64,000 nt of DNA, from contig NW_014575397.1 of NCBI RefSeq assembly GCF_000803265.1, positions 1 to 64,000 on the forward strand, in the 5' to 3' direction. Numbering within the stretch: the first letter of the stretch is position 1; every line of letters begins with the position of its first letter. Origin of the DNA: Ordospora colligata OC4. Taxonomy: Eukaryota; Microsporidia; Ordosporidae. Both the position numbers and the translations under genes were made by a program. Below are positions 1 through 64,000 of the stretch, one piece after another. Below the pieces are notes generated by a model. The model saw only the letters and a program-made list of their open reading frames with translations, ran no database searches and was not told where the DNA came from.

Positions 1-76
1 CAAATGACACCCCGTCAATCTGCTTCACATACGACGATCCCCTTCTAATTGCTTCTCTGCCTATTTCTATTTCCAT
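1..76 (-). pseudogene. Partial copy of yif1 5' end (runs off the window)
   Basis: The minus strand from base 76 to base 1 repeats the first 25 codons of yif1, including the CCCC just before its ATG. The rest would lie to the left of the window. From this window it cannot be decided whether a second full yif1 exists or only a fragment. Confidence 0.7.
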
Positions 77-183
77 GGGGTCTGCCAACAACAACATCAT
101 CATCCCAACCTTCTTCTACACACTGTAACATCCTTCATTACCATACTTCATTCGTTCTTAAACATATTCATATTCTACTTGCA

Positions 184-328
184 TCAATTTCTCTTTTTAA
201 ATTTCGATGTATCTCGGCTGGTTTCTTTGACTGCATTCCTTGTCAGATCAAAACTTACTCTCTTTCCATCTTTACTGCCCTTTTTCACATCTTTTTTCCC
301 AAATCTAAAAACATCCTCACAATCATCC
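184..328 (-). pseudogene. nop56 3'-end fragment
   Basis: This stretch repeats the last 48 codons and stop of nop56 (Lys-rich tail ending in a TGA at 184-186). It has no start and no Nop domain and is joined at 329 to unrelated sequence downstream of the small LYR-like gene. It is a dead fragment made by the inverted duplication. Confidence 0.85.
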
Positions 329-334
329 ATCAAT

Positions 335-358
335 CATATTCATATTCTACTTGCATCA
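335..358. repeat. 24-bp junction patch, direct repeat of 163-186
   Basis: Bases 335-358 are identical to 163-186. The 24-mer equals the start of the spacer after the nop56 stop codon (reverse complement of 16378-16401). It therefore occurs twice on the left, on either side of the nop56 fragment, and once on the right. It also encodes the last residues and stop of the small gene at 340-594. It marks the breakpoint of the rearrangement. Confidence 0.9.
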
Positions 359-594
359 TCATAAAACATATTATAAATAACGCTTTGCCTCTTTAGAACA
401 TCTTTCAGTTCTCCTTGCTCCTCCAAATACTTCTTAACTGCGCTGTCTTTTTCTTTGCTTTCTTTCATATATTTAATTCCATTGAAGTCTTCTTCAGCTT
501 TTGTTGTAAAAAAGGCTCGAAACGCAGGCGACTTGAATCCAAGAGCCACCATCTTCAGCTCATTATACACATCAACTACAGACTTAGGAAGCAT
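340..594 (-). CDS. Small protein, possible LYR-motif (Isd11-like) family
   Basis: An 84-residue basic helical protein. The N-terminus has a VYNEL stretch where LYR proteins carry L-Y-R, followed about 15 residues later by an F-x-x-x-F-F-x-T-K-x-E-x-x-F segment like the second helix of that fold. LYR proteins such as Isd11 bind the cysteine desulfurase Nfs1 in mitosomal Fe-S assembly, and Isd11 is known in microsporidia. The match is weak and inferred from pattern only. Its last codons lie in the 24-bp patch shared with the nop56 3' flank, so the C-terminus may have been altered by the rearrangement. Its stop is 52 bp from that of the next gene's 3' end region. Confidence 0.5.
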   Translation of the reverse strand: MLPKSVVDVYNELKMVALGFKSPAFRAFFTTKAEEDFNGIKYMKESKEKDSAVKKYLEEQGELKDVLKRQSVIYNMFYDDASRI

Positions 595-646
595 ACCAAG
601 GGATCAAATCAAAATACATTTCAACATTATTCTAACTCCACAGTAT

Positions 647-1987
647 TTAATTATTACTCATCTCTTTTTCAATCATCCCCTTTGCTTCTGCAAAATAATT
701 GAAAATATTGTCCTTCAGTCTGCAAAGTGTAGATTGAACAGCAATCACATCATTCATGTGTTCATTTTTCTTCTTGACAATCTCATACTCAATATTCTTC
801 GCTAACTTCACATTCTCTTCAATCCTTTTTCTCATCACATCCCTTTCCTCAGAAACCGCACTGTAGTTGCTTTTAAGCCTTTCAAGCTTCTCAGAAATCT
901 CCTCTGAGCATCTCTTGTCATTATCTTGCAGGTTGAAAATCTTCGATTCAATGTGAGATATTTGTCTGTTCACGTGGCTCAATCTTATCTTCAGTGCATT
1001 GATTCCAGAATCAATATTCTTTACCTGAGCTTCTAGCTCGCTTATTTCTCTGTTCGTCCTTTCAATCACTTTATCTGCATCCTTGTTAGCTATCGCCAGT
1101 GTTATTGCTTTCATCACATCACATTTCACCAGTCCTGTAAACTCGATCTTCTCTTTCATCCCTATCTTTTTTGCTTCCAATCCCCTGATTACATCTCCTT
1201 CCTTTACAATCAAGCATCTCATCTCTTCAAGCAGCTCCATAAGCTTTGTTGGATCACTCACAACCTGAGTTTTCAAACACGTTATTTCTTGTGTAATATT
1301 CAATACCATCAACTTAAGAGAGCTCAGCTTATCGCTATGATCATCTCTCTCGGCCTTTGCTCTTTCTGTCTCTTGTACCAATGCTCGTTGATGTTTGTAA
1401 AACTCTTTAAGCTCACTCTCAAGCAATGCTATCTCATTCACAATCCCCCTCTCCTCTTCTTGACTCTTCTTAACCTGCCTTTCACACCTTTCCAGCTCTT
1501 TTTTCGCATCATTGACTTTATCCTCAATCTCATTCTTCAAAAGCAGCTTTTCATCGTTCATTTGACACACTCTTTCATACACATGGCGCTTGTTATCTCT
1601 AAACATAGAAAAATTCACCACCACACTCAGTATCGCAATCAACCTTTTCGAGTCTGGCCCAAGATCCTTCAGTCCAAACCCATCAAATCCTATTTTAGCA
1701 AGAAACCACGCCATCTTCTTCTGCAATAAAACATATGTCAGAGACTCTTCATATGCAACTGTATTCTCCACCTCACTCATCCTTGCAGCAATATCAGCCA
1801 CTCTTATTCCACAATAAACATCTAGAAGTATCTCATATATTTTCTGCGTAGATTGTACAGTTGGCTTAAGAATATCACTTACCTTCATACCTATCTCCAT
1901 TTCATTGAAGTACTGCACTATGTCCTTCACAGGAAGATCAGGTACCATATATACACTTCGTATAGCCTTCTGCATCCTCATGGGCAT
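647..1987 (-). CDS. NUF2: Kinetochore protein Nuf2
   Basis: Nuf2 is a subunit of the Ndc80 complex, which couples kinetochores to spindle microtubules. The first ~130 residues form the calponin-homology-like head: an MVPDLPV segment, then QKIYEILLDVYCGIR, then an NFSMFRD motif, all in the family order. From about residue 140 to the end the protein is a long coiled coil; an LKTQVVSDPTKL segment matches the conserved 'LKxxIVxSPEKL' of Nuf2. Length (446) is normal. The frame is open further upstream to 2023. The start at 1987 (MPMRMQ) was preferred because a CCC lies inside ATG-CCC-ATG; the true start may be the second ATG at 1981. Confidence 0.88.
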   Translation of the reverse strand: MPMRMQKAIRSVYMVPDLPVKDIVQYFNEMEIGMKVSDILKPTVQSTQKIYEILLDVYCGIRVADIAARMSEVENTVAYEESLTYVLLQKKMAWFLAKIGFDGFGLKDLGPDSKRLIAILSVVVNFSMFRDNKRHVYERVCQMNDEKLLLKNEIEDKVNDAKKELERCERQVKKSQEEERGIVNEIALLESELKEFYKHQRALVQETERAKAERDDHSDKLSSLKLMVLNITQEITCLKTQVVSDPTKLMELLEEMRCLIVKEGDVIRGLEAKKIGMKEKIEFTGLVKCDVMKAITLAIANKDADKVIERTNREISELEAQVKNIDSGINALKIRLSHVNRQISHIESKIFNLQDNDKRCSEEISEKLERLKSNYSAVSEERDVMRKRIEENVKLAKNIEYEIVKKKNEHMNDVIAVQSTLCRLKDNIFNYFAEAKGMIEKEMSNN

Positions 1988-2133
1988 AATCTGTACATCT
2001 ATTAACATCAATAAAATATGCACTGAGTATCAAAGTGTAGCTGTCGCATAAATATATTCAATAAAGACATAAACATGCATAAATGATGGCATGAGCTTGA
2101 AAACATTTAAACACGATTCCAGATCACCCCTAA

Positions 2134-3489
2134 ATGCCAGAAGACGCAGTCCAGGAGCTCAAAAGCAAACTTGAAAGTCTTGACATTTCTGGATACCAAA
2201 GAATCGAATTATCACAAATATCAAAAGATATGATTGGCAAAAAGATCATGACATTCGGGTGGGTAGAAAGCGTTAGATCACAAGCAACGATCACTTTCTT
2301 CAATCTTTATGCACAGTACAAAACAATCAAGTGTGTATATCTTGCAAAAGCACATTTGACAACGTGTACATCCGTAGAGATATATGGAACTGTCTCTAAG
2401 AACCTTGGAAAGAACGATGGATACGAATTTGAAATCCAGGTTGATGCACTTTCCATATACAACGATTCAGTTGCACCATCATTCCCACTAAACGAGGAAT
2501 CATGTACAAACTCAATTCTTCACAATGGACATCTTGCACTACGTACAAAGAAGAGACGTTTTTTTCTGCAAGCAAGAAGCTATCTGCTAAAGATTATAAG
2601 AGACTTCTACTTTGAAAGCAAGTACACAGAGATAACACCACCAACAATGGTGCAGACACAAGTAGAAGGAGGAAGCACTCTCTTCAAATTGGATTATTAC
2701 GGTGAAGATGCATTCTTGACACAGTCATCACAGTTGTACCTGGAAACAGCAGTTCCTGTTGCACATCGAGTTTATTGCATTATGCCTTCGTACAGAGCTG
2801 AGAAAAGCAGAACAAGAAGACATTTGAGTGAATATACGCATGTTGAGGCTGAATTAGCAGACATATGCTTTGATGACCTGATTGAATCTATTGAGAAACT
2901 GGTTTCGTACTCTATGCGAAGATTCTATGATGAGATGAAAGATGATATCTTGAGTGTGTTCCCAAATTTCGAGTTCCATAAGGTTCCTACACAGAAGTTC
3001 AAACGTATCAGATATTCTGAAGCAATAGAACTGTTAAATGCTAATGGATACAAGAAGGAAGACGGAAGCGCCTTTGAGAATGGAGACGATATTCCAGATG
3101 CTGCAGAAAGGTATTTGGTTGACCTTGTTGGAGAAGGATGCCCAGTGTTCCTAACACACTTCCTTGTTGAGCACAAATCATTTTATATGAGAACTGAAGA
3201 AAGCAACGCTAAGCTAACCTTAAGCGCAGATCTTTTATTCCCAGGTGTCGGTGAGATTCTCGGAGGATCTATGAGGAAGGATTTATATGAAGATCTTGTG
3301 AAAGGATTCAACAGGGAAGGTATTTCAGTTGACCCATATTATTGGTACCTTGATATGGCAAGATTCGGTCCTTGCATGCATGGAGGATATGGGCTTGGAT
3401 TTGAAAGATTCATGATGGGTATTATGAAGTATGAAAACGTTGATGAGTCAACTCTATATCCAAGAAAAACCTCAAGATGTCAACCATGA
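2134..3489 (+). CDS. Asparaginyl-tRNA synthetase, cytoplasmic
   Basis: A class IIb aminoacyl-tRNA synthetase that charges tRNA-Asn. Residues ~30-115 form the OB-fold anticodon-binding domain (GWVESVRSQ). The catalytic core has motif 2 (YRAEKSRTRRHLSEYTHVE) and motif 3 (GYGLGFERFMMG). The C-terminus ends in YPRKTSRCQP, like the PRxxxRCxP ending of eukaryotic cytosolic AsnRS, whereas AspRS ends differently. The length of 451 residues is compact because the long N-terminal extension is missing. The start is supported by CCCC six bases upstream. It is divergent from nuf2, with about 145 bp between them. Confidence 0.92.
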   Translation: MPEDAVQELKSKLESLDISGYQRIELSQISKDMIGKKIMTFGWVESVRSQATITFFNLYAQYKTIKCVYLAKAHLTTCTSVEIYGTVSKNLGKNDGYEFEIQVDALSIYNDSVAPSFPLNEESCTNSILHNGHLALRTKKRRFFLQARSYLLKIIRDFYFESKYTEITPPTMVQTQVEGGSTLFKLDYYGEDAFLTQSSQLYLETAVPVAHRVYCIMPSYRAEKSRTRRHLSEYTHVEAELADICFDDLIESIEKLVSYSMRRFYDEMKDDILSVFPNFEFHKVPTQKFKRIRYSEAIELLNANGYKKEDGSAFENGDDIPDAAERYLVDLVGEGCPVFLTHFLVEHKSFYMRTEESNAKLTLSADLLFPGVGEILGGSMRKDLYEDLVKGFNREGISVDPYYWYLDMARFGPCMHGGYGLGFERFMMGIMKYENVDESTLYPRKTSRCQP

Positions 3490-3620
3490 TTCAAATTGGT
3501 ACAAATAAAAAAGTAAAATATCTTGATATTGTTATGTTACTTTATTCCTTATATAGTGATTTGATACTTCGTTGCATTCATATCTCATGTGTTTAGTTGA
3601 TATATTATGATACTAATCAA

Positions 3621-6239
3621 TCATAACTCAAGGCTTGGTTTCCTTAATAGTGATAAAGAATGATTCAGGTCAAATTTCTCATTTGATGCCGAATCAGTGA
3701 AGAAGCGGCTGGATGATATTACAACATTGGTGCTATACTTTCTGAGTTTCTCTGTAGTGCTTTCAACATATCCCGTTGAAATGGCTTCGTTTGCAATACA
3801 ATGTTTGAGATATTCACTCGAACACATTGGTAATTTAAACCAGTCTCTTGCATATAAAACAGCCATTTCGTACTCTTCTTCATTCTCAGAGTCTAGTAGA
3901 ATCAGCGTGCGAGATATGATGTCTTCATAAGGCAAACATTCAGGGAACTTCATTCTGTACTTCGTTATTTTTGGTATTTTGCATTCTATTCCCTCTGTAA
4001 TGACTCTTGATTGTAATCCAAGTAGTCCACCCTTACTATGGAACCTTTTGATTGAGTCAATCTCATCTGCATTCAAAACCTTGATTCTTGCATAAATGTG
4101 GAAAATGGCAACAAGTAGCACGTTCTTTGCATCCTGTTGGCAAATGTATCCATATAATAGCATTCTGAGTCCTGAATGTGTTAGGAAACAATCATCAACA
4201 TGTCCAGACTTTCCAAACACCTTCTTCACCAGACTTGCAAATGCTTCCATTCCCATACTTCTTATGCGCCATGTTTCAGAGCAAATGCAATTCAAAGCAA
4301 GCTTAAAAAGCTCATTTACGCCATACACTGATTGAAGGATGTTGTATGAGCTTCCAATTGCTCTGCTAATCACATTCAAACAGTGCACCTTTATATTCTC
4401 ATCTCTTGACTCCATCTGTTCAAATACCGTTCTAAAGACACACTCAGCAACCTCAGGATAGTGCTTTGCAATGGATTCGATCACCAATGCTATCCCTCCG
4501 CTCTTCCTAAAAACAACCTTGCATTCTCTGATCCTGTCAACCACTGCTTCAACAATCTCCAGAATTTCGCATCTTTCAAGTTGGATTGCTTCAAAGATGG
4601 CATTCAGATGATCTGCTGCAAGTAAAAGTATACCCAAATGATTGATGTTCAGTAAAGTGCCTATTATTCTCTGCATGGAATGCTTCTTGTCACTTCTCAA
4701 TGCCACAGAACAGTAGTAGTGACAACATTCCTTCATATTTCTCCAATATGCCACCAGATCTTCAGATTCATTTTCATCAACAGCATTGCTAAGCTTCTCA
4801 AAACAGCGCTCATAAACCAAGTCAATATTTTTCATGATATCATGCTTTGTTGAATACGAAAGCAGATTGATCAGTCCATGTATGGGATATTCTAGCATAG
4901 GCTTGCTGTTACTTATAAAATCGATCATATATCCATCAAATACCGCCCTCATCTCATCCATTATTCTATCACAGGCATTCGTATCTTCCATACACTTGAT
5001 ATAATCCACGCAGCCATACAGATCGTGGTATTGATAGCTCTTTATCGCTCTTATCATTTCTTGGCTATTAATCAGCATGCATTTGTAGTGCTTCCTAGCA
5101 ATCATTCTTATTTCATAATCTTGATCAAAAAGTAAGTTGCTATGATTCTGTAATCTCACATATTTTTTCTTTACTAATATATCAGTGAGGTGCATCCCAA
5201 AAAGTCGTCTTGATGAATTGCAAGATACAATCATTGGCATTATTACATCAGAATACAACAATTGCATGTCTTCTGTCTCTCTGCATTCGCGCATCACAAA
5301 CATTTCAAAATATCTTGATGCCTGCTTTATTGCATTTCTATTCTCAATGAATTGATTGGCTTCCAAAAATGTTCTCATTGACTTAACAGTGCAAATATGC
5401 CTGAGTGACTCAATTCTAACCTCCAAGTTCTTATACACAAAGAATCTTTCCACATTATTTACTTGCATAGGTAGAAATAATACAACAGGTGATAAGCATG
5501 ATATCTTCGCCAGAATCTTGCTGGCTCTTGCTTCATCTACTCCTGCAAATAATTCCCTCAAATGCCTATATCCAGTCTCACTAAACTCTTCTGGAAAACA
5601 TGAAAAAAATGTTGTGTCCATCTCTCGTAGTATCTTCTTTGCTTTCTTAAACGACTCATCATCTATGCACGAAAACAGTCTTTTCACCATTGCCCACGAC
5701 TCATCACTGTTTGTGCTAAGACTTGCTGGATCAATAATGCACATATCTAATGTCTTTTCTTTACCAAACTCCTCAATAATATATTCCAGTCTACTTTTGG
5801 AGCATTCTGTAAGTATCTTTATTATTATGGATTTCAGGTAGTTTAGTGAAAAATAGCATCTGCATCGACAAATAATGTCTCTGTTGCAAATCCCATGCTT
5901 GGTAACCAGCCTGTGTATAATTGAAAACATCCCAAGCAGGTTGTCTCTATCAGAACCCACATCAATTGACAATACATAACGTATAGCTTCTTCTGCATCG
6001 GATTTAAGGCACATTTGAACAAGACATAGCTTTAGCTTTAAAAATACATTATGCTCTTCATAAAGCCACACATGCCCAGACTTAACTATACTTCCATCGC
6101 TTGATACAAAAGAGATCGCCTGACCGTAATCAACGCACAGCAACGATATACAATCAATGCTTGCAAGTCCCAGTCGATTAAGATCTAACGCCACATCAAA
6201 CACATCTTTTGAGCATCGGTCGATAACCATCAGGGACAT
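3621..6239 (-). CDS. TRM732: THADA/Trm732 family protein (DUF2428)
   Basis: A large alpha-helical repeat protein of about 870 residues. Around residues 565-700 it has the DUF2428 signature: RKSGGIALVIESI, then VHCLNVISRA, then a SETWRIRSMGMEAFASL block followed by KKVFG. In yeast, Trm732 partners the methyltransferase Trm7 to make Cm32 in the anticodon loop of some tRNAs. THADA is the animal orthologue. No methyltransferase motif is present here, as expected. The frame opens further at 6260 with TTG. The first ATG is at 6239, and another at 6230 has CCC directly before it and may be the real start. The family call rests on the DUF2428 block; the rest of the protein is divergent. Confidence 0.75.
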   Translation of the reverse strand: MSLMVIDRCSKDVFDVALDLNRLGLASIDCISLLCVDYGQAISFVSSDGSIVKSGHVWLYEEHNVFLKLKLCLVQMCLKSDAEEAIRYVLSIDVGSDRDNLLGMFSIIHRLVTKHGICNRDIICRCRCYFSLNYLKSIIIKILTECSKSRLEYIIEEFGKEKTLDMCIIDPASLSTNSDESWAMVKRLFSCIDDESFKKAKKILREMDTTFFSCFPEEFSETGYRHLRELFAGVDEARASKILAKISCLSPVVLFLPMQVNNVERFFVYKNLEVRIESLRHICTVKSMRTFLEANQFIENRNAIKQASRYFEMFVMRECRETEDMQLLYSDVIMPMIVSCNSSRRLFGMHLTDILVKKKYVRLQNHSNLLFDQDYEIRMIARKHYKCMLINSQEMIRAIKSYQYHDLYGCVDYIKCMEDTNACDRIMDEMRAVFDGYMIDFISNSKPMLEYPIHGLINLLSYSTKHDIMKNIDLVYERCFEKLSNAVDENESEDLVAYWRNMKECCHYYCSVALRSDKKHSMQRIIGTLLNINHLGILLLAADHLNAIFEAIQLERCEILEIVEAVVDRIRECKVVFRKSGGIALVIESIAKHYPEVAECVFRTVFEQMESRDENIKVHCLNVISRAIGSSYNILQSVYGVNELFKLALNCICSETWRIRSMGMEAFASLVKKVFGKSGHVDDCFLTHSGLRMLLYGYICQQDAKNVLLVAIFHIYARIKVLNADEIDSIKRFHSKGGLLGLQSRVITEGIECKIPKITKYRMKFPECLPYEDIISRTLILLDSENEEEYEMAVLYARDWFKLPMCSSEYLKHCIANEAISTGYVESTTEKLRKYSTNVVISSSRFFTDSASNEKFDLNHSLSLLRKPSLEL

Positions 6240-6308
6240 AAATGGAATGCTCAAATACAAGCAAGAATGTTGTAAAGAACCTCACAAATAGCAAACACCA
6301 TACCCCAC

Positions 6309-6458
6309 ATGGACCATTGTATTTATTTGGAAGTCATTGAAGAGAACACAGTTGACCTTCAGTTTGTAAAAGAAAAGCTAAAGAGATTTGCATCTGAAAA
6401 TAATTTCTTGGATGAAGTTCAACAGCTTCAAATTGAAGAGCTATTAAGTCACATATAG
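6309..6458 (+). CDS. Candidate micro-protein, 49 residues
   Basis: A 49-codon ORF (starts MDHCIYLEV, ends EELLSHI) lies in the 440-bp gap between the divergent trm732 and WD40 genes. It is preceded by CCCC three bases before the ATG, the same signal that marks starts of the large genes here. The product is acidic and predicted helical with no membrane segment or cysteine motif. I do not recognise the family. The C-run and the amphipathic pattern make it more likely than a chance ORF. The remaining sequence to 6680 shows nothing else apart from an AAAGTAATAAAC motif before the next gene. Confidence 0.5.
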   Translation: MDHCIYLEVIEENTVDLQFVKEKLKRFASENNFLDEVQQLQIEELLSHI

Positions 6459-6665
6459 CTATGACTACAAGCAGCGAGAAGTATTAAATATTAAAATGAA
6501 GCTGTAATGTATATTTATGCATTGAGAAAAGTATGTGTACTGATGTATGCATCTTGTAATCAGATTGAGTTGCTGAATTTATCTATGAATTTCATAAACG
6601 CCTGTATTCTACAGAGGCTCATTGGAAAGCCGTGCTTGTTTGAGATTTGAAGTAAGTTAAGAAGA

Positions 6666-6677
6666 AAAGTAATAAAC
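6666..6677 (+). promoter_or_regulatory. AAAGTAATAAAC upstream motif (copy 1)
   Basis: This 12-mer sits just before the ATG of the WD40 gene at 6681. The same 12-mer occurs at 19219-19230 upstream of the Tah18-like gene and at 39062-39073 about 50 bp before tRNA-His. A role as a promoter or transcript-start element is inferred only from position. Confidence 0.3.
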
Positions 6678-6680
6678 AAT

Positions 6681-7637
6681 ATGTCTCAGGATATTTTGGA
6701 GATTTCGAGTTTTGCAGGCTGTGATCAGAAGGCATATGGATTTGGCGTTGTTTCACAGCATTGGCAACTCAAGGATATGCTGAAAATCAATGGGATGTCC
6801 TTAGTTTTCGCGAAAGAGTCCAACGTTATGTCTTATGAAGTTTGTACAGGAATAACCAATACACTGGCAAACATGGATTTCTCGCCCACTTCTATTTGCA
6901 TGAAGAATGATATATTAGCAGTTGGTGGAGCAAAAGGACAGCTGAGCATAAAGAACCTTGCCACTGATGAATTAATTTCGCGAGCAATAAGCACATCAAT
7001 AAATAACAACATATGCATTCATGGCGACAAGGTTTTTGTTTGCAACAATGACAGAATACTGAGGATCCTGACGATTGACCTCAAGAGCGAGCAAAGGATA
7101 GTTCATGTTGCACAAGTAAACAGTTGTGCAGTTAGTCCTGACAACAAATTTCTAGCTGTTGTTGGTGATTCGAACGATGTGTTTATGTATTCGTTAGAAA
7201 GCGAGGGATGCAGATTAATAATGAAGCTGAAGACTGTAAACGACGGGGGATTCAGTGTTGCATGGAATAGTTCGTCATCTGCATTTGCTGTTGGAACACA
7301 AGATGGATATGTGTGTGTATGGGATATACGGGGCAGTGGTGTTCTTCATAGATTTGAAAGCAAGCAAAGAGATGATCATAGAGGTGCAGTAAGGAATGTG
7401 AAATTTTCAATGAAAGGCTCGCTTGACCTTCTTTTTTTTACTGAGCAGTTTTCATATGTTACAATATGTGATACAAGAGATATGCGGCGGATCCAACGGA
7501 TCAAGATATTTCCAGACAAGCAAGTAACAGGAGCAACGTTTTCTGAGAATAGTGAGAAGATATTTGTAAGTACGGACGATCAAGTGAAGTACTTGAGCAT
7601 TAATACAAAGCTGAGGCGGATGTTTGCAGATGTATGA
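6681..7637 (+). CDS. WD40 repeat protein, resembles fungal DUF2415 family
   Basis: A 318-residue beta-propeller protein with WD-like blades; the clearest is SAFAVGTQDGYVCVWDIR around residues 205-222. It is followed by a HRGAVRNVKFS block and then LDLLFFTEQFSYVTICDTR. This order (a blade, an 'RGAVR' step, then 'DLL.F.E....V...D.R') is typical of the fungal WD40 proteins with a DUF2415 domain, whose function is poorly known. No enzymatic motif is present. The family assignment is a pattern match and not certain; the WD40 fold is secure. Confidence 0.65.
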   Translation: MSQDILEISSFAGCDQKAYGFGVVSQHWQLKDMLKINGMSLVFAKESNVMSYEVCTGITNTLANMDFSPTSICMKNDILAVGGAKGQLSIKNLATDELISRAISTSINNNICIHGDKVFVCNNDRILRILTIDLKSEQRIVHVAQVNSCAVSPDNKFLAVVGDSNDVFMYSLESEGCRLIMKLKTVNDGGFSVAWNSSSSAFAVGTQDGYVCVWDIRGSGVLHRFESKQRDDHRGAVRNVKFSMKGSLDLLFFTEQFSYVTICDTRDMRRIQRIKIFPDKQVTGATFSENSEKIFVSTDDQVKYLSINTKLRRMFADV

Positions 7638-7785
7638 ATGGTGATGTGTGTGCTTGGAGATTCATGAATATATTTGCTAGAAGTGTTGATGTATGAATGG
7701 ATTTACTGATAATGTTGATACATAAATGCTGATGATTCATGATATATTCACTAATAATGTTGGTGCATGAACGACTAGCATAAAA
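7626..7785 (+). repeat. Degenerate tandem repeats after the WD40 gene
   Basis: The gap after the WD40 gene holds three or four diverged units of about 30-50 bp. Each contains a variant of GTTGATGTATGAATGG (copies near 7627, 7685, 7715 and 7760). The first overlaps the gene's last codons and stop (GATGTATGAATGG), so the array seems to have grown from the gene's 3' end. Nothing else is seen between 7638 and 7815. Confidence 0.6.
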
Positions 7786-7827
7786 TAACTATACAATGTG
7801 TTTTGCTGTTAAGCTATGATTTTTTTG

Positions 7828-7830
7828 CCC
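7828..7830 (+). promoter_or_regulatory. CCC start signal of nog2
   Basis: Two in-frame ATGs lie at 7816 and 7834. Only the second has a C-run directly upstream (GCCCAGCATG), and the protein family alignment also begins there. The signal decides the start at 7834. Confidence 0.5.
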
Positions 7831-7833
7831 AGC

Positions 7834-9075
7834 ATGAAGGAGAATTATTACAACAAGAAGAACCAGAAATATCTTGAGATGTTAAGATCAGGAAAGCCAA
7901 AAAAGAACTCAAGAGGTCAGATAGTAAAAGACGCACCGTTTCAGAAATCAAAGGCAGAAGCGGGAAGAATAGAGCCAAGCAGGAAATGGTTTACTGGAAC
8001 AAAAATAGTCTCTTCTACAGAGCTTGATGCATACAGATCTGAGTTGAAGGTGCAAACACCGTACAATGTGCTTCTTAGTGCAGGAAAGGTACCATACTCG
8101 CTTCTTGAGGAGGGCTGCAAGAACAGAAAGCGAGTTAACGATTTTGAGTGTGTATTCGGAAAGAAGTCCATAAGGAAGAAGCCGACACTTGGTTACAGTA
8201 GCTTGAAGGAACTTTCTCAGCAATTGACTGAGGAGAAGAAGGAGAGTATTGAGTTGAAGAAAGAGTTTGTGAAGGGACAGAGTCATAGGATATGGCTTGA
8301 ATTATATAAAGTTCTTGACAGCAGCGATGTGATTATTCATGTTCTTGATGCAAGAGATCCTTTGGGAACACTTTGCGACAAGATATCTACATATATTAAA
8401 GAAGAAGCGCCTCACAAGCACTTGATGTATGTTTTAAACAAGGTTGATCTTGTGCCTACTGGAGTGACTGCTAAGTGGTTGAAATACTTCTCTAAATCAC
8501 ATCCCACTATAGCATACCATTCGAGCTCAATAACAAATAACTATGGAAAGGCAAATCTGGTTAATCTTCTGAGGCAGCTAAGCAAATTATACAAGAAAAA
8601 ACACATGAGCGTTGGATTTGTTGGGTATCCAAACATCGGCAAGAGCAGCATAATCAACACATTAAGAAACAAGGCAGTATGTAAGGTTGCGCCTGTTCCT
8701 GGAGAGACAAAAGTATGGCAGTATATAACGCTTACAAGAGGAATATACTTAATAGATTGCCCAGGGATAGTTCCAATTGCAGATTATACTCAAGCCATAC
8801 TCCGAGGAGCGATTAGAATTGAGAACATCGAAGAACCTGAAATGTACATTGATGAAGTGATTTCCAAGGCAAAGGAGTCGATGTCAAAAACATATGGGAT
8901 TGTGTTCAATAACTCTACAGATTTACTTGAGAAGCTGGCAATAAGATTTGGAAAGCTACAGAAAGGAGGAGAACCCAACATTGATGCAGTCTCTAAGATG
9001 GTTCTTCATGACTGGGTTAGAGGAAAGATTCCATACTACACAATACCTGCTGATGCTATTGATGAGGAAAAGTAA
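7834..9075 (+). CDS. NOG2: Nucleolar GTPase Nog2 (Gnl2), 60S assembly
   Basis: Nog2 is a circularly permuted GTPase that acts on pre-60S ribosomes in the nucleolus and nucleus and blocks premature export. The order of G motifs is permuted as expected: DARDP (172-176), NKVD (202-205), then the P-loop GYPNIGKSS (264-272) and DCPG (308-311). The N-terminal NGP1NT region shows RIEPSRKWFTGTKIVS and PYNVLLSAGKVPYSLL, both diagnostic of Nog2 over the related Nug1 and Lsg1. At 413 residues it is trimmed at both ends compared with yeast (about 490). The start was chosen by the CCC signal. Confidence 0.93.
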   Translation: MKENYYNKKNQKYLEMLRSGKPKKNSRGQIVKDAPFQKSKAEAGRIEPSRKWFTGTKIVSSTELDAYRSELKVQTPYNVLLSAGKVPYSLLEEGCKNRKRVNDFECVFGKKSIRKKPTLGYSSLKELSQQLTEEKKESIELKKEFVKGQSHRIWLELYKVLDSSDVIIHVLDARDPLGTLCDKISTYIKEEAPHKHLMYVLNKVDLVPTGVTAKWLKYFSKSHPTIAYHSSSITNNYGKANLVNLLRQLSKLYKKKHMSVGFVGYPNIGKSSIINTLRNKAVCKVAPVPGETKVWQYITLTRGIYLIDCPGIVPIADYTQAILRGAIRIENIEEPEMYIDEVISKAKESMSKTYGIVFNNSTDLLEKLAIRFGKLQKGGEPNIDAVSKMVLHDWVRGKIPYYTIPADAIDEEK

Positions 9076-9246
9076 TGGGATTCAAAGAAGCCACAAACTG
9101 GTAGGAATAATATATCAAGTTGGTGACAATTCAAAATCAATCAAGCCTTCATTTGAATCAAAATATGTTTATTGCATAATAAAACAGCTTATATTCAAAT
9201 ACTACTAAGCACTATTATATTTATTACAAACTCTACATGCAAGCTT

Positions 9247-10650
9247 CTACAATCTAGTAAGCCCACTGTCAGAAAGCGGTGATATTGTATTCCCCACATT
9301 AGCTTCTATCTCAGCAAGCACTTCTTTGTCAAACTCCGAAACAAGGCTTATTGCTACACCTGCTCTGCCAAATCTACCTGCTCTTCCAATCCTATGCAAA
9401 TACGACTCCGATGTCTTTGGAAGATCAAAGTTAATCACATAATTGGTGCTTGGTGCATCTACACCTCTGGTGATAAGATCAGTTGCAACAAGAATCTTAC
9501 ACTTCTCCTTTAGAAAGTTGTGGAATACTGCATTCCTATGCTCCTGTGTCATCTTAGAATGCATAAAGTACGATGGTATTCCCATTTCTGTTATCTTCAT
9601 TGCAAGAAGCTCCACTGTTTTTATACCGTTGCAGAATACCACGCACTGATTAATACCTGATGTCTTCGTAAGCAATGAGTTCAAACACACAAGCTTATCC
9701 ATCAGCTTAACATGCACATAGAATTGCTTGATCCCAATCGGCACAAGCTCTGTCATCAAATTAATGCATAAAGGACTGTGCATGTATTTTTTCATAAACC
9801 CTGCTATGAAGTACGGAAATGTAGCCGAATACAACATTATTTGTCTATTCTGAGGCATTAGCTCCAAAAGACGTGCAATTATCTTTGCAAATGAGATGTC
9901 CAACAGTTTGTCTGCTTCATCAAACACAAGCATCACTTTCTTGGACAGTGTTCCAACCTTTTTCTCAATCAAATCGACTATCCTTCCTGGCGTTCCAATC
10001 ATCACATGTGCTCCATTCAACATTCGTATTATGTCGTCTTGCATACTCATTCCTCCAACAACAGGCACTGATAATATGCCCAATCCTTCACACATCTTCC
10101 TAAAGTTCCTTGCAACTTGGAGCGCAAGCTCTCTGATCGGAACAACAACTATGGCCTGCACATCCTTATCCAATACATCCACATTGTTCAGGATAGGAAT
10201 CACATAAGATGCTGTTTTTCCAGTTCCATTCTTCGACCTAACTAATAAGCATCTTCCATATAGTGCATGTGGAATCGACTTAACCTGAACTGGCGATGGA
10301 AAAGCATATCCCATCACATCAATCTTCTTTACAACCTCAGGTTTTAGCCCAAACATTTCCCAAGTCATGTTCTGGGTTTCGCTTACGTCTCTAGATAGCG
10401 GTTCAATTGCACTTTTCTTAGTATCCAATGTATTATCCTCCTCATACACACTGTTGCTATTCTTCAAATCTTTTGTTTGTTCAATATTTGATCCCATGTG
10501 TCTCGGATCCGCAATTCTAAGGTTTTCAATCCCCTTACAAACCCGGGTGTTTACCTTGGATTTCTCCTCTGTCCAGATAGATCGATCCCTCATTTCCTTA
10601 TCCTGTGCCCTTTTATCGCTCAATTTGTGTTTCCTGTTAATTTCAACCAT
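9247..10650 (-). CDS. DHH1: DEAD-box RNA helicase Dhh1/DDX6
   Basis: An ATP-dependent RNA helicase that promotes mRNA decapping and translational repression in the cytoplasm. The motifs run in order: W-x-x-F upstream aromatic, FPSPVQ (Q motif), SKNGTGKT (motif I; 'xKNGTGKT' is typical of Dhh1), PIRELALQ (Ia), GTPGR, DEAD (II), SAT (III), and HRIGRAGRFGR (VI). The N-terminal ~90 residues are low-conservation. The frame is open to 10665. The ATG at 10650 was preferred because CCC lies just before it inside an upstream ATG-CCC-ATA-CAA-AGC-ATG. The 3' end is 170 bp from that of convergent nog2. Confidence 0.92.
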   Translation of the reverse strand: MVEINRKHKLSDKRAQDKEMRDRSIWTEEKSKVNTRVCKGIENLRIADPRHMGSNIEQTKDLKNSNSVYEEDNTLDTKKSAIEPLSRDVSETQNMTWEMFGLKPEVVKKIDVMGYAFPSPVQVKSIPHALYGRCLLVRSKNGTGKTASYVIPILNNVDVLDKDVQAIVVVPIRELALQVARNFRKMCEGLGILSVPVVGGMSMQDDIIRMLNGAHVMIGTPGRIVDLIEKKVGTLSKKVMLVFDEADKLLDISFAKIIARLLELMPQNRQIMLYSATFPYFIAGFMKKYMHSPLCINLMTELVPIGIKQFYVHVKLMDKLVCLNSLLTKTSGINQCVVFCNGIKTVELLAMKITEMGIPSYFMHSKMTQEHRNAVFHNFLKEKCKILVATDLITRGVDAPSTNYVINFDLPKTSESYLHRIGRAGRFGRAGVAISLVSEFDKEVLAEIEANVGNTISPLSDSGLTRL

Positions 10651-10722
10651 GCTTTGTATGGGCATCGCATAAAATTTGTTTGCTATGCTTCAATTCATCT
10701 TTTCATTGCATTAAATATCTCA

Positions 10723-11706
10723 TTAGTCATCTTCCATATCCTCCCTTTTCATTGCATTATCATATTCAAACTCAGATATCATGCAATCACAAAACATACA
10801 TGATTTCTGGCCATAATAGATGCACTCCTCTTTAAGGCAGCGGATGCACATAATATGATTGCATGGCAACTCCAACAAATAATCAATCACTAGTCGTCTA
10901 TTCCTATGCATACATGTTTGACACTTGTAATGCATTTTTTCATCTATGAAGTATTGAAATCTAAATGCCATCATCATGACCCTGAACATATTCAGGTTAT
11001 ACTCAACACTGTCCTCTAGGTCTAGCTCTTTCAAATACATGCTTATCTCTTTGTAATCATTTAATATCTCTCTTCGTATATCCAACAGAACCAGTAGGAT
11101 GTAATCATATAATGATATCTCAGTTATCGGGAACATCTTGCTGGGCATCGTAACTTTTTGTTTGCAGCCTTTTTTAGGCATTTCCTCATTCACAAACTTT
11201 TTCAAATCCTGCACATACTTCTTTGCAATTGAAATTTCCTTTGGATATTCAATATCTCCACTATCAAACCTCTCCATAAACTTACATGCAAGAGCCTCAA
11301 TATATCCCCTTTGGTATTCATAACTCGTACCATTCATGACAGGCTTGTTATCTCTGTACGTATCATCACCACAAATCTCGCTTGAATATACAATCGCTCG
11401 TATCTCAACCATCACTTGCTTCATAATCCTTTCAACACACTTCTCATCAACTCCATCTTGCATTTTGATGATTTCTCGCGCCTCTATTTTTTGAAGAAAC
11501 CCAACAGAATTCAACTTCTCTATTCCACTCACTATCAAGTCTTTATAATCCTTCCAATCCAGCTCACCAACATGTGCCGTTATTTCCTCTTCTCTTTCTT
11601 TCATTTCAAACATACACAAAATTAGTATCATGTTCACCACAAAAATAATAACAGCTAATTGTCTCTTCTTTATTACCCTTGTCATATGGCTCTTTGCTCC
11701 ATCCAT
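10723..11706 (-). CDS. Membrane-anchored RING-finger protein
   Basis: A 327-residue protein. Residues ~16-34 form a hydrophobic helix after a basic stretch (KKR), consistent with a signal anchor. The middle ~200 residues are helical and unrecognised. The C-terminus has a RING-like finger: CQTC, later LPCNHIMCIRC, then CMFC. The CxHxxCxxC core suggests a C3HC4 RING, so a membrane-bound E3 ubiquitin ligase is a reasonable inference, but no substrate or pathway can be named. The first ATG at 11706 is used; a second in-frame ATG lies seven codons in. Confidence 0.75.
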   Translation of the reverse strand: MDGAKSHMTRVIKKRQLAVIIFVVNMILILCMFEMKEREEEITAHVGELDWKDYKDLIVSGIEKLNSVGFLQKIEAREIIKMQDGVDEKCVERIMKQVMVEIRAIVYSSEICGDDTYRDNKPVMNGTSYEYQRGYIEALACKFMERFDSGDIEYPKEISIAKKYVQDLKKFVNEEMPKKGCKQKVTMPSKMFPITEISLYDYILLVLLDIRREILNDYKEISMYLKELDLEDSVEYNLNMFRVMMMAFRFQYFIDEKMHYKCQTCMHRNRRLVIDYLLELPCNHIMCIRCLKEECIYYGQKSCMFCDCMISEFEYDNAMKREDMEDD

Positions 11707-11733
11707 TTTACATATTCTAATCTAACTCATATG

Positions 11734-13473
11734 TTAATCATAAACCCATCTTTTATTACGGAGAAAGAACAAAATCTCATCTATTCGTTCTCTTGTAACC
11801 CCATTCTGCTCATAAAATTTCTCAAGGCGCTTCAAATCAACCTTAGGCCTGGTGATCTCTACAGAGCTGGCTGCTATCGGATTCAAATACATTCCAAGTA
11901 GCATCGCTATCTTCTCTTCATCAACACCATCATTCCTTACACATTCCAATGCCTTCACAGGCCCAAATCCCTTTATTCCAGGCGTATAATCACTTCCAAG
12001 TAGATAAGATAGCATCACTAACTCCTTTCTATTAAGGCCAACTTTTTGTTCAATTCGATCCAAACTGTATCGCTCAATATCTCTGTTTTTCCTGAAGAAG
12101 TGCCTGAAAACAACCCCGCCATAAAGGAGAACATCGTTGTCCTCAGTTATCACCCCATCAACCATGTTGCTCAATGACATGAATCCACACTGCGAATCAG
12201 ACTCCATTGGAGAGTCAACATACGCAATGTTGAACTCCAAAAGTACCTTTTTGACCTGTTCAATTACCCTGTTCATTTTATGCAGATGAATTATTCGATC
12301 AGAGCATCCTATTGGCTTCAAAACCTTTCTGAAGTCCTGCAATTTCTCGTGATCTCCAAATTCAGAATCTGCAAAAAATCCTCCCATGCTTCTTTCGCCT
12401 TTGCATTTGACTATCATCTCATTTACTTTATCCTTTTGTATGCTTAACAAGCCATCTACTTTCTGAATGCTTTCTTCAAATGATACATTATCAAAATATC
12501 CATGTCTGCTCGTCAGCTCATTAATAATCAATCCAGATTCGATATGTCCAGCATCGTGATGCTTCTCTTCGTGATCCTTATGCATTTCTGTATCAGAGTC
12601 AATCCATTCGTCTACTTCATGCGCATCAATGCTGCATAATTGGTTATACTTGATTTCTTCCGCACTGGCTTTCTCTTCTTTATTGTCAATGGTGCCATAT
12701 CGTACTTTCTTAGTCAATCCATAAACAACCTTACAGTCACTTTGAACAATCTTGGCTTGGTTTACCTCCATATTCCTTATACTTTGACTTATAAAGTTTC
12801 TCTTTTTCAGATTCTTGATCTGTTGTGCAGAAAACACTTCCATGCTTCCATAATCTTTTTTTGTTCGTATCTTCCGCCTGTTAACTCGAAGATCAACCAG
12901 CCTCCTCAACTTCTGCATTCTGGAAATCTCCTTCGACTCAACAAATCCAAAATCTATCTCTGACTCACTGTCACTACTTGTCATCTTATCATTTATATCA
13001 TCATATCTGCCAGGTATTTGATCATATTCATCAGAAGTATTACTGAATGTCATTGCTTCATTTTTACAATTCAACTCTTCTGACACATCATCAGGCATAT
13101 CATCAAACGCATCTCCCCATTTCTCCATATATTTTTCATCAAAAATGTTATTTGGATCAAACGCTAGCTCTTGGCCTTCTTTATCTATAAGCTTCATCTC
13201 AAGGTATTTAACAGAATCATCAATTGTACCCTGTCTTTCTCTGAGTGCTTGCCGCTTGACTTCTGGTGCATTACCATCAAAAACAAACACAGGCTGTATT
13301 CCATGATACAGCAACTTCACCACTCGCATCGAAAAAAAATAAATCACATCCTCATTCCTGAGATGCCAATATGCACCAAGCCAGATGCTTGTGTCCACAG
13401 CAAGCCTCATATTTGAAGGCACAACTTTCTCTCCAGAACGCTGGATGATTTTCCACAGCGACCTTACGCCCAT
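11734..13473 (-). CDS. RAD2: XPG/Rad2 endonuclease
   Basis: A structure-specific nuclease that makes the 3' incision in nucleotide excision repair, working with TFIIH. The N-domain starts MGVRSLWKIIQRSG and carries the metal ligands in AVDTSIWL and VFVFDGNAPEVKR. The I-domain near residues 395-470 has FNIAYVDSPMESDSQC and DGVITEDNDVLLYGG. The helix-hairpin-helix follows in LLGSDYTPGIKGFGPVKAL. A spacer of about 280 acidic residues separates the N and I domains. This long spacer marks Rad2/XPG, not FEN1 or Exo1. The start at 13473 is set by the family MGV start and a CCCC nine bases upstream. The TFIIH subunit gene tfb5 lies next door. Confidence 0.93.
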   Translation of the reverse strand: MGVRSLWKIIQRSGEKVVPSNMRLAVDTSIWLGAYWHLRNEDVIYFFSMRVVKLLYHGIQPVFVFDGNAPEVKRQALRERQGTIDDSVKYLEMKLIDKEGQELAFDPNNIFDEKYMEKWGDAFDDMPDDVSEELNCKNEAMTFSNTSDEYDQIPGRYDDINDKMTSSDSESEIDFGFVESKEISRMQKLRRLVDLRVNRRKIRTKKDYGSMEVFSAQQIKNLKKRNFISQSIRNMEVNQAKIVQSDCKVVYGLTKKVRYGTIDNKEEKASAEEIKYNQLCSIDAHEVDEWIDSDTEMHKDHEEKHHDAGHIESGLIINELTSRHGYFDNVSFEESIQKVDGLLSIQKDKVNEMIVKCKGERSMGGFFADSEFGDHEKLQDFRKVLKPIGCSDRIIHLHKMNRVIEQVKKVLLEFNIAYVDSPMESDSQCGFMSLSNMVDGVITEDNDVLLYGGVVFRHFFRKNRDIERYSLDRIEQKVGLNRKELVMLSYLLGSDYTPGIKGFGPVKALECVRNDGVDEEKIAMLLGMYLNPIAASSVEITRPKVDLKRLEKFYEQNGVTRERIDEILFFLRNKRWVYD

Positions 13474-13481
13474 ATGTGTGT

Positions 13482-13485
13482 GGGG
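13482..13485 (-). promoter_or_regulatory. CCCC start signal of rad2
   Basis: On the minus strand TTACCCCACACACATATG leads into the rad2 ATG. The frame is open upstream, but there is no ATG before this one. The C-run and the MGV start agree. Confidence 0.5.
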
Positions 13486-13575
13486 TAACACACCTTCATT
13501 CTAAATATGCTTCATGCATGACGTTTTTATCTAAACGCATAATACAAACAGTATTTATTTCTCTGTTGCATGTAT

Positions 13576-13776
13576 TTACTGCTTTGTTGGGTTCTTTGCA
13601 CTATTCATTATAAGCTCAACTCTTTCTTTTATATCTGACGCTGCTTCTGGCGTTATAAACACAGATGTTTCGTTTATATCCTCAATAACGAAGTTTTCTG
13701 ATTCGCCTAGTTTCAGCACGACTTCTTTAACGCTTGGTTCTGTCCTAAGAAAATATCCCTTTGTTGCATTTACCAT
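13576..13776 (-). CDS. TFB5: TFIIH subunit Tfb5 (TTDA)
   Basis: A 66-residue protein starting MVNATKGYFLRTEPSVKEVV. It follows the small TFIIH subunit Tfb5/p8 along its length: 'MVN..KG....xDPxxKxxxL', then FVIEDINETSVFI, then a final helix with IKERVELIM. Tfb5 stabilises TFIIH by pairing with Tfb2 and is needed for nucleotide excision repair. The frame is open 12 codons further, but the family start and an ACCCTTGC just before the ATG place it at 13776. It is divergent from sua5 with 54 bp between the ATGs. Confidence 0.85.
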   Translation of the reverse strand: MVNATKGYFLRTEPSVKEVVLKLGESENFVIEDINETSVFITPEAASDIKERVELIMNSAKNPTKQ

Positions 13777-13830
13777 GCAAGGGTCAAGTGAAGAGCGTGA
13801 TGACGATTTCATCGGATTTACGCCCTGACA

Positions 13831-14844
13831 ATGAGGCGAGTTAAAGCAGAAGATATTGACATGGAAACTGTTATTGAATGTTTCAAAGACGTTGTGGCTG
13901 TTCCAACAGAAACTGTGTATGGATTGGCAGCAGACATAAGATGCGAAAGTGCAGTTGAGAGGATATTTGAATTAAAGGGAAGACCAGGCGACAATCCATT
14001 GATTGTACATGTTTGCTCGATTGATATGTTGAAAAGCATTATTTCTGAGCCGATTCCCAAGGAATATCAAAGACTAATAGATAGATTCTGGCCAGGCCCT
14101 CTTACTTTGTTATTCAAGACAAAATGCGATATCAGCCTCCGAGTAAGGGGTGGGCTTGATACAGTTGCTGTCAGAATGCCTGGTAACAAATGCTTTCTAA
14201 ACATTATTGAAAGACTTGGAGCACCTATTGCTGCACCATCAGCAAACATAAGTGGAAGACCAAGTCCTACATCTGCAGATCATGTCATAGAGGACTTTGG
14301 AGAAAGAATTGGACTAGTAATTGATGGAGGGCCATGCTCTGTAGGATTGGAGTCTACAGTTGTATCAATGATGGAAGGTAAGTTGCATGTTTTGAGACCC
14401 GGAGGGATTTCATTGGAAGAACTTACTGAGGTAGCCTGCTGCGATGTTGTTGTCAGTAACAAAATGCTAGAGAATGGAAAAGTGTATTCACCAGGACAGA
14501 AGTATAAGCATTACTCGCCAACTGCACGATTGATTTTATTTAAAGGACCAGAGAATGAAATTGGAGAAAGGATGCAAGAATACATATTGTCTAACCTTAA
14601 AGTTAAGAAATGGGGAATAGCATTGCATTCGAATGTGTGTATTGGAAAGATTGATGACAAATCCAAAGTTAATATTTTTGACATGGGATGTGAGAAGAGA
14701 GTCATAAGTAGAAGGTTGTTTGAAGGGATAAGAAGTCTGGACAAGGTTAGCGAGGTTATTTTAGTTGCAGGAGTGACATTGAGTGGGGAAGGCAGTGCGA
14801 TTATGGATAGGCTTGAAAGAGCATCCGATATGATTTTTGAATGA
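13831..14844 (+). CDS. SUA5: Threonylcarbamoyl-AMP synthase Sua5
   Basis: Makes threonylcarbamoyl-AMP from threonine, bicarbonate and ATP, the first step of t6A37 synthesis in tRNAs reading ANN codons. The YrdC domain shows VAVPTETVYGLA near the N-terminus, KGRPGDNPLIVHV, PSANISGRPSPT and ESTVVSM. The C-terminal Sua5 domain is present, joined by the PGQKYKHYSP linker. At 337 residues it is a two-domain Sua5 and not the short YrdC form. There is no obvious mitochondrial presequence. Confidence 0.94.
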   Translation: MRRVKAEDIDMETVIECFKDVVAVPTETVYGLAADIRCESAVERIFELKGRPGDNPLIVHVCSIDMLKSIISEPIPKEYQRLIDRFWPGPLTLLFKTKCDISLRVRGGLDTVAVRMPGNKCFLNIIERLGAPIAAPSANISGRPSPTSADHVIEDFGERIGLVIDGGPCSVGLESTVVSMMEGKLHVLRPGGISLEELTEVACCDVVVSNKMLENGKVYSPGQKYKHYSPTARLILFKGPENEIGERMQEYILSNLKVKKWGIALHSNVCIGKIDDKSKVNIFDMGCEKRVISRRLFEGIRSLDKVSEVILVAGVTLSGEGSAIMDRLERASDMIFE

Positions 14845-14940
14845 TGCGGATGATCTGTAGATTGACTTGATTAAAATACTGGAAATTGAAAGTGTGTTTT
14901 TGCAAGAATTTGGATTAGAAACGGAAGTGGATGAACCCCA

Positions 14941-16380
14941 ATGGAGCATTTACTTTTTGAGTATGCAGGAGGATATGGGTTGTTTGAGCTAACGGCATAT
15001 GAAGATATGTCTAAGTCGTCGTATGAGGATTATATGAAGCTTAACCAAGTGATAAGATATAAGTCTGGCATGAGTTTTGATGGAGTAGGAGATGCGCTTG
15101 AACACATGAAGAGTCTTTCGAAGGGAGAGATACACACGAAGCTGAAGAATTTTCTTGAGCTGAACAATGTGAAAGTGGTTCATTGTGATGTATCACTGAA
15201 GAAATGTCTTTATGCGATTGGAATTAAGCATAAAAGCAGCGAGAACATTATGCGAGGAGTCAGGATGATGTATCCGAAGCTGATGAGATTGGATGGATAT
15301 GATGGAAGGCAGATGGAGCTTGGGCTTTCGCATGGATATTCAAGGGAGAAGGTTGAGTACAATGTGAAGAGAGAAGATTGTATTGTTATGCATACCGTGA
15401 TGCTGCTTGAGCAGGTTGACAAGGACATAAATTCGTATTCGATGAGGATTCGAGAGATGTATGGATGGGTGTTTCCTGAGCTTGGGAGGAAATTGAAGGA
15501 GAATGGAGAGTATGTGAAAGCAGTCAAGTGGATGATAATGAAGGAGAAGGGTGAATTGAAGAGCGAAGAGATATATAATCAGAAGATTGAGGAGATTGCA
15601 AAGATGAAGGAAACAAGTATTGGGATGAATATATTGCCTGATGATTTGGAAAATATGAGGAAATTGATTGAGGTAGTTGAAGAGAAGATTGATATAAGAA
15701 GGGAGTTGGATGAGTATCTTGGGAGAAAGATGAGTGTGGTTGCGCCGAATCTTGCGGCGATTCTTGGAAACTGCCTGAGTGCACGGATGATATGTCAGGC
15801 TGGAGGGTTATTTAATCTTGGAAAGGCACCAGCATCTACATTGCAGCTTTTTGGGGCTGAGAAGTCACTGTTTCGATCATTGAAGATGAAATCAAGAACA
15901 CCGAAGTATGGCCTTATATATGGAGCAGGATGCCTGTCGAGGATGAAAGAAAAGGACAAGGGAAGGATGAGCAGGTATATTGCGACAAAGTGCTCGATAG
16001 CTGCAAAGATAGATTGTTTTAACAAGGAGAGGACGTCTATGTATGGCAAGGAACTGAAGGAGTTGATTGATAAGAAGATACAATCTTTGTATTCTAAGGA
16101 TGATGTGAAGATTGAGGAGACGGTTGATGTAGTTCAGAGGGTTTTTGATAAGATTAATGGAAAGAAAAAGAGCAAGGACGAGGTTGAGAATGAGAATGAA
16201 AGTGTGCAAAACAAACCGAAACGGAAGTGCTTGAAGGATGATTGTGAGGATGTTTTTAGATTTGGGAAAAAAGATGTGAAAAAGGGCAGTAAAGATGGAA
16301 AGAGAGTAAGTTTTGATCTGACAAGGAATGCAGTCAAAGAAACCAGCCGAGATACATCGAAATTTAAAAAGAGAAATTGA
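14941..16380 (+). CDS. NOP56: Box C/D snoRNP protein Nop56
   Basis: A core protein of box C/D snoRNPs, which guide 2'-O-methylation of rRNA. The N-terminal domain starts HLLFEYAGGYGLFEL, as in Nop56, not Nop58. A YSREKVEYNVKRED segment and LLEQVDKDINSYSMRIREMYGWVFPEL follow, leading to the coiled coil. The Nop domain has SVVAPNLAAILG, AGGLFNLGKAPASTLQLFGAE and TPKYGLIYGA. The C-terminal tail is Lys-rich. CCCC directly precedes the ATG. The last 48 codons are copied in inverted orientation at the left edge of the window. Confidence 0.93.
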   Translation: MEHLLFEYAGGYGLFELTAYEDMSKSSYEDYMKLNQVIRYKSGMSFDGVGDALEHMKSLSKGEIHTKLKNFLELNNVKVVHCDVSLKKCLYAIGIKHKSSENIMRGVRMMYPKLMRLDGYDGRQMELGLSHGYSREKVEYNVKREDCIVMHTVMLLEQVDKDINSYSMRIREMYGWVFPELGRKLKENGEYVKAVKWMIMKEKGELKSEEIYNQKIEEIAKMKETSIGMNILPDDLENMRKLIEVVEEKIDIRRELDEYLGRKMSVVAPNLAAILGNCLSARMICQAGGLFNLGKAPASTLQLFGAEKSLFRSLKMKSRTPKYGLIYGAGCLSRMKEKDKGRMSRYIATKCSIAAKIDCFNKERTSMYGKELKELIDKKIQSLYSKDDVKIEETVDVVQRVFDKINGKKKSKDEVENENESVQNKPKRKCLKDDCEDVFRFGKKDVKKGSKDGKRVSFDLTRNAVKETSRDTSKFKKRN

Positions 16381-16563
16381 TGCAAGTAGAATATGAATAT
16401 GTTTAAGAACGAATGAAGTATGGTAATGAAGGATGTTACAGTGTGTAGAAGAAGGTTGGGATGATGATGTTGTTGTTGGCAGACCCCATGGAAATAGAAA
16501 TAGGCAGAGAAGCAATTAGAAGGGGATCGTCGTATGTGAAGCAGATTGACGGGGTGTCATTTG
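16236..16563 (+). repeat. Inverted copy of the nop56-yif1 junction (right, presumed parental copy)
   Basis: This is the partner of bases 1-328. Here the segment is embedded in two intact genes, the 3' end of nop56 and the 5' end of yif1, so this locus is taken as the source and the left one as derived. The duplicated block has no transposon ends, target-site duplication or open frame of its own. Confidence 0.95.
16484..16487 (+). promoter_or_regulatory. CCCC start signal of yif1
   Basis: The run CCCC abuts the yif1 ATG at 16488. Three upstream in-frame ATGs lack it. It is also carried in the inverted copy at bases 77-80. Confidence 0.5.
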
Positions 16564-17108
16564 CATTGCTACGCAAGTACTTTGCGGTGGACAATGGATT
16601 GATTGGACGCAAGCTTGCACTGATGTTTTTTCCGTTCAGGAATGGCGAGTGGAGCAGCGATACAGGAGAGGAGGTGCGACGTGCAGAGCTGTATGTGCCT
16701 GTGATGGGGTTTGTGTCGTATGTTATTGGAAGGGCGTTGCGAATGGGGATGAATGGGACGTTTAGTGCAGAGCGTCTTGGACTTGTGGTGAGCAGGCTTG
16801 TGGTGATTGAGGCGGTGTTTGTGGCGGCGATTAAAGTAGCAGGGTATTTTTTTGAGGTTGGACTTGGAGTGGCTGAGGTGGTATCGTATAGTGGATATAA
16901 GTATGTGGTGGTGCTTGTGTGGTGGATGAGTTTTGGATATGTGCGGTGGATAGTTGGGATGTATGTGAGTGTGAGTTTTTTTGTGTTTTTATCGAGGAGT
17001 GTGAAGAGCGGGATGGGGCTTGTGGGACGAGAGCGGAAGGGACGAGTGTACTATTTGTTTGGGATGGTACTGGCGATAGAGATGATGATGTTTGTGCTAG
17101 CGAGGTGA
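16488..17108 (+). CDS. YIF1: Golgi membrane protein Yif1
   Basis: Yif1 pairs with Yip1 in ER-Golgi vesicle transport. A GREAIRRGSSYV start is followed by LRKYFAVDNGLIGRKLALMFFPF and a W; then ELYVPVMGFVSYVI and FSAERLG, all HRF1/Yif1 domain signatures. About five hydrophobic membrane segments run to the C-terminus (LAR). It is short (206 residues against ~310 in yeast) because the cytosolic N-terminal region is missing. The start is set by GACCCCATG; the frame is open to 16461. The first 25 codons lie in the inverted duplication. Confidence 0.87.
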   Translation: MEIEIGREAIRRGSSYVKQIDGVSFALLRKYFAVDNGLIGRKLALMFFPFRNGEWSSDTGEEVRRAELYVPVMGFVSYVIGRALRMGMNGTFSAERLGLVVSRLVVIEAVFVAAIKVAGYFFEVGLGVAEVVSYSGYKYVVVLVWWMSFGYVRWIVGMYVSVSFFVFLSRSVKSGMGLVGRERKGRVYYLFGMVLAIEMMMFVLAR

Positions 17109-17165
17109 GTGTTGATGAGGAGTAGTTGGGTGAGTAGGTAGGAGTAGTTGGGTGAGTGTTGATGA
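17105..17165 (+). repeat. G-rich short tandem repeats after yif1
   Basis: GTGAGTGTTGATGA occurs at 17105-17118 and 17152-17165, and GGAGTAGTTGGGTGAGT at 17119-17135 and 17141-17157, so three units of about 22-25 bp are interleaved. The first unit starts within the yif1 stop codon. Confidence 0.8.
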
Positions 17166-17441
17166 AGGTAAGGTGAAGGTACAAGATTTGAACAAGGCAC
17201 TATAAGATAATGTGAGATGAGATAATATGCTATAATATGAGACGAGATGTGAGATATTATAATGTGAGAATGGAAGTAAGATAATGTTGGAGATGGGAAG
17301 TGAGGATGGGTAAGACAGTATGGTGGAAGTAAGAGAGTTAATGGAATAAATGAAAGTTGATGAAAGTGTTTAAGTATGTTTAAATGTATTTGATGAACAC
17401 ATTTATGAATAAGTTGTAAGTAAAAATACAAGTATTAGCCC
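17166..17441. other. Purine-rich intergenic stretch, no gene seen
   Basis: The 276 bp before the Vid27 gene are strongly purine-biased on the plus strand. They are made of imperfect GAGATGAGATAATATG-like and GGAAGTAAGA-like words. I see no ORF with a start signal, no tRNA and no strong stem-loop. Confidence 0.5.
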
Positions 17442-19175
17442 ATGGTTATTGATAAGATAAAGAGGATGTTTTCGAGTGTGAATAGGAAAGAGGAGATGTT
17501 TGGGGACATTTATGATCAGGGTGAGGTTTTGATTCACAAATGTTTAATGCTCAAGATTAAGGATGAAGTGTGTTTTGAGAGGAAAGGGATATCTAAGAAG
17601 TTCAAGATTGATGAGATTGTATCACTGGAGTATAGAGAAGGGACTCTATCTTTTATCCATGGCCATAAGAAGTATGTGTTTATAGGATCTGGAGACTTTT
17701 GTAGCTTTGAAAGAGAGATAAAGCCCTTTACGAAAGAAGTTGAAGAGGCTTACAAGAAGACAGCAAAATACTCTCGATATAACATAAGTACGGGGCTGTT
17801 TGAAGAAGTAGCTGATAAAGTGAAAGTATGGATAGTCAAGGATAAGGTGTTTGTGATAAGAATAGAGACAGGAAAGGAAGTGATACATTTTGAAGAGATC
17901 AAGACAGAAACGCAGTACTACATGGATCAGGTCAACATGACGTTTGTATGGTCTGTGCTTAAGGATGGAGCATTCCATACCTTTTCTCTAAGGTTTATGC
18001 ATAATGTAGACTTTTTAGAGTTTCTCAGCAAATATGTTGGATGTTTGTACAAGAACGTAAATGATGATGAAAAAGGAGATGCGGATGCAGAGAAGTACTT
18101 TGAGCGAATGGAGATGGAGAACTATATACATGATGAGTCTGAAAACACAGATGATAAAGAAGACTATGAGAGTTGCGATGATGACGAGCTTGAGAATCAT
18201 TTTGGAGAAGCAGATGAGAAGAACAAACATCTTGTCATAGGAGATGAGATGGCGTTTATTACAAGAGGAAAGTCTGTAGGAGTGTTTAGAAACACAGAAG
18301 AGGGATTGGAGTTTAAGGCGAACATTAAGAATGTGCTTGATAATGAGATAGAGAAGATGATTACGCATGGAAAGTGCAAGGAGCTGATATATCTAGACAA
18401 GAACGAAAGAGATAGGCTGCATATGCTAGATGTGGAAAGGGGAGAAGTTGTTGAGACATGGGAGATGAATAGGGAGGTGAATGATTACTTTGATTCTGAA
18501 AAGCTTGTGGATACAGGGACGCTTATTGGAGTGTCTGATTACTCTGTGTTTAGGATTGACCCGAGAACAAAAGAAAAGGTGGTTGAGTCTAAGGAGTACA
18601 AAACGAAGAATGAGTTTAATTGTGGAATGGCAACTGGCAAAGGACACGTGGTGGTTGCATCTAGAAAGGGAGATCTGAGACTATATGACAAGATTGACAA
18701 GAGAGCGAAGTCACTTCTTCCTGGGTTTGGAGATGAGATTAAGCATGTAGACGTTACGAGCAATGGAAAGTATATTATTTGTACTTGCAAGAACTATCTA
18801 ATGCTGAGCAGTGTGCCTGGTGACTATAAGACACCTGTTGGGAAAGATAAGCCAGTGCCAAAGAGGCTACAGCTGAAGCCTGAGCATTTGGCATATATGA
18901 ATGAGGAGATTGACTTTACACCGGCGAAGTTCAGCACAGATGAGTCAGAGAGCAGTATAATCACAAGTACAGGAAGCTATGTGATAAAATGGAATCTAGA
19001 AGATGTGCTGAACGGAAAACCATACTCTTATCAGCTTGCAAAGTGTAACGATTTGATAGTAGCGGACAACTTTGAGTTTGGTGAGAATAATAGTGTTATT
19101 GTTACTATGCCTGATGATGTAAAGAAAGTTAATGTAAAGAGTTTGAAGAAGCCAAATAGATCGATATGGAGATGA
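17442..19175 (+). CDS. VID27: Vid27 family protein
   Basis: Vid27 is a conserved fungal and plant cytoplasmic protein linked in yeast to vacuolar import and degradation of gluconeogenic enzymes; its molecular role is unclear. The N-terminal half has a PH-like region. An acidic linker follows around residues 205-260 (rich in D and E). The C-terminal half is a beta-propeller-like Vid27 domain with KNLIYLDK-like blades and the hallmark AKSLLPGFGDEIKHVDVTSNG followed by ICTCKNYLML. Length (577) is shorter than yeast (782). GCCC abuts the ATG. Confidence 0.87.
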   Translation: MVIDKIKRMFSSVNRKEEMFGDIYDQGEVLIHKCLMLKIKDEVCFERKGISKKFKIDEIVSLEYREGTLSFIHGHKKYVFIGSGDFCSFEREIKPFTKEVEEAYKKTAKYSRYNISTGLFEEVADKVKVWIVKDKVFVIRIETGKEVIHFEEIKTETQYYMDQVNMTFVWSVLKDGAFHTFSLRFMHNVDFLEFLSKYVGCLYKNVNDDEKGDADAEKYFERMEMENYIHDESENTDDKEDYESCDDDELENHFGEADEKNKHLVIGDEMAFITRGKSVGVFRNTEEGLEFKANIKNVLDNEIEKMITHGKCKELIYLDKNERDRLHMLDVERGEVVETWEMNREVNDYFDSEKLVDTGTLIGVSDYSVFRIDPRTKEKVVESKEYKTKNEFNCGMATGKGHVVVASRKGDLRLYDKIDKRAKSLLPGFGDEIKHVDVTSNGKYIICTCKNYLMLSSVPGDYKTPVGKDKPVPKRLQLKPEHLAYMNEEIDFTPAKFSTDESESSIITSTGSYVIKWNLEDVLNGKPYSYQLAKCNDLIVADNFEFGENNSVIVTMPDDVKKVNVKSLKKPNRSIWR

Positions 19176-19218
19176 ATGTAAGTGGCTATACGTAGATACT
19201 AAGAAGTCTTAGGCAAAT

Positions 19219-19230
19219 AAAGTAATAAAC
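19219..19230 (+). promoter_or_regulatory. AAAGTAATAAAC upstream motif (copy 2)
   Basis: The same 12-mer as at 6666-6677. Here it lies 14 bp before the Tah18-like ATG and is followed directly by AACCCC, the C-run start signal. Confidence 0.3.
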
Positions 19231-19244
19231 AACCCCTTGGTGTA

Positions 19245-20438
19245 ATGAGTTTAGGATATAATGCCGTAAAGTTTAGATATAATGCAAACTATACAATAAA
19301 TGGAAATATGAAATTCAATGAGGTTCAGATTGAGCGAGTGAATACTGAATGTTATGAAAGGAAGTTGTTCTCTACGACTTTGGGTGTGGATGAGTATCAT
19401 AAGACTCATATCATGCATGTTAGCAAGCTTGGATCTAAATGGAGAGATGTGTATAATGTGAAGCTTGAAAAGCGATTTGATTATGTTTCTGGAGACTCTA
19501 TTGGGATGATTTGCCCAAATAGTGATGAATTGGTCAATGAAATAATGAAGATGCTTGAAATAGATGATTTTGTGTGTAAGATTGTAAGAGAAGGGAGCGA
19601 AGCATTTAACTATGTGGGGAGTGTACGAGAGTTTTTCAAACATCACTTTGATTTCTCAGGACATCCCAAGAGATCGTTCATGCTTCGGCTTAGTGCGTTA
19701 TGTGACACAGAGGAAAATAAGAAGTATGTTGAGTATTTATGCTCGAATCAAGGTGCAAATGATTATTTGCGAATGAGTAGTCAATGGAACAATGTAATTG
19801 ACTTTTTGAAAACTTTTGGAATCAAACCTGAGCTAGGTGAACTAATAGGAGAATGTGGGCTCGTGAAGCCAAGATATTTTTCATTAATAAACAAGAATGG
19901 CAGTGATTCTGAAATTCTGGTTGGAATAACCAGCAAGCAATTTGATTCATTTATGAGGTATGGTCATGTATCTGATTATTTGATTAACCTGAATGGAGTT
20001 GGAGAGGTAGAAGTGAATTTAAGAAGAAATTTGTTATTTAGGCTGTCATCTGAAACAAAGAAGATAATGGCGATATGCACGGGAACTGGAGTAGCGCCGT
20101 TTATATCCTTTGCCAAGAACTTTAAGGCGCATCAATCGATCTGGATTGTGTATGGATTTAGAGATGAGGAAGATGACATATATAAAGAAATGGCGAACAA
20201 TGAAGAAGTTGTTTGCGAAAACAAGGTAAAGATAAGTAAAGTTATGTCAAGCAGAGGCATATATGTTACTGATTATCTTAAGGCAAACATGAATGATATC
20301 AAGGAATATGTAGATAGTGAATGCATCATATATGTGTGTGGAAGAATGGATATGCAAAGGGAGGTGTTTGAGATATTTAAGAATGAAATTCCCAAGACTG
20401 TTGAAGACAAAAGGGTTGTATTTGATCAATGGCGCTGA
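19245..20438 (+). CDS. TAH18: Tah18-like NADPH reductase lacking the FMN domain
   Basis: Tah18 (NDOR1) passes electrons from NADPH to Dre2 for cytosolic Fe-S protein assembly. The protein aligns only with the FAD/NADPH half of diflavin reductases: a VSGDSIGMICPN segment, KRSFMLRLSALCD, KPRYFSL (FAD-binding 'RxYS' region), AICTGTGVAPFISF (NADPH) and a C-terminal Trp near the end. The N-terminal flavodoxin domain (about 150 residues, FMN) is absent: only ~30 residues precede the connecting domain. The first ATG follows AACCCC, so a missed upstream exon is unlikely. It may work with a separate flavodoxin or directly with Dre2. Confidence 0.75.
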   Translation: MSLGYNAVKFRYNANYTINGNMKFNEVQIERVNTECYERKLFSTTLGVDEYHKTHIMHVSKLGSKWRDVYNVKLEKRFDYVSGDSIGMICPNSDELVNEIMKMLEIDDFVCKIVREGSEAFNYVGSVREFFKHHFDFSGHPKRSFMLRLSALCDTEENKKYVEYLCSNQGANDYLRMSSQWNNVIDFLKTFGIKPELGELIGECGLVKPRYFSLINKNGSDSEILVGITSKQFDSFMRYGHVSDYLINLNGVGEVEVNLRRNLLFRLSSETKKIMAICTGTGVAPFISFAKNFKAHQSIWIVYGFRDEEDDIYKEMANNEEVVCENKVKISKVMSSRGIYVTDYLKANMNDIKEYVDSECIIYVCGRMDMQREVFEIFKNEIPKTVEDKRVVFDQWR

Positions 20439-20513
20439 AAATATAACATAAAATCATTAAATTCATTCATGATTTCAAATTAGATTTATTATGGCTTTTG
20501 GCATATAATGTTT

Positions 20514-21782
20514 TTATTTAATAAAAATACTTATAAGAACTGGAATAAGCACAATCAAGATAGATAAAATTAAATACCGGTTCCATTTCTTCGAAATTAT
20601 TTTCTTACCTACAAACCCATCTAGAGATGAAAAGTAAACACATCCATTATTGAATCCTACTCCTGTGATGGGAATTCCACATACCCTTCTCATTCCATAA
20701 AATACAGGTCCTTCAAACAGATATACGCATCCGTCTCCTGTTCCAACCGTTATATACCCTCTATCTGATGAAAACGCCGTGATTTTCGGAATCTTATAAG
20801 ACCTTTCGTGACTTCCTTGAAAATACAATACAGACTCTCGCCCTTTCAGGTAGTATGCTATCTCTCCATCTCTATACGCTATCTTGCCGATTTCTTTGTC
20901 ATACATGTACTTCCTTGAGTTAAAAACAAAAGTATGCTTGTCCTCTTCAAAAACAACTTTGTGTATTGCTTCTGGCGTAATGAACATTCCTTCCAAATTA
21001 TTTGTTATGCAAAACTTACCATTGTCCTGCTTAAATGCAATTTTATTTCCATTTTTGTATGGTTTGCATACATATTTCTTCTCTAGATCATCACCAATTG
21101 TCGATTCTGCCTTTTTTGGCTTTTCAGGATCTAAAATGCTATTGATTATGCTAGGATTATCTATCACATTATGGAATCCGTACAACTTCTTGTTGCTTAT
21201 TACATACAGATCATTAGAAAAAACACTTGAAGACACTCTTATGCCTACTTTCTTAATCAGAAGGATCTTCTCTCCATCAAATCTCAGCATATAGAAAAAC
21301 TTTTCTCCAGAACAGGCGAAATACAAGCTTGCTGTTTTGTCTGCATTAACCAAGTCTTTATCAATTTCTGAACTATTAACAGTATTACTCTGGGATAATG
21401 ACCTATCTTCGCACTTGACGCTCGACTCATCCCTAATCGACATAGTATCTTCTTTTATGAAGGTGCTTTCTTTATCTTTTATTGACAGAGATTCAGACTC
21501 ATCATCGTTATGGATTGATGACCATCCTGTTGTTTCGTCATCATATTCATTCCATGTAATGTCGTCATCCATCTCAATGATTCGGTCTTTTGACTCATAG
21601 TCATATAGTGATATATCCAGGATGATATCCTCAGTCTCATAGTTGCATATCCTTTCAAGCGTTGCACTCGACATGACTGTAATTCCATTTGCCTTGCCAA
21701 ATCCCCGCTCTCCTCCGCCTCCTCCAACTACCAGTACAGCTCCTTTAACTTTCAGAGTAAAAACCGGGAATGCATCCGTCAT
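20514..21782 (-). CDS. SEC12: Sec12-type Sar1 exchange factor
   Basis: Sec12 is an ER membrane protein that loads GTP on Sar1 and starts COPII coat assembly. The N-terminus has FPVFTLKVKGAVLVVGGGG followed by ERGFGKANGI, the glycine-rich start and K-loop region seen in Sec12/PREB. Propeller blades follow, with GCVYLFEGPVFYG, CGIPITGVGF and YFSSLDGFV near the end. The last ~20 residues are one hydrophobic helix (LSILIVLIPVLISIFI), giving a tail-anchored form with no lumenal domain. An acidic insert sits around residues 70-140. CCC lies seven bases before the ATG. Confidence 0.82.
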   Translation of the reverse strand: MTDAFPVFTLKVKGAVLVVGGGGGERGFGKANGITVMSSATLERICNYETEDIILDISLYDYESKDRIIEMDDDITWNEYDDETTGWSSIHNDDESESLSIKDKESTFIKEDTMSIRDESSVKCEDRSLSQSNTVNSSEIDKDLVNADKTASLYFACSGEKFFYMLRFDGEKILLIKKVGIRVSSSVFSNDLYVISNKKLYGFHNVIDNPSIINSILDPEKPKKAESTIGDDLEKKYVCKPYKNGNKIAFKQDNGKFCITNNLEGMFITPEAIHKVVFEEDKHTFVFNSRKYMYDKEIGKIAYRDGEIAYYLKGRESVLYFQGSHERSYKIPKITAFSSDRGYITVGTGDGCVYLFEGPVFYGMRRVCGIPITGVGFNNGCVYFSSLDGFVGKKIISKKWNRYLILSILIVLIPVLISIFIK

Positions 21783-21850
21783 TTCAATGGGTTCTGCTTC
21801 TCAGCAAATAATCCTTCAAAATCACAAACATTGTTTAATCTGCCATCAAG

Positions 21851-22663
21851 TTATTTGTTCAATACACATCCTCTTACCTTCTCTTGTATCACATCAAGAT
21901 CAGATTTACTTATTGCCCCGTCACGAACCTGAATCTTTCGAACATTGTAACTCCTTACAAACTGTCCTTCATGTTGATTACCCCTTGACAGGTAAAACGT
22001 AGGAATTGTATCAAATATCTCTGCAAGATCTTTAACACTCCATTCGTTTATCTGCCACTTCGATCCATCAAGGAATACACACACAACCCTCCTCCAATCC
22101 TCAGAAGTAAACCCCTTCACATCATCCACCACCACTACATCATATCCCATAAACTTAATCTCCACTCTATTCGCCTCACTAATACCAACGTTCACCAAAC
22201 ATTGCCCATTATCTAGAAACACCCTGATGTTACACAAATTGACTGGAGATGACACTGACTGTGGCACAACCATATAGTAAAATCCTCCTCTCATTCCCTC
22301 CTTCTTACAAACACTTTCTAAGTATCCATAGTCCTGCTGTCCAATATACCTGAATTCGGGACCATCTACTTCAACAGAGACAGTAGTTTCTTTAAAGTTC
22401 TCAATCTCCTCTATAATAATCTTCTGGTCCGTGTAGTATATCTTCCCAATTCCACGCTCCCTACACAGACTCATATATGTTGTGTATTTCTCTGTTCTGT
22501 TCATCAAGTAAAACAACACTTGCTCAAGAGTGTATTCCTTGGTCTCCGTCCCTATAAACTTAACTGTTTGTCCAGATATCACCGGCTTTCCTGCAATACT
22601 TACTTCTCCCGGTTGTACTTGGCACACACTAGGATCTCGGAGCACCTTGTTAAGAATGTCCAT
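21851..22663 (-). CDS. CDC73: Paf1 complex subunit Cdc73
   Basis: Cdc73 (parafibromin) is part of the Paf1 complex, which travels with RNA polymerase II and promotes histone modifications and elongation. The C-terminal Ras-like domain is clear: GFTSEDWRRVVCVFLDGSKWQ, then an AEIFDTIPTFYL block and YNVRKIQV. The N-terminus starts DILNKVLRDP, matching the family 'DPLxxLRxxI' start. The middle linker is shortened and gives 270 residues against ~390 in yeast. CCC lies six bases upstream of the ATG (GGGCCCTTTAG). Confidence 0.88.
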   Translation of the reverse strand: MDILNKVLRDPSVCQVQPGEVSIAGKPVISGQTVKFIGTETKEYTLEQVLFYLMNRTEKYTTYMSLCRERGIGKIYYTDQKIIIEEIENFKETTVSVEVDGPEFRYIGQQDYGYLESVCKKEGMRGGFYYMVVPQSVSSPVNLCNIRVFLDNGQCLVNVGISEANRVEIKFMGYDVVVVDDVKGFTSEDWRRVVCVFLDGSKWQINEWSVKDLAEIFDTIPTFYLSRGNQHEGQFVRSYNVRKIQVRDGAISKSDLDVIQEKVRGCVLNK

Positions 22664-22838
22664 CTAAAGGGCCCATTATCAAAGTTTTTATCTCATATCC
22701 ATCCTATCTCCCTTGACAATCATAGTCTCCTCTTTCTATACAAATGCAGTTCAAATGCTTAAGCTTACTGCTTCAGACTCTCAACACTCAACAAAGTTAA
22801 TCAATTCTGACATTATTATTTATTCACAATAAATTATG

Positions 22839-24509
22839 CTACTTCTTGTTTTTAATGCTCCTATTTGTAAAATAATCGTCTAGCACGTTTTCTTCCACAA
22901 GGTTTCTGTCTCTTAACATCAAGACTTTGCCATGCAGCATTTCCAAATTAAATGGAGGATGAGCAAACAAATTGGCTACAAGTCTTATAAATGTAACTGC
23001 CTCCTTCCTATCTCTAGGATCAAGCATAAACAAAAATGACATATCAAATACACATCCATGTGCCTCAAAGTATCTGATTAAGTCAAGAGCCATAAACATA
23101 GATCCCTCATTCATCAAGTGTTTAAGTTCACTTTCAAGATCTTCACTATCATTGCGAAAAACATTCTCAATACATTTATTAATGCAAGGATATTCATGTC
23201 TTGTTTCTTGTGTGATCCTGTCTAGCATCGTCTTGATTCCTTTTTTGTTGATCGAGTCATAAATACGAAATTTTCCTTTTGGTGCAAAATTCTTCTTGAT
23301 AAAGTCAACAATCTCGTCTTTAAACTCGTCTCTGAGTCCGTACTTCCTCAAGAATCTTTCTGCTACCTCATAAGTATTCTCGTCATTGTTAAACGATAAT
23401 GTGTAATATTTGTTGTCAAGTTCAACCCGAAACGTATTTTCATAATCATTCGATCCTTGCATACTTCCCATAAGTACCCATTCCCCATCAACTTCCTGGT
23501 ACACTTGTCCACTAACTGTCTTGAACTTCTGGCCGTTCGAAACAAACTCTCTGTCTTCACCAACTACTCGTATTCCCTGTTCTATCTCTACCAATTCCTT
23601 TATTACATCATCTGATACATTCTTAGAGTATGTATAGATCCTTCCATCATTACACCCAACATATACTTTACTTCTGCTACTGCACATTGTCCAGCAAGAT
23701 ATAGCAGGAACACGAACATCCTGCAACATCTTCAAATCTGTGTCAAAAAACATCATCTTCCCATTCTCTCCACAACATGCAACCATTTGCTTCCCATCAA
23801 CTTCACAAAGACTCAAGTGATATCCGAACTCATTCAAAGACTGATGCTTTAGCAAAATACCATCCAACGATATCTTCAATACTATTCCTTCATTATCAAT
23901 TGAAAAAATACATTTATCAAAAACAGCTAAACTTCTAACACAGGACATATGATATCCAAGTGTACTTACCAACACACCATCTTCATAAATCCTCAAGAGG
24001 TTGTCTGCGCATCCTGTAATATACATATTTTTCCTTACAAACTTTGCACTCCATACTGTCGCAGGATGCTGTATTCTCATTAAACATTCAGGATTGGCAT
24101 ATTCGCAATGACTCACATCCCAAATCGCCATAGTACAATCCCAGGAGCCTGACATCAAAAGTTCATCAGAAATATCAAGAGTACACACATTCATGCTATG
24201 TCCATCAATGTATCCAATAGGTTCTATACTTCCTTTTCCATCTGTACACGCATCAAAGTTCATACTGTAAATTGCAATTCTTCCATTCTGGCATCCTGCA
24301 AATAAACATTCACCTCTAATAGCAAGACAGTTTATATATCCACATCCAGGATCTCCCTCAAAAACAATAGGTTCAACATCAGTTTCACACGAGTTTAGAC
24401 GTATTCGTAACTTACCATCTCTTCCTCCAGTGACAAACACATCATCATTCATCACTACAGCCTTTATATCCATAGTGCTAATCTTTTTAATTCTTTCAAT
24501 TCCTAGCAT
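22839..24509 (-). CDS. DOA1: Doa1/Ufd3 (PLAA), Cdc48 ubiquitin cofactor
   Basis: Doa1 binds ubiquitin and Cdc48/p97 and controls ubiquitin recycling and degradation. Residues ~1-300 form a WD40 propeller (MSGSWDCTMAIWDV is the best blade). The PFU ubiquitin-binding domain follows, with SGQVYQEVDGEWVLMG, YENTFRVELDNKYYTLSFN and AERFLRKYGL. The C-terminal ~150 residues are a helical region where the PUL Cdc48-binding domain should be; it is shorter than usual (PUL ~260). The frame starts at an ATG at 24524, but a CCC lies between it and the second ATG at 24509, which is preferred. Confidence 0.87.
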   Translation of the reverse strand: MLGIERIKKISTMDIKAVVMNDDVFVTGGRDGKLRIRLNSCETDVEPIVFEGDPGCGYINCLAIRGECLFAGCQNGRIAIYSMNFDACTDGKGSIEPIGYIDGHSMNVCTLDISDELLMSGSWDCTMAIWDVSHCEYANPECLMRIQHPATVWSAKFVRKNMYITGCADNLLRIYEDGVLVSTLGYHMSCVRSLAVFDKCIFSIDNEGIVLKISLDGILLKHQSLNEFGYHLSLCEVDGKQMVACCGENGKMMFFDTDLKMLQDVRVPAISCWTMCSSRSKVYVGCNDGRIYTYSKNVSDDVIKELVEIEQGIRVVGEDREFVSNGQKFKTVSGQVYQEVDGEWVLMGSMQGSNDYENTFRVELDNKYYTLSFNNDENTYEVAERFLRKYGLRDEFKDEIVDFIKKNFAPKGKFRIYDSINKKGIKTMLDRITQETRHEYPCINKCIENVFRNDSEDLESELKHLMNEGSMFMALDLIRYFEAHGCVFDMSFLFMLDPRDRKEAVTFIRLVANLFAHPPFNLEMLHGKVLMLRDRNLVEENVLDDYFTNRSIKNKK

Positions 24510-24559
24510 TGAGTCAGGGTACATATATTCAAATTAACCTATGCAAAGCACATGCTGTA

Positions 24560-26095
24560 TCAATCAATTATTCCATGTTTAAGCTTCTGGCCATTGCTGT
24601 ATCCATAATCAAAGTACAGTTCCTGATGGATTCCTATGTCTTTAATCGCATAGAATCCAATCCTTCTTGATCCATTGACATTTATAGCTACCGCACGCAG
24701 ATTTGCATGCTTTACAGAGTGGTTGATGAACCTGGAGTTGTTTCCTATTGATTTTGAATCAATCGCATACTGAGACTTTCTATTCTTGATGCACAGGTCA
24801 AACAAATAAGAACATCCTTTGATATCATAGAACACACCTCGTCGCTCAGCCTCAGCATCACTTATTATTTCACCTGTGTATTCAATAACAAAACTTCCCT
24901 CTTCAATGCATTCTGCTGCAAACAACCCGCATCCAGCAACTTTGCTTGAAGAAACATAAGTCTTTGCTTTCAAGCCAAGTTGTATTGATTTATTGTCACA
25001 TCCGGTGCATTGGCATATAGGCGTGCACTCTCGCACTCCATTTGAACATTTACATACATCTCGACATCCATCAGTGCATGAACATCCCGTGAAAAAATTA
25101 CTGCATTCAACGCATAAACATGACATTTCGCAGTATGTTTTATTGATCAAACACGTACATCCGTTATTCTTGGAACACTTTCCTGCGTGGCTGCATGGCG
25201 TAAAGAATGCCTTTTTATCCATCTTTGTATAGTTATTGCGTGCATTGTTCTTAAAAATATGCTTTAAAGGCCATATACGTACCTGTGAATTATATGTACT
25301 GTTTATTTGACTGCAACACACATACTTTCCATGCTTAATGCAAAAAATCAACGATGTAATGCATGCATCACCCTTAGACTGGTTGTAAACAATTAACAAC
25401 CTGTTTTTTTCAGATGTACTCAAAGAGCTCATCTCTGGCACACGCCTTGCATAATGAGCATTCATTTTTGTACAAACATCACTGTGGCACACTTTTTCAG
25501 CCATGTATGCATTGTATGGATCCTTTTCAAAGCCCACAGGTTTTATGCAAATGCCATCTATGATTGCATGCCATCTACAACCGAATATAAGACATACACC
25601 ACAGAACTGCATTCTTATGTACTTAATAGAATTCAACGTTGACTTGGTGTCAGATTCAGTGTTATTTGTGGTCATTCTTGCCGATTCTTGATAACCATCG
25701 CAACTTTTGTTATCAAAGTCAGTACCTTTGTACTCTTTGACTATTACTGCTGAGAGTAAAGTGCTTGAAGTATACGGAATGTAGTGTAACACAGGATCAT
25801 CTTCACTTTGTATATTCACATCAGAATAAGTAAAATAAATACAGGATACGCCAGGATCTATCTTTGGGATTACAATCTTGTTGATTTGTGGACCGAAATA
25901 ATATACAGATGGAGTGTTGGACTGGCCTGCTTCACGCGTAAGGCTTGCTGAAATAGTGTTTTGATCGAAGTAATTTTCTGTGATTATGCTCTCAATATCC
26001 ACTCTGTGATTGCTGAATGGATTGTTAGACGAATGATCTTTGTCAGTAGTTGTGCTGAGTATTTTAGATTTGTTTGTATGTGTTTGAGAGCCCAT
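24560..26095 (-). CDS. EZH: Enhancer of zeste-type H3K27 methyltransferase (PRC2)
   Basis: A SET-domain methyltransferase of the E(z)/EZH2 type. Domains in order: a MCSS-like cysteine block at ~165-210 (FCGVCLIFGCRWH ... CHSDVC); a SANT-like stretch at ~228-272; the CXC pre-SET domain at ~300-365 with eighteen or so cysteines (CSCTDGCRDVCKC); and the SET domain at ~375-505 with IEYTGEIIS, RFINHSV and YFDYGYS, the cofactor and catalytic motifs. The CXC-SET pair with no post-SET cysteines is specific to E(z). It is expected to methylate H3K27 with EED and Su(z)12. EED lies 0.6 kb away. The start overlaps an opposite-strand start in the palindrome CATG. Confidence 0.9.
   Translation of the reverse strand: MGSQTHTNKSKILSTTTDKDHSSNNPFSNHRVDIESIITENYFDQNTISASLTREAGQSNTPSVYYFGPQINKIVIPKIDPGVSCIYFTYSDVNIQSEDDPVLHYIPYTSSTLLSAVIVKEYKGTDFDNKSCDGYQESARMTTNNTESDTKSTLNSIKYIRMQFCGVCLIFGCRWHAIIDGICIKPVGFEKDPYNAYMAEKVCHSDVCTKMNAHYARRVPEMSSLSTSEKNRLLIVYNQSKGDACITSLIFCIKHGKYVCCSQINSTYNSQVRIWPLKHIFKNNARNNYTKMDKKAFFTPCSHAGKCSKNNGCTCLINKTYCEMSCLCVECSNFFTGCSCTDGCRDVCKCSNGVRECTPICQCTGCDNKSIQLGLKAKTYVSSSKVAGCGLFAAECIEEGSFVIEYTGEIISDAEAERRGVFYDIKGCSYLFDLCIKNRKSQYAIDSKSIGNNSRFINHSVKHANLRAVAINVNGSRRIGFYAIKDIGIHQELYFDYGYSNGQKLKHGIID
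26091..26093 (+). promoter_or_regulatory. CCC signal at a shared divergent start
   Basis: CCC directly precedes the plus-strand ATG at 26094. That ATG overlaps the minus-strand E(z) ATG (26093-26095) in CATG. Two divergent genes would thus share their start codons, leaving no room for separate upstream regions. Confidence 0.4.
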
Positions 26096-26234
26096 GCGAG
26101 AACGAAAGTATCAGATCTTTGAAAAGGGATTTATTGACTCATTTGTTGACGATGAGGTCATAAATTGGATGTTTGATCCAATGTTACACAGGGAAGTATT
26201 TGATGGGGCGTGTCATTTATACCTGAATCCATAA
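26094..26234 (+). CDS. Candidate micro-protein, 46 residues
   Basis: An ORF of 46 codons starts CCC-ATG (MRERKYQIFEKG...) and ends in TAA 22 bp before the Med7 start. Its codon use resembles that of neighbouring genes and it is rich in F, D and E with one W. No family is recognised. It overlaps the E(z) start codon by two bases on the opposite strand. The abutting CCC, the same as for med7, supports it as real. An alternative is a 5' leader ORF of med7. Confidence 0.45.
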   Translation: MRERKYQIFEKGFIDSFVDDEVINWMFDPMLHREVFDGACHLYLNP

Positions 26235-26256
26235 CATGGACCTGATTTGAATACCC

Positions 26257-26652
26257 ATGCAGATATTTTCATGGCCAGCGCCTCCAATCATAGGCATGGG
26301 CATACCTCCGGAAATACCTTGTGAATACACAAGCTTTGGAATAGAGTACAGTGTAGTTGGAGGATCGCCTGTTTCGACTTCATTTGAGCGTTCAAAATTT
26401 GACATGGATAAACTTAGGATGCTAGTTGATCTATCATTCTCCACCTTTGCTGAGCTAATAGCATGCCCATTCGATGCAAATGAGCTTGTTGATAACATAA
26501 AATCGATTCATATTGAGATCAACCAGATACTGAATGGATCTAAAAAAACAGAAGCGATTGGCGAAATGCTGAGGATCCGGAATCAACATGTAAAGAACAG
26601 AAACATGCTTGCTGAGGATGTTAAGAGGCAAATATCCAATTTTGAGATATGA
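26257..26652 (+). CDS. MED7: Mediator subunit Med7
   Basis: Med7 belongs to the middle module of Mediator, which links activators to RNA polymerase II. The N-terminus is Pro-rich with WPAPP and IPPEIP, as in the family 'FPPPP' start. An LDxxxD-like linker follows, then a helix with LVDNIKSIHIEINQILNG and AIGEMLRIRNQHV, which matches the conserved hinge and coiled coil. At 131 residues it is shorter than yeast (222). CCC abuts the ATG. The 3' end is convergent with eed, 60 bp away. Confidence 0.82.
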   Translation: MQIFSWPAPPIIGMGIPPEIPCEYTSFGIEYSVVGGSPVSTSFERSKFDMDKLRMLVDLSFSTFAELIACPFDANELVDNIKSIHIEINQILNGSKKTEAIGEMLRIRNQHVKNRNMLAEDVKRQISNFEI

Positions 26653-26712
26653 ATATTTATTTGTGATTTATAATGTCGGTAACTAAATTACATACAATAC
26701 CTAAATAGGAGT

Positions 26713-27663
26713 TTACACATATCTTGAAAGATCAATAGCAGTGACTGATGAGCCATCAAACAGAATAAACATTCTATTATTTGCAATACAGAAGTCTTTT
26801 ATGGTACCTTGAGTGAATGTGCTGACCACTTTTGGAATAGCATGTGGGCCTGTGATTTGCATACTAAACGCAAGGATTTGTTTTGAAGCAGTGATTGTAA
26901 AAAGCATGCCATTGTGTATTTTAAATCCTCGTAGGATTTGATCATCAACTTTGATATCATAGGTAGATGTAGTATGTACATGTGGATTACTTTCATCATG
27001 TCCGTGTGTTGGAAGAATGGTTGAAATTATGTTTGGTGCTGAACAAAAAACAATCAAGCGACCGTAGAACCTTACACATGAGATAAAAGAACCATGAGTG
27101 TTATGAATTGTACATAAGGGCGTGATCAGGCCTTTACAATCATAATGCGGAGGGATTCTCCAGATTCTAATTGTGCAATCTGTACCAGCAGATACCAAGT
27201 ACTGTATGTCAGCACTTACATCAATAGATAGCACATAGTCTTTGTGACCCATGTATCCACCAAAAGTGCATATAAGGTTCAATTTGTTTATGTCCCACAT
27301 TTTTATGGTTGTGTCTTCACTACAGCTGAATAGATACTGATTTCTGATGCATTTGATCGAGACTATTGATGCACCATGGGCATTAATGTGTGATTCAAAT
27401 GTGCCTTCTGATAGGTTCAGGAATTTTATAATACCTAGTTTTCCAGCAATTGCCAAGAAGAGTTGTTTCTTGAACACAAGGAACTCGCAGCATATGAAAC
27501 TTTCATTTGGATGCTCATCAATGATTCTTTGAACTGCATTCAACCTGGTATCGTATGAAATAACGACTGCAGTGCGACTGCCTATCAAGGAGATCATATT
27601 ACAAGAGCCATGGATGCACATAGATATGAACCTTGCATTTGGGACTGAGAATGTTGATTGCAT
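26713..27663 (-). CDS. EED: EED/ESC-type WD40 subunit of PRC2
   Basis: A seven-bladed WD40 protein of 316 residues. The EED hallmarks are present: LFLAIAGKLGIIKFLNL (as 'LAVAGSRGIIRIINP'), then HGASIVSIKCI, SEDTTIKMWDI, CTFGGYMGHKDYVLSIDVS (as 'IFGGVEGHRDEVLSADYD') and GTDCTIRIWRI. EED binds the N-terminus of E(z) and reads H3K27me3, and is required for PRC2 activity. The match to EED is much better than to general WD40 proteins. CCC abuts the ATG. A tRNA gene lies 73 bp away. Confidence 0.85.
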   Translation of the reverse strand: MQSTFSVPNARFISMCIHGSCNMISLIGSRTAVVISYDTRLNAVQRIIDEHPNESFICCEFLVFKKQLFLAIAGKLGIIKFLNLSEGTFESHINAHGASIVSIKCIRNQYLFSCSEDTTIKMWDINKLNLICTFGGYMGHKDYVLSIDVSADIQYLVSAGTDCTIRIWRIPPHYDCKGLITPLCTIHNTHGSFISCVRFYGRLIVFCSAPNIISTILPTHGHDESNPHVHTTSTYDIKVDDQILRGFKIHNGMLFTITASKQILAFSMQITGPHAIPKVVSTFTQGTIKDFCIANNRMFILFDGSSVTAIDLSRYV

Positions 27664-27736
27664 GGGTATTAATGGATGAATGAATGATATACATAAAACA
27701 CAGTCGAATCTGTCTGCTGATGCTTTATACGAGAGG

Positions 27737-27808
27737 TCCTTACTGGTCTAGCGGTCAGGATGTCTGCCTTTCAAGCAGGAGGTAGGGGTTCGATTCCCCT
27801 GTAGGGAA
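27737..27808 (+). tRNA. tRNA-Glu (UUC)
   Basis: A 72-nt cloverleaf. The acceptor pairs TCCTTAC with GTAGGGA. The anticodon loop CTTTCAA gives anticodon TTC, reading GAA/GAG. The A box (TGGTCTAGCGGTCAGG) and B box (GGTTCGATTCC) are standard. No intron. Confidence 0.97.
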
Positions 27809-27809
27809 G

Positions 27810-27817
27810 TTTTTTTT
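27810..27817 (+). terminator. Pol III terminator of tRNA-Glu
   Basis: A run of eight T directly follows the tRNA, a typical RNA polymerase III termination signal. The remaining bases to 27996 hold nothing I can identify. Confidence 0.85.
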
Positions 27818-27996
27818 GCAATAAAAATTAACTCTGGCTGCTAAATAACAACTTGTCTTGAATTGCCTATGCTTCATTATAAAATCAATACGAGTTGCAT
27901 ATTCATATATCTCACCTATACAACAATCAATAATATATCCATTTATTTAATTCTTCGATCATTCCATATAATAATAGCTTATTGCAATGACTTCAC

Positions 27997-30099
27997 TTAA
28001 TCTTCATCAGGTACCATGTTGAACCCAAGAGGCTCAAACAAATATCCCTTTCCACGGAAAAACTTTGAATGGAATTCAATCCAGTTCAATCGCATCGCAT
28101 GAAGACAAGATCCAAGACCCTCCATTCCAATCAATAATATAATCGTTCCCAATGCATATACTCCAGAAAGCATAACAGGTATTATAAATCCTCCGCGTCC
28201 TATTGTAAACTCATGCAGCACTCTTGTAAGCTGTGCGTGTGCTAAAGAAACCGCCCACAACCGTAAATACGAAGACGTGTTCGATATGAGTCCAAGTCCA
28301 AACTCAACGACATGTATAAACTGATTGATCCACAATCCTGAAATTTCATCCTTCTTCACCATCTTTTTTGCAATCATGTATATAGGTTTTCCAACAAGCA
28401 TCCATGGCACCGACACCAGCATTAAAATTAGTAGAATCAATTGGACCTGCTGTTGATACGGATACATCTCTTCAGCAACCACAAATGGATTCGTAAACAT
28501 ATTCACCAAAACTCCAATTATCGATGGATAGTTGGACGTCACTAGCCATTTGTAAATAATCAGAAACACCATATAACCTGCAAACGAAAAAAACACAATT
28601 GTCTGTGGCACTAACACACCATATATCTCAACAGGCTCTTTCAGGTACACTGCATTCATAAATGATATCACCACTCCAAGGCTCATGTGGAAAAATCCAA
28701 TTATTATCGACATCTTCATCTTCATCGAATTCAAGAAAACCATCTCATTCTTCGAATGATGCCACATATGATCTACGCCAAACGGATAGGTTCTTCCAGT
28801 ATCCTTACTTGATAAAAACAACGGAATCGCTAAAGAAGCAAAATCAGAGTATAGAAACCCAAAGAACATTGCTCCAAGAGAGAACAAAAATATCACATAC
28901 TTCCCATCCATTATCATTTTCATTGTCTCAGAAACATTCTTGAACTTCTTGGCATTTCTTATCATAAATGTAGACAAAAGTAACAGTATTAAGCCATGGA
29001 ATACATCCCCAAACATACATCCAAAAAGCATAGGAAACGTAAACAGAGTAAAAACCGCTGGATTCACCTCGCCATATGAAGGAACTGCATATGTATTAGT
29101 CAGTGCCTGGAACGAATCTGTAAACTCATTAGTCTTGAAATATGTCGGAGGCATCTCTACACTCTCATTCACTTCAAAGGCAAACAGATTCGTGCCTTCT
29201 CCTTTGAATTCTCCAATCTTCTTAAGCCTTCCGATCGCATCTGATGGAATCCATGCTTCACCAATCAGGCAGTCCCTGTCAAAGTCAAAATTAAGCTTAT
29301 TAAGTGTTTGATATATTTTCATCTCCTTGTTCATGTAATACCTCCATGTGTTTGCAAGCTGTTTTATCTTCTCTTGTTCATTCATGATTGCCTCTTCATT
29401 ATGGCTTTCAATTTGTTGCATTTGGCTTATTACTGCACTTAGTTCCAGCAATCCTTTCTTACATTCCCTAAACTTCTTGTGATCTAGTATTCTTCCACCC
29501 AACGATGAAAATATATCTTTGACTTTGTCAAGTGCCTCTGTTCCATGTGCAAATACAATAAACACACTCTTGCACTCCCCGTCAACATCCTTTGTTCTTA
29601 TTACCAGATTCCTTCTGAGTGCCTGATGCAATACCTTCCGTATTAAGAACTTCTTGCTCCTTTCAACTATTCCTGTTATAAAATCAAACTGAATCAAATG
29701 TGTTTCCTCAGTGACCGTCCCAACAAAGCTCTCTGTCTCCTCAAGCATGTACAAATCCTCTCTAAGCTTTGCATTGTTTGTAATTGTTTCTCTCTTCATT
29801 GTCTTCAACTGGATTAGTCTTGAGAAAAATTTGTTGATTTGTTGCTCAACCTGATCCACATCGCTGTGCTTGATATTTTCTTCTATGTCTGGAATGTCTG
29901 CCGTTAAATACCTCAGTCTTGATACCAGCTTTTCCATGTGGTTGATTTCACGGATGTACAGCAGCTTTTCTGCCTTCATGTCCACATTCAAGTCCTTAAA
30001 ATGCAACAGCTCATTTTTCCCAAGTTCTGTTACTGCCTGCTTTGCAGTGTCTTTGCTAAAATAGATTGATACCAACGTCATTTCTTCGCTCCTCAACAT
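27997..30099 (-). CDS. VPH1: V-ATPase V0 subunit a
   Basis: Subunit a carries protons across the membrane sector of the vacuolar ATPase. It starts MLRSEEMTLVSIYFSKD, as the family does. The N-terminal ~350 residues are cytosolic with coiled-coil stretches. The C-terminal half has about eight membrane helices, including SSYLRLWAVSLAHAQL, which contains the essential Arg of the proton path. At 700 residues it is trimmed from ~840. The frame is open to 30198 but the family start is at 30099. There is one copy in this window. Confidence 0.95.
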   Translation of the reverse strand: MLRSEEMTLVSIYFSKDTAKQAVTELGKNELLHFKDLNVDMKAEKLLYIREINHMEKLVSRLRYLTADIPDIEENIKHSDVDQVEQQINKFFSRLIQLKTMKRETITNNAKLREDLYMLEETESFVGTVTEETHLIQFDFITGIVERSKKFLIRKVLHQALRRNLVIRTKDVDGECKSVFIVFAHGTEALDKVKDIFSSLGGRILDHKKFRECKKGLLELSAVISQMQQIESHNEEAIMNEQEKIKQLANTWRYYMNKEMKIYQTLNKLNFDFDRDCLIGEAWIPSDAIGRLKKIGEFKGEGTNLFAFEVNESVEMPPTYFKTNEFTDSFQALTNTYAVPSYGEVNPAVFTLFTFPMLFGCMFGDVFHGLILLLLSTFMIRNAKKFKNVSETMKMIMDGKYVIFLFSLGAMFFGFLYSDFASLAIPLFLSSKDTGRTYPFGVDHMWHHSKNEMVFLNSMKMKMSIIIGFFHMSLGVVISFMNAVYLKEPVEIYGVLVPQTIVFFSFAGYMVFLIIYKWLVTSNYPSIIGVLVNMFTNPFVVAEEMYPYQQQVQLILLILMLVSVPWMLVGKPIYMIAKKMVKKDEISGLWINQFIHVVEFGLGLISNTSSYLRLWAVSLAHAQLTRVLHEFTIGRGGFIIPVMLSGVYALGTIILLIGMEGLGSCLHAMRLNWIEFHSKFFRGKGYLFEPLGFNMVPDED

Positions 30100-30343
30100 G
30101 AATATATTTGTTTTTGATTGCCTTGGCGATATGCAGGGATTGCTTTTGTTTACTTGTTTCAGACTGCAGGCATTTGTTAAGGGACTTCGAATCAGCATGC
30201 CAGGACTCCCTTGTTATTAAAAGGAGGCTTTAGAATAGAAGCAAACCATATACAAGTATTTACTATGTAGAATAGGAGAAGCCATGTTGAGCAGACTCAA
30301 TTGATCTGTGTACACATGCAATTGGAGTACCCTTGCTATCCAA

Positions 30344-33301
30344 ATGAGGAAAGAACCTTCAGTAGGATGGAAAGATACTAGGCGAAGCAGTAAGAAAGGT
30401 GCAGCACTCAACATGATCGACAGACAGAATGTTTCGAACATAGAGTTCTGGAACACAGAGAGTAGAAATCCTTTGCATTCTGAAAACAGCAGCGGAGGAT
30501 CTGACATAGATATGTTTTTTACATCCACTGAGCACGTTGATGCTGCTAGTCAAGTAGATCCGCAGGTATATTCCAAATTTGTGGTGAAAAAAATTGAAAG
30601 AAGCGATTCTTCTGTTGTACTGATTGGAGACACAATTGAGTGCCATGTATCTGGAGAATGGTGCGATATTGATTACAGAGTCAACATGAAGATTACTGTT
30701 GTGAGGTGTATGTGTTGTGATCATCAAGAAGATGCGTCTAGCATTGACTTTGTTGACGAGATTTTTGACTCAGACAGAGATGACGAATACTCTTTAAATA
30801 GGAGTTCTAATGAAAGTGGCAAGGCTTATATAGATACAAGCAATACTGATCAAAATGTTTGTGTAGATTCACATATAATTCCAGCAGATTATCTAAATAA
30901 AGAGTCAAGGAAGCAGAAAGTATATGTGAATAACCATGAAAACTATCTTCTAATAGAAGACGATCCTATTTCTATTACGACGCTATGCGAATCACTTAAT
31001 TGCAGAAATAAGCATTATCTGAGCAGTAAGGTTGCATCCGTACGATTCACACATGTCAACCTTAGAATACTGATAGGGGTAATAGCACACTCAGTCCTGC
31101 AGAATGCATTGATTTATAAAAACTTTAGATCGGACTTTCTGATAATGCAAGCAAAGAAGGCGGTTTCTGAGAATGTGTTATTGATGCACAGATGTGGAGT
31201 GCATGAAAAACTCGTGCTTAATGAAATACTGAAGCTTGTGCGAAATATACAACATTTTCAAGGTTACAAGATTGATATTGTGGAGACAGAAAAGAAGCTA
31301 ACGTCGCTTCTGTTTAGCATAAAAGGGAATGCGGATGCAATTGGACGTGATGCTGTTCTTGAGATAAAAGTATCAAAAGCGTTGAGAGCAGAAAATCGTG
31401 CACAGGTGATACTTTACTCATTAATGCTAAGTGAGAAGACAGGAAATAGCTTTGCACCTTATATCTACTACATTCCATCTAAAGAGCTTGTGGATGTAAA
31501 GATCAAGCACCGTGAGGTAAGAAGTCTGCTCAACATGAGGAATAGGATTTCTTTAGAGCGTGGCTTGCAGAAGTGTGTTTGTAATGATGAAGAGTGTAGA
31601 ATTCTTGGTGAGATAAGTGCTCTGGACGATTTACATTTTTTGAAAAGACAGTTGAATGCAATTGATGAGGAGGAATCAAAAAGCGTTGGGACAATGATTC
31701 CAATATCATTGAGATATCAGAGCACAACCATTGTAGGATTAGAAACCGAAGAAAGCTTTATAATTCCAAGATGCATCCACTTGAGCATATTCAGCAAGGA
31801 CATGGTTAGAATTTCAAGAGGAGTTGTGGAAGGAGTTGAAGGAAATAATATGCTTGTTAGACTAAGTGATGATATTAGACTAAACAAGGAGAAGATGTAT
31901 GCATCTTTTGGAGATACTAATGTGTTTTTTAAGTTTATGCGATTTTCTCTTATGCATGTTGCATATCCACGATATTGCACTTCTGAAGTATTGAATGGGT
32001 TTTGCCTTTCTATGGAGAAGTCAGGATTGGATATTAATGCAAGTAATATTATCGATTTTAGCATTAATGACAAATCCAATCGATGTCTTGATAAAGCTTA
32101 TAATGAAGATGTATCTGAGGAGTTTAATAGTTTTGCATTTTATTCAGAGGATGATGAAAAACAAAATGGTAAAATTGAAGCGGAAACCAATAGACAGGGC
32201 ATCTGTACTATTAGCATGGACATAGCTTCGTCTGCATATATTCAGACCAACATAAAAAAAATAGTCCATACAAACCACAAACAAGAGATGGTTTTTGAAG
32301 ATAGCCAGATCGACACTGAAAAGATATGCATACCTGAGAAATACAAGCATGAGTTTCTAAAGCTTAATGATGATCAGCGTTCTGCATTATTTCTTTCGTT
32401 GAATTGCAAAAACTATAGGATTATTCATGGGATGCCAGGAACAGGCAAGAGTATGCTGATAACCTTGATGATCAAAATACTTGTTCATTGTAAGAAGAAG
32501 GTTCTTCTTGTATGCTATACGAACCTTGCTCTGAGAAATATTGTAGAAAAACTAAAAGGAGTCAATGCATATATGGCAGGAAAGGAGGATATGCAGTTTG
32601 AAAATACAGACGATGCCAAGATGTTTTTTGATAATATAGAGCTTGTATGTGGAACTTGTTTTTCATTTTCCGACCCGGTCTATGTATGCAGGAAGTTTGA
32701 CTTCTGTGTGATTGATGAAGGCTCACAAATGCACTTACTTCTAGCGTTGATCCCTGTAAGCATATCTGAACGATTTGTGATAGTTGGCGACCATTTGCAG
32801 TTGAAACCTCTTTCCAAGAGTTCTAAGGAGCTTAGCCTGTCTCTTTTTGAATATCTGCTTGGTAATGAATACTCGAAGCTGAGAGTTCAGTATAGAATGG
32901 GTAAGGAAATAATGAGATTATCGAACACACTTTTCTATGGGAATCAACTACGTGGAGGAGAGCGTCCTTCGAGAGTAGAGTTTCTTAATACGGAGTATGT
33001 AGACATTGTAGTACTGGTTTCTTCGCTTTCGAAGTGCACAATTCTTTGCTACTTTAATGCGCAGGCTGATATGATCAGAAAGCACACATCTTGTACTGTT
33101 GAGACGGTTGATAGATTTCAAGGAAGTGAAGACGACAAGGTGGTTGTTGTTTTTGATCCTGTGTCCTGCTGTGAGGTAATGGAAAGCAGCGAACGGTTGA
33201 ATGTTGCACTTACAAGAGCAAAGAAGCATTTGGTTCTTGTGGGAAATAGAAGCAAAATGGCTGAAGTGGAGATACTCAAAAAATTACTCGACATCTTATG
33301 A
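30344..33301 (+). CDS. DNA2: Dna2 nuclease-helicase
   Basis: Dna2 trims long flaps in Okazaki fragments and resects DNA breaks. The nuclease domain (~250-430) has DAIGRDAVLEIKVSK (metal-binding D...EIK) and Fe-S cysteines, one before (HRCGVHE) and a cluster after (CVCNDEEC). The superfamily 1 helicase has GMPGTGKS (I), VIDEGSQ (II), VGDHLQLKPL (III), QYRM (IV), VDRFQGSEDD (V) and NVALTRAKKHL (VI). The N-terminal ~230 residues are poorly conserved. The frame opens with GTG at 30308; the first ATG is 30344, after a CCC. Length 985, normal for a compact form. Confidence 0.92.
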   Translation: MRKEPSVGWKDTRRSSKKGAALNMIDRQNVSNIEFWNTESRNPLHSENSSGGSDIDMFFTSTEHVDAASQVDPQVYSKFVVKKIERSDSSVVLIGDTIECHVSGEWCDIDYRVNMKITVVRCMCCDHQEDASSIDFVDEIFDSDRDDEYSLNRSSNESGKAYIDTSNTDQNVCVDSHIIPADYLNKESRKQKVYVNNHENYLLIEDDPISITTLCESLNCRNKHYLSSKVASVRFTHVNLRILIGVIAHSVLQNALIYKNFRSDFLIMQAKKAVSENVLLMHRCGVHEKLVLNEILKLVRNIQHFQGYKIDIVETEKKLTSLLFSIKGNADAIGRDAVLEIKVSKALRAENRAQVILYSLMLSEKTGNSFAPYIYYIPSKELVDVKIKHREVRSLLNMRNRISLERGLQKCVCNDEECRILGEISALDDLHFLKRQLNAIDEEESKSVGTMIPISLRYQSTTIVGLETEESFIIPRCIHLSIFSKDMVRISRGVVEGVEGNNMLVRLSDDIRLNKEKMYASFGDTNVFFKFMRFSLMHVAYPRYCTSEVLNGFCLSMEKSGLDINASNIIDFSINDKSNRCLDKAYNEDVSEEFNSFAFYSEDDEKQNGKIEAETNRQGICTISMDIASSAYIQTNIKKIVHTNHKQEMVFEDSQIDTEKICIPEKYKHEFLKLNDDQRSALFLSLNCKNYRIIHGMPGTGKSMLITLMIKILVHCKKKVLLVCYTNLALRNIVEKLKGVNAYMAGKEDMQFENTDDAKMFFDNIELVCGTCFSFSDPVYVCRKFDFCVIDEGSQMHLLLALIPVSISERFVIVGDHLQLKPLSKSSKELSLSLFEYLLGNEYSKLRVQYRMGKEIMRLSNTLFYGNQLRGGERPSRVEFLNTEYVDIVVLVSSLSKCTILCYFNAQADMIRKHTSCTVETVDRFQGSEDDKVVVVFDPVSCCEVMESSERLNVALTRAKKHLVLVGNRSKMAEVEILKKLLDIL

Positions 33302-33406
33302 ATTTGATTACCAGAGTATGAGAGGATCATAAAGCGTATGATTGAGCAAAATGACTTGAAGTTATTTGTTTGTATTATAGGGTTATAAAATAGCCCATGA
33401 ATACGA

Positions 33407-33691
33407 ATGCTGTTTTATGAATTTTTGCAAGCCAATCTTAAGAGCCGGATGTTAGTGGTATTGAAGAACGGTGTGAGCATATCTGGAGAGCTCTATAGTG
33501 TTGATCCATATATGAACTTGAGTCTCCAAGAGGTGAATGTTGTTGGAGACTATCCTGGGCTCAATGGAGTTCATATGTGCTCGATCCGTGGATCTTCTGT
33601 CAAGTATGTGATGATGAAAAGAAACGAGAGACTGCTGGAAGCGTTGAATGGCGGAAGTAGACTTAGGATGCTTTTTAATAAGTGCTACTAA
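33407..33691 (+). CDS. LSM2: U6 snRNA-associated Sm-like protein LSm2
   Basis: LSm2 is part of LSm1-7 (mRNA decay) and LSm2-8 (U6 snRNA). The start MLFYEFLQ matches 'MLFYSFFK'. Sm motif 1 has LKNGVSISGELYSVDPYMNLSL, and Sm motif 2 CSIRGSSVKYV matches 'CFIRGSVVRYV'. 94 residues, normal length. CCC lies ten bases upstream. A nearer ATG (33398) gives only seven codons. Its presence agrees with a retained spliceosome or decay ring. Confidence 0.93.
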   Translation: MLFYEFLQANLKSRMLVVLKNGVSISGELYSVDPYMNLSLQEVNVVGDYPGLNGVHMCSIRGSSVKYVMMKRNERLLEALNGGSRLRMLFNKCY

Positions 33692-33778
33692 GTAACTGAT
33701 GGATCTGCTAGCAGTGAAAATAAAGACTATGTGAATGATATAATTTATTTTTGAGTTTATGCCCTGTGTCTGTTTGAG

Positions 33779-35920
33779 ATGAGCGAGATTTTAGTACGGG
33801 AGGATAAGGTTGCGGTTATGAAGGCATTTACAGAGGGATACTTGAATGAGAGTAGATGCTTGCCCATTTATGAGATTGTTTTCCAGTATTCCAAGAATGC
33901 AGCATATGAAGGAAGATCGAAAGCATGCTTGAAGATGATTGTGGAGGCAATTGGATGTTTTATAGATAATACATCAAGGAAGTTATGCAATGCTAATTGT
34001 GAAGAGGTATCATTGGAGCTTTGTAGAATTGATCGGCACCTTAAGAAAACAGAGAAGTTGTTTGAAAGAGTCTTCTGGTCTGTGGCGTTGGGTCGAAGCA
34101 TGTTTTTCCGCAGGATGTTCGGAAGGCAGTTCAATCGGTTTGTAAAAGATATGAGCGAGAGAATTGCAGAGTTTGTAATGTTATGCATTGGAAATGAGAT
34201 AAGTGAAAAGGCAACTGCAGGATATGATGGAGAAGCGAATTTAAGCTTCAAAAAGCAGAAGCTTAATTCTGGAGATGCAGGAAAGATTGAAAAAGACAGT
34301 TATGTATGGTATTTACATGATAATGATGGTGATGAAGAGATATATGAATCAAATAAAAAGATAGAGAAGGTAATAGATGTTTTGAAAGCCAGAGGATGCT
34401 TTAATATGTTTACGGAAAGGATTGTTAGACATGTATCTGATATGTATAAGAGAATGATATTTGAGAAAGAAATGAAGCTGTCTAAAGTAAGGAAATTTAT
34501 TGATAATCAAAGAAAATGGAAATATATTACGGAATGTTTTTATGAAATTGAATTAGAATTGGTGAAAGAGTTGGTATCGAAGATATCTGCTTGCGAGATA
34601 TTCAATACGCTTGATGATGAAAACGAGATGCGGTGTTGTGTGGATTTTTTTGTTATATCTGGAGAAGAAGCAAGACTTGTTGATGCGGTTAGCAATTATT
34701 GCAATGAGAAGATGAACGTGGTCTGTGCTGATGATTTTGTTGAAAGCTATTATTGGATATGCACCAAGCTTAAGGTTATTGAGAATTACAAAGGCAGTAA
34801 CGAAAGCATTATTCAAGGAATCAGGAATTGCAAAAGAATGCTTGTTAATCGCAACTTTAGGAATACTGTTAATGGAATATGTAGATGGACCAATAACATG
34901 ATGAAAAAAGTGTGGATTGAGTGTGAGAATGTAGAAGAATGCCTTGGATTGATGTTTCCTGAATGCAAGCATGTATGGAAGATAAGTATTAGGTGCTCTG
35001 TTGACGATGTGTGTGTTTATGACGGCTTAAATCAAGGGAAATCAGTTCTTGAGTGTGTACTAAATGATGTTTTTCTAGAGATTGGTGAAGTGCTTCAACT
35101 TTGTGAATGCAAGAAGGAGCTTGAGAGCTCTTTACGTAAGTTTCTTGGTGATAGACTGTTATATGGAACAGATGTGAATATAAACAAGGAGCACATGCTT
35201 ATCGATGCGATTGGAGCTGGTACAGGAAGCATGTATACAGATAAGATGAAGTGTATGCTGAAAGATTTTTATGGAACTGAGAAGTTTTATCAGAATGACA
35301 TTTTACTCCTGCGTGCATGTAAATGGCCAGACTATGAAAGTTTTGATTTGGATATATATGAAGTGAATGAAGTTAAGGAGAAGTATATGCAGGAGGTGGT
35401 GAGGGGAGCGAAGAAAAGGATATGCTGGAATGATCTGCTGTCTTCATGTGATGTTGAAATTCTTGGAGTGAATGCCAAGATTTCTTTAATACAATATATG
35501 ATTATCAGACTACTAGCGGATACAAGCAAACGATCTGATGGATTAAAAATCTCTAAAGCATGGAAGAGCCATATGGAGCAACTGATAGAGACTGGACTTG
35601 TTTGTGTTGATGGCCTAAGCTATGCATTGAATTTTGATTGGCAATGCAAATTTGATTTTGTTTCTCTTGTTCCTGAGAAATGCCTACTGAAGGGATTTAT
35701 AGAATTTCCAAAGACTATTGAAATGCCTGACTCGCTCAACGACATTGCAGACTGTAGAATAATGAAGGAGATGAAGGTCAGAAAAGAGATGCTCAGAAAG
35801 GAGCTTATAGAGCTGGTTTTACGAGAAATACCGAGTAATTTGGTTGATGAACGAATTGTAAGTTTAGCCAGTAGAGAATTTCTATGTATTGATGGGGATA
35901 TGATAAAGTATATACCGTGA
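33779..35920 (+). CDS. Cullin (ubiquitin ligase scaffold)
   Basis: A 713-residue helical protein. The N-terminal ~350 residues look like cullin repeats (YLNESRCLPIYEIVFQ, then CRIDRHLKKTEKLFERVFW). The C-terminus has the winged-helix Nedd8 domain: ISLIQYMIIRLLAD, then CRIMKEMKVRKEMLRKELI, where the Lys of 'RIMKxRK' is the neddylation site, and REFLCIDGDMIKYIP. The central cullin homology domain is divergent. It is more like Cul1/Cul3 than Apc2, but I cannot say which. CCC lies about 16 bp upstream of the ATG. Confidence 0.85.
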   Translation: MSEILVREDKVAVMKAFTEGYLNESRCLPIYEIVFQYSKNAAYEGRSKACLKMIVEAIGCFIDNTSRKLCNANCEEVSLELCRIDRHLKKTEKLFERVFWSVALGRSMFFRRMFGRQFNRFVKDMSERIAEFVMLCIGNEISEKATAGYDGEANLSFKKQKLNSGDAGKIEKDSYVWYLHDNDGDEEIYESNKKIEKVIDVLKARGCFNMFTERIVRHVSDMYKRMIFEKEMKLSKVRKFIDNQRKWKYITECFYEIELELVKELVSKISACEIFNTLDDENEMRCCVDFFVISGEEARLVDAVSNYCNEKMNVVCADDFVESYYWICTKLKVIENYKGSNESIIQGIRNCKRMLVNRNFRNTVNGICRWTNNMMKKVWIECENVEECLGLMFPECKHVWKISIRCSVDDVCVYDGLNQGKSVLECVLNDVFLEIGEVLQLCECKKELESSLRKFLGDRLLYGTDVNINKEHMLIDAIGAGTGSMYTDKMKCMLKDFYGTEKFYQNDILLLRACKWPDYESFDLDIYEVNEVKEKYMQEVVRGAKKRICWNDLLSSCDVEILGVNAKISLIQYMIIRLLADTSKRSDGLKISKAWKSHMEQLIETGLVCVDGLSYALNFDWQCKFDFVSLVPEKCLLKGFIEFPKTIEMPDSLNDIADCRIMKEMKVRKEMLRKELIELVLREIPSNLVDERIVSLASREFLCIDGDMIKYIP

Positions 35921-36011
35921 AGCGTGTACTATATGCAAGCATGATTTGTTGAGTCGAAGTAAAGTATTTGTTTGTTCATTTTTGCTGATATTGAATTTTT
36001 ATTTATGGGGC

Positions 36012-36476
36012 ATGGGCCATGATGAGCAGGTTAGAATGATAGCTGAAGAAGTAAAATGTTCATATGATGTTGCAAGAAATGCATATGTGGAGGCGAATGG
36101 CGACATTGAGCGTGCAGTGCAGATCGCAAAGAAAAAGGGGAATGTTTTATATTCTGGAGGAAACAGTGGGCTTTATGTTGAGGAAAAGCCATCTGGAAGG
36201 ACAATAACTCAATATAAGAATGGTGTTTTGGTGAACAACAAATTCTACAACTTTTCTATTGATAACAATATCAGACTCAAGCAAATGCTCAGTGATGGGG
36301 AGTTTGATGCATCATTGTTGAATGCTCAGGGAGATACAGCTGAGGTTATTTATCAGGAAAGGTTGAATGAAGAGTATTGTGAGTTACCTAAAAATGCGTC
36401 TGTAACTGGGATGGAGCGTAAACCAGGATCTTCATTTATTGGTGAAGGTAGAAGATTGGGAAATTCAAAAAAGTAA
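36012..36476 (+). CDS. UBA-SEP protein, p47/Shp1-like without UBX
   Basis: p47/Shp1 is an adaptor of the AAA ATPase p97/Cdc48. Residues ~1-40 are a UBA-like three-helix domain (ARNAYVEANGDIERAVQIA). Residues ~65-125 form the SEP domain (TITQYKNGVLVNNKFYNFS ... LKQMLSDGEFDASLL). The end, SSFIGEGRRLGNS, matches the linker that precedes UBX in p47 ('F.G.GxxLGS'), but the protein stops there, so the p97-binding UBX domain is missing. No UBX is visible downstream. The frame is open to 35946, but the first ATG is 36012. Length 154. Confidence 0.8.
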   Translation: MGHDEQVRMIAEEVKCSYDVARNAYVEANGDIERAVQIAKKKGNVLYSGGNSGLYVEEKPSGRTITQYKNGVLVNNKFYNFSIDNNIRLKQMLSDGEFDASLLNAQGDTAEVIYQERLNEEYCELPKNASVTGMERKPGSSFIGEGRRLGNSKK

Positions 36477-36697
36477 AACATGTGATGCTAGTTTGTATTA
36501 ATGTTTATTTAACACTCGTGTTTGTGGCATTTTTATTCTAGAGACTTTAATGCAGTAGCAGGATCAAAATATTACATTTGCTTTTTTAGTTTGAAATCAT
36601 GCTTAAATACTTGAATTAACATGGAGGTTCCACTACTCACTTGTTTTGATGTATGAATGATTCTATTATATGCTACTTTGTGTAGCAATCATTGTGC

Positions 36698-37384
36698 TTA
36701 CATAGAGATATTTTCAGGATTATATAATGAGAAAGGGATTTTTACACATGCATTTCTAAGTTCTGTAACATTCTTGGCATCAAATGGAAAGGAAAGTAAT
36801 GTAAATGCCTCGCAAGGAAACGGTAGACTGGCATATACCATTTCAATTTCCTTGTATCCTGTTTTTTCATGCAATAAAATCTTGTCCATCATCTGGACTG
36901 ACGTCAACCAAAGATTATTGATGCATGGCACGATCCACTTGTTATTGTGAAATGTATAAATTTCATTGGACTTTCCATCAATACTGACATTCAAATCTAT
37001 ATGTGCATTGGTTACTTCTATAATACCTTTTTCTTGGAGAATGGTGAGAATGCCATATATTCTAAGATATAAGCTTGGGAAGTGTAGATTATAGCCTAAT
37101 ACCTGAAGTATCTCGTCTTCATAATCGAATATCTTTTGCTTGTTTGAGTCTGGTAGTTTTCTAATCAAGGCATTCAGGTCTCCATGGATCTCTTCACACT
37201 TTGCAGCAAGTATAATGATTGCATACAAAATGTTGATCATTTCCTCGTCCTTCGGTATGATCTTGCCGATGGCTCTGTCAAATATCTGAACAGCTGTGCT
37301 TCTTACTGTAAGAGGCAAGCCTGTGGCAATACATGTATTAACAATATCTACTCTATACTTCATCTTTTTTTCATTACTGCTCAT
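36698..37384 (-). CDS. Cyclin-like protein (possibly cyclin H/C)
   Basis: A 228-residue protein with one cyclin box: YRVDIVNTCIATGLPLTVRSTAVQIFDR, then ILYAIIILAAKCEE (cyclin 'LAAKxEE') and IFDYEDEILQVLGYNLHF (as in cyclins H, L and C). The second cyclin fold is weak. The shape best fits a transcriptional cyclin (H of TFIIH, or C of Mediator kinase); which one cannot be told. CCC lies five bases upstream of the ATG. The 221-bp gap before it (36477-36697) holds nothing I can identify. Confidence 0.65.
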   Translation of the reverse strand: MSSNEKKMKYRVDIVNTCIATGLPLTVRSTAVQIFDRAIGKIIPKDEEMINILYAIIILAAKCEEIHGDLNALIRKLPDSNKQKIFDYEDEILQVLGYNLHFPSLYLRIYGILTILQEKGIIEVTNAHIDLNVSIDGKSNEIYTFHNNKWIVPCINNLWLTSVQMMDKILLHEKTGYKEIEMVYASLPFPCEAFTLLSFPFDAKNVTELRNACVKIPFSLYNPENISM

Positions 37385-37426
37385 CTCAGGGCTTCTTGGA
37401 GATTGTTATATTGTGATCCAATCGTG

Positions 37427-37606
37427 ATGAAATCGTTTGTATCAATTTATGTTACAATCCCAGGTGTTTGCAGCGATTCAATCGTACAATCGTTGGCATC
37501 ATATATGATACCAAGAAATGCAAAACAAGGATTGCTAAATGAAATCTATAAAAGCAAGCAATCAGATTGCTATTTTGCATCAACACCTAACCGTCTACCA
37601 GAATAA
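37427..37606 (+). CDS. Candidate small protein, 59 residues
   Basis: An ORF of 59 codons starts MKSFVSIYVTIPGVC and ends NRLPE. It lies between the divergent cyclin gene and the rpt6 3' end. It has three cysteines and an SYMIPRNAKQGLLNEIY helix-like stretch. No C-run precedes its ATG and I do not recognise a family. It is the only candidate in this 290-bp gap. Confidence 0.35.
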   Translation: MKSFVSIYVTIPGVCSDSIVQSLASYMIPRNAKQGLLNEIYKSKQSDCYFASTPNRLPE

Positions 37607-37677
37607 TTCAAAGCATTTATCTCAAAACATTATACAATACAAATTAGCATCTAACATTTCTTATTCAACAATCATGT

Positions 37678-38853
37678 TTATTTCAACAGCTTCCTCAGAT
37701 CAGAGTTTGCATCTCCAGCCTTTTTCAAAACCTTATGGACCGCCATCTCAAAGTCTTCTTGTGTTACATGAACCCTTCTTTCCCTCAATGCATACATCCC
37801 TGCTTCAGTACAAACTGCTTTAACTTCTGCTCCTGACGTTCCGGCCATCTTGCTTGCTATGGACTCGAGATTGATTCCCTTGGTAAGGTTCATTTTTCTT
37901 GAATGGATCTTCAGTATTTCAATTCTTGCAGACTCTTTGGGCTGTGGAAATTCGATCTTCCTATCAATCCTCCCTGTTCTCAACAGTGCTGGGTCAAGAA
38001 TATCAATCCTATTCGTTGCCATTATGACCTTGATGTTCTTGTGCGATTCAAACCCATCGAGCTGATTAAGCAGTTCAAGCATTGTTCTTTGTACTTCGCT
38101 ATCTCCACTTGCCTTTCCGTCCATCCTTGCGCATCCAATCGAATCTATTTCATCCATAAAAATAATCGATGGCGCATGCTCCCTGGCCATGACAAAAAGT
38201 TCTCTTACAAGTCTTGACCCTTCCCCAATATACTTCTGAACCAGCTCTGAGCCAGATACCCTTATGAATTTGCACTGTGTATGATGTGCTACTGCCCTTG
38301 CAAGCAGTGTCTTTCCTGTCCCAGGCGGTCCATAAAGCAATACTCCCTTTGGCTGTGCGATTCCAAGATTTTCAAAAAGCTCAGGATGTTTTATAGGAAG
38401 CTCAATCACTTCACGAATCTCCTTGATCTGCTCATCAAGCCCACCGATCATCTGATATGTTGAATCAGGAACCTTTTCAACCATCATAAGCGATACAAGA
38501 GGATCAACTTTTGTCGGAAGGATCCTATGTACATCATAAGAGTCACTTCTTAGTGCAACCCTTACTCCAGGTTTAAGATCGTCATAGTTCACTGAGGACT
38601 CAACTTTTACTAAATACTTGCCATCAGGATTTGTTTTGACAAGAACCTGCATTTTACCCATCTTCTCTACGATTACTCCAACATTTGAGCTTGGCTCCTG
38701 AACAATTGAAATCTCCTCCCTAAGAAGCCTTACGCGTCTGTTGAGTTCTGCACGTTTTTGTTCAAGAACCTGCACCACTTTCATTTTCTTTGCCACAAGA
38801 ACCTCTAGGTGATCCAACTTGTTCATGTAGAAGTTTTTACAATATCCTCCCAT
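37678..38853 (-). CDS. RPT6: 26S proteasome ATPase Rpt6
   Basis: One of six AAA ATPases in the proteasome base, which unfold ubiquitinated proteins. An N-terminal coiled coil (residues ~10-50) is followed by an OB domain, then [19 protein letters not shown] and the AAA core: GPPGTGKT (Walker A), [11 protein letters not shown] (Walker B), [20 protein letters not shown] and the [14 protein letters not shown]rg finger region. The VPDSTY(D/Q)MIGGLD segment marks Rpt6 among the six paralogues. 391 residues, normal. CCC lies eight bases upstream of the ATG. Confidence 0.95.
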
Positions 38854-39122
38854 TGCTAAAGGGCATTTGCTTTTGAATTTTCATGGAACAAATAAATTGA
38901 TTTGATCAACTAGCAAGACCCTTATGTGTAAATTAACAAACATGCATAAACAATCTTTATTGCATTTACATAGAGTAGCCAAAGAATGATTCATTCCATT
39001 TAAAGAGATTAGCCAAAATCTGAATCAAAAATCGGCATTGTACTTATAAAGAGTGTTCAGAAAAGTAATAAACAGCATAAAGCTTCATGCACCAGTCTTA
39101 AAAATATATAGTGTAAATTGCG
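38854..39122. other. Gap between rpt6 and tRNA-His
   Basis: Nothing coding is seen in these 269 bp. The 12-mer AAAGTAATAAAC (39062-39073) is the third copy of a motif found upstream of two protein genes. A TATA-like AAATATATAG (39102-39111) lies about 12-20 bp before tRNA-His and may help RNA polymerase III. Confidence 0.4.
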
Positions 39123-39193
39123 GCTGAATTAGCTTAGTGGTAGAGCATAGCGTTGTGGCCGCTACGTCACGGGTTCGATTCCCGTATTCGGCA
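39123..39193 (+). tRNA. tRNA-His (GUG)
   Basis: A 71-nt cloverleaf. The acceptor pairs GCTGAAT with ATTCGGC (one T:G). The anticodon loop TTGTGGC gives GTG, reading CAC/CAU. The B box (GGTTCGATTCC) is standard. As in other eukaryotes the 5' G-1 is expected to be added later by Thg1. A TTTT at 39198 is a weak Pol III terminator. The last 27 nt are antisense to the 3' end of the PHD gene. Confidence 0.96.
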
Positions 39194-40258
39194 TAGCTTT
39201 TGCTGCACATCATCCACACACTTACATTTTTTCTTATACCATGCTTCACCAGCCGTATTGCCAAAATACCAATCTTGCAGAGTTATCATTGTATCCTTTT
39301 GTCTTCTCTTTGACTCCCAATACTCACATATGTTCATTACATCGTGTTTTGCTTCAGTATCACATATATCATTTACAACAATTCTTTCAAGCATTTGCGG
39401 TGTCACACATGGGAATAGATTGCATATGTTCATGAACAGAGTTCGACTTGGTTGTACTTCGGGCTTCTTTTTTCGTATTCTTGGCCGATTGCTCAAACGT
39501 TTGTATCCAAACTGCCTCAATGACAAAGCCTTCATATTGCATTTCCACTTTTCAAGTGGATCATGCTCATCGCAATAAGATAGCTTGTTACTCATATCAA
39601 AATAACATTTTTCAAGTGCACATGTAACATGATACTTTCTACTACACATAAAATAGGTACATTCTATCACAGTTCCATATATGCTTGCACAAAACATACA
39701 TCCTTCTCTTTTGATATAATATTCGACATCAATCGGCTCCTTTGATACTGGGTGTGCAAAAGAAAGCGTCTTGTTGAATTCTACACATAATACATGTCCC
39801 CATTGGTTGTCAGATGTTTGCTTCAGGCATCCTTTCAATGATGAGCAAAACATACATGCAGCCAACTGCTTGTGATATATACAGCCTCTACATATCCAGA
39901 AGTCTACAATCTCTTGAATTCCATAGCAGTCTTGATGCATAGATACACTGCATCCTTGGCACACAACTATTGGATTGTCCTCTTCTGCACCACGTGTGCA
40001 TATAATACAGCAATCATCAGGCTCAAGAGGATGTACGTAATTGTTTATAAACCTTTAGACAAACACAAACCACTCCTTTTCAAGTCTGTCCATGACCATC
40101 TCAAAACTCTCCCTTGAAATCTCAGTGTTTAAACAGCTCAAGTATTGCATATCATACACATCGGAGCTGTAAATAACATCATCAAATATATCTGTATCAT
40201 TGCATTCGGATGAATACTGCCTATTATTAACACATTTCATGCTTTCTAATGAGCACAT
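39167..40258 (-). CDS. NTO1: NTO1/BRPF-like PHD-ePHD protein with one in-frame stop
   Basis: A reader subunit of NuA3/HBO1-type histone acetyltransferase complexes. The N-terminal EPL-like segment has ISRESFEMVMDRLEKEWFVF. A PHD finger follows (CCIICTRG ... CQGCSVSMHQDCYGI), then an extended PHD (CMFCSSLKGCLKQT, GHVLCV, CMFCASIYG, CTYFMCSRKYHVTCAL). All zinc ligands are present. A single TAA at 40055-40057 splits the frame between the two parts; the reading frame is the same on both sides and no in-frame ATG follows it. The gene's stop lies inside the antisense of tRNA-His. It may be a fresh pseudogene, a sequencing error or a read-through gene. Confidence 0.75.
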
Positions 40259-40426
40259 TGAACTTTCAGATACACCATTATGTACATCTAAATAGTCTTA
40301 AATAACTCTGTGATTTAAAAATATGTCCAAATCGCCATATATACTCTTATAGCTACGCTCTTCCCTTGGAACGTCATCTGAGTAGCTGAACACACACATT
40401 TATGGGGATTCGGCCTCCCCACAAGG

Positions 40427-43400
40427 ATGGATAATTTTTTTATTCGCCATATACAAAGAACATGCATTGATACTGAAGAATGGATGTATAGCAAAGAATA
40501 TATGATAAAGAATGGTGTTATATACGACTGTGTATTTAAAAAGGTTCTTGATGTTCCGTTTGTTGTGAAGTATTTCCATGCGTTGACATTTGAGTATTTA
40601 TTGGTCGATGAGTTAGACACAATATACCTTGCAAACAAAAACACACTTGAAATACAAGAGATTGGAAAGGTAAATGATGGAATTGTGCTTTTGAGTATTT
40701 CTAGGGACGAAAAATGGTGTGTAATCGTGACACATGAAGAAATACTTCTATTTGACACATACATTGAGTTCAAGAAGTCTGTTAAAGTAGATTATGATGG
40801 ATTGATTGCAATTGAATGGACGGACCGTGATGATTTTGCATTGTTAACTACAAAAAGAGTGTTTTTCTATGACATATCATTGAATATAATTGGAAAAAGC
40901 AAGGAAAGAGAATACTCAGGAATAGCATGGAGGGCGAAGTACAATATTTTTGGATGTTCATGCACAGAAGGCATTGTTTTTATTGAGCCGAACGGACTTG
41001 ATCATGGAGATGCCATTGAGGAAGTTTGTGATGAGATTGCATTTCTTGAAGATCTTGATGTGCTTCTGACAATGAAGCAAGTACCTGAGGGATTAGCCTT
41101 GAAGGTGCTCTATACGAAAAATTTCTGTTGGTATCGAAAGGCTTCAATCGTTGTGCCTGGGCGGTTTGTTTGTGTGGAGCAAAATGTAGTGCTATTCAAG
41201 GACAATGAATGCATTACAAGAGCGTACATATTTGGTGAAAAGACACATTTCGAATCTGAATACTATGTGATTGATGGAATGAATGTGCTGTACACTGACT
41301 TTTCCAAAAGGATAATCCCTCCGCCTTTGTTTTCAAGGAAGATTGTGTGTGATAATGAAGTAATTGATGTATTTGCATATAAAAACAGAGGAGTGATATT
41401 ACAGAAGAGTAAAGCCATAATATTCAGTGTTTCTGAAGAGGAATATAAAGAAGACAGAGTATTTTTACTGAATAAGAGATTTGATTCAGTAATTGTTTTA
41501 GATGGATTTGTGGTGTTGAAGTGCGGTAGTGAGTTTGTTTTCAAGTCAACTGATGAGGAATATGATATAACGGTTGATTTAGTAAATAATAAAACAAAAG
41601 TAATTGAATGCAAAAGGATTCAAAGGATTGTAGAATATCTAGAACTGGTGTTGAATGAATATGGAAACCTGAATATAGTAAAGATGTATAATTTCAATGA
41701 AAAGCTGTGTATGGTGCTTGATAATGGAAGGATTATCTATGATGGAAAAGCCGAAAAGACTATTATAGATATAAGAATGCGATTTGAAGTTGGAGTTGAT
41801 AATAACGGAACAATTATCGTTCATAATGGATCAACAATGTCGCATAATGGAGTTTTAGAACAGGGTGTTGATTCTTTTGTATTAGGAGAGTATGGAATGG
41901 CGATAACGATGGATAGAGTATGTAAGATAACTTGTGGGTCGAATGAAAGTACATTTGAAGTTGATCAAGGATTGAAGCTGTTGTGCATGCCTAAGCCAAA
42001 GCTGATTGGAGAGACAAGACATGGGACTCTTGAAACCTTTATGCCGTTGGTATACAACCTGGCAAGCGTGGAGAAGATGATAGAATCAGGAGAGTATGAG
42101 GAGGTTATTATGAAGTGTCGTAGACGTGTTTTTCCTTTTTCTATGCTACCGAGTCATGATATTGATGTTAGAAAGTTTGTCTTATGCACAACAAATAGCG
42201 ATTTGGCGAGTTTTTTTAATGAGGTCTTGGGAAGAATGAATGGTTTTGAGCTTCTATTGGAGAATGAAAAGATCAGAAGATTGCGAAGAGTAGTTAGCTG
42301 TGATGCAGTTGTTGAATTTTGGAGAGAGATAATGCATGATGGTCTGGGATTAGGTATGGGAAGAGGAAATCTTGATAGACATCTTCATCTTCGAGCACAC
42401 TTTGAGGAGATGATCTGCAATGATGGAGCCATTCTAATGAGTTCCATAGGACATTTGATTGGAGAGCCGTGTGATTATCCTTTTAATTGTAGAGGAAGTG
42501 AGATTGAAAGCAAAGGAGATATATGTGGCAAAAATGCAGGTGCTTTTTTGAATGAACTTCTGTCTGCTCTGAATCTGGAGTATAATTTTGAGTTTGTTAT
42601 TTTTTTGCTAGTCAAGATGAAAAGAATGGATTTAGCATTTAGAGTTGCAAAGCACAACATTAAAAAAGGTGTAGAGTATATGTTGACGATTACCACTGTA
42701 AAAAGTGTGGTTGAGTATGCGATGAAAACTTGTGATGAAGATTTAGTTGTTGATGTGATGAAGATATGTAAGAAGGATGCATCAGATGTTATTGATGTGA
42801 TACGTGGAGACTCCATAGAAGCGCAGTTATTCAAAGTAAACGAATACTTTGAAAGTAGAGCAGATGCTTTTTATCATTTTAGCAGATACGGAACTGAGCA
42901 TTTAGAAAAAGAATACATCAAGAAGCATCAGTTGATAGATGAGGCATCGATGTACGAGGCGTGTGGAATAAGTAATAAGAGGTCTGGCTTTTATTATGAG
43001 ATTTGTGCAGAGATGTGCAGTGCGAAGAATGGATTTACACTTTTTTTAATGGCAAATAATTTGAAGATGGGTCTTGATACTGCCGTGAACAATTTGTTTT
43101 GGAGAGAGGCAATATTGATATACAAGCATATGGTGAATGTGAATGAATCTAGTAGTACATCCGATTTGAATGAAATTAATGTCAGATATGGATTGAATGA
43201 AGAAGCGTTTTACGAAATGCTTGTGAAGCGATTGATAGATTCAGGTATGCATTTTGAGGCAGGTCAACTGATTGAAGAATTTATAGGCGATAAGCCAAGA
43301 GCATTTGAGGAGTATGTAAGAGGCAAAAGGATGCAAGATGCATATAGAGTATGCACAAACACTGAAGATATCAAAAAGGAGGCGCGAAAATGCCTTTTAG

Positions 43401-43834
43401 AAAGACTATTAGATCTTGAGGACATAAAAGAGTCGTTTGCAAAGTATAGTGGCAGATTCAGGTGTATTGAAGAGCGAATGGATGACGAGCTATTGAGCGA
43501 TACATCATTTAGCTACACCGAAGAAGGAGGTGGAAGCAGAAGTAGAAAGCTTAAGAGTAGACCTGGCGGAAGATATGAAAAGGAATTTGTGATGAATAAG
43601 ATCCGAGAGATTGCACTTGAACTAATGAAATGGAGGGACAATACTGAGGATCTTATTGTTATATTCAAAAGATTTGATATGAATGATTGCATAGAAGCCC
43701 ATGATGGTTTGTTTATTGAATTAAGAAAGACCATTGCATCAGAAATAGAAGTAATATTCGAAGACAATAAAAAGCAGCTCTATGATAAAAACCGACCGAT
43801 TGTTGAAAAGCCCGACATGAGCAAGTGGACATAA
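40427..43834 (+). CDS. ELP1: Elongator subunit Elp1 (IKI3)
   Basis: Elp1 scaffolds Elongator, which modifies U34 of tRNAs (mcm5/ncm5). The N-terminal half has WD40 blades; SGIAWRAKYNIFGCSC followed by VFIEPNGLDHGD matches the conserved 'F...NGL.HG' block of the IKI3 domain. The C-terminal half is a helical TPR-like solenoid. Near the end a basic Ser-rich loop (GGGSRSRKLKSRPGGRYEKE) precedes the last helices, as in yeast. 1135 residues against 1349 in yeast. CCCC lies eight bases upstream of the ATG. Elp3 is not in the window. Confidence 0.88.
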   Translation: MDNFFIRHIQRTCIDTEEWMYSKEYMIKNGVIYDCVFKKVLDVPFVVKYFHALTFEYLLVDELDTIYLANKNTLEIQEIGKVNDGIVLLSISRDEKWCVIVTHEEILLFDTYIEFKKSVKVDYDGLIAIEWTDRDDFALLTTKRVFFYDISLNIIGKSKEREYSGIAWRAKYNIFGCSCTEGIVFIEPNGLDHGDAIEEVCDEIAFLEDLDVLLTMKQVPEGLALKVLYTKNFCWYRKASIVVPGRFVCVEQNVVLFKDNECITRAYIFGEKTHFESEYYVIDGMNVLYTDFSKRIIPPPLFSRKIVCDNEVIDVFAYKNRGVILQKSKAIIFSVSEEEYKEDRVFLLNKRFDSVIVLDGFVVLKCGSEFVFKSTDEEYDITVDLVNNKTKVIECKRIQRIVEYLELVLNEYGNLNIVKMYNFNEKLCMVLDNGRIIYDGKAEKTIIDIRMRFEVGVDNNGTIIVHNGSTMSHNGVLEQGVDSFVLGEYGMAITMDRVCKITCGSNESTFEVDQGLKLLCMPKPKLIGETRHGTLETFMPLVYNLASVEKMIESGEYEEVIMKCRRRVFPFSMLPSHDIDVRKFVLCTTNSDLASFFNEVLGRMNGFELLLENEKIRRLRRVVSCDAVVEFWREIMHDGLGLGMGRGNLDRHLHLRAHFEEMICNDGAILMSSIGHLIGEPCDYPFNCRGSEIESKGDICGKNAGAFLNELLSALNLEYNFEFVIFLLVKMKRMDLAFRVAKHNIKKGVEYMLTITTVKSVVEYAMKTCDEDLVVDVMKICKKDASDVIDVIRGDSIEAQLFKVNEYFESRADAFYHFSRYGTEHLEKEYIKKHQLIDEASMYEACGISNKRSGFYYEICAEMCSAKNGFTLFLMANNLKMGLDTAVNNLFWREAILIYKHMVNVNESSSTSDLNEINVRYGLNEEAFYEMLVKRLIDSGMHFEAGQLIEEFIGDKPRAFEEYVRGKRMQDAYRVCTNTEDIKKEARKCLLERLLDLEDIKESFAKYSGRFRCIEERMDDELLSDTSFSYTEEGGGSRSRKLKSRPGGRYEKEFVMNKIREIALELMKWRDNTEDLIVIFKRFDMNDCIEAHDGLFIELRKTIASEIEVIFEDNKKQLYDKNRPIVEKPDMSKWT

Positions 43835-43970
43835 ATAGATACAATGTATTTTATGCCTGATAATTTAATTGGGGCTGCTCTATTTGAAGCCTTGTGCCAT
43901 CTATGCTCTTTTCATATTTATATTATAACAAGCTTATTCATCAGAAGTAAGTGATGATCTCATGTTTATA

Positions 43971-44819
43971 TTATGATAAATATCTATCTTCGAGTTTATG
44001 CTTCAGAAGTATGAGAAATAGATGAATGGTGGACATTTCTGGCCATAACGGCTTTGCAAAGAAAACAGAAGTACCTTGTGCAACTTGACGAATCATAAAA
44101 TCACTGAGTCTCTTTTCATTTCCTGTTCTAATGAGAATATCAACATTGCTGTTGAATTTAACTCCTTGAATAATTTCGTCTTCTGCAGAGTATGCAAAGA
44201 AAATATTGACAATTATATCTTGGTTATGCTGTGTTTCATTCTGTATGAGAATAAGTTTATCTCTTACATCTTGCTTAACAAGATCCAGCCTTCCATAAAT
44301 CCTTATCTTTGCTTTAATTCTTATTTCTTTTTCCTCTGGCGTTTTAAACTTGTTTGTTATGATGTTCATGATTCCATCAACCTCACTACTCTTTCTTCTG
44401 AAGTTCTTGATTGCAAAGCAAAATAAAGAAACTTCTCGAATTCCATAAATGTAGGCAAATTGAATGAACTCATAAATCTTGTTTAGTCCATCATCTCTCT
44501 CAAACGGATCTTTAAAGCCATGCTTCTTCATATACCTCCTATTTCCATCACAGATAAACGCAATATTCATTCCCTGAAATATCTTTATTATGCTACGATT
44601 TATTGGTTCATGAACACATTCTTTTACGTGACCTGGGATCTTAATGAATGAACAACTGCTTATGAATACCAAGCTACGTAGTATAGAAACACAGCGTTGA
44701 ACAACCCACGCAGCACAGTTTATATATCTGATTGCATAATAGTTATTGATAAAACACTCAATTGCTTGTGAAACACACATTATAACGGTTTGAACAGTGG
44801 AAATCGCAGTGGCCTTCAT
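43971..44819 (-). CDS. RER2: cis-Prenyltransferase (dehydrodolichyl-PP synthase)
   Basis: Extends farnesyl diphosphate with isopentenyl diphosphate to polyprenyl diphosphate for dolichol, the glycan carrier in the ER. Region 1 has IAFICDGNRRYMKKHG (the catalytic Asp and 'DGNRR'), then LFCFAIKNFRRKSSEVDGIM. The C-terminal part has IRTGNEKRLSDFM, like 'RTSGExRLSdF'. The first ~70 residues are partly hydrophobic and may hold the protein at the membrane. 282 residues. CCC lies six bases before the ATG. Confidence 0.9.
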   Translation of the reverse strand: MKATAISTVQTVIMCVSQAIECFINNYYAIRYINCAAWVVQRCVSILRSLVFISSCSFIKIPGHVKECVHEPINRSIIKIFQGMNIAFICDGNRRYMKKHGFKDPFERDDGLNKIYEFIQFAYIYGIREVSLFCFAIKNFRRKSSEVDGIMNIITNKFKTPEEKEIRIKAKIRIYGRLDLVKQDVRDKLILIQNETQHNQDIIVNIFFAYSAEDEIIQGVKFNSNVDILIRTGNEKRLSDFMIRQVAQGTSVFFAKPLWPEMSTIHLFLILLKHKLEDRYLS

Positions 44820-44879
44820 GAGAGGGCTTGGAAAATAATAAGGTTGATTTCAAACTCATTTACTGTGAACAGTCTTGTA

Positions 44880-46100
44880 TTAAATAAAATCTATGGAATT
44901 CCTATCTAGTCGTTCTACTTCTAATTCCAGCTTATTTCTTATACTGCTTTCTCTATTTCTTTGATTGAGCAGCTCGTTGCTTTTTACTTTCAACATGTTG
45001 TATATTTTCTCGAGCTCTTCGATACTTCTCTTGATTTCTTCTGATCTTGATTCTTCCAGTTGAAGCTCTCTGACTCCCACGTCATGTTCTTCATCGTACT
45101 TCCTTATTCTGTCAGTGAATATTTTTTCTTCGTCCTCAAGAAGAGCCAGCTTTGATTTTTGATCATCAATCATCTTTGAAAGTTTAAGAAGTTCATTTCT
45201 TGAGATTCTAATCAATGCAAGTGTTCTTCCACGCTGGATGTCGACCTCCTTCTTATTTATTTGCAGATTCCTCAGGTGATTACGTTTGGTATGAAGCTTT
45301 GCTGTCATTATGTCTTTTGACTTCTGAACATCTTGGATCTTTTCAGATACTTGGTCTATTTCCTGCGAGATCTTGTCTATACTGCTTTGCAGCATATTCT
45401 CCTTCTGCTTACTTTGTGCCATTTTCAAGCTTATTACAGACTTTCTTGACCTAGGTTCTTCATCAAGCATCCTTCTGACCATAGATGTTTCTGGTCCCTC
45501 ATCTAGTCTATCATCAAGATAATCGTCAAGCATATTAATCTTACTGCTGCGAAACGACAGTGGAAGATATGGTTCTCCAGTAGAATGTTTGGAATCAGTA
45601 GAAAATGCATTTGAATATTCATATGCTTTTGAACGTGAGCCCAGTCTCGAAAAATCCATACCTGATGAAAAATCGTTTTCAAACTGGCTTGCGTTATTAA
45701 ATGAATTGTTCATATGTTTTTGAACACTGTATACATTTGCATGATTGACATTTGCATTTCCTGAGCCTCCACTCAACATTTTAGTAGTAACCGGCGAAAA
45801 TCTTGCCTCAGACTCCCAATTAACATTTATGCCTTCATTTGTATCGTTTGAACTGTCACTGAAATTATTATGACGCTTGATATTGAATCTTTCATCGATG
45901 CCATCAATCGACTTCCTTGTGCCATTAATGTTTGCAACTATAACAGTGCCTTCATTGTTTTTTGCAGTGGATTGCAAAGCATCGATCGCCCTTTTTACAA
46001 TCTCTGGATCACGTGCTTTCTTGTTAGCAAGACCAATGTCATCGACAACAACTATCTTTGAAATGCATGAATGCAGCATCAACAGTATAGCCGGAATCAT
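44880..46100 (-). CDS. Secreted coiled-coil protein, unknown
   Basis: A 406-residue protein. The first ~19 residues (MIPAILLMLHSCISKIVVV) look like a signal peptide with no later membrane segment. Residues ~85-210 are Asn- and Ser-rich and likely disordered; residues ~225-400 are a long coiled coil rich in K, E, I and L. Such secreted helical proteins in microsporidia can be polar tube or spore wall parts, or host-exposed proteins, but nothing here says which. No cysteines or repeats of the known polar tube proteins are seen. No CCC precedes the ATG. Confidence 0.7.
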   Translation of the reverse strand: MIPAILLMLHSCISKIVVVDDIGLANKKARDPEIVKRAIDALQSTAKNNEGTVIVANINGTRKSIDGIDERFNIKRHNNFSDSSNDTNEGINVNWESEARFSPVTTKMLSGGSGNANVNHANVYSVQKHMNNSFNNASQFENDFSSGMDFSRLGSRSKAYEYSNAFSTDSKHSTGEPYLPLSFRSSKINMLDDYLDDRLDEGPETSMVRRMLDEEPRSRKSVISLKMAQSKQKENMLQSSIDKISQEIDQVSEKIQDVQKSKDIMTAKLHTKRNHLRNLQINKKEVDIQRGRTLALIRISRNELLKLSKMIDDQKSKLALLEDEEKIFTDRIRKYDEEHDVGVRELQLEESRSEEIKRSIEELEKIYNMLKVKSNELLNQRNRESSIRNKLELEVERLDRNSIDFI

Positions 46101-46225
46101 TATTTTGTTTATTCTTATGCTGATTATATTGGCTTATGGTTTCAAGTGAAGAAGCCTGTTGACTCAGGTGTATAAATAAACACTCAGACAGGGAGTAAAT
46201 GGACACATGCTTGTACAGCCCTAAA

Positions 46226-48856
46226 ATGAAAAAAGAGGACATGGAGGAGATACAAGCGATTTATGCAAAGTATGGAGAGGTTTTTGGTCTGAAGAGCATT
46301 GGAGATGGAAGTCTGAGTATGCCGAGATGCATTATTGAGATGCAAGGCGCTGTGTTTGGGTATCCTGAAGTCAAGAACGTACAGTTTCTAGTAGACGAGT
46401 GTATAAACCAGGCAATAAGTGATATTAGAAGTCTTCAAGGCCAAGGTGAGAGTGAAGTGCGCAGGACTGCTGAATGGACATCGATAGCAAAGAATGTCAA
46501 GAAAATCCACTCTGCAATAGAGAAGCACGACTCTGTACAGATTGCACAATGCCGCAAAATCAGCACAATATGTGCCAGAGAGTTGAGAAGAGGGCTTTCT
46601 AAAACATCGAAAACAAACCCGGCTCTTAAGTCAAAGAAGATATTCAGGGAGCTATCAGGTCATATAAAGAAGACAGAAAAGAACATCAAGGATAAAACGA
46701 AGAAGGCCGAGAAAGCAGAGCTTGAGAGGAAGAAGAAGGAAATGGAAGAGAAGGAAGAGCAGAGGCAGAAGCGAAAGTTTGAGTATTTGCTGAGCCAGAC
46801 AGAAATATTTTCCCACTTTATTCTTAAGAAGAACAAATGCAATGATACTGCAGACAATGAAAGCATTGAGGAATACAAGGATATGCGTGGATACGATGCA
46901 GCAATTCTTCAAAAGGAGAAGTTAAAAGAATTTGATTTGGACATACCATCTAAGAAGTATAAGGATGCAAATGCGGAGGAGGAGACGAGGTATGTATCTC
47001 AGCCAAGTATTTTACTATGCAAGTTAAAGGACTACCAGATTAAGGGATTAAACTGGTTAGTAAGCTTATATGACAAGGGAATCAATGGGATTTTAGCCGA
47101 TGACATGGGACTTGGAAAGACTGTGCAATCGATCTCTCTGCTTGCATACTTATATGAAACGGAAGGAATATCAGGGCCTTTTCTAGTGGTTACGATTTCA
47201 TCTACTCTTGATAACTGGGCACAGGAGTTTGCAAAGTTTTTGCCAAAGTTCAAGATATGCAGGTTTTCAGGATCACCAGGTGATAGGAAGGAGTTGAAGA
47301 AGCGATTTAAGGACTCTGATGTAGTGATTACGACGTATCAGACAGCAGTGAGTGACGAGAGGATGTTAAGGAAGATCAAGTGGCAGTACATGATTCTTGA
47401 TGAGGCACAGGCAATCAAGAGCAGCTCATCAAGAAGATGGAAAGTACTTTTGGGATTCAAGGCACGAAACAGACTCTTATTGACAGGAACACCTATACAG
47501 AACTCAATGCAGGAGTTATGGGCACTTTTACATTTTATAATGCCGACTCTCTTTGACTCTCTGAGTGAGTTCAGCGATTGGTTTAGCAAGGATATTGAGG
47601 CATCTGCAACATTGAGAAAGAGTGTTGATGAAAAATCACTACAGAGACTTCATGCTATTTTGAAACCTTTTATGCTTAGAAGACACAAATCTGATGTAAT
47701 GCATGAACTAGGGCAGAAGACACAGATTGATTTACAGTGTGAGTTGAGCTACCGACAGAAGGAGCTATATAAGGAGATCACACGTTCATGCAATAGCATG
47801 GAAATGGAGAACCTGCTAATGCAGTTAAAGAAGGTGTGCAATCATCCTGATCTTTTTAAGAAGTTAGAGCCCACGTGTGGATTGAGTCTTGAGATGAGCG
47901 ATGGAATAGGCAATGCTGTTGTTTTTGGAAGGAGCAAGATCAATATCAATGTTCCGAGCCTTATAGCAAATGATGTTATTGAGATGTGCTATAGAAAGGA
48001 AGTGGAATTAATGAATAAGATTGAGAGGATAAGAATGCTTGCTAAGACAGGAGGAAGTGAAAGTTGGTACATATGTAGGAGCTTGGACTATATGTACAAA
48101 GGAGATGTGCTTATGAGTGTTGATGATGTTCTGAATAGTATATTAAAGAAGAATGAATGTACTGATAAGGTAGCGATTGAAAATGAGATATCGAAGTTGA
48201 TTGATGAGGAAATATTCAGTATGAAAAGATACATCTGTTGTATAAGTCCAGTGATTGCAACTGCACCAAGACTTGTTTCTAACAGGGCGCTTCTTCCCCA
48301 ACTTGATGTACATGGACTGTATGTGCAATTAGATATGACTGTATACATGCCACCTTTGAATACATTTATCAGTGACAGCGGAAAGCTTGTTGTTCTTGAT
48401 GAGTTGCTGCCGAAGTTGAAATCTGAGGGACATAGAGTGTTGATTTACTTCCAGATGACTAGGATGATAGACTTGATAGAAGACTATCTTGTGAAGAAGG
48501 GATACAGCTACCTGAGACTTGATGGTAGTTTAAAAGCGTCTAGCCGTGCCGAGGTGATCAAAGATTGGCAAACAAATGACAGGTTTATATTTTTGCTAAG
48601 TACTCGTGCAGGAGGATTGGGAATTAACCTGACGGCCGCAGATACTGTTATATTCTACGACAGCGATTGGAATCCAACTGCTGACCAACAAGCGATGGAC
48701 AGGGCGCATAGACTAGGCCAGACACGAGATGTTACGGTGTATCGGCTTATTACAAAAGGAACTGTTGAAGAAAGAGTGCTTGAGAGTGCGAATAGAAAAG
48801 ACGAGATACAGAAGATGGTAATACATGGAAATGTATTTGAAGGCGAAAATTTTTGA
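46226..48856 (+). CDS. INO80: Chromatin remodelling ATPase Ino80
   Basis: The motor of the INO80 complex, which slides and edits nucleosomes. The N-terminal DBINO domain (~75-200) has EWTSIAKNVKKIHSAI and AQCRKISTICARELRR. The Snf2 motor has ADDMGLGKTVQ (I), ILDEAQAIKS (II), LLTGTPIQN (III) and STRAGGLGINLTAADTVIFY with DRAHRLGQTRDV (V-VI). An insertion of about 200 residues splits the two lobes, as in Ino80. Length is about half that of yeast; N-terminal and tail regions are lost. Two ATGs fit: 46199 and 46226. CCC lies just before the second, as in AsnRS. Confidence 0.93.
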   Translation: MKKEDMEEIQAIYAKYGEVFGLKSIGDGSLSMPRCIIEMQGAVFGYPEVKNVQFLVDECINQAISDIRSLQGQGESEVRRTAEWTSIAKNVKKIHSAIEKHDSVQIAQCRKISTICARELRRGLSKTSKTNPALKSKKIFRELSGHIKKTEKNIKDKTKKAEKAELERKKKEMEEKEEQRQKRKFEYLLSQTEIFSHFILKKNKCNDTADNESIEEYKDMRGYDAAILQKEKLKEFDLDIPSKKYKDANAEEETRYVSQPSILLCKLKDYQIKGLNWLVSLYDKGINGILADDMGLGKTVQSISLLAYLYETEGISGPFLVVTISSTLDNWAQEFAKFLPKFKICRFSGSPGDRKELKKRFKDSDVVITTYQTAVSDERMLRKIKWQYMILDEAQAIKSSSSRRWKVLLGFKARNRLLLTGTPIQNSMQELWALLHFIMPTLFDSLSEFSDWFSKDIEASATLRKSVDEKSLQRLHAILKPFMLRRHKSDVMHELGQKTQIDLQCELSYRQKELYKEITRSCNSMEMENLLMQLKKVCNHPDLFKKLEPTCGLSLEMSDGIGNAVVFGRSKININVPSLIANDVIEMCYRKEVELMNKIERIRMLAKTGGSESWYICRSLDYMYKGDVLMSVDDVLNSILKKNECTDKVAIENEISKLIDEEIFSMKRYICCISPVIATAPRLVSNRALLPQLDVHGLYVQLDMTVYMPPLNTFISDSGKLVVLDELLPKLKSEGHRVLIYFQMTRMIDLIEDYLVKKGYSYLRLDGSLKASSRAEVIKDWQTNDRFIFLLSTRAGGLGINLTAADTVIFYDSDWNPTADQQAMDRAHRLGQTRDVTVYRLITKGTVEERVLESANRKDEIQKMVIHGNVFEGENF

Positions 48857-48901
48857 AGTAAAGTGATTGGTTATAATAGATACACATGATTGAATCAAGT
48901 A

Positions 48902-48997
48902 ATGAATGTTATTGATGCGAAGTGTGTCCGGCTATTGATTAGAAGGACTCCTTTTGAGCGAATGGAAATATCTTACGCCGATGTGCAGTGTTTATGA
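48902..48997 (+). CDS. Short upstream ORF overlapping the next start (ATGA)
   Basis: A 31-codon ORF starts MNVIDAKCVRLLIRR and ends at a TGA that overlaps the next gene's ATG in ATGA (48994-48997). It reads like an N-terminus of a protein and lies in the -1 frame relative to the following ORF. It is either a real upstream ORF with reinitiation, or the true start of the next protein cut off by a one-base error or frameshift. No C-run precedes its ATG. Confidence 0.35.
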   Translation: MNVIDAKCVRLLIRRTPFERMEISYADVQCL

Positions 48998-50217
48998 GTT
49001 TTCTGGATAACCTGATTCTTGGGACAAATACACCGAAGTACACCGATGAGGTTCTTTTCCCATCCAAGGTATATAGTAGAGTGAGATGTGGTAAGAAGCA
49101 TTGTACAGCAATGTGTACGACGAGGTCTTATGCCGAATATGAATTCTGGGCATATACACTATCTGAGAAAGATGTTGATATGAATGAGATTCGGAATAAT
49201 ATATATCGAATGGATGATGGATTGAGGTTTTCAGTATGGATTAAATGCAGTGGAAGCAGAGATGAAAGTATAGAATTGGAGAATATAAGACCGTGCGTTC
49301 TAGGCATGAGTTGTAATGCAGGATTGACAACAGATTCAGAAGGAGATGTTGATTTTGGGGAAGATATGGCGATTGTGAAGTATATCCTCGAGATATGCAA
49401 AAATTCTGATGAAAGCAATGAAGAGGCAATATTTAGCATATTCAAGAATGTAAGAAAGAGCCTTACCGGTATTTATGATGCTAAGCTACTGGTATTTGTA
49501 ATAAAGCATGTTATTGACCTACCTTATGCTACAGCTGGACTGGTGTATAAGTTTATTTGTTCGATGGCTCGGCGTCATAATCTGAACGGGATATTTGCAA
49601 TGCACATCAAAAATAATGAATGTACGGAAGCGATTAATGATAACAATAATGAAGAGAAACATCTGTGTTTCTGGATGATGTTGGTGTCTAAATATCCACT
49701 GTACTTTAACTATGTGATTGATTTTGTGATTTGTAGCATTGATATAGATATTACAAGTATACCTGATGCTATATGCAAACATCTTAACAGCAACAGCATT
49801 GAAGATTGGATTGATTTTGTTTCTGTTGCATCGAATATGAGTAAGCTTGTGGATGTATGCATTTATACGCAAGGAGACTCTATGAATAGTGTGAATAAGG
49901 ATGAAGAGAGATATTTTGATTTTCTAGTTATTCAAAATGAGATGATTAAGGCACAAGAGATGCTAAAAAAAGAGACTGATGAGAGGATCAGGAGTTTATT
50001 GAATGAGAGAGATGAACTCCTTGCTCAGAAGTCGAGTCTAATGGAGGCATGTAAAACATTAGAAAAGGATCTTAAGGAATGCCAAGAGAGATGTGTAAGT
50101 AAAGTTAGAGAGATATTTTTTGAAGCCGAGAGTGAATGTGAAGTGTATAGGAAAGGGACCATGGAGCTGAATAAGATGTTCTATGAAAAGCAGGTGAATG
50201 CCAGTGATGTTGATTAA
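48994..50217 (+). CDS. Unknown protein with C-terminal coiled coil
   Basis: A 407-residue protein with no family I recognise. The first ~100 residues have five cysteines (RVRCGKKHCTAMCTT) and beta-like stretches. The middle is helical and contains LLVFVIKHVIDLPYATAGL. The last ~90 residues are a coiled coil rich in E, K and L. Acidic overall. The frame is open to a GTG at 48988, but the first ATG is 48994, which overlaps the stop of a 31-codon ORF upstream. No membrane segment or enzymatic motif. Confidence 0.6.
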   Translation: MSFLDNLILGTNTPKYTDEVLFPSKVYSRVRCGKKHCTAMCTTRSYAEYEFWAYTLSEKDVDMNEIRNNIYRMDDGLRFSVWIKCSGSRDESIELENIRPCVLGMSCNAGLTTDSEGDVDFGEDMAIVKYILEICKNSDESNEEAIFSIFKNVRKSLTGIYDAKLLVFVIKHVIDLPYATAGLVYKFICSMARRHNLNGIFAMHIKNNECTEAINDNNNEEKHLCFWMMLVSKYPLYFNYVIDFVICSIDIDITSIPDAICKHLNSNSIEDWIDFVSVASNMSKLVDVCIYTQGDSMNSVNKDEERYFDFLVIQNEMIKAQEMLKKETDERIRSLLNERDELLAQKSSLMEACKTLEKDLKECQERCVSKVREIFFEAESECEVYRKGTMELNKMFYEKQVNASDVD

Positions 50218-50312
50218 AGTAGAGTGTTTATGCAAGAATGTAGTTATTTATTGATTAACTGTTACCATAAAGCCAGTGTTTAATATTAAAGTAAGATTCC
50301 CTTGGAATACAT

Positions 50313-53300
50313 ATGCATGTGAAGAAGATGAGGCTTAAGAATGTCAAGAGTTTCAAATCTGAGACAGAGCTGAGATTTTCTGAAGGAGTGAATGTGATTA
50401 TTGGAAAGAATGGAAGTGGAAAGAGCAGTATTGTGTCTGCTCTTAGATTTGCGATGTGTGCAGAGGATAGAAATGTAGAGCAGAATTCCGATTTTATTCA
50501 TGAAGGAAATGCTATTAGTGAAGAGGAAGCCGAGGTTGAAATTGTTTTTTGTGAGTCTATGGAAGAAGAAACCATGGAGCGTGAGATCAGCATTCGAAGA
50601 ACAATAGGGATGAAGAAAGATGAGTATTTTGTTAATGGAAAGGTTGTTAGTAGAGAAGAGTATGTTGGGTTTTTGCATGAGAATGGAATTCTTACAGGTT
50701 CAAGTACGTATTTTATTGTTGCACAAGGAGAGGTTGCAGCACTTGCTACATTGAGAGACAAAGACAGGCATAAATTATTGAAGGATGTTTGTGGAGTTGC
50801 TTGTTATGAAAAGGACAGAGAGACGAGTATACGTGAACTTGAGGACACAAAACAAAATGAAACAAGGATAAGGCTAATGATTGGTAGGATTGACGAAAAG
50901 CTGCGAAGCCTTGAGAATGACAAAAAGGAAGTAGAGCTTTGTAATGCGTTAGAGAATGAAAGACGAAGACTTGAGTATGGATACATTGAGAGAGAGGTAC
51001 GAGAGATCAATGATGAGATTTTACGAGTGGAAAGTCTGATAGCGAATGAATGTAGAGAGTGTTCTGATGATGAAGATGATTATGTGATTGAAGCCAAGGA
51101 GATTGAGGACAGGATAAAGATTCTGGTTGATGCAAGAAAGAGGCTGAGCATAGATCCTAGGTATAATGAGAAGACAAAATATATTGAGAAAGGAATATGC
51201 AATCTCGAAGAAAAGCGAAATAAGCTAAAAGAGAGGCATTCAACAGAAGAAGAACAATTTTTGAAGTTTAAAGAGGAAGAAGCGCAAAACTTTATACGAT
51301 CTGTATGTGTCAGACATTTTATAGGATTCTTGGGTACATTAATGAATAAGAAAATAAGTCTTGAGGAAGTAGAAGTAGCAAAGGCTGCATTATGTAACAA
51401 AATGAATGAAATGGAAAAAAGCAGAGAAGGAGTTTCCAGTAGAAAGGTGGTGGATATGAAGCGAGATCTTGAAAATATGGTTGAAAGGAGAAAATATCTT
51501 TGGAGAGAGGAGAAAAGACTGGAACTATCAAAGAAGTCTATTGATGAAATGGTGAAATTGCATGAAAGCAAGCTTTTCCAGATTGTTGATACTAGGGCTG
51601 ATATATATGAAAGCATGAGGGAATTTAATGGAGTTCTTGGGTATGTTTATGATTTGGTAAGTATACCTGATGAGCTTTTGAATGCATTTGAAGCGGTAGC
51701 AGGGAATTCGTTGTTTAATGTTGTGGTTAGAGATGAGGAAGTTGCATCGATGCTATTGAAGAAGATTGAAGGCATGAAATTTAGAATAACATTTATGCCA
51801 TTGAATAGGATAGAACTTAAGGATGCAAATGAGATAAAGGATCCGATGGTTATTTCCTTGGCATCTAAGATAAGATGTGAGCCGAGATATAGGGCACTAT
51901 TTAGGCACATAACACATGATGCGTACTTCTGCTCTGATTTGAAGCAAGGTGTTTATGTTTCGAAGAAGTATAAGATCAATGTTGTTACTATTTCTGGGGA
52001 TGTGATTAGTAAAGATGGACCTATAAGTGGAGGATATGAGAAGAAGAGTGGGGCGCTTCGGGAGTATAAAAGGATTTGTAAAGAGCTGAGGAAACATGGC
52101 GATGATTATGGCAAGATAAAACAGGAGATTAAGAATATTGGAAGAGAGATTGATGAAATGAAGCTTTTGATTGATTGTGGAGATGTTGAAAATAGGACTA
52201 GTGAGGTTTTGAGTGGTACGGTGGAATTTCTTGATGAGAAAGTGAAGATGCTGACGAAGATGGTAGGCATGAGTAGTGAAGATTGTAGAACAGAAATATG
52301 CAAGCGACTTGAAAGGCTAAGGACTGATGAGAAAGAGATATTGATGAAGAGCAACTGGTTTATGGTTGAAATTGGAAAGATGGGATTAAGATTGAGAGAA
52401 GCAGAAACTGAGATGAAGAAGATAAATGATGCCATAAAAAGATTAGAAGAGAATCTTAGTAAATCAAAAATGTATGATGAAGCACTAAGGATTGATGAAA
52501 AGATTGCAGATCTGCGAGAAAAAGAAAAGATTATAAGGGAGAAAATATTTGATCAGGAGAATGACGATGTAATTGTTGATGCAAAACGAGTGAATGTGGA
52601 AACAGAAGTGCTTATGAGGAAGAAGCATGTATTGATAGGAAAGAGAAATGAACTGTGTATGAAGATAGGAGCAACTGATTTCAGAAATCTGGAGTGTTTG
52701 TATCCTGAGAAGAGCAAAGAAGAATTTGTGAGTGAGATATCACGGATAAATGAAAGGATTCGAGGGTTTTGCATGATTAACAAGAAAAGTGTATCACAAT
52801 GGGAAGATTACAGCAGTCAAAGAGATTTGATCAAGAAGAAACTTGACGAGCTTGGCTATGATCGTGAGAAGATATTTGAACTTATATGTGAGCTTGACTT
52901 GAAGAAAGAAAAGACCATGAAGCTTGCGTTGTCTGAAGTGAAGCGTGTATTTTCTGAGATCTATTCAAAACTTACCGATGGGAAGATTGGAGAGCTTATC
53001 GATACAACTGAAGGATTAGGAGTTAAGATTGATGGACTAACAGATGAAGTTAACTTGCTGAGTGGCGGGCAGAAGGTGGTTATAGCGTTATGCCTGATGT
53101 TTAGTATGCAAAGAGTATATAAATCTCCATTTTATGTATTTGATGAGATTGATGCAAATTTAGACTCACAGGTACGTGAGAGAGTATGCATGATGATAAA
53201 GGAAATGAACGAATGCCACAAATACCAGTTTATTATAGCTAGCTTCAGGAAGGAGACTCTTGTATGTGGAGACAGATATTTTAGTGTGGAGTTTAAAGAA

Positions 53301-53384
53301 AAGAAGAGCAGTGTAGTAGAAGTGCCTAAAGAGACAGCATATGAATTCTTAAATGACGGGCCAAATGAAACTAAGATTTATTAA
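50313..53384 (+). CDS. SMC3: Cohesin subunit SMC3
   Basis: SMC3 with SMC1 and kleisin forms the cohesin ring. Walker A is at residues 31-39 (GKNGSGKSS). The segments FIHEGNA, KKDEYFVNGK and STYFIVAQGEVAALAT match 'LLHEG', 'KKDQYFLDKK' and 'YYIVKQGKINQMAT' of SMC3 specifically. The hinge lies at ~430-560 (DLVSIPDELLNAFEAVAGNSLF), and coiled coils flank it. The signature LLSGGQK and Walker B VFDEIDANLD are near the end. 1023 residues, shorter than the usual ~1200, so the coiled coils are trimmed. Confidence 0.92.
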   Translation: MHVKKMRLKNVKSFKSETELRFSEGVNVIIGKNGSGKSSIVSALRFAMCAEDRNVEQNSDFIHEGNAISEEEAEVEIVFCESMEEETMEREISIRRTIGMKKDEYFVNGKVVSREEYVGFLHENGILTGSSTYFIVAQGEVAALATLRDKDRHKLLKDVCGVACYEKDRETSIRELEDTKQNETRIRLMIGRIDEKLRSLENDKKEVELCNALENERRRLEYGYIEREVREINDEILRVESLIANECRECSDDEDDYVIEAKEIEDRIKILVDARKRLSIDPRYNEKTKYIEKGICNLEEKRNKLKERHSTEEEQFLKFKEEEAQNFIRSVCVRHFIGFLGTLMNKKISLEEVEVAKAALCNKMNEMEKSREGVSSRKVVDMKRDLENMVERRKYLWREEKRLELSKKSIDEMVKLHESKLFQIVDTRADIYESMREFNGVLGYVYDLVSIPDELLNAFEAVAGNSLFNVVVRDEEVASMLLKKIEGMKFRITFMPLNRIELKDANEIKDPMVISLASKIRCEPRYRALFRHITHDAYFCSDLKQGVYVSKKYKINVVTISGDVISKDGPISGGYEKKSGALREYKRICKELRKHGDDYGKIKQEIKNIGREIDEMKLLIDCGDVENRTSEVLSGTVEFLDEKVKMLTKMVGMSSEDCRTEICKRLERLRTDEKEILMKSNWFMVEIGKMGLRLREAETEMKKINDAIKRLEENLSKSKMYDEALRIDEKIADLREKEKIIREKIFDQENDDVIVDAKRVNVETEVLMRKKHVLIGKRNELCMKIGATDFRNLECLYPEKSKEEFVSEISRINERIRGFCMINKKSVSQWEDYSSQRDLIKKKLDELGYDREKIFELICELDLKKEKTMKLALSEVKRVFSEIYSKLTDGKIGELIDTTEGLGVKIDGLTDEVNLLSGGQKVVIALCLMFSMQRVYKSPFYVFDEIDANLDSQVRERVCMMIKEMNECHKYQFIIASFRKETLVCGDRYFSVEFKEKKSSVVEVPKETAYEFLNDGPNETKIY

Positions 53385-53517
53385 TTGAGTTCATGGTTTA
53401 CCTTGATTTTGAAGCAGCTAAATAATGGAGTTATCCAGAGCTTAGAAAATTATTTTTACGAATGGTTTTGCAATATTTGCTTATGAAGTGTATTTGAAGG
53501 AATATTATGTCCTGAGC

Positions 53518-53817
53518 ATGCCGAATGAATTTGTTGAGCCTTTAGACCTAGCAAAGAGGTTGAGAGCGCAAGTGTGTACACCTGAAGATATACTTAGAAA
53601 AGTTGAGTACTTGAAGACACCTATATGTATAAACAGAAGCGATGTTAGAGAAGTACAGCGATTGTCAAATTATTTATATCTTGTTTCTACTAGTAATAAA
53701 ATACTTGTGTCTCTGGTATTTAACACAGACATAACTGATCAGTTTATGAAATTTAAAACGATCGTTGCTCACAAGACTTATGAAGGAGTGTATTATCACG
53801 TGAATGTTTATTTCTGA
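53518..53817 (+). CDS. Unknown small protein with an uncertain start
   Basis: An ORF encoding 99 residues from its first ATG (MPNEFVEPLDLAKRL...). The same frame stays open for 24 codons upstream (KIIFTNGFAIFAYEVYLKEY) with no ATG, then hits TAG at 53443. Before that TAG an in-frame ATG at 53425 begins MELSRA. The upstream part looks coding, so the true protein may begin at 53425 and be broken by the stop, or an intron is missed. No family recognised. Its last codons and stop are included in a 41-bp direct repeat. Confidence 0.45.
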   Translation: MPNEFVEPLDLAKRLRAQVCTPEDILRKVEYLKTPICINRSDVREVQRLSNYLYLVSTSNKILVSLVFNTDITDQFMKFKTIVAHKTYEGVYYHVNVYF

Positions 53818-53894
53818 ATAATGAAGGAAGACTTAATAAAGGTGCATCATAATGTGAATGTTTATTTCTGAGTAATGAAGGAAGACTTAATAAA
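53800..53894 (+). repeat. 41-bp direct repeat spanning the gene's 3' end
   Basis: Bases 53800-53840 and 53854-53894 are the same 41-mer with one mismatch (A to G). The first copy holds the last four codons and stop of the gene before it (VNVYF end). The spacing is 13 bp. Nothing else is seen up to 53936. Confidence 0.9.
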
Positions 53895-53936
53895 TGATAT
53901 TTTGTAAAACCAAATCCAATTTGATGGTTTACCCTG

Positions 53937-55262
53937 ATGCTAAAGGATTTGATTGATGAAGATGAGTTTTGCAGAAAGCTTAGAACAGCTTCCGAGGATG
54001 ATGCTCAGGATGGATTTTATATAATATTTTATAAGCTTCTTCTGGATCCTTCGCAACAACTGCTAGACAGCCTTCTGTCAAGTTATCCTGTCCAAGACGT
54101 AGTGAATGGTTTAAAACATCTCATAAAATTCAAGTTTTACAGACTTACAGATGATGTTTCTAACAACCTGATTAGCATCGTTAGCATGATGCTTGTATAT
54201 GAAGATAATGTGGATACATTAATTGTGAACATGCTGCGACTTCATCTTATAGAAGATGTATTTTCGATGTACAAGGCGCATCCAAAGTACTTTACTAGCC
54301 ATCCTGTGTCTCTAATGTTTTTGATGTTTTTTTGTGCCCAAAGCACTATACATCGAGCATTTTTTGATGCATCTGACTTTCAATGCAGTGATTTTCTGTT
54401 TTTACAGATCAAGGAAATGATTGAAGATCAAGGTTCTGAGACTTACGTAAACAAGAGATCCAAAAAGAATATTAGCAAACGCAACTTAGACTACCCACCC
54501 TTTCCGTTTATAGATTATTTTTACTCAAAAGGACTTCTGAACGTATTGTTTACAGCCACGCCATTTAATATGCTTTCTTCTCAACTTTCAGTGGAGCTTG
54601 AGATGAACATAATGTTTGTTCTTGAGAATGTGCATAATCTTAACTTTGATTTTTACATGAATCTTCTTTTTAAGGATTACATACGCAATGAAACAGAAGC
54701 ATGCAGAGTTTTGAGATTTATTGCAAACATTCCATGTATGTTAAGCATATATAATGTAGTGGATAGTATATTGAGGAGATATCCGTCTTCTTTTGTTGCA
54801 TTGATATACGATTTGATGTTTTGGAATGAAAAAGAAAAGATTAACCAGAATCTAGTGGATTATCTCAAAATAATGGATAACAGATGCATTCTGATGATAA
54901 ATCCTCTGCTAGATGAATGGCAATCTCTGAAATACGCAATTGACATTATACATAAGAGGCATCAGCCAACCAAGGAATCAATTCACCGGATGATACACGG
55001 ACTTGGATTTGACAGGTATTACGAGATAGTCCGAGAAATGAAAAGAAATAACATACCTATTATACCAATTGAAATGTATGATAAGATAATAAAAGAATCT
55101 TTTGAGTGGGACGGATATGCACAGGTTTATTTGTGGAAAATACTTGGATTCCAAAAAATATATTTTGGATTGGATGTTAGTGATGCAGGTTACAAAGAAC
55201 GAAGTATAGAAGCAAAAGAAGGATTTGAAATTGTCAAAAGCTTGTGTACATTGACACAATGA
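53937..55262 (+). CDS. Helical repeat protein, unknown
   Basis: A 441-residue all-helical protein, likely of ARM/HEAT type, with many paired hydrophobic helices (LLLDPSQQLLDSLLSSYP, LKHLIKFKFYRL). No family recognised. A DYPPFPFIDYFYSKGLL segment near residue 190 stands out as a possible conserved loop. No membrane segment or enzymatic motif. TACCC lies three bases before the ATG, so the start is well supported. It converges with the next gene, 22 bp away. Confidence 0.65.
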   Translation: MLKDLIDEDEFCRKLRTASEDDAQDGFYIIFYKLLLDPSQQLLDSLLSSYPVQDVVNGLKHLIKFKFYRLTDDVSNNLISIVSMMLVYEDNVDTLIVNMLRLHLIEDVFSMYKAHPKYFTSHPVSLMFLMFFCAQSTIHRAFFDASDFQCSDFLFLQIKEMIEDQGSETYVNKRSKKNISKRNLDYPPFPFIDYFYSKGLLNVLFTATPFNMLSSQLSVELEMNIMFVLENVHNLNFDFYMNLLFKDYIRNETEACRVLRFIANIPCMLSIYNVVDSILRRYPSSFVALIYDLMFWNEKEKINQNLVDYLKIMDNRCILMINPLLDEWQSLKYAIDIIHKRHQPTKESIHRMIHGLGFDRYYEIVREMKRNNIPIIPIEMYDKIIKESFEWDGYAQVYLWKILGFQKIYFGLDVSDAGYKERSIEAKEGFEIVKSLCTLTQ

Positions 55263-55284
55263 TCATTTGTACTCTTTTATTTAT

Positions 55285-55944
55285 CTATTTGTTTAAGTTG
55301 TTGGCTTTGTTTATTTCTATTAAATCGTCTTTATATTTTTGAACTTCCAATAAGTGTTTTTTGAGAATCCATGCATCTTCAGTACGAAGGTTTTTAATGC
55401 AGATCAAATGGTTCAATTTTACAGTATTATAATGAACATCGAGTGCGTTTATAATCGAATTGTATTTATATGTCTTCCATCTATTTATTGCACATCTATG
55501 TATTTTTATCCTTATGTTTTGCAGAATAAGTTCTTCTGTATGAGTCAGATTTGTAAAGGCGATGTTCAAAAATAATTTTTGGAAATCCTTTGTTGTACAA
55601 TCGATAGACACACCCAGAAACCTGAATCTTTTGATATCAATTTCATTAGCCGAGTCTATACTTGTATTCATTTCAGTAGATCCATTATATTTTTCTATTG
55701 TATGCATCAAATGTGCATATTCGACAACTATGGACGTTTTCAAGCTAAGATGCATAGGATGAAGTCGTTTAAAGCATCTTTTGCAAAGCAATCCTTGAGT
55801 ATTTAGATCGAAGTCACAAAGTGAACATTTCATTCCATATTGCTGTAACCTAAGATAATCCAGAATTACCTGGACATTCTTACGGATTCTGCAAATTTTC
55901 ATGCTTCTCAACACGATAAATGCAGTTGTCCAATTCATCATCAT
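55285..55944 (-). CDS. Unknown protein with a C4-type zinc motif
   Basis: A ~219-residue protein. It has a knuckle CSLCDFDLNTQGLLCKRCFKRLH, that is CxxC-x(9)-CxxC followed by H, that could bind one zinc ion. The C-terminal ~130 residues are helical. The pattern recalls the C-terminal zinc domain of Nse1, but nothing else fits. The frame is open about 30 codons upstream of the first ATG (MMMN) without a start (KRRLKPFIKPNINYLE looks coding), so a start from a missed exon or a frame break is possible. Confidence 0.45.
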   Translation of the reverse strand: MMMNWTTAFIVLRSMKICRIRKNVQVILDYLRLQQYGMKCSLCDFDLNTQGLLCKRCFKRLHPMHLSLKTSIVVEYAHLMHTIEKYNGSTEMNTSIDSANEIDIKRFRFLGVSIDCTTKDFQKLFLNIAFTNLTHTEELILQNIRIKIHRCAINRWKTYKYNSIINALDVHYNTVKLNHLICIKNLRTEDAWILKKHLLEVQKYKDDLIEINKANNLNK

Positions 55945-56080
55945 ATGTGATACTTCGCTGGCTTCTAGATAGTTGATGTTTGGTTTTATGAATGGTTTCA
56001 ACCGACGTTTGGAAATTAGATATCCATATCAATACAAGGTTTTTGTATGTGTTTCATAAATAAACTACAGCAGAACACAT

Positions 56081-56617
56081 TTAATCAACTTTCTTGGCAT
56101 CTTCGGCATCCTTCTTTTTGAATTCGTTCTCTGCAACTGTCTTCACAGCATCAGTGGCTTTCCTGACTGCACTCTCAATCCCACATTGCCCTGTATACCA
56201 ATGCTCAGGTATGCGAATCAGTATATTGTCATACAGAACCAATCCTGCCTTGAACCTTAGCGGTCCTGCCCAAAGCACAAAAAAGAACTTTATTGTGTAC
56301 CACAAAGGAACAAATCGAAGTATAGGGCCTGAGTATGCATCCAGAGATGTAAGTATTCCAAAAACCATCCAGAAAACAAGCATATGCTTTATCTCATCTC
56401 GTTTTGGGTTGACTTGCTTCAGTATCACAAGTGTCTCTTGCAAAGGAATGACAATACCAATTGTTGACGTCACGATCGGCCCGAAGGGGGTTGCCATAAT
56501 GATAGCAACACAAAACAGGCATGCACCAAGCAAGATGTAGGTCTTGTCTATTTTCGTCAGATCCTCAAGTCTTTGGAGTACAGGGATTTTATTGGCTTGC
56601 TTCCTAAGACACTCCAT
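56081..56617 (-). CDS. YOP1: Yop1/REEP5 ER membrane-shaping protein
   Basis: A DP1/TB2/HVA22 family protein that bends ER tubules. The TB2/DP1 region has two hairpin-like hydrophobic pairs; conserved parts are the ETLVILK segment, HMLVFWMVFGILTSLDAY, VPLWYTIKFFFVLW and LYDNILIRIP. The C-terminal ~35 residues are an amphipathic, charged helix. About 178 residues, like yeast Yop1 (180). The frame is open to 56650, but CCC lies seven bases before the ATG at 56617, which fits the family start. Confidence 0.9.
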   Translation of the reverse strand: MECLRKQANKIPVLQRLEDLTKIDKTYILLGACLFCVAIIMATPFGPIVTSTIGIVIPLQETLVILKQVNPKRDEIKHMLVFWMVFGILTSLDAYSGPILRFVPLWYTIKFFFVLWAGPLRFKAGLVLYDNILIRIPEHWYTGQCGIESAVRKATDAVKTVAENEFKKKDAEDAKKVD

Positions 56618-56797
56618 TTTCAGGGTTGATGCAAACAAAAACATATACAATATTTATCTCTATTGTTTTCAAAACAGAATGATGGATACTAGATTTGATC
56701 AATAAACATAATGCTAAACCATATCATACAAATATTCTATTACACTCATATAAATGATTAACTGTGTTCATGAATCCGTTTTTGATTCTCCCATGGC

Positions 56798-57223
56798 ATG
56801 CATGAAGTTTTTATGAGCATGGCATTTGAACAAGCCGTCAAGGCATTCGAACTGCAGGAGGTTCCTGTTGGATGTGTAGTTGTCAAAGACAACAAGATCG
56901 TATCTTCTTCACACAACATGACCAATGCCAACAAATCTCCTCTTGAACATGCTGAAGTTCTTTGCATCCGGAGTACAGACTGTTCAAACAGTACATTTTA
57001 CATTACATGCGAGCCTTGCATAATGTGCATGGGAATAATATCAAGACTAAGCAACGTAAAAGTATACTACGGATGCAAAAACGAAGTATTTGGAAGTAAA
57101 ACCATATGTGGTATTGGAGATAACACAGTATATATCCCAGACGAGCGCTGCTTCAAGATTCTGCAGAAATTTTATACAAGAGAAAACATATTTGCACCTG
57201 AAGAAAAGAGAAAAGTAAAATAG
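56798..57223 (+). CDS. TAD2: tRNA-specific adenosine deaminase Tad2 (ADAT2)
   Basis: With Tad3 it converts A34 to inosine in tRNA anticodons. The zinc motifs are present: HAEVLCI (HAE with the catalytic Glu) and CEPCIMCMG (PCxxC). PVGCVVV and VYYGCKNEVFGS frame the active site as in ADAT2. 141 residues, shorter than yeast Tad2 (250). CCC lies five bases before the ATG. The Tad3 partner is not in the window. Confidence 0.92.
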   Translation: MHEVFMSMAFEQAVKAFELQEVPVGCVVVKDNKIVSSSHNMTNANKSPLEHAEVLCIRSTDCSNSTFYITCEPCIMCMGIISRLSNVKVYYGCKNEVFGSKTICGIGDNTVYIPDERCFKILQKFYTRENIFAPEEKRKVK

Positions 57224-57259
57224 CAATATACACGTTTTAGTACGTTTTTTATTTATCTA

Positions 57260-60200
57260 CTATTTATTGATTGATTTCAGTATAGACATCAGACTTTCTG
57301 AAGGAATATATCTTGGGCATATAAAATCATGAAGCGATGTGCTTGTATAGTTAGGCATGCTTATTGTGGGATCTTGAACAAACTTGTCTTCTCTGTTATC
57401 TTCTCCAAAATGATATGATGCATCTGAATCCAACCTTGCAACTATCTCATTTATTTGTATGCAATTAAGGATTGAGCATTCATCTAGAATGCTATCTGCT
57501 GTAGCGCGTGCTTCTACAAGATTGATCAGTTTTATAATTGATGTAATATGCGATAAATTAAACATACCTTCCGAATAGTTGATGTTTCTACAAAACTTGT
57601 CTATTTCATTAATATTATAGTTTATCTGCACTCCTCTGTTGAATGAAAGAAAATTCTTGCGGACAAGGATCTCGTTGAAAACTGATGTATTGATTGTTTT
57701 CAGTATATAGTTAGCAGATTCTACAACATATGGCTCTGGAATGTGATAATACAGCATTTGGTGATAGAAATATTCAAGAAGCCGAATCAGTTTTGAAACA
57801 TGAGGTGGCTTGAAAATCTTCTTGAGGTATCCTTCATTACATTTGAATCTAGAAATCTGTTGATGCTCAACAACAGCATCTGGTAATACTTCAAGTATAG
57901 ACACTCTTTGCAATTCACAAAGGTGTTTGAATAATATTGATATCAGATTTTCTATCTCTTCCACAAAAATGCCTTTTTCTCTAAGGATGCTTTGATATTC
58001 AATCAGGTTGGACAATATAAATGAGATTTTGTGGATGTTCCTCTCAAACATCTTCAATTTAAGATATATTTCATCCATTATGTTAACACTGGTTTCAACT
58101 GCATCTCTATCAAGCTTACTTACCACATAGAATGCTGAATGAGCCAAACTTAACATCTCTGGTCTTGGAACTTCCTCGTTTGAAAATGATGGTGCAAATT
58201 CTAAATACAACTGGATTAAACAACTAAAAATATTGTACGAATTCGTGAATGAAACGCTTATTTGAGATTCTTCGTCGTCCCTTTCAGACAGTTTTCTTTC
58301 TAAATCCTCTACTTTTGCCTTATACTTCTCAAGTTCCAATTCCACCATGTTTTTTTTCTTCAATGCTTCACTTTGGAACTTGTATTTCATCTCAAGCGAT
58401 TTACAGGTTCTGCAAGGTGTTTCACAGAATCTTTTGTACTGCTCTATCTTCAATTCCAGATCTTTAATTATCTCACTATATGTTCTATTGGTTTCACCTT
58501 CATTGCTGTGTTTATCATTAATATCAATGCTAGAGCAACTTGTAATCAGTGATTCTTTATCTTTCAACATCATATCATCGCATTCTATAATGACTGGAGT
58601 AGATGCTTCATTGATAAGCTTTTTCTTATACTCATCGCAATTTTCATTTACAAACAGAATCTTCTGCTTCTTTTCTTGTGGATGTTTTTTCAAATGTGCT
58701 TGCAATGATATTTTAATAATTCTAAAACATTCGCTATAAGCATGATTTCTACAGCTCTCCAACACATCCAGTATCTGGTTGCTCATGAAGTATTTATTAT
58801 TTCCCTTTATGACATCCACAACTCTGTAAATACATTCTCCAAGCATACTGTATCTATTTTCAAAGGTTTTAAAGAGCATTTCCTGTGCGAAACACTGCTT
58901 ACTTATTCTGATTGCTTGTAGAATCCCACATTCAAATAACTGTTTGGATATCAATGCTCTATCGAAGACTCCTGGTTTTTTGTAGAGATTTGGTTTTAGA
59001 CACTTGATGTATTTGACTTGAGTCTTACCTATGGAGCCCAATAGTTCATTCATAGAGTGCTTAAAATACCTTACTAAATCTCTTTTGCTGTTATCATCAG
59101 TGGCAATTGGCATCCCTGTAAATATCTTTAAGTTTCCTCTTTCCTTGTTTTTCTCAATGAATGACTTAAGGCCATATTCCACATCTCCTGCATAATGCGA
59201 TATTACTATTCTATCATCCACTGTTGTTTTTATGCTTTGACCAAGATAGTTTTTTATTTTAGTGCCAAGATTTGCTGCACTGCCCCATGAATTCTGACTC
59301 TCCTCACTTATCAGATCAACCAATCCACAAGGCTTTTCAATATCAACAATGCACTGCTTCACCGTTGGACGTTCGATGGTTTTCCACACAATACCTTCAT
59401 TCTTATAGTCTTCTTGCTTTTCTTTCAAAATCTTTCTAACAAACTCACTTTGGATTTTTTCATTTGTCCAATTGATACAAAATTGATCAAGCCCATTGCT
59501 TTTGAATGCTTCAAATCCAAATATATCAAGCACAGAAATAGAGCCTGTGTTACCTTCGCCTTTCAATCGATTGTTTATACATGATGTAATGTAGTTAAAT
59601 ATACTTGAATATAGTAATCTTGCCATGGAATTTCTTATTGTGATGGCCTGTACTTGTGTATTGAATACTTCAATTGTCTCTCCTTTGACTTGAATCGAAA
59701 ATTTAACCAATGCTTCTTCAACAATATCTTCAGGAATACTATATATCCTACAGAACTCAACAAAACAATCATTTCTCATCACTTTCAGAATGCCATCGCT
59801 CACAAAGTTAATAGAACCCAAATATAGAATTCCTATCAGGTATTTTTCAATTTGCTTAGCATTTTGTATTCCTAATTGCTCCATTGAGGAGAACACTTTG
59901 GTGTATTCTTTGGCATAATCTTTGAATTCTGTAGTGTCTGATATATTCGATGTGTCGATAAAATCATTCTTGATAAATATCTGATGTGCGGCGCATAGTT
60001 GATAAAACACATGGAAGTTTTTCTCTCCTTGCTCATGATGCGTAACTCTGCTCTTTTCAAGAAGATAGGTCTCAAACACTGCTCCAGTAATACTTGCATC
60101 TTCACTGAAAAGCAGCTTTATTCTCTTACCAAACCTAGAGCTATTGTCATTAAGGCGTGTACGAGCATTTCCAAATGCTTCTAGCACAGTATTAGCAGCA

Positions 60201-60568
60201 ATTATGTTATCGTGAATAAATTGCTCGCTCTTCAACTTTCTTAATAGATAATCTATCATAAGCCTTGCATTTTCTGTCTTACCTGATCCAGATTCACCAC
60301 TGATAACAATTGTTTGATCTCCATGTACACAAAAATCTCTATAGCATGACTCTACAACATTACATACATGAACAATCTCTTTATCTCTATCAAAACATTC
60401 ACTGACTGAGCCATTGTTGTGAGAATCTACTCCTGTGTATGGATTGACAGCCAGAAACACCACTCCAGACCTTGTATACATCATACATTCAAAATACCTT
60501 TTCTCAAGAACATCGACAATTGTATTCTCACTCAAATCGTCTATTTCGCAAAGATCGCCACTTTGCAT
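57260..60568 (-). CDS. MYO2: Class V myosin heavy chain
   Basis: An actin motor for cargo transport. The motor domain has SGESGSGKTENA (P-loop), NDNSSRFGK (switch I) and SVLDIFGFEAF (switch II), ending near residue 620. The neck has at most a degenerate IQ stretch, and a short coiled coil follows at ~720-790. The C-terminal DIL/cargo domain shows LEYFYHQMLYYHIPE and RKNFLSFNRGVQINYNINEIDKFCR, as in Myo2/Myo4. 1102 residues against ~1570. The frame is open to a TTG at 60610; the first ATG at 60568 follows a CCC. Confidence 0.92.
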   Translation of the reverse strand: MQSGDLCEIDDLSENTIVDVLEKRYFECMMYTRSGVVFLAVNPYTGVDSHNNGSVSECFDRDKEIVHVCNVVESCYRDFCVHGDQTIVISGESGSGKTENARLMIDYLLRKLKSEQFIHDNIIAANTVLEAFGNARTRLNDNSSRFGKRIKLLFSEDASITGAVFETYLLEKSRVTHHEQGEKNFHVFYQLCAAHQIFIKNDFIDTSNISDTTEFKDYAKEYTKVFSSMEQLGIQNAKQIEKYLIGILYLGSINFVSDGILKVMRNDCFVEFCRIYSIPEDIVEEALVKFSIQVKGETIEVFNTQVQAITIRNSMARLLYSSIFNYITSCINNRLKGEGNTGSISVLDIFGFEAFKSNGLDQFCINWTNEKIQSEFVRKILKEKQEDYKNEGIVWKTIERPTVKQCIVDIEKPCGLVDLISEESQNSWGSAANLGTKIKNYLGQSIKTTVDDRIVISHYAGDVEYGLKSFIEKNKERGNLKIFTGMPIATDDNSKRDLVRYFKHSMNELLGSIGKTQVKYIKCLKPNLYKKPGVFDRALISKQLFECGILQAIRISKQCFAQEMLFKTFENRYSMLGECIYRVVDVIKGNNKYFMSNQILDVLESCRNHAYSECFRIIKISLQAHLKKHPQEKKQKILFVNENCDEYKKKLINEASTPVIIECDDMMLKDKESLITSCSSIDINDKHSNEGETNRTYSEIIKDLELKIEQYKRFCETPCRTCKSLEMKYKFQSEALKKKNMVELELEKYKAKVEDLERKLSERDDEESQISVSFTNSYNIFSCLIQLYLEFAPSFSNEEVPRPEMLSLAHSAFYVVSKLDRDAVETSVNIMDEIYLKLKMFERNIHKISFILSNLIEYQSILREKGIFVEEIENLISILFKHLCELQRVSILEVLPDAVVEHQQISRFKCNEGYLKKIFKPPHVSKLIRLLEYFYHQMLYYHIPEPYVVESANYILKTINTSVFNEILVRKNFLSFNRGVQINYNINEIDKFCRNINYSEGMFNLSHITSIIKLINLVEARATADSILDECSILNCIQINEIVARLDSDASYHFGEDNREDKFVQDPTISMPNYTSTSLHDFICPRYIPSESLMSILKSINK

Positions 60569-60572
60569 CCCT

Positions 60573-60575
60573 GGG
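60573..60575 (-). promoter_or_regulatory. CCC start signal of myosin
   Basis: On the minus strand AACCCAGGGATG precedes the first in-frame ATG of the myosin gene. It decides the start at 60568 over the open TTG codon upstream. Confidence 0.45.
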
Positions 60576-60755
60576 TTGCAGATACCTTGTTTTGTTGCTG
60601 CATGAACCAATCAAATGATGAAATGTGCTGATTCGAGAGAACTCAAGTCAAGAGGCAAATGAATCAGTAGAAGTAAGAAACATGTATCAGTTTACTGAGA
60701 GAAAGTGATTTTTAACCATTGACTAGTCAGTAACCATCTGTTTTTCTAAAATAGT

Positions 60756-61367
60756 TTATGCCTGGTTAGAGGCATGCTTAACAATAACATTCAGCTTGTT
60801 ATCGAAGTACATTAATGCACAAACAAAATCATCATCGCTTTCAAGCATTACGTATGCATCGTTGTATATGATATAAAGTACAAATTCATTGTAATGCTCT
60901 AGACTTACAAAGTCTAGGCTCTGAGAAGGCAGGAAATGACCTCCAATTCTTCTAATAACGCTCCTTTTGAAGTTATTGAAGGACGAGCCTTCGAGAGGAA
61001 CTAGGAACTTAAGATCTGCAAATTGTACAAATGCAACACCAACAATGTCATTTCTGTTTAATATGGCTCCTGATCGTTTGTTTTTGAACATCTGAAATAT
61101 TTTGTTTTTTTTTTCGCTTTCACAAGGAATCCTTAGACATGATCCGCCTGATATCTCAAACTTCAGTCCCTTCTTTCTCTTTTCGATTTTAAGGATGCTT
61201 TCATATGGAATCTCGCCCATTAATCTATCTTTGTGCATGACTACAAACTTATCTAAGCAGAAGTGTGTTGAGTATTCAAGAACCTTTGATTTGAATTCGT
61301 ATTTGCTTTTTATAGTTGTTAAAACACCGTCAGTCTCTTCAGCGTGCATTTTGTTTTGATGTATCAT
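60756..61367 (-). CDS. Unknown protein, possible PH-like and PB1-like folds
   Basis: About 203 residues. The middle part (GEIPYESILKIEKRKKGLKFEI) reads like the beta-strands of a PH/GRAM fold. The C-terminal part (YVMLESDDDFVCALMYF) recalls the acidic OPCA end of a PB1 domain. Both are pattern-level guesses. The frame is open to a TTG at 61412; the first ATG is 61367. The 187-bp gap before the myosin start holds nothing visible. Confidence 0.5.
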   Translation of the reverse strand: MIHQNKMHAEETDGVLTTIKSKYEFKSKVLEYSTHFCLDKFVVMHKDRLMGEIPYESILKIEKRKKGLKFEISGGSCLRIPCESEKKNKIFQMFKNKRSGAILNRNDIVGVAFVQFADLKFLVPLEGSSFNNFKRSVIRRIGGHFLPSQSLDFVSLEHYNEFVLYIIYNDAYVMLESDDDFVCALMYFDNKLNVIVKHASNQA

Positions 61368-61512
61368 GTTTATGTTTTCTGCACGAGTTATTGTTTCAGC
61401 TTTGCCTTCCAATATTCATATTGCTTCTAATCCAATCATGATATAAAGAATACCGCCAGAGCTGTGATTCCCTCCAAATCAAAATATAAAACAAATAAGA
61501 TGGCAAAGGGAA

Positions 61513-62298
61513 ATGAAAAATAGAATCAAAACGTTTCTACCGTCTCCTGAGTCTTTAGAGATCATAAAACCACTCAAGAAAAGTAAAAAGGCAAGGAAAG
61601 AACGACCTTCAAAACAACGCTTAGCAAAGTCGATTTATGATGAGACAGATCTTTCAAAACTTACACCAAGGCAAAGAATTCTTCATCAAAAATATCATCA
61701 GAATAAGCAAAATGCCAATAACTTTTTCATATTATCTAATAACATATCAGCAAATAGTACTGAACGCATGATCTCAACAGAAAAGACATTAAAACAAAGT
61801 AAATTAAAGAATAAACGATCCATTAAAATGTTTAAAATACAAGCATTAGAACCTGTCAATAAATCTAGATCAGATGAAGTTGAAGAATACAATGAGAATT
61901 CATCTGATGCATTGGCTCAGGAGAGCAGCTATATTCCTATAGAAACGAGTGATTTAATAAAAAGCGAATACGAAGATCTCGATTGTGAGGATTCATCTTC
62001 TATGGAATCTTTAATAATAGAGCCATTATGTGTCGAATCACCATTTAATGATACTCCTATTGAGTCAAAGCTAAAAAATAGCAAGATTTGTATAAGATGC
62101 TTCAAGGATGCAGTGAGAGTATATCTAAAGTTCGAAAATATGCATAGCATCCATCGATGTAAGCTTCAGAAGCTTATAATGGTTCACAAACATAAAATAC
62201 GGCAAAATTTGAAACAAAAAGCTTGTTTTAGTATTATAAAAAATGACGAAATGCAATTTTTATATGCACTCGAAAACGCAAGGTGTTGTACTTCATGA
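61513..62298 (+). CDS. Basic unknown protein, weak Ies2/PAPA-1-like motif
   Basis: A 261-residue protein, Lys- and Ser-rich with an acidic middle (~120-165). Residues ~50-60 read KLTPRQRILHQKY, which resembles the 'LTxRQRAK' of the INO80 subunit Ies2, and Ino80 itself is in the window, but the rest does not support it. Near the C-terminus ICIRCFKDAV and HRCKLQK give two Cys-His pairs. AAAGGGAA precedes the ATG. Its stop lies 14 bp from that of the next gene. Confidence 0.5.
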   Translation: MKNRIKTFLPSPESLEIIKPLKKSKKARKERPSKQRLAKSIYDETDLSKLTPRQRILHQKYHQNKQNANNFFILSNNISANSTERMISTEKTLKQSKLKNKRSIKMFKIQALEPVNKSRSDEVEEYNENSSDALAQESSYIPIETSDLIKSEYEDLDCEDSSSMESLIIEPLCVESPFNDTPIESKLKNSKICIRCFKDAVRVYLKFENMHSIHRCKLQKLIMVHKHKIRQNLKQKACFSIIKNDEMQFLYALENARCCTS

Positions 62299-62312
62299 CT
62301 TTAATATAGAAT

Positions 62313-63338
62313 TTATTTTGCTATTTCCTTCTCTTCAAACTCAATTATACTTTCTATTTCCTGAACTATGGGTCCAGAATCTTCAAATCGTGAGATTCTT
62401 GTTACTTCAAGGTTTTTTGCATGTTTGTTGTTTAAAGGAACATCAAATAATTGATCACGCATCGGACAGAACATAGAAATCAAGAGCATATCCAGAATAA
62501 GTCTTATACCGAAATTCAAGCTTTGTTGAATCTGGTAATATAATTCTGTCATCTCAAATGGAATTGCTACAGTATTTACCGTGTATGTGAGGAACCCATG
62601 GAGCATCAAGCAAAAACTTAGTAGATTTGTACTGTCAAGTGATTTGTATTCAGAAAGAAATCCATGCTTTGCTTTGAGAATCATCAACAGCACCACTGAG
62701 AGATAAACTTCACTTCCCAAGAAGAACGATTCCATGAAAATAGCCGTTTTTTCATTTCCTATCTTAGGTCTGCTGTAATAGTACAAAATCAAAGGTGCTC
62801 TCAAAACTGCATATATCTTTGAGAAAGTAATGACCGAAGTGTTGAATATAGATTTCGTAACAAAGGTTCTTGCCACAGACATATTTGTTCGGAATACATC
62901 AAATGCTCGTTCTCCACTGTTGAACACTGAATATGCACATGGCCCCCACAATCCAATCAAAAGGAAAATAGCTGACATTCTAAGAACTCTAGACACACTA
63001 AGAGAGATGTTCAGAATATACACCAGATCAACACTCAGGCTCTTGTATTTTATAGGATACTTTGCATCTAACACTCCGTTAATCTCTATCCAAAGCTTAT
63101 CTATATCAACCCTTGTACTAAGATATGCAACCGTACATATATAAACTGTTGAAAACAATATCGAAGTCAATATGAACAGTGATCCAAGGCTTCTGAGCTT
63201 TCCTTTGAATATATTGTAGCTGGGGAGCGTGCTTCTAGATGATCTCCAAATAGAAAACCCCAATAGCAGTGTAGAAAATACAGCCTCGTTCATGTATTGC
63301 ATGCTTCTAAGGTCATCTTGGGTTATCGTATTTTCCAT
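62313..63338 (-). CDS. Multi-pass membrane protein, unknown
   Basis: A 341-residue protein with about seven hydrophobic segments, for example SLGSLFILTSILFSTVYICTV, VLRMSAIFLLIGLWG and SEVYLSVVLLMILKA. The N-terminal ~15 and the C-terminal ~50 residues are polar and likely cytosolic. No family is recognised. It could be a transporter or a polytopic ER protein. Confidence 0.65.
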   Translation of the reverse strand: MENTITQDDLRSMQYMNEAVFSTLLLGFSIWRSSRSTLPSYNIFKGKLRSLGSLFILTSILFSTVYICTVAYLSTRVDIDKLWIEINGVLDAKYPIKYKSLSVDLVYILNISLSVSRVLRMSAIFLLIGLWGPCAYSVFNSGERAFDVFRTNMSVARTFVTKSIFNTSVITFSKIYAVLRAPLILYYYSRPKIGNEKTAIFMESFFLGSEVYLSVVLLMILKAKHGFLSEYKSLDSTNLLSFCLMLHGFLTYTVNTVAIPFEMTELYYQIQQSLNFGIRLILDMLLISMFCPMRDQLFDVPLNNKHAKNLEVTRISRFEDSGPIVQEIESIIEFEEKEIAK

Positions 63339-63591
63339 TTGTTTACCAAGCCGTTCTTACTTTATAAGATCGTTTTGCAATCTGAAACTATAATCAAAAC
63401 ACACATCCTAGTCGTTTTGTTATCAATGGAACTCGTTTATTATTCTTCTAATTGTGATAACTATTTTTATAATTACATTATAAGTTGTCATAAATCAAGC
63501 ATAAGGATATATAATTTATTTATATCAACCAGGTTCTATTAAGGTTTTACTGAGTTTGTAAACATTCTAGTTTTGTAACTCATCGGTATTT
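63339..63591. other. AT-rich gap, no gene seen
   Basis: Strongly AT-rich sequence with a visible change in composition from the genes to the left. The only ORF is a 38-codon frame on the plus strand with no start signal, judged to be chance. No tRNA, rRNA or repeat unit seen. Confidence 0.5.
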
Positions 63592-64000
63592 CTAAATGGT
63601 CCATTGCATATAACATTCTTCTATGTATTTTTTACTATCAGAATCGTCTGAAGTCCATTCATTATTATGAGGATCATTTGAAATCATTTCCTCACCTATT
63701 TTTTGTTCTTTCAATTGTTTTTCTAATTCTTCAATTGTTTTCTCAATCCATTTAGTTTTTCATTTAAACTATTTTGATCAATTAAACTCGGATCTACTCT
63801 ATATCTTTCTGCTAAATCTTTTATTTGTAAAACCTTTTATTTGTTCGATTTTTGATAGTTTATTTTTAAGTCTTGATGTACATTTGATATTGTTTGTTAT
63901 TGTCTTAATACGAGATATCACTTTAGCATGCACTTTTGGTAGTATTTTATTTATATATACTATGTTATTAAATGGATGAATCTTCTCTAATTCATCTAAA
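63592..64000 (-). pseudogene. Frame-broken AT-rich ORF entering from the right edge
   Basis: The minus strand from the right edge codes in three successive frames: LDELEKIHPFNNIVYINKIL..., then KDLAERYRVDPSLIDQN..., then IEKTIEELEKQLKEQKIGEE and a C-terminal EWTSDDSD tail ending in TAG at 63592. The breaks fall in homopolymers near 63828-63836 and 63755-63760, each mended by a one-base change, so one protein lies behind them. The product is Lys/Asn/Ile-rich with a coiled coil, unlike its neighbours. Its family is not recognised. A decayed mobile-element or recently acquired gene, or uncorrected sequencing errors, are all possible. Confidence 0.55.

Follow-up and report, generated by a model that had tools for sequence, protein, structure and literature searches.

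In Cryptococcus neoformans, PRC2 works without Su(z)12, and the chromodomain protein Ccc1 recognises H3K27me3, according to the available part of the source (PMC8788455). Ezl1 of Paramecium and Tetrahymena is an E(z) protein of unicellular eukaryotes which can serve both H3K9 and H3K27, as described in the accessible portions of two reports (PMC6586856, PMC8788455). In microsporidia, an E(z) group is already in print in the excerpt available (PMC9692433). The Encephalitozoon telomere-to-telomere paper, in the part available, took a "Clr4/EZH2" protein for Clr4, which methylates H3K9, and judged heterochromatin with H3K9me3 to be likely (PMC10158259); EED and PRC2 are unnamed in its main text. 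The matches listed in a literature search held no title devoted to PRC2 of microsporidia, and an earlier note on this DNA, whose author did not know of the complex being worked out in microsporidia, was half right, the E(z) group having been published. The E. hellem E(z) orthologue already carries the name EZH2, one EED orthologue appears as "polycomb protein EED" in its source, and the database name of the identical Ordospora colligata E(z) protein is "putative methyl transferase".

In O. colligata, the E(z)-EED pair consists of two complete, full-length open reading frames, both on the minus strand, within 3.1 kb of the window (the whole 64,000-nucleotide stretch of DNA that was analysed) and located where the earlier note had placed them (Table 1). 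The interpretation of the pair as a PRC2 core is well supported by profiles, tree, hhalign and structural matches. Of the Med7 and micro-ORF that the earlier note placed between the two genes, the Med7 match is sub-threshold and the micro-ORF is most likely the 46-aa frame listed. Chance resemblance is excluded for both E(z) and EED because of their scores and because orthologues of both are found in other microsporidia, where 13 of the 23 E(z) matches and 8 of the 12 EED matches used were called microsporidian by similarity. The longest contigs listed for the two genes are equal in length in E. intestinalis (268753) and likewise in E. romaleae (68163), compatible with both genes sharing a contig in each of these species; in E. 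hellem the lengths differ (262033 and 258950). None of the EED matches listed was labelled O. pajunii.

Table 1. Features of the E(z)-EED locus (positions in the window)
Feature	Positions	Strand	Basis or remark
Predicted E(z)/EZH2-type SET methyltransferase	24560..26095	-	511 aa; profile, tree, Pfam SET
SET domain (residues 388-498) with intact catalytic residues	24602..24934	-	sole SET domain found in assembly
CXC cysteine-rich pre-SET region, ~residues 301-366	24998..25195	-	invariant cysteines; aligned to EZH2 CXC
MCSS zinc-binding motif C165xxC168x4C173xxH176	25568..25603	-	aligned to EZH2 FCRRCFKYDCFLH
EDDPVLHYIPY, aligned to EZH2 EDETVLHNIPY	25772..25804	-	profile alignment
Possible EED-binding helix, residues 27-41	25973..26017	-	weak; by-eye likeness to EZH2 helix FSSNRQKILERTEILN
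Micro-ORF, 46 aa, most likely the one noted	26094..26234	+	without Pfam match
Putative Med7, 131 aa, not PRC2	26257..26652	+	Pfam 20.9 bits, under cut-off 25.8
Predicted EED orthologue, WD40 propeller	26713..27663	-	316 aa; profile, hhalign, structural matches
Second EED block IHNTHGSFISCVRFYGRLIVFCS, aligned to human EED (20 residues)	27040..27108	-	hhalign
EED signature block FGGYMGHKDYVLS	27226..27264	-	row alignment and hhalign
EED residue 57 (Ile), codon; in the column of human EED Y148	27493..27495	-	hhalign and row alignment

Judged by its sequence, the SET protein belongs to the E(z)/EZH2 (KMT6) family. Against solved structures, the E(z) profile matched EZH2 with 250 bits over nearly its whole length, and the first non-E(z) family, SUV39H2, with 132 bits at the SET end only. 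The 22-row profile (22 of the 23 microsporidian-like matches P0001-P0023, with P0012 omitted) is collinear with EZH2 over a span that starts before the MCSS, takes in the SANT2 stretch and the CXC, and reaches the SET domain. In a 46-row SET tree, which contained every match of the E(z) search and no SET1/MLL rows, the 23 microsporidian-like rows and P0025, which is placed among them in the tree and is absent from the 22-row alignment, grouped with 11 E(z) rows (support 97/94). The SET domain sorts in this tree with E(z) and not with SUV39 or SET2/ASH1. A SUV39/Clr4 identity of the protein was considered and rejected (SUV39 grouping, p-AU 0.00113), the profile scores also speaking against it. 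With respect to the SUV39-type pre-SET zinc cluster, no Pfam pre-SET match was found in the protein at E<=10.

The MCSS, CXC and SET regions and the catalytic residues listed in the earlier note were all recovered, while its SANT region is placed solely by the collinear EZH2 alignment, with no SANT family among the 8 from Pfam that reached E<=1. The Pfam SET match scored 74.8 bits (cut-off 22.4), and the fungal Ezh2 CXC family scored 19.3 bits, under its cut-off of 27. The MCSS pattern CxxCx4CxxH is present in 20/20 rows reaching that far, 2 of the 22 being gapped there. The EDETVLHNIPY segment of EZH2 goes by the names SAL/SRM, and residues 27-41 bear a weak likeness, judged by eye, to the EZH2 helix FSSNRQKILERTEILN. 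All 22 rows carry the EZH2 residue at the columns aligned to Y641, N688, H689, F667, F724 and Y726, and N688 and H689 likewise count among the catalytic residues. The Y641 column, tyrosine in 22/22 rows, corresponds to the EY of EYTGE (counted back from N688). Y641, F667, F724 and Y726 are the lysine-channel residues of EZH2 in the available part of PMC6586856. The predicted structure of the O. colligata protein is poor (pLDDT 57.7).

The second gene is, on sequence grounds, a well-supported EED orthologue and does not fall outside EED by hhalign, profile or structure. The hhalign probability was 99.9 over 294 columns, human EED was the best natural chain among solved structures (146 bits in one stretch), and EED chains were the first 41 of the best 50 structural matches, with a margin over other WD40 folds of 3-4 Z for animal EED and of less than 1 Z for Chaetomium EED. 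A generic WD40 identity was rejected, although designed and repetitive WD40 chains outscored human EED, one repeat being counted many times. The FGG-GH block noted earlier was confirmed, with FGG-x-x-GH invariant in all 13 rows of an alignment comprising the window protein and 12 of the 14 matches (the distant P0059 and P0060 were omitted).

The aromatic cage of EED, formed by F97, Y148, W364 and Y365, reads H3K27me3. In the 13 rows, the well-aligned Y148 column contained I in five, Q in three, T in three, E in one and R in one, and no aromatic residue (0/13). The F97 column, set by eye (hhalign put the residue at human 101), held F in six rows and L in seven, and none of the presumed W364/Y365 columns was aromatic in a gapped alignment where a neighbouring column is F in 10/13. 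An aromatic cage was thus not found in this EED, with Y148 as the basis. In a canonical heritable PRC2, E(z) would write H3K27me3, the EED cage would read it and stimulate E(z), and the mark would copy itself. E(z) and EED are both present as this requires, and the VLxxIP segment, whose proline occurs in 19/20 rows having a residue there, suggests a partly surviving activation path. However, EED-driven heritable copying is doubtful because Y148 is non-aromatic in every row, the presumed W364/Y365 columns point the same way, and K27 is missing from one of the two H3 genes. We therefore regard the heritable H3K27 methylation proposed in the earlier note as doubtful and the canonical form of PRC2 as quite unlikely.

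The O. colligata assembly (2.28 Mb) has one SET domain, that of E(z), in Pfam searches whether the limit is set to E<=0.001 or to E<=10. A SUV39H2-like query against the genome matched only the E(z) SET domain and the HP1 chromodomain, so that no SUV39 is detectable by this query in the assembly; the genome searches score only first-pass matches, and a highly diverged SET domain could escape them. An HP1 gene lies outside the window, with chromo (67.5 bits) and chromoshadow (40.6 bits) domains, and its chromodomain scored 61 bits as HP1 versus 39 bits as Polycomb. An RBBP4/NURF55-type protein is also encoded, its PRC2 membership being putative. For Su(z)12, a subunit absent from some PRC2s, there were no genome candidates for PF09733 and none for the human VEFS piece, in searches without a positive control. 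The DOT1 search gave a single weak match (18.2 bits, cut-off 23), and for BAH and JmjC no candidate was found in the genome with prokaryotic controls that matched only below cut-off.

Our somewhat favoured explanation is a stripped PRC2 as the sole SET-type writer found, with HP1 as the likely reader, H3K27 as the most likely target and H3K9 possibly a second. Its observed basis comprises both protein families, the intact catalytic residues, the single detectable SET domain, HP1, the RBBP4-type protein, and an H3 that has both K9 and K27. From these we infer complex formation and activity, in which EED would bind E(z) and keep the SET domain of that protein in its active form, with the H3 tail as the substrate of the complex. 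The mark read by HP1 would most likely be made by E(z)-EED because no second SET-type histone methyltransferase turned up in the assembly, and HP1, rather than the EED cage, would hold silent chromatin together, plausibly at the rDNA and chromosome ends. The earlier note had taken H3K27 as the target; HP1 without a detectable SUV39 suggests that the enzyme may serve H3K9 too. Points against the reduced-PRC2 reading are Su(z)12, not found in the uncontrolled searches, the poor E(z) model, and the H4-linked H3 without K27. HP1 might also act without any methyl mark: Microsporidia sp. MB reportedly keeps Swi6, and Clr4 is not among the components found there, in the available part of the source (PMC13174016).

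The enzyme could also be E(z) by descent but in effect an H3K9 methyltransferase, fulfilling the published "Clr4" role through H3K9me3 and HP1 with little H3K27 activity. Retention of an HP1 whose chromodomain is HP1-like rather than Polycomb-like, the lack of a SUV39 match to the SUV39H2-like query, the methylation of both K9 and K27 by Paramecium Ezl1 in the portion available (PMC6586856), and the accessible judgement that H3K9me3 heterochromatin is likely (PMC10158259) are all consistent with this, but the family by profile and tree is E(z) and not SUV39/Clr4, the gene lies near that of EED, a protein serving PRC2, and one H3 retains its K27 in an ARK context. We consider this alternative unlikely.

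O. colligata has two H3 genes. The stand-alone H3 (L003) contains QSARKT and KSARKA and so keeps both K9 and K27, while the H3 beside an H4-like gene (L002) has lost K27; the R8-K9 context, like K27 in its ARK context, is restricted to L003. PRC2 might therefore act on L003 only, with nucleosomes of the H4-linked H3 escaping, and the mark would be centromeric if L003 were a centromeric variant. The stand-alone H3 of Encephalitozoon was postulated to be CENP-A in the part of PMC10158259 available, and L003 carries two additional residues in the loop that is extended in CENP-A. However, L003 is nearer to ordinary H3 (168 bits versus 140 for L002), its core identity is 51/88 to H3.1 and 45/90 to CENP-A, compared with 49/87 and 52/90 for L002, and a near-complete H3 tail is not what one would expect of CENP-A, making this restricted action very unlikely. 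Extending the stripped PRC2 favoured above, we tentatively suggest, as a rather improbable version, that one E(z)-EED enzyme replaced the whole SET set and writes the marks of both kinds of heterochromatin, at H3K27 and at H3K9, on the single H3 with both sites, with a read-write loop running through HP1 and not EED.

If PRC2 and HP1 are kept with no other detectable SET domain in 2.28 Mb, they would show the most indispensable part of histone-methylation silencing. The published Clr4-type H3K9 reading for the sister genus Encephalitozoon calls for correction if its gene is, as presumed, the counterpart, and the E(z)-EED reading raises the question of whether K9, K27 or both are served. Loss of the EED cage, if true, would make this a natural example of PRC2 lacking product feedback.

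Like the animal and fungal PRC2 core (EZH2/KMT6 and EED), the O. colligata pair has the MCSS, the CXC and a catalytic SET in its E(z), and the FGG-GH and IH..CVRW blocks in its EED propeller. In contrast to that core, its E(z) has 511 residues where human EZH2 has 746, EED Y148 is lost, and a VEFS protein was not found in searches without a control; a middle stretch of the Vavraia E(z) is missing as well. The Cryptococcus PRC2 works without Su(z)12, for which the uncontrolled searches here gave no candidate, and both organisms have a separate chromodomain protein, but Ccc1 is described as a PRC2 subunit, whereas that of O. colligata is a true HP1, equipped with a chromoshadow domain, and Cryptococcus additionally has the H3K9 enzyme Clr4, as far as the available source goes (PMC8788455). 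What Ezl1 shares with the protein here is being the E(z) of a unicellular eukaryote; dual specificity is known for Ezl1 and would apply here by analogy only, and the ciliate targets in the sources available are transposable elements, a difference from the O. colligata reading. The fission-yeast Clr4/Swi6 scheme proposed for Encephalitozoon in the accessible text (PMC10158259) is matched in the presence of HP1/Swi6, but the SET enzyme of O. colligata is E(z) rather than SUV39/Clr4, with an EED gene nearby.

The assembly comprises 2.28 Mb in 13 contigs, the window belonging to contig C11, and the E(z) and EED open reading frames were found where an earlier note had placed them. The E(z) product is identical to the database entry "putative methyl transferase [Ordospora colligata]". 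In a single-sequence search of solved structures, its best match was EZH2 (E value of 2e-36), followed by Clr4-type enzymes (E value of 3e-22). A profile of 22 relatives matched EZH2 with 250 bits over a single collinear stretch, which began before the EDETVLHNIPY segment and ran through the MCSS, the SANT2 stretch and the CXC to the SET domain. The first family other than EZH2 was SUV39H2, at 132 bits and at the SET end only.

In a 46-row SET tree, whose rows included no SET1/MLL, 23 microsporidian-like rows and the further row P0025 grouped with 11 E(z)-type rows (97/94). The E(z) rows had been labelled, independently of the tree, from the MCSS motif or from Pfam PF18264 (CXC pre-SET). Forcing the microsporidian-like rows and P0025 into a SUV39 grouping made the tree 31 log units worse (p-AU 0.00113), and this placement was rejected; P0035, a row without a label, was placed on the SUV39/AWS side. 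The family names proposed earlier for E(z) and EED were borne out, for E(z) by the profile score and the tree. The claim of intact catalytic residues also held, since the residues aligned to EZH2 Y641, F667, F724, Y726, N688 and H689 were retained in 22/22 rows; the MCSS ligands were retained in all 20 rows reaching that region. One microsporidian-like E(z), P0010, came from a louse record (Menopon gallinae; largest contig, 1.9 Mb) flagged UNVERIFIED_CONTAM.

The neighboring genes are listed in the table. As for the Med7 gene said to lie between E(z) and EED, a 131-aa ORF is present, but its Pfam match is below threshold (20.9 bits versus a cut-off of 25.8).

Coordinates of E(z), EED, their neighbors and the HP1 gene
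Feature	Position	Strand	Remarks
WD40 + PFU gene	22839-24524	-	Adjoins E(z); Pfam, PUL below cut-off; Doa1/PLAA-like
E(z)	24560-26095	-	511 aa
Micro-ORF	26094-26234	+	46 aa; between E(z) and EED, adjoins E(z) start; no Pfam match
EED	26713-27663	-	316 aa
V-ATPase 116 kDa subunit	27997-30198	-	Past EED
Dna2-like helicase	30344-33301	+	Past EED
HP1	L011:1045-1665	-	Contig C3, outside the window

Next to be considered is the heritable H3K27 methylation proposed in the earlier note. In the EED alignment, the column of human cage residue Y148, within a gap-free block, holds I, Q, E, R or T in 13/13 rows. At the two columns taken for W364 and Y365, none of the 13 rows is aromatic, although this part of the comparison is uncertain because the region aligns with gaps and a neighboring column holds F in 10/13 rows. 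The F97 column, set by eye, holds F or L; hhalign puts that residue at human position 101. Judged from the Y148 column, EED has probably lost the ability to read H3K27me3, on which self-copying depends, and heritability by this route is doubtful. The VLxxIP proline of the E(z) segment at 25772-25804 is nevertheless kept in 19/20 rows, in what we take to be the EZH2 segment that responds to EED.

Only one SET domain (PF00856) was detected in the whole assembly, whether the cut-off was E ≤ 0.001 or E ≤ 10. A SUV39H2-like query against the same genome found nothing up to an E value of 10 beyond the E(z) SET domain and the HP1 chromodomain. The HP1 protein, annotated "chromatin organization modifier protein", combines a chromodomain (67.5 bits) with a chromoshadow domain (40.6 bits) and scores 61 bits to HP1 versus 39 bits to Polycomb. 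It has 206 aa versus 155-156 aa in two named Encephalitozoon, and its hinge is probably longer in Ordospora. One other chromodomain protein was found, which we read as a CHD-type helicase. The genome encodes an RBBP4-type protein, and DOT1 gave a single match below its cut-off. Neither BAH nor JmjC had a candidate in the assembly, the prokaryotic controls for both ringing weakly; nor did the VEFS box of Su(z)12, in searches with no control that rang. Su(z)12 is hidden or absent in some published PRC2s as well (PMC9018016, PMC8788455). These searches point to a stripped PRC2 as the only detectable SET writer in the assembly and to an HP1 without its usual writer; confidence in the mechanism is moderate. 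Compared with the account in the earlier note, the E(z)-EED finding gains in interest and departs from the canonical scheme.

Two genes for H3 were detected. One of them, the stand-alone L003 (contig C3), retains K4, K9 and K27, whereas L002 (contig C4), divergent from an H4-like gene, carries MSRTKQTASKALGGKAPRKGLAMKSVPSSSG, with K9 lacking R8 and K27 absent. L003 is more similar to ordinary H3 (168 versus 140 bits) but is two residues longer at the CENP-A loop; the L002 core is slightly nearer CENP-A (52/90 versus 49/87, against typed reference sequences). In Encephalitozoon, the stand-alone H3 was postulated from gene order to be CENP-A (PMC10158259), an argument that fits poorly with the tails seen here. 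The amount of K27 depends on which gene supplies bulk H3.

E(z)-group genes have been reported from microsporidia, with SET2 in one, Mitosporidium (PMC9692433). In three Encephalitozoon genomes, one "Clr4/EZH2" protein per genome was taken as Clr4 and H3K9me3 heterochromatin was judged likely; the main text of that study makes no mention of EED, Polycomb, PRC2 or H3K27 (PMC10158259). That protein is probably the orthologue of the present E(z). No title on PRC2 of microsporidia was found among the matches listed in the open-access literature. Elsewhere, E(z) and ESC are commonly present together across 283 species, interpreted as a functional core (PMC9018016); the PRC2 of Cryptococcus includes a chromodomain reader and no Su(z)12 (PMC8788455), and Ezl1 methylates both K9 and K27 (PMC6586856).
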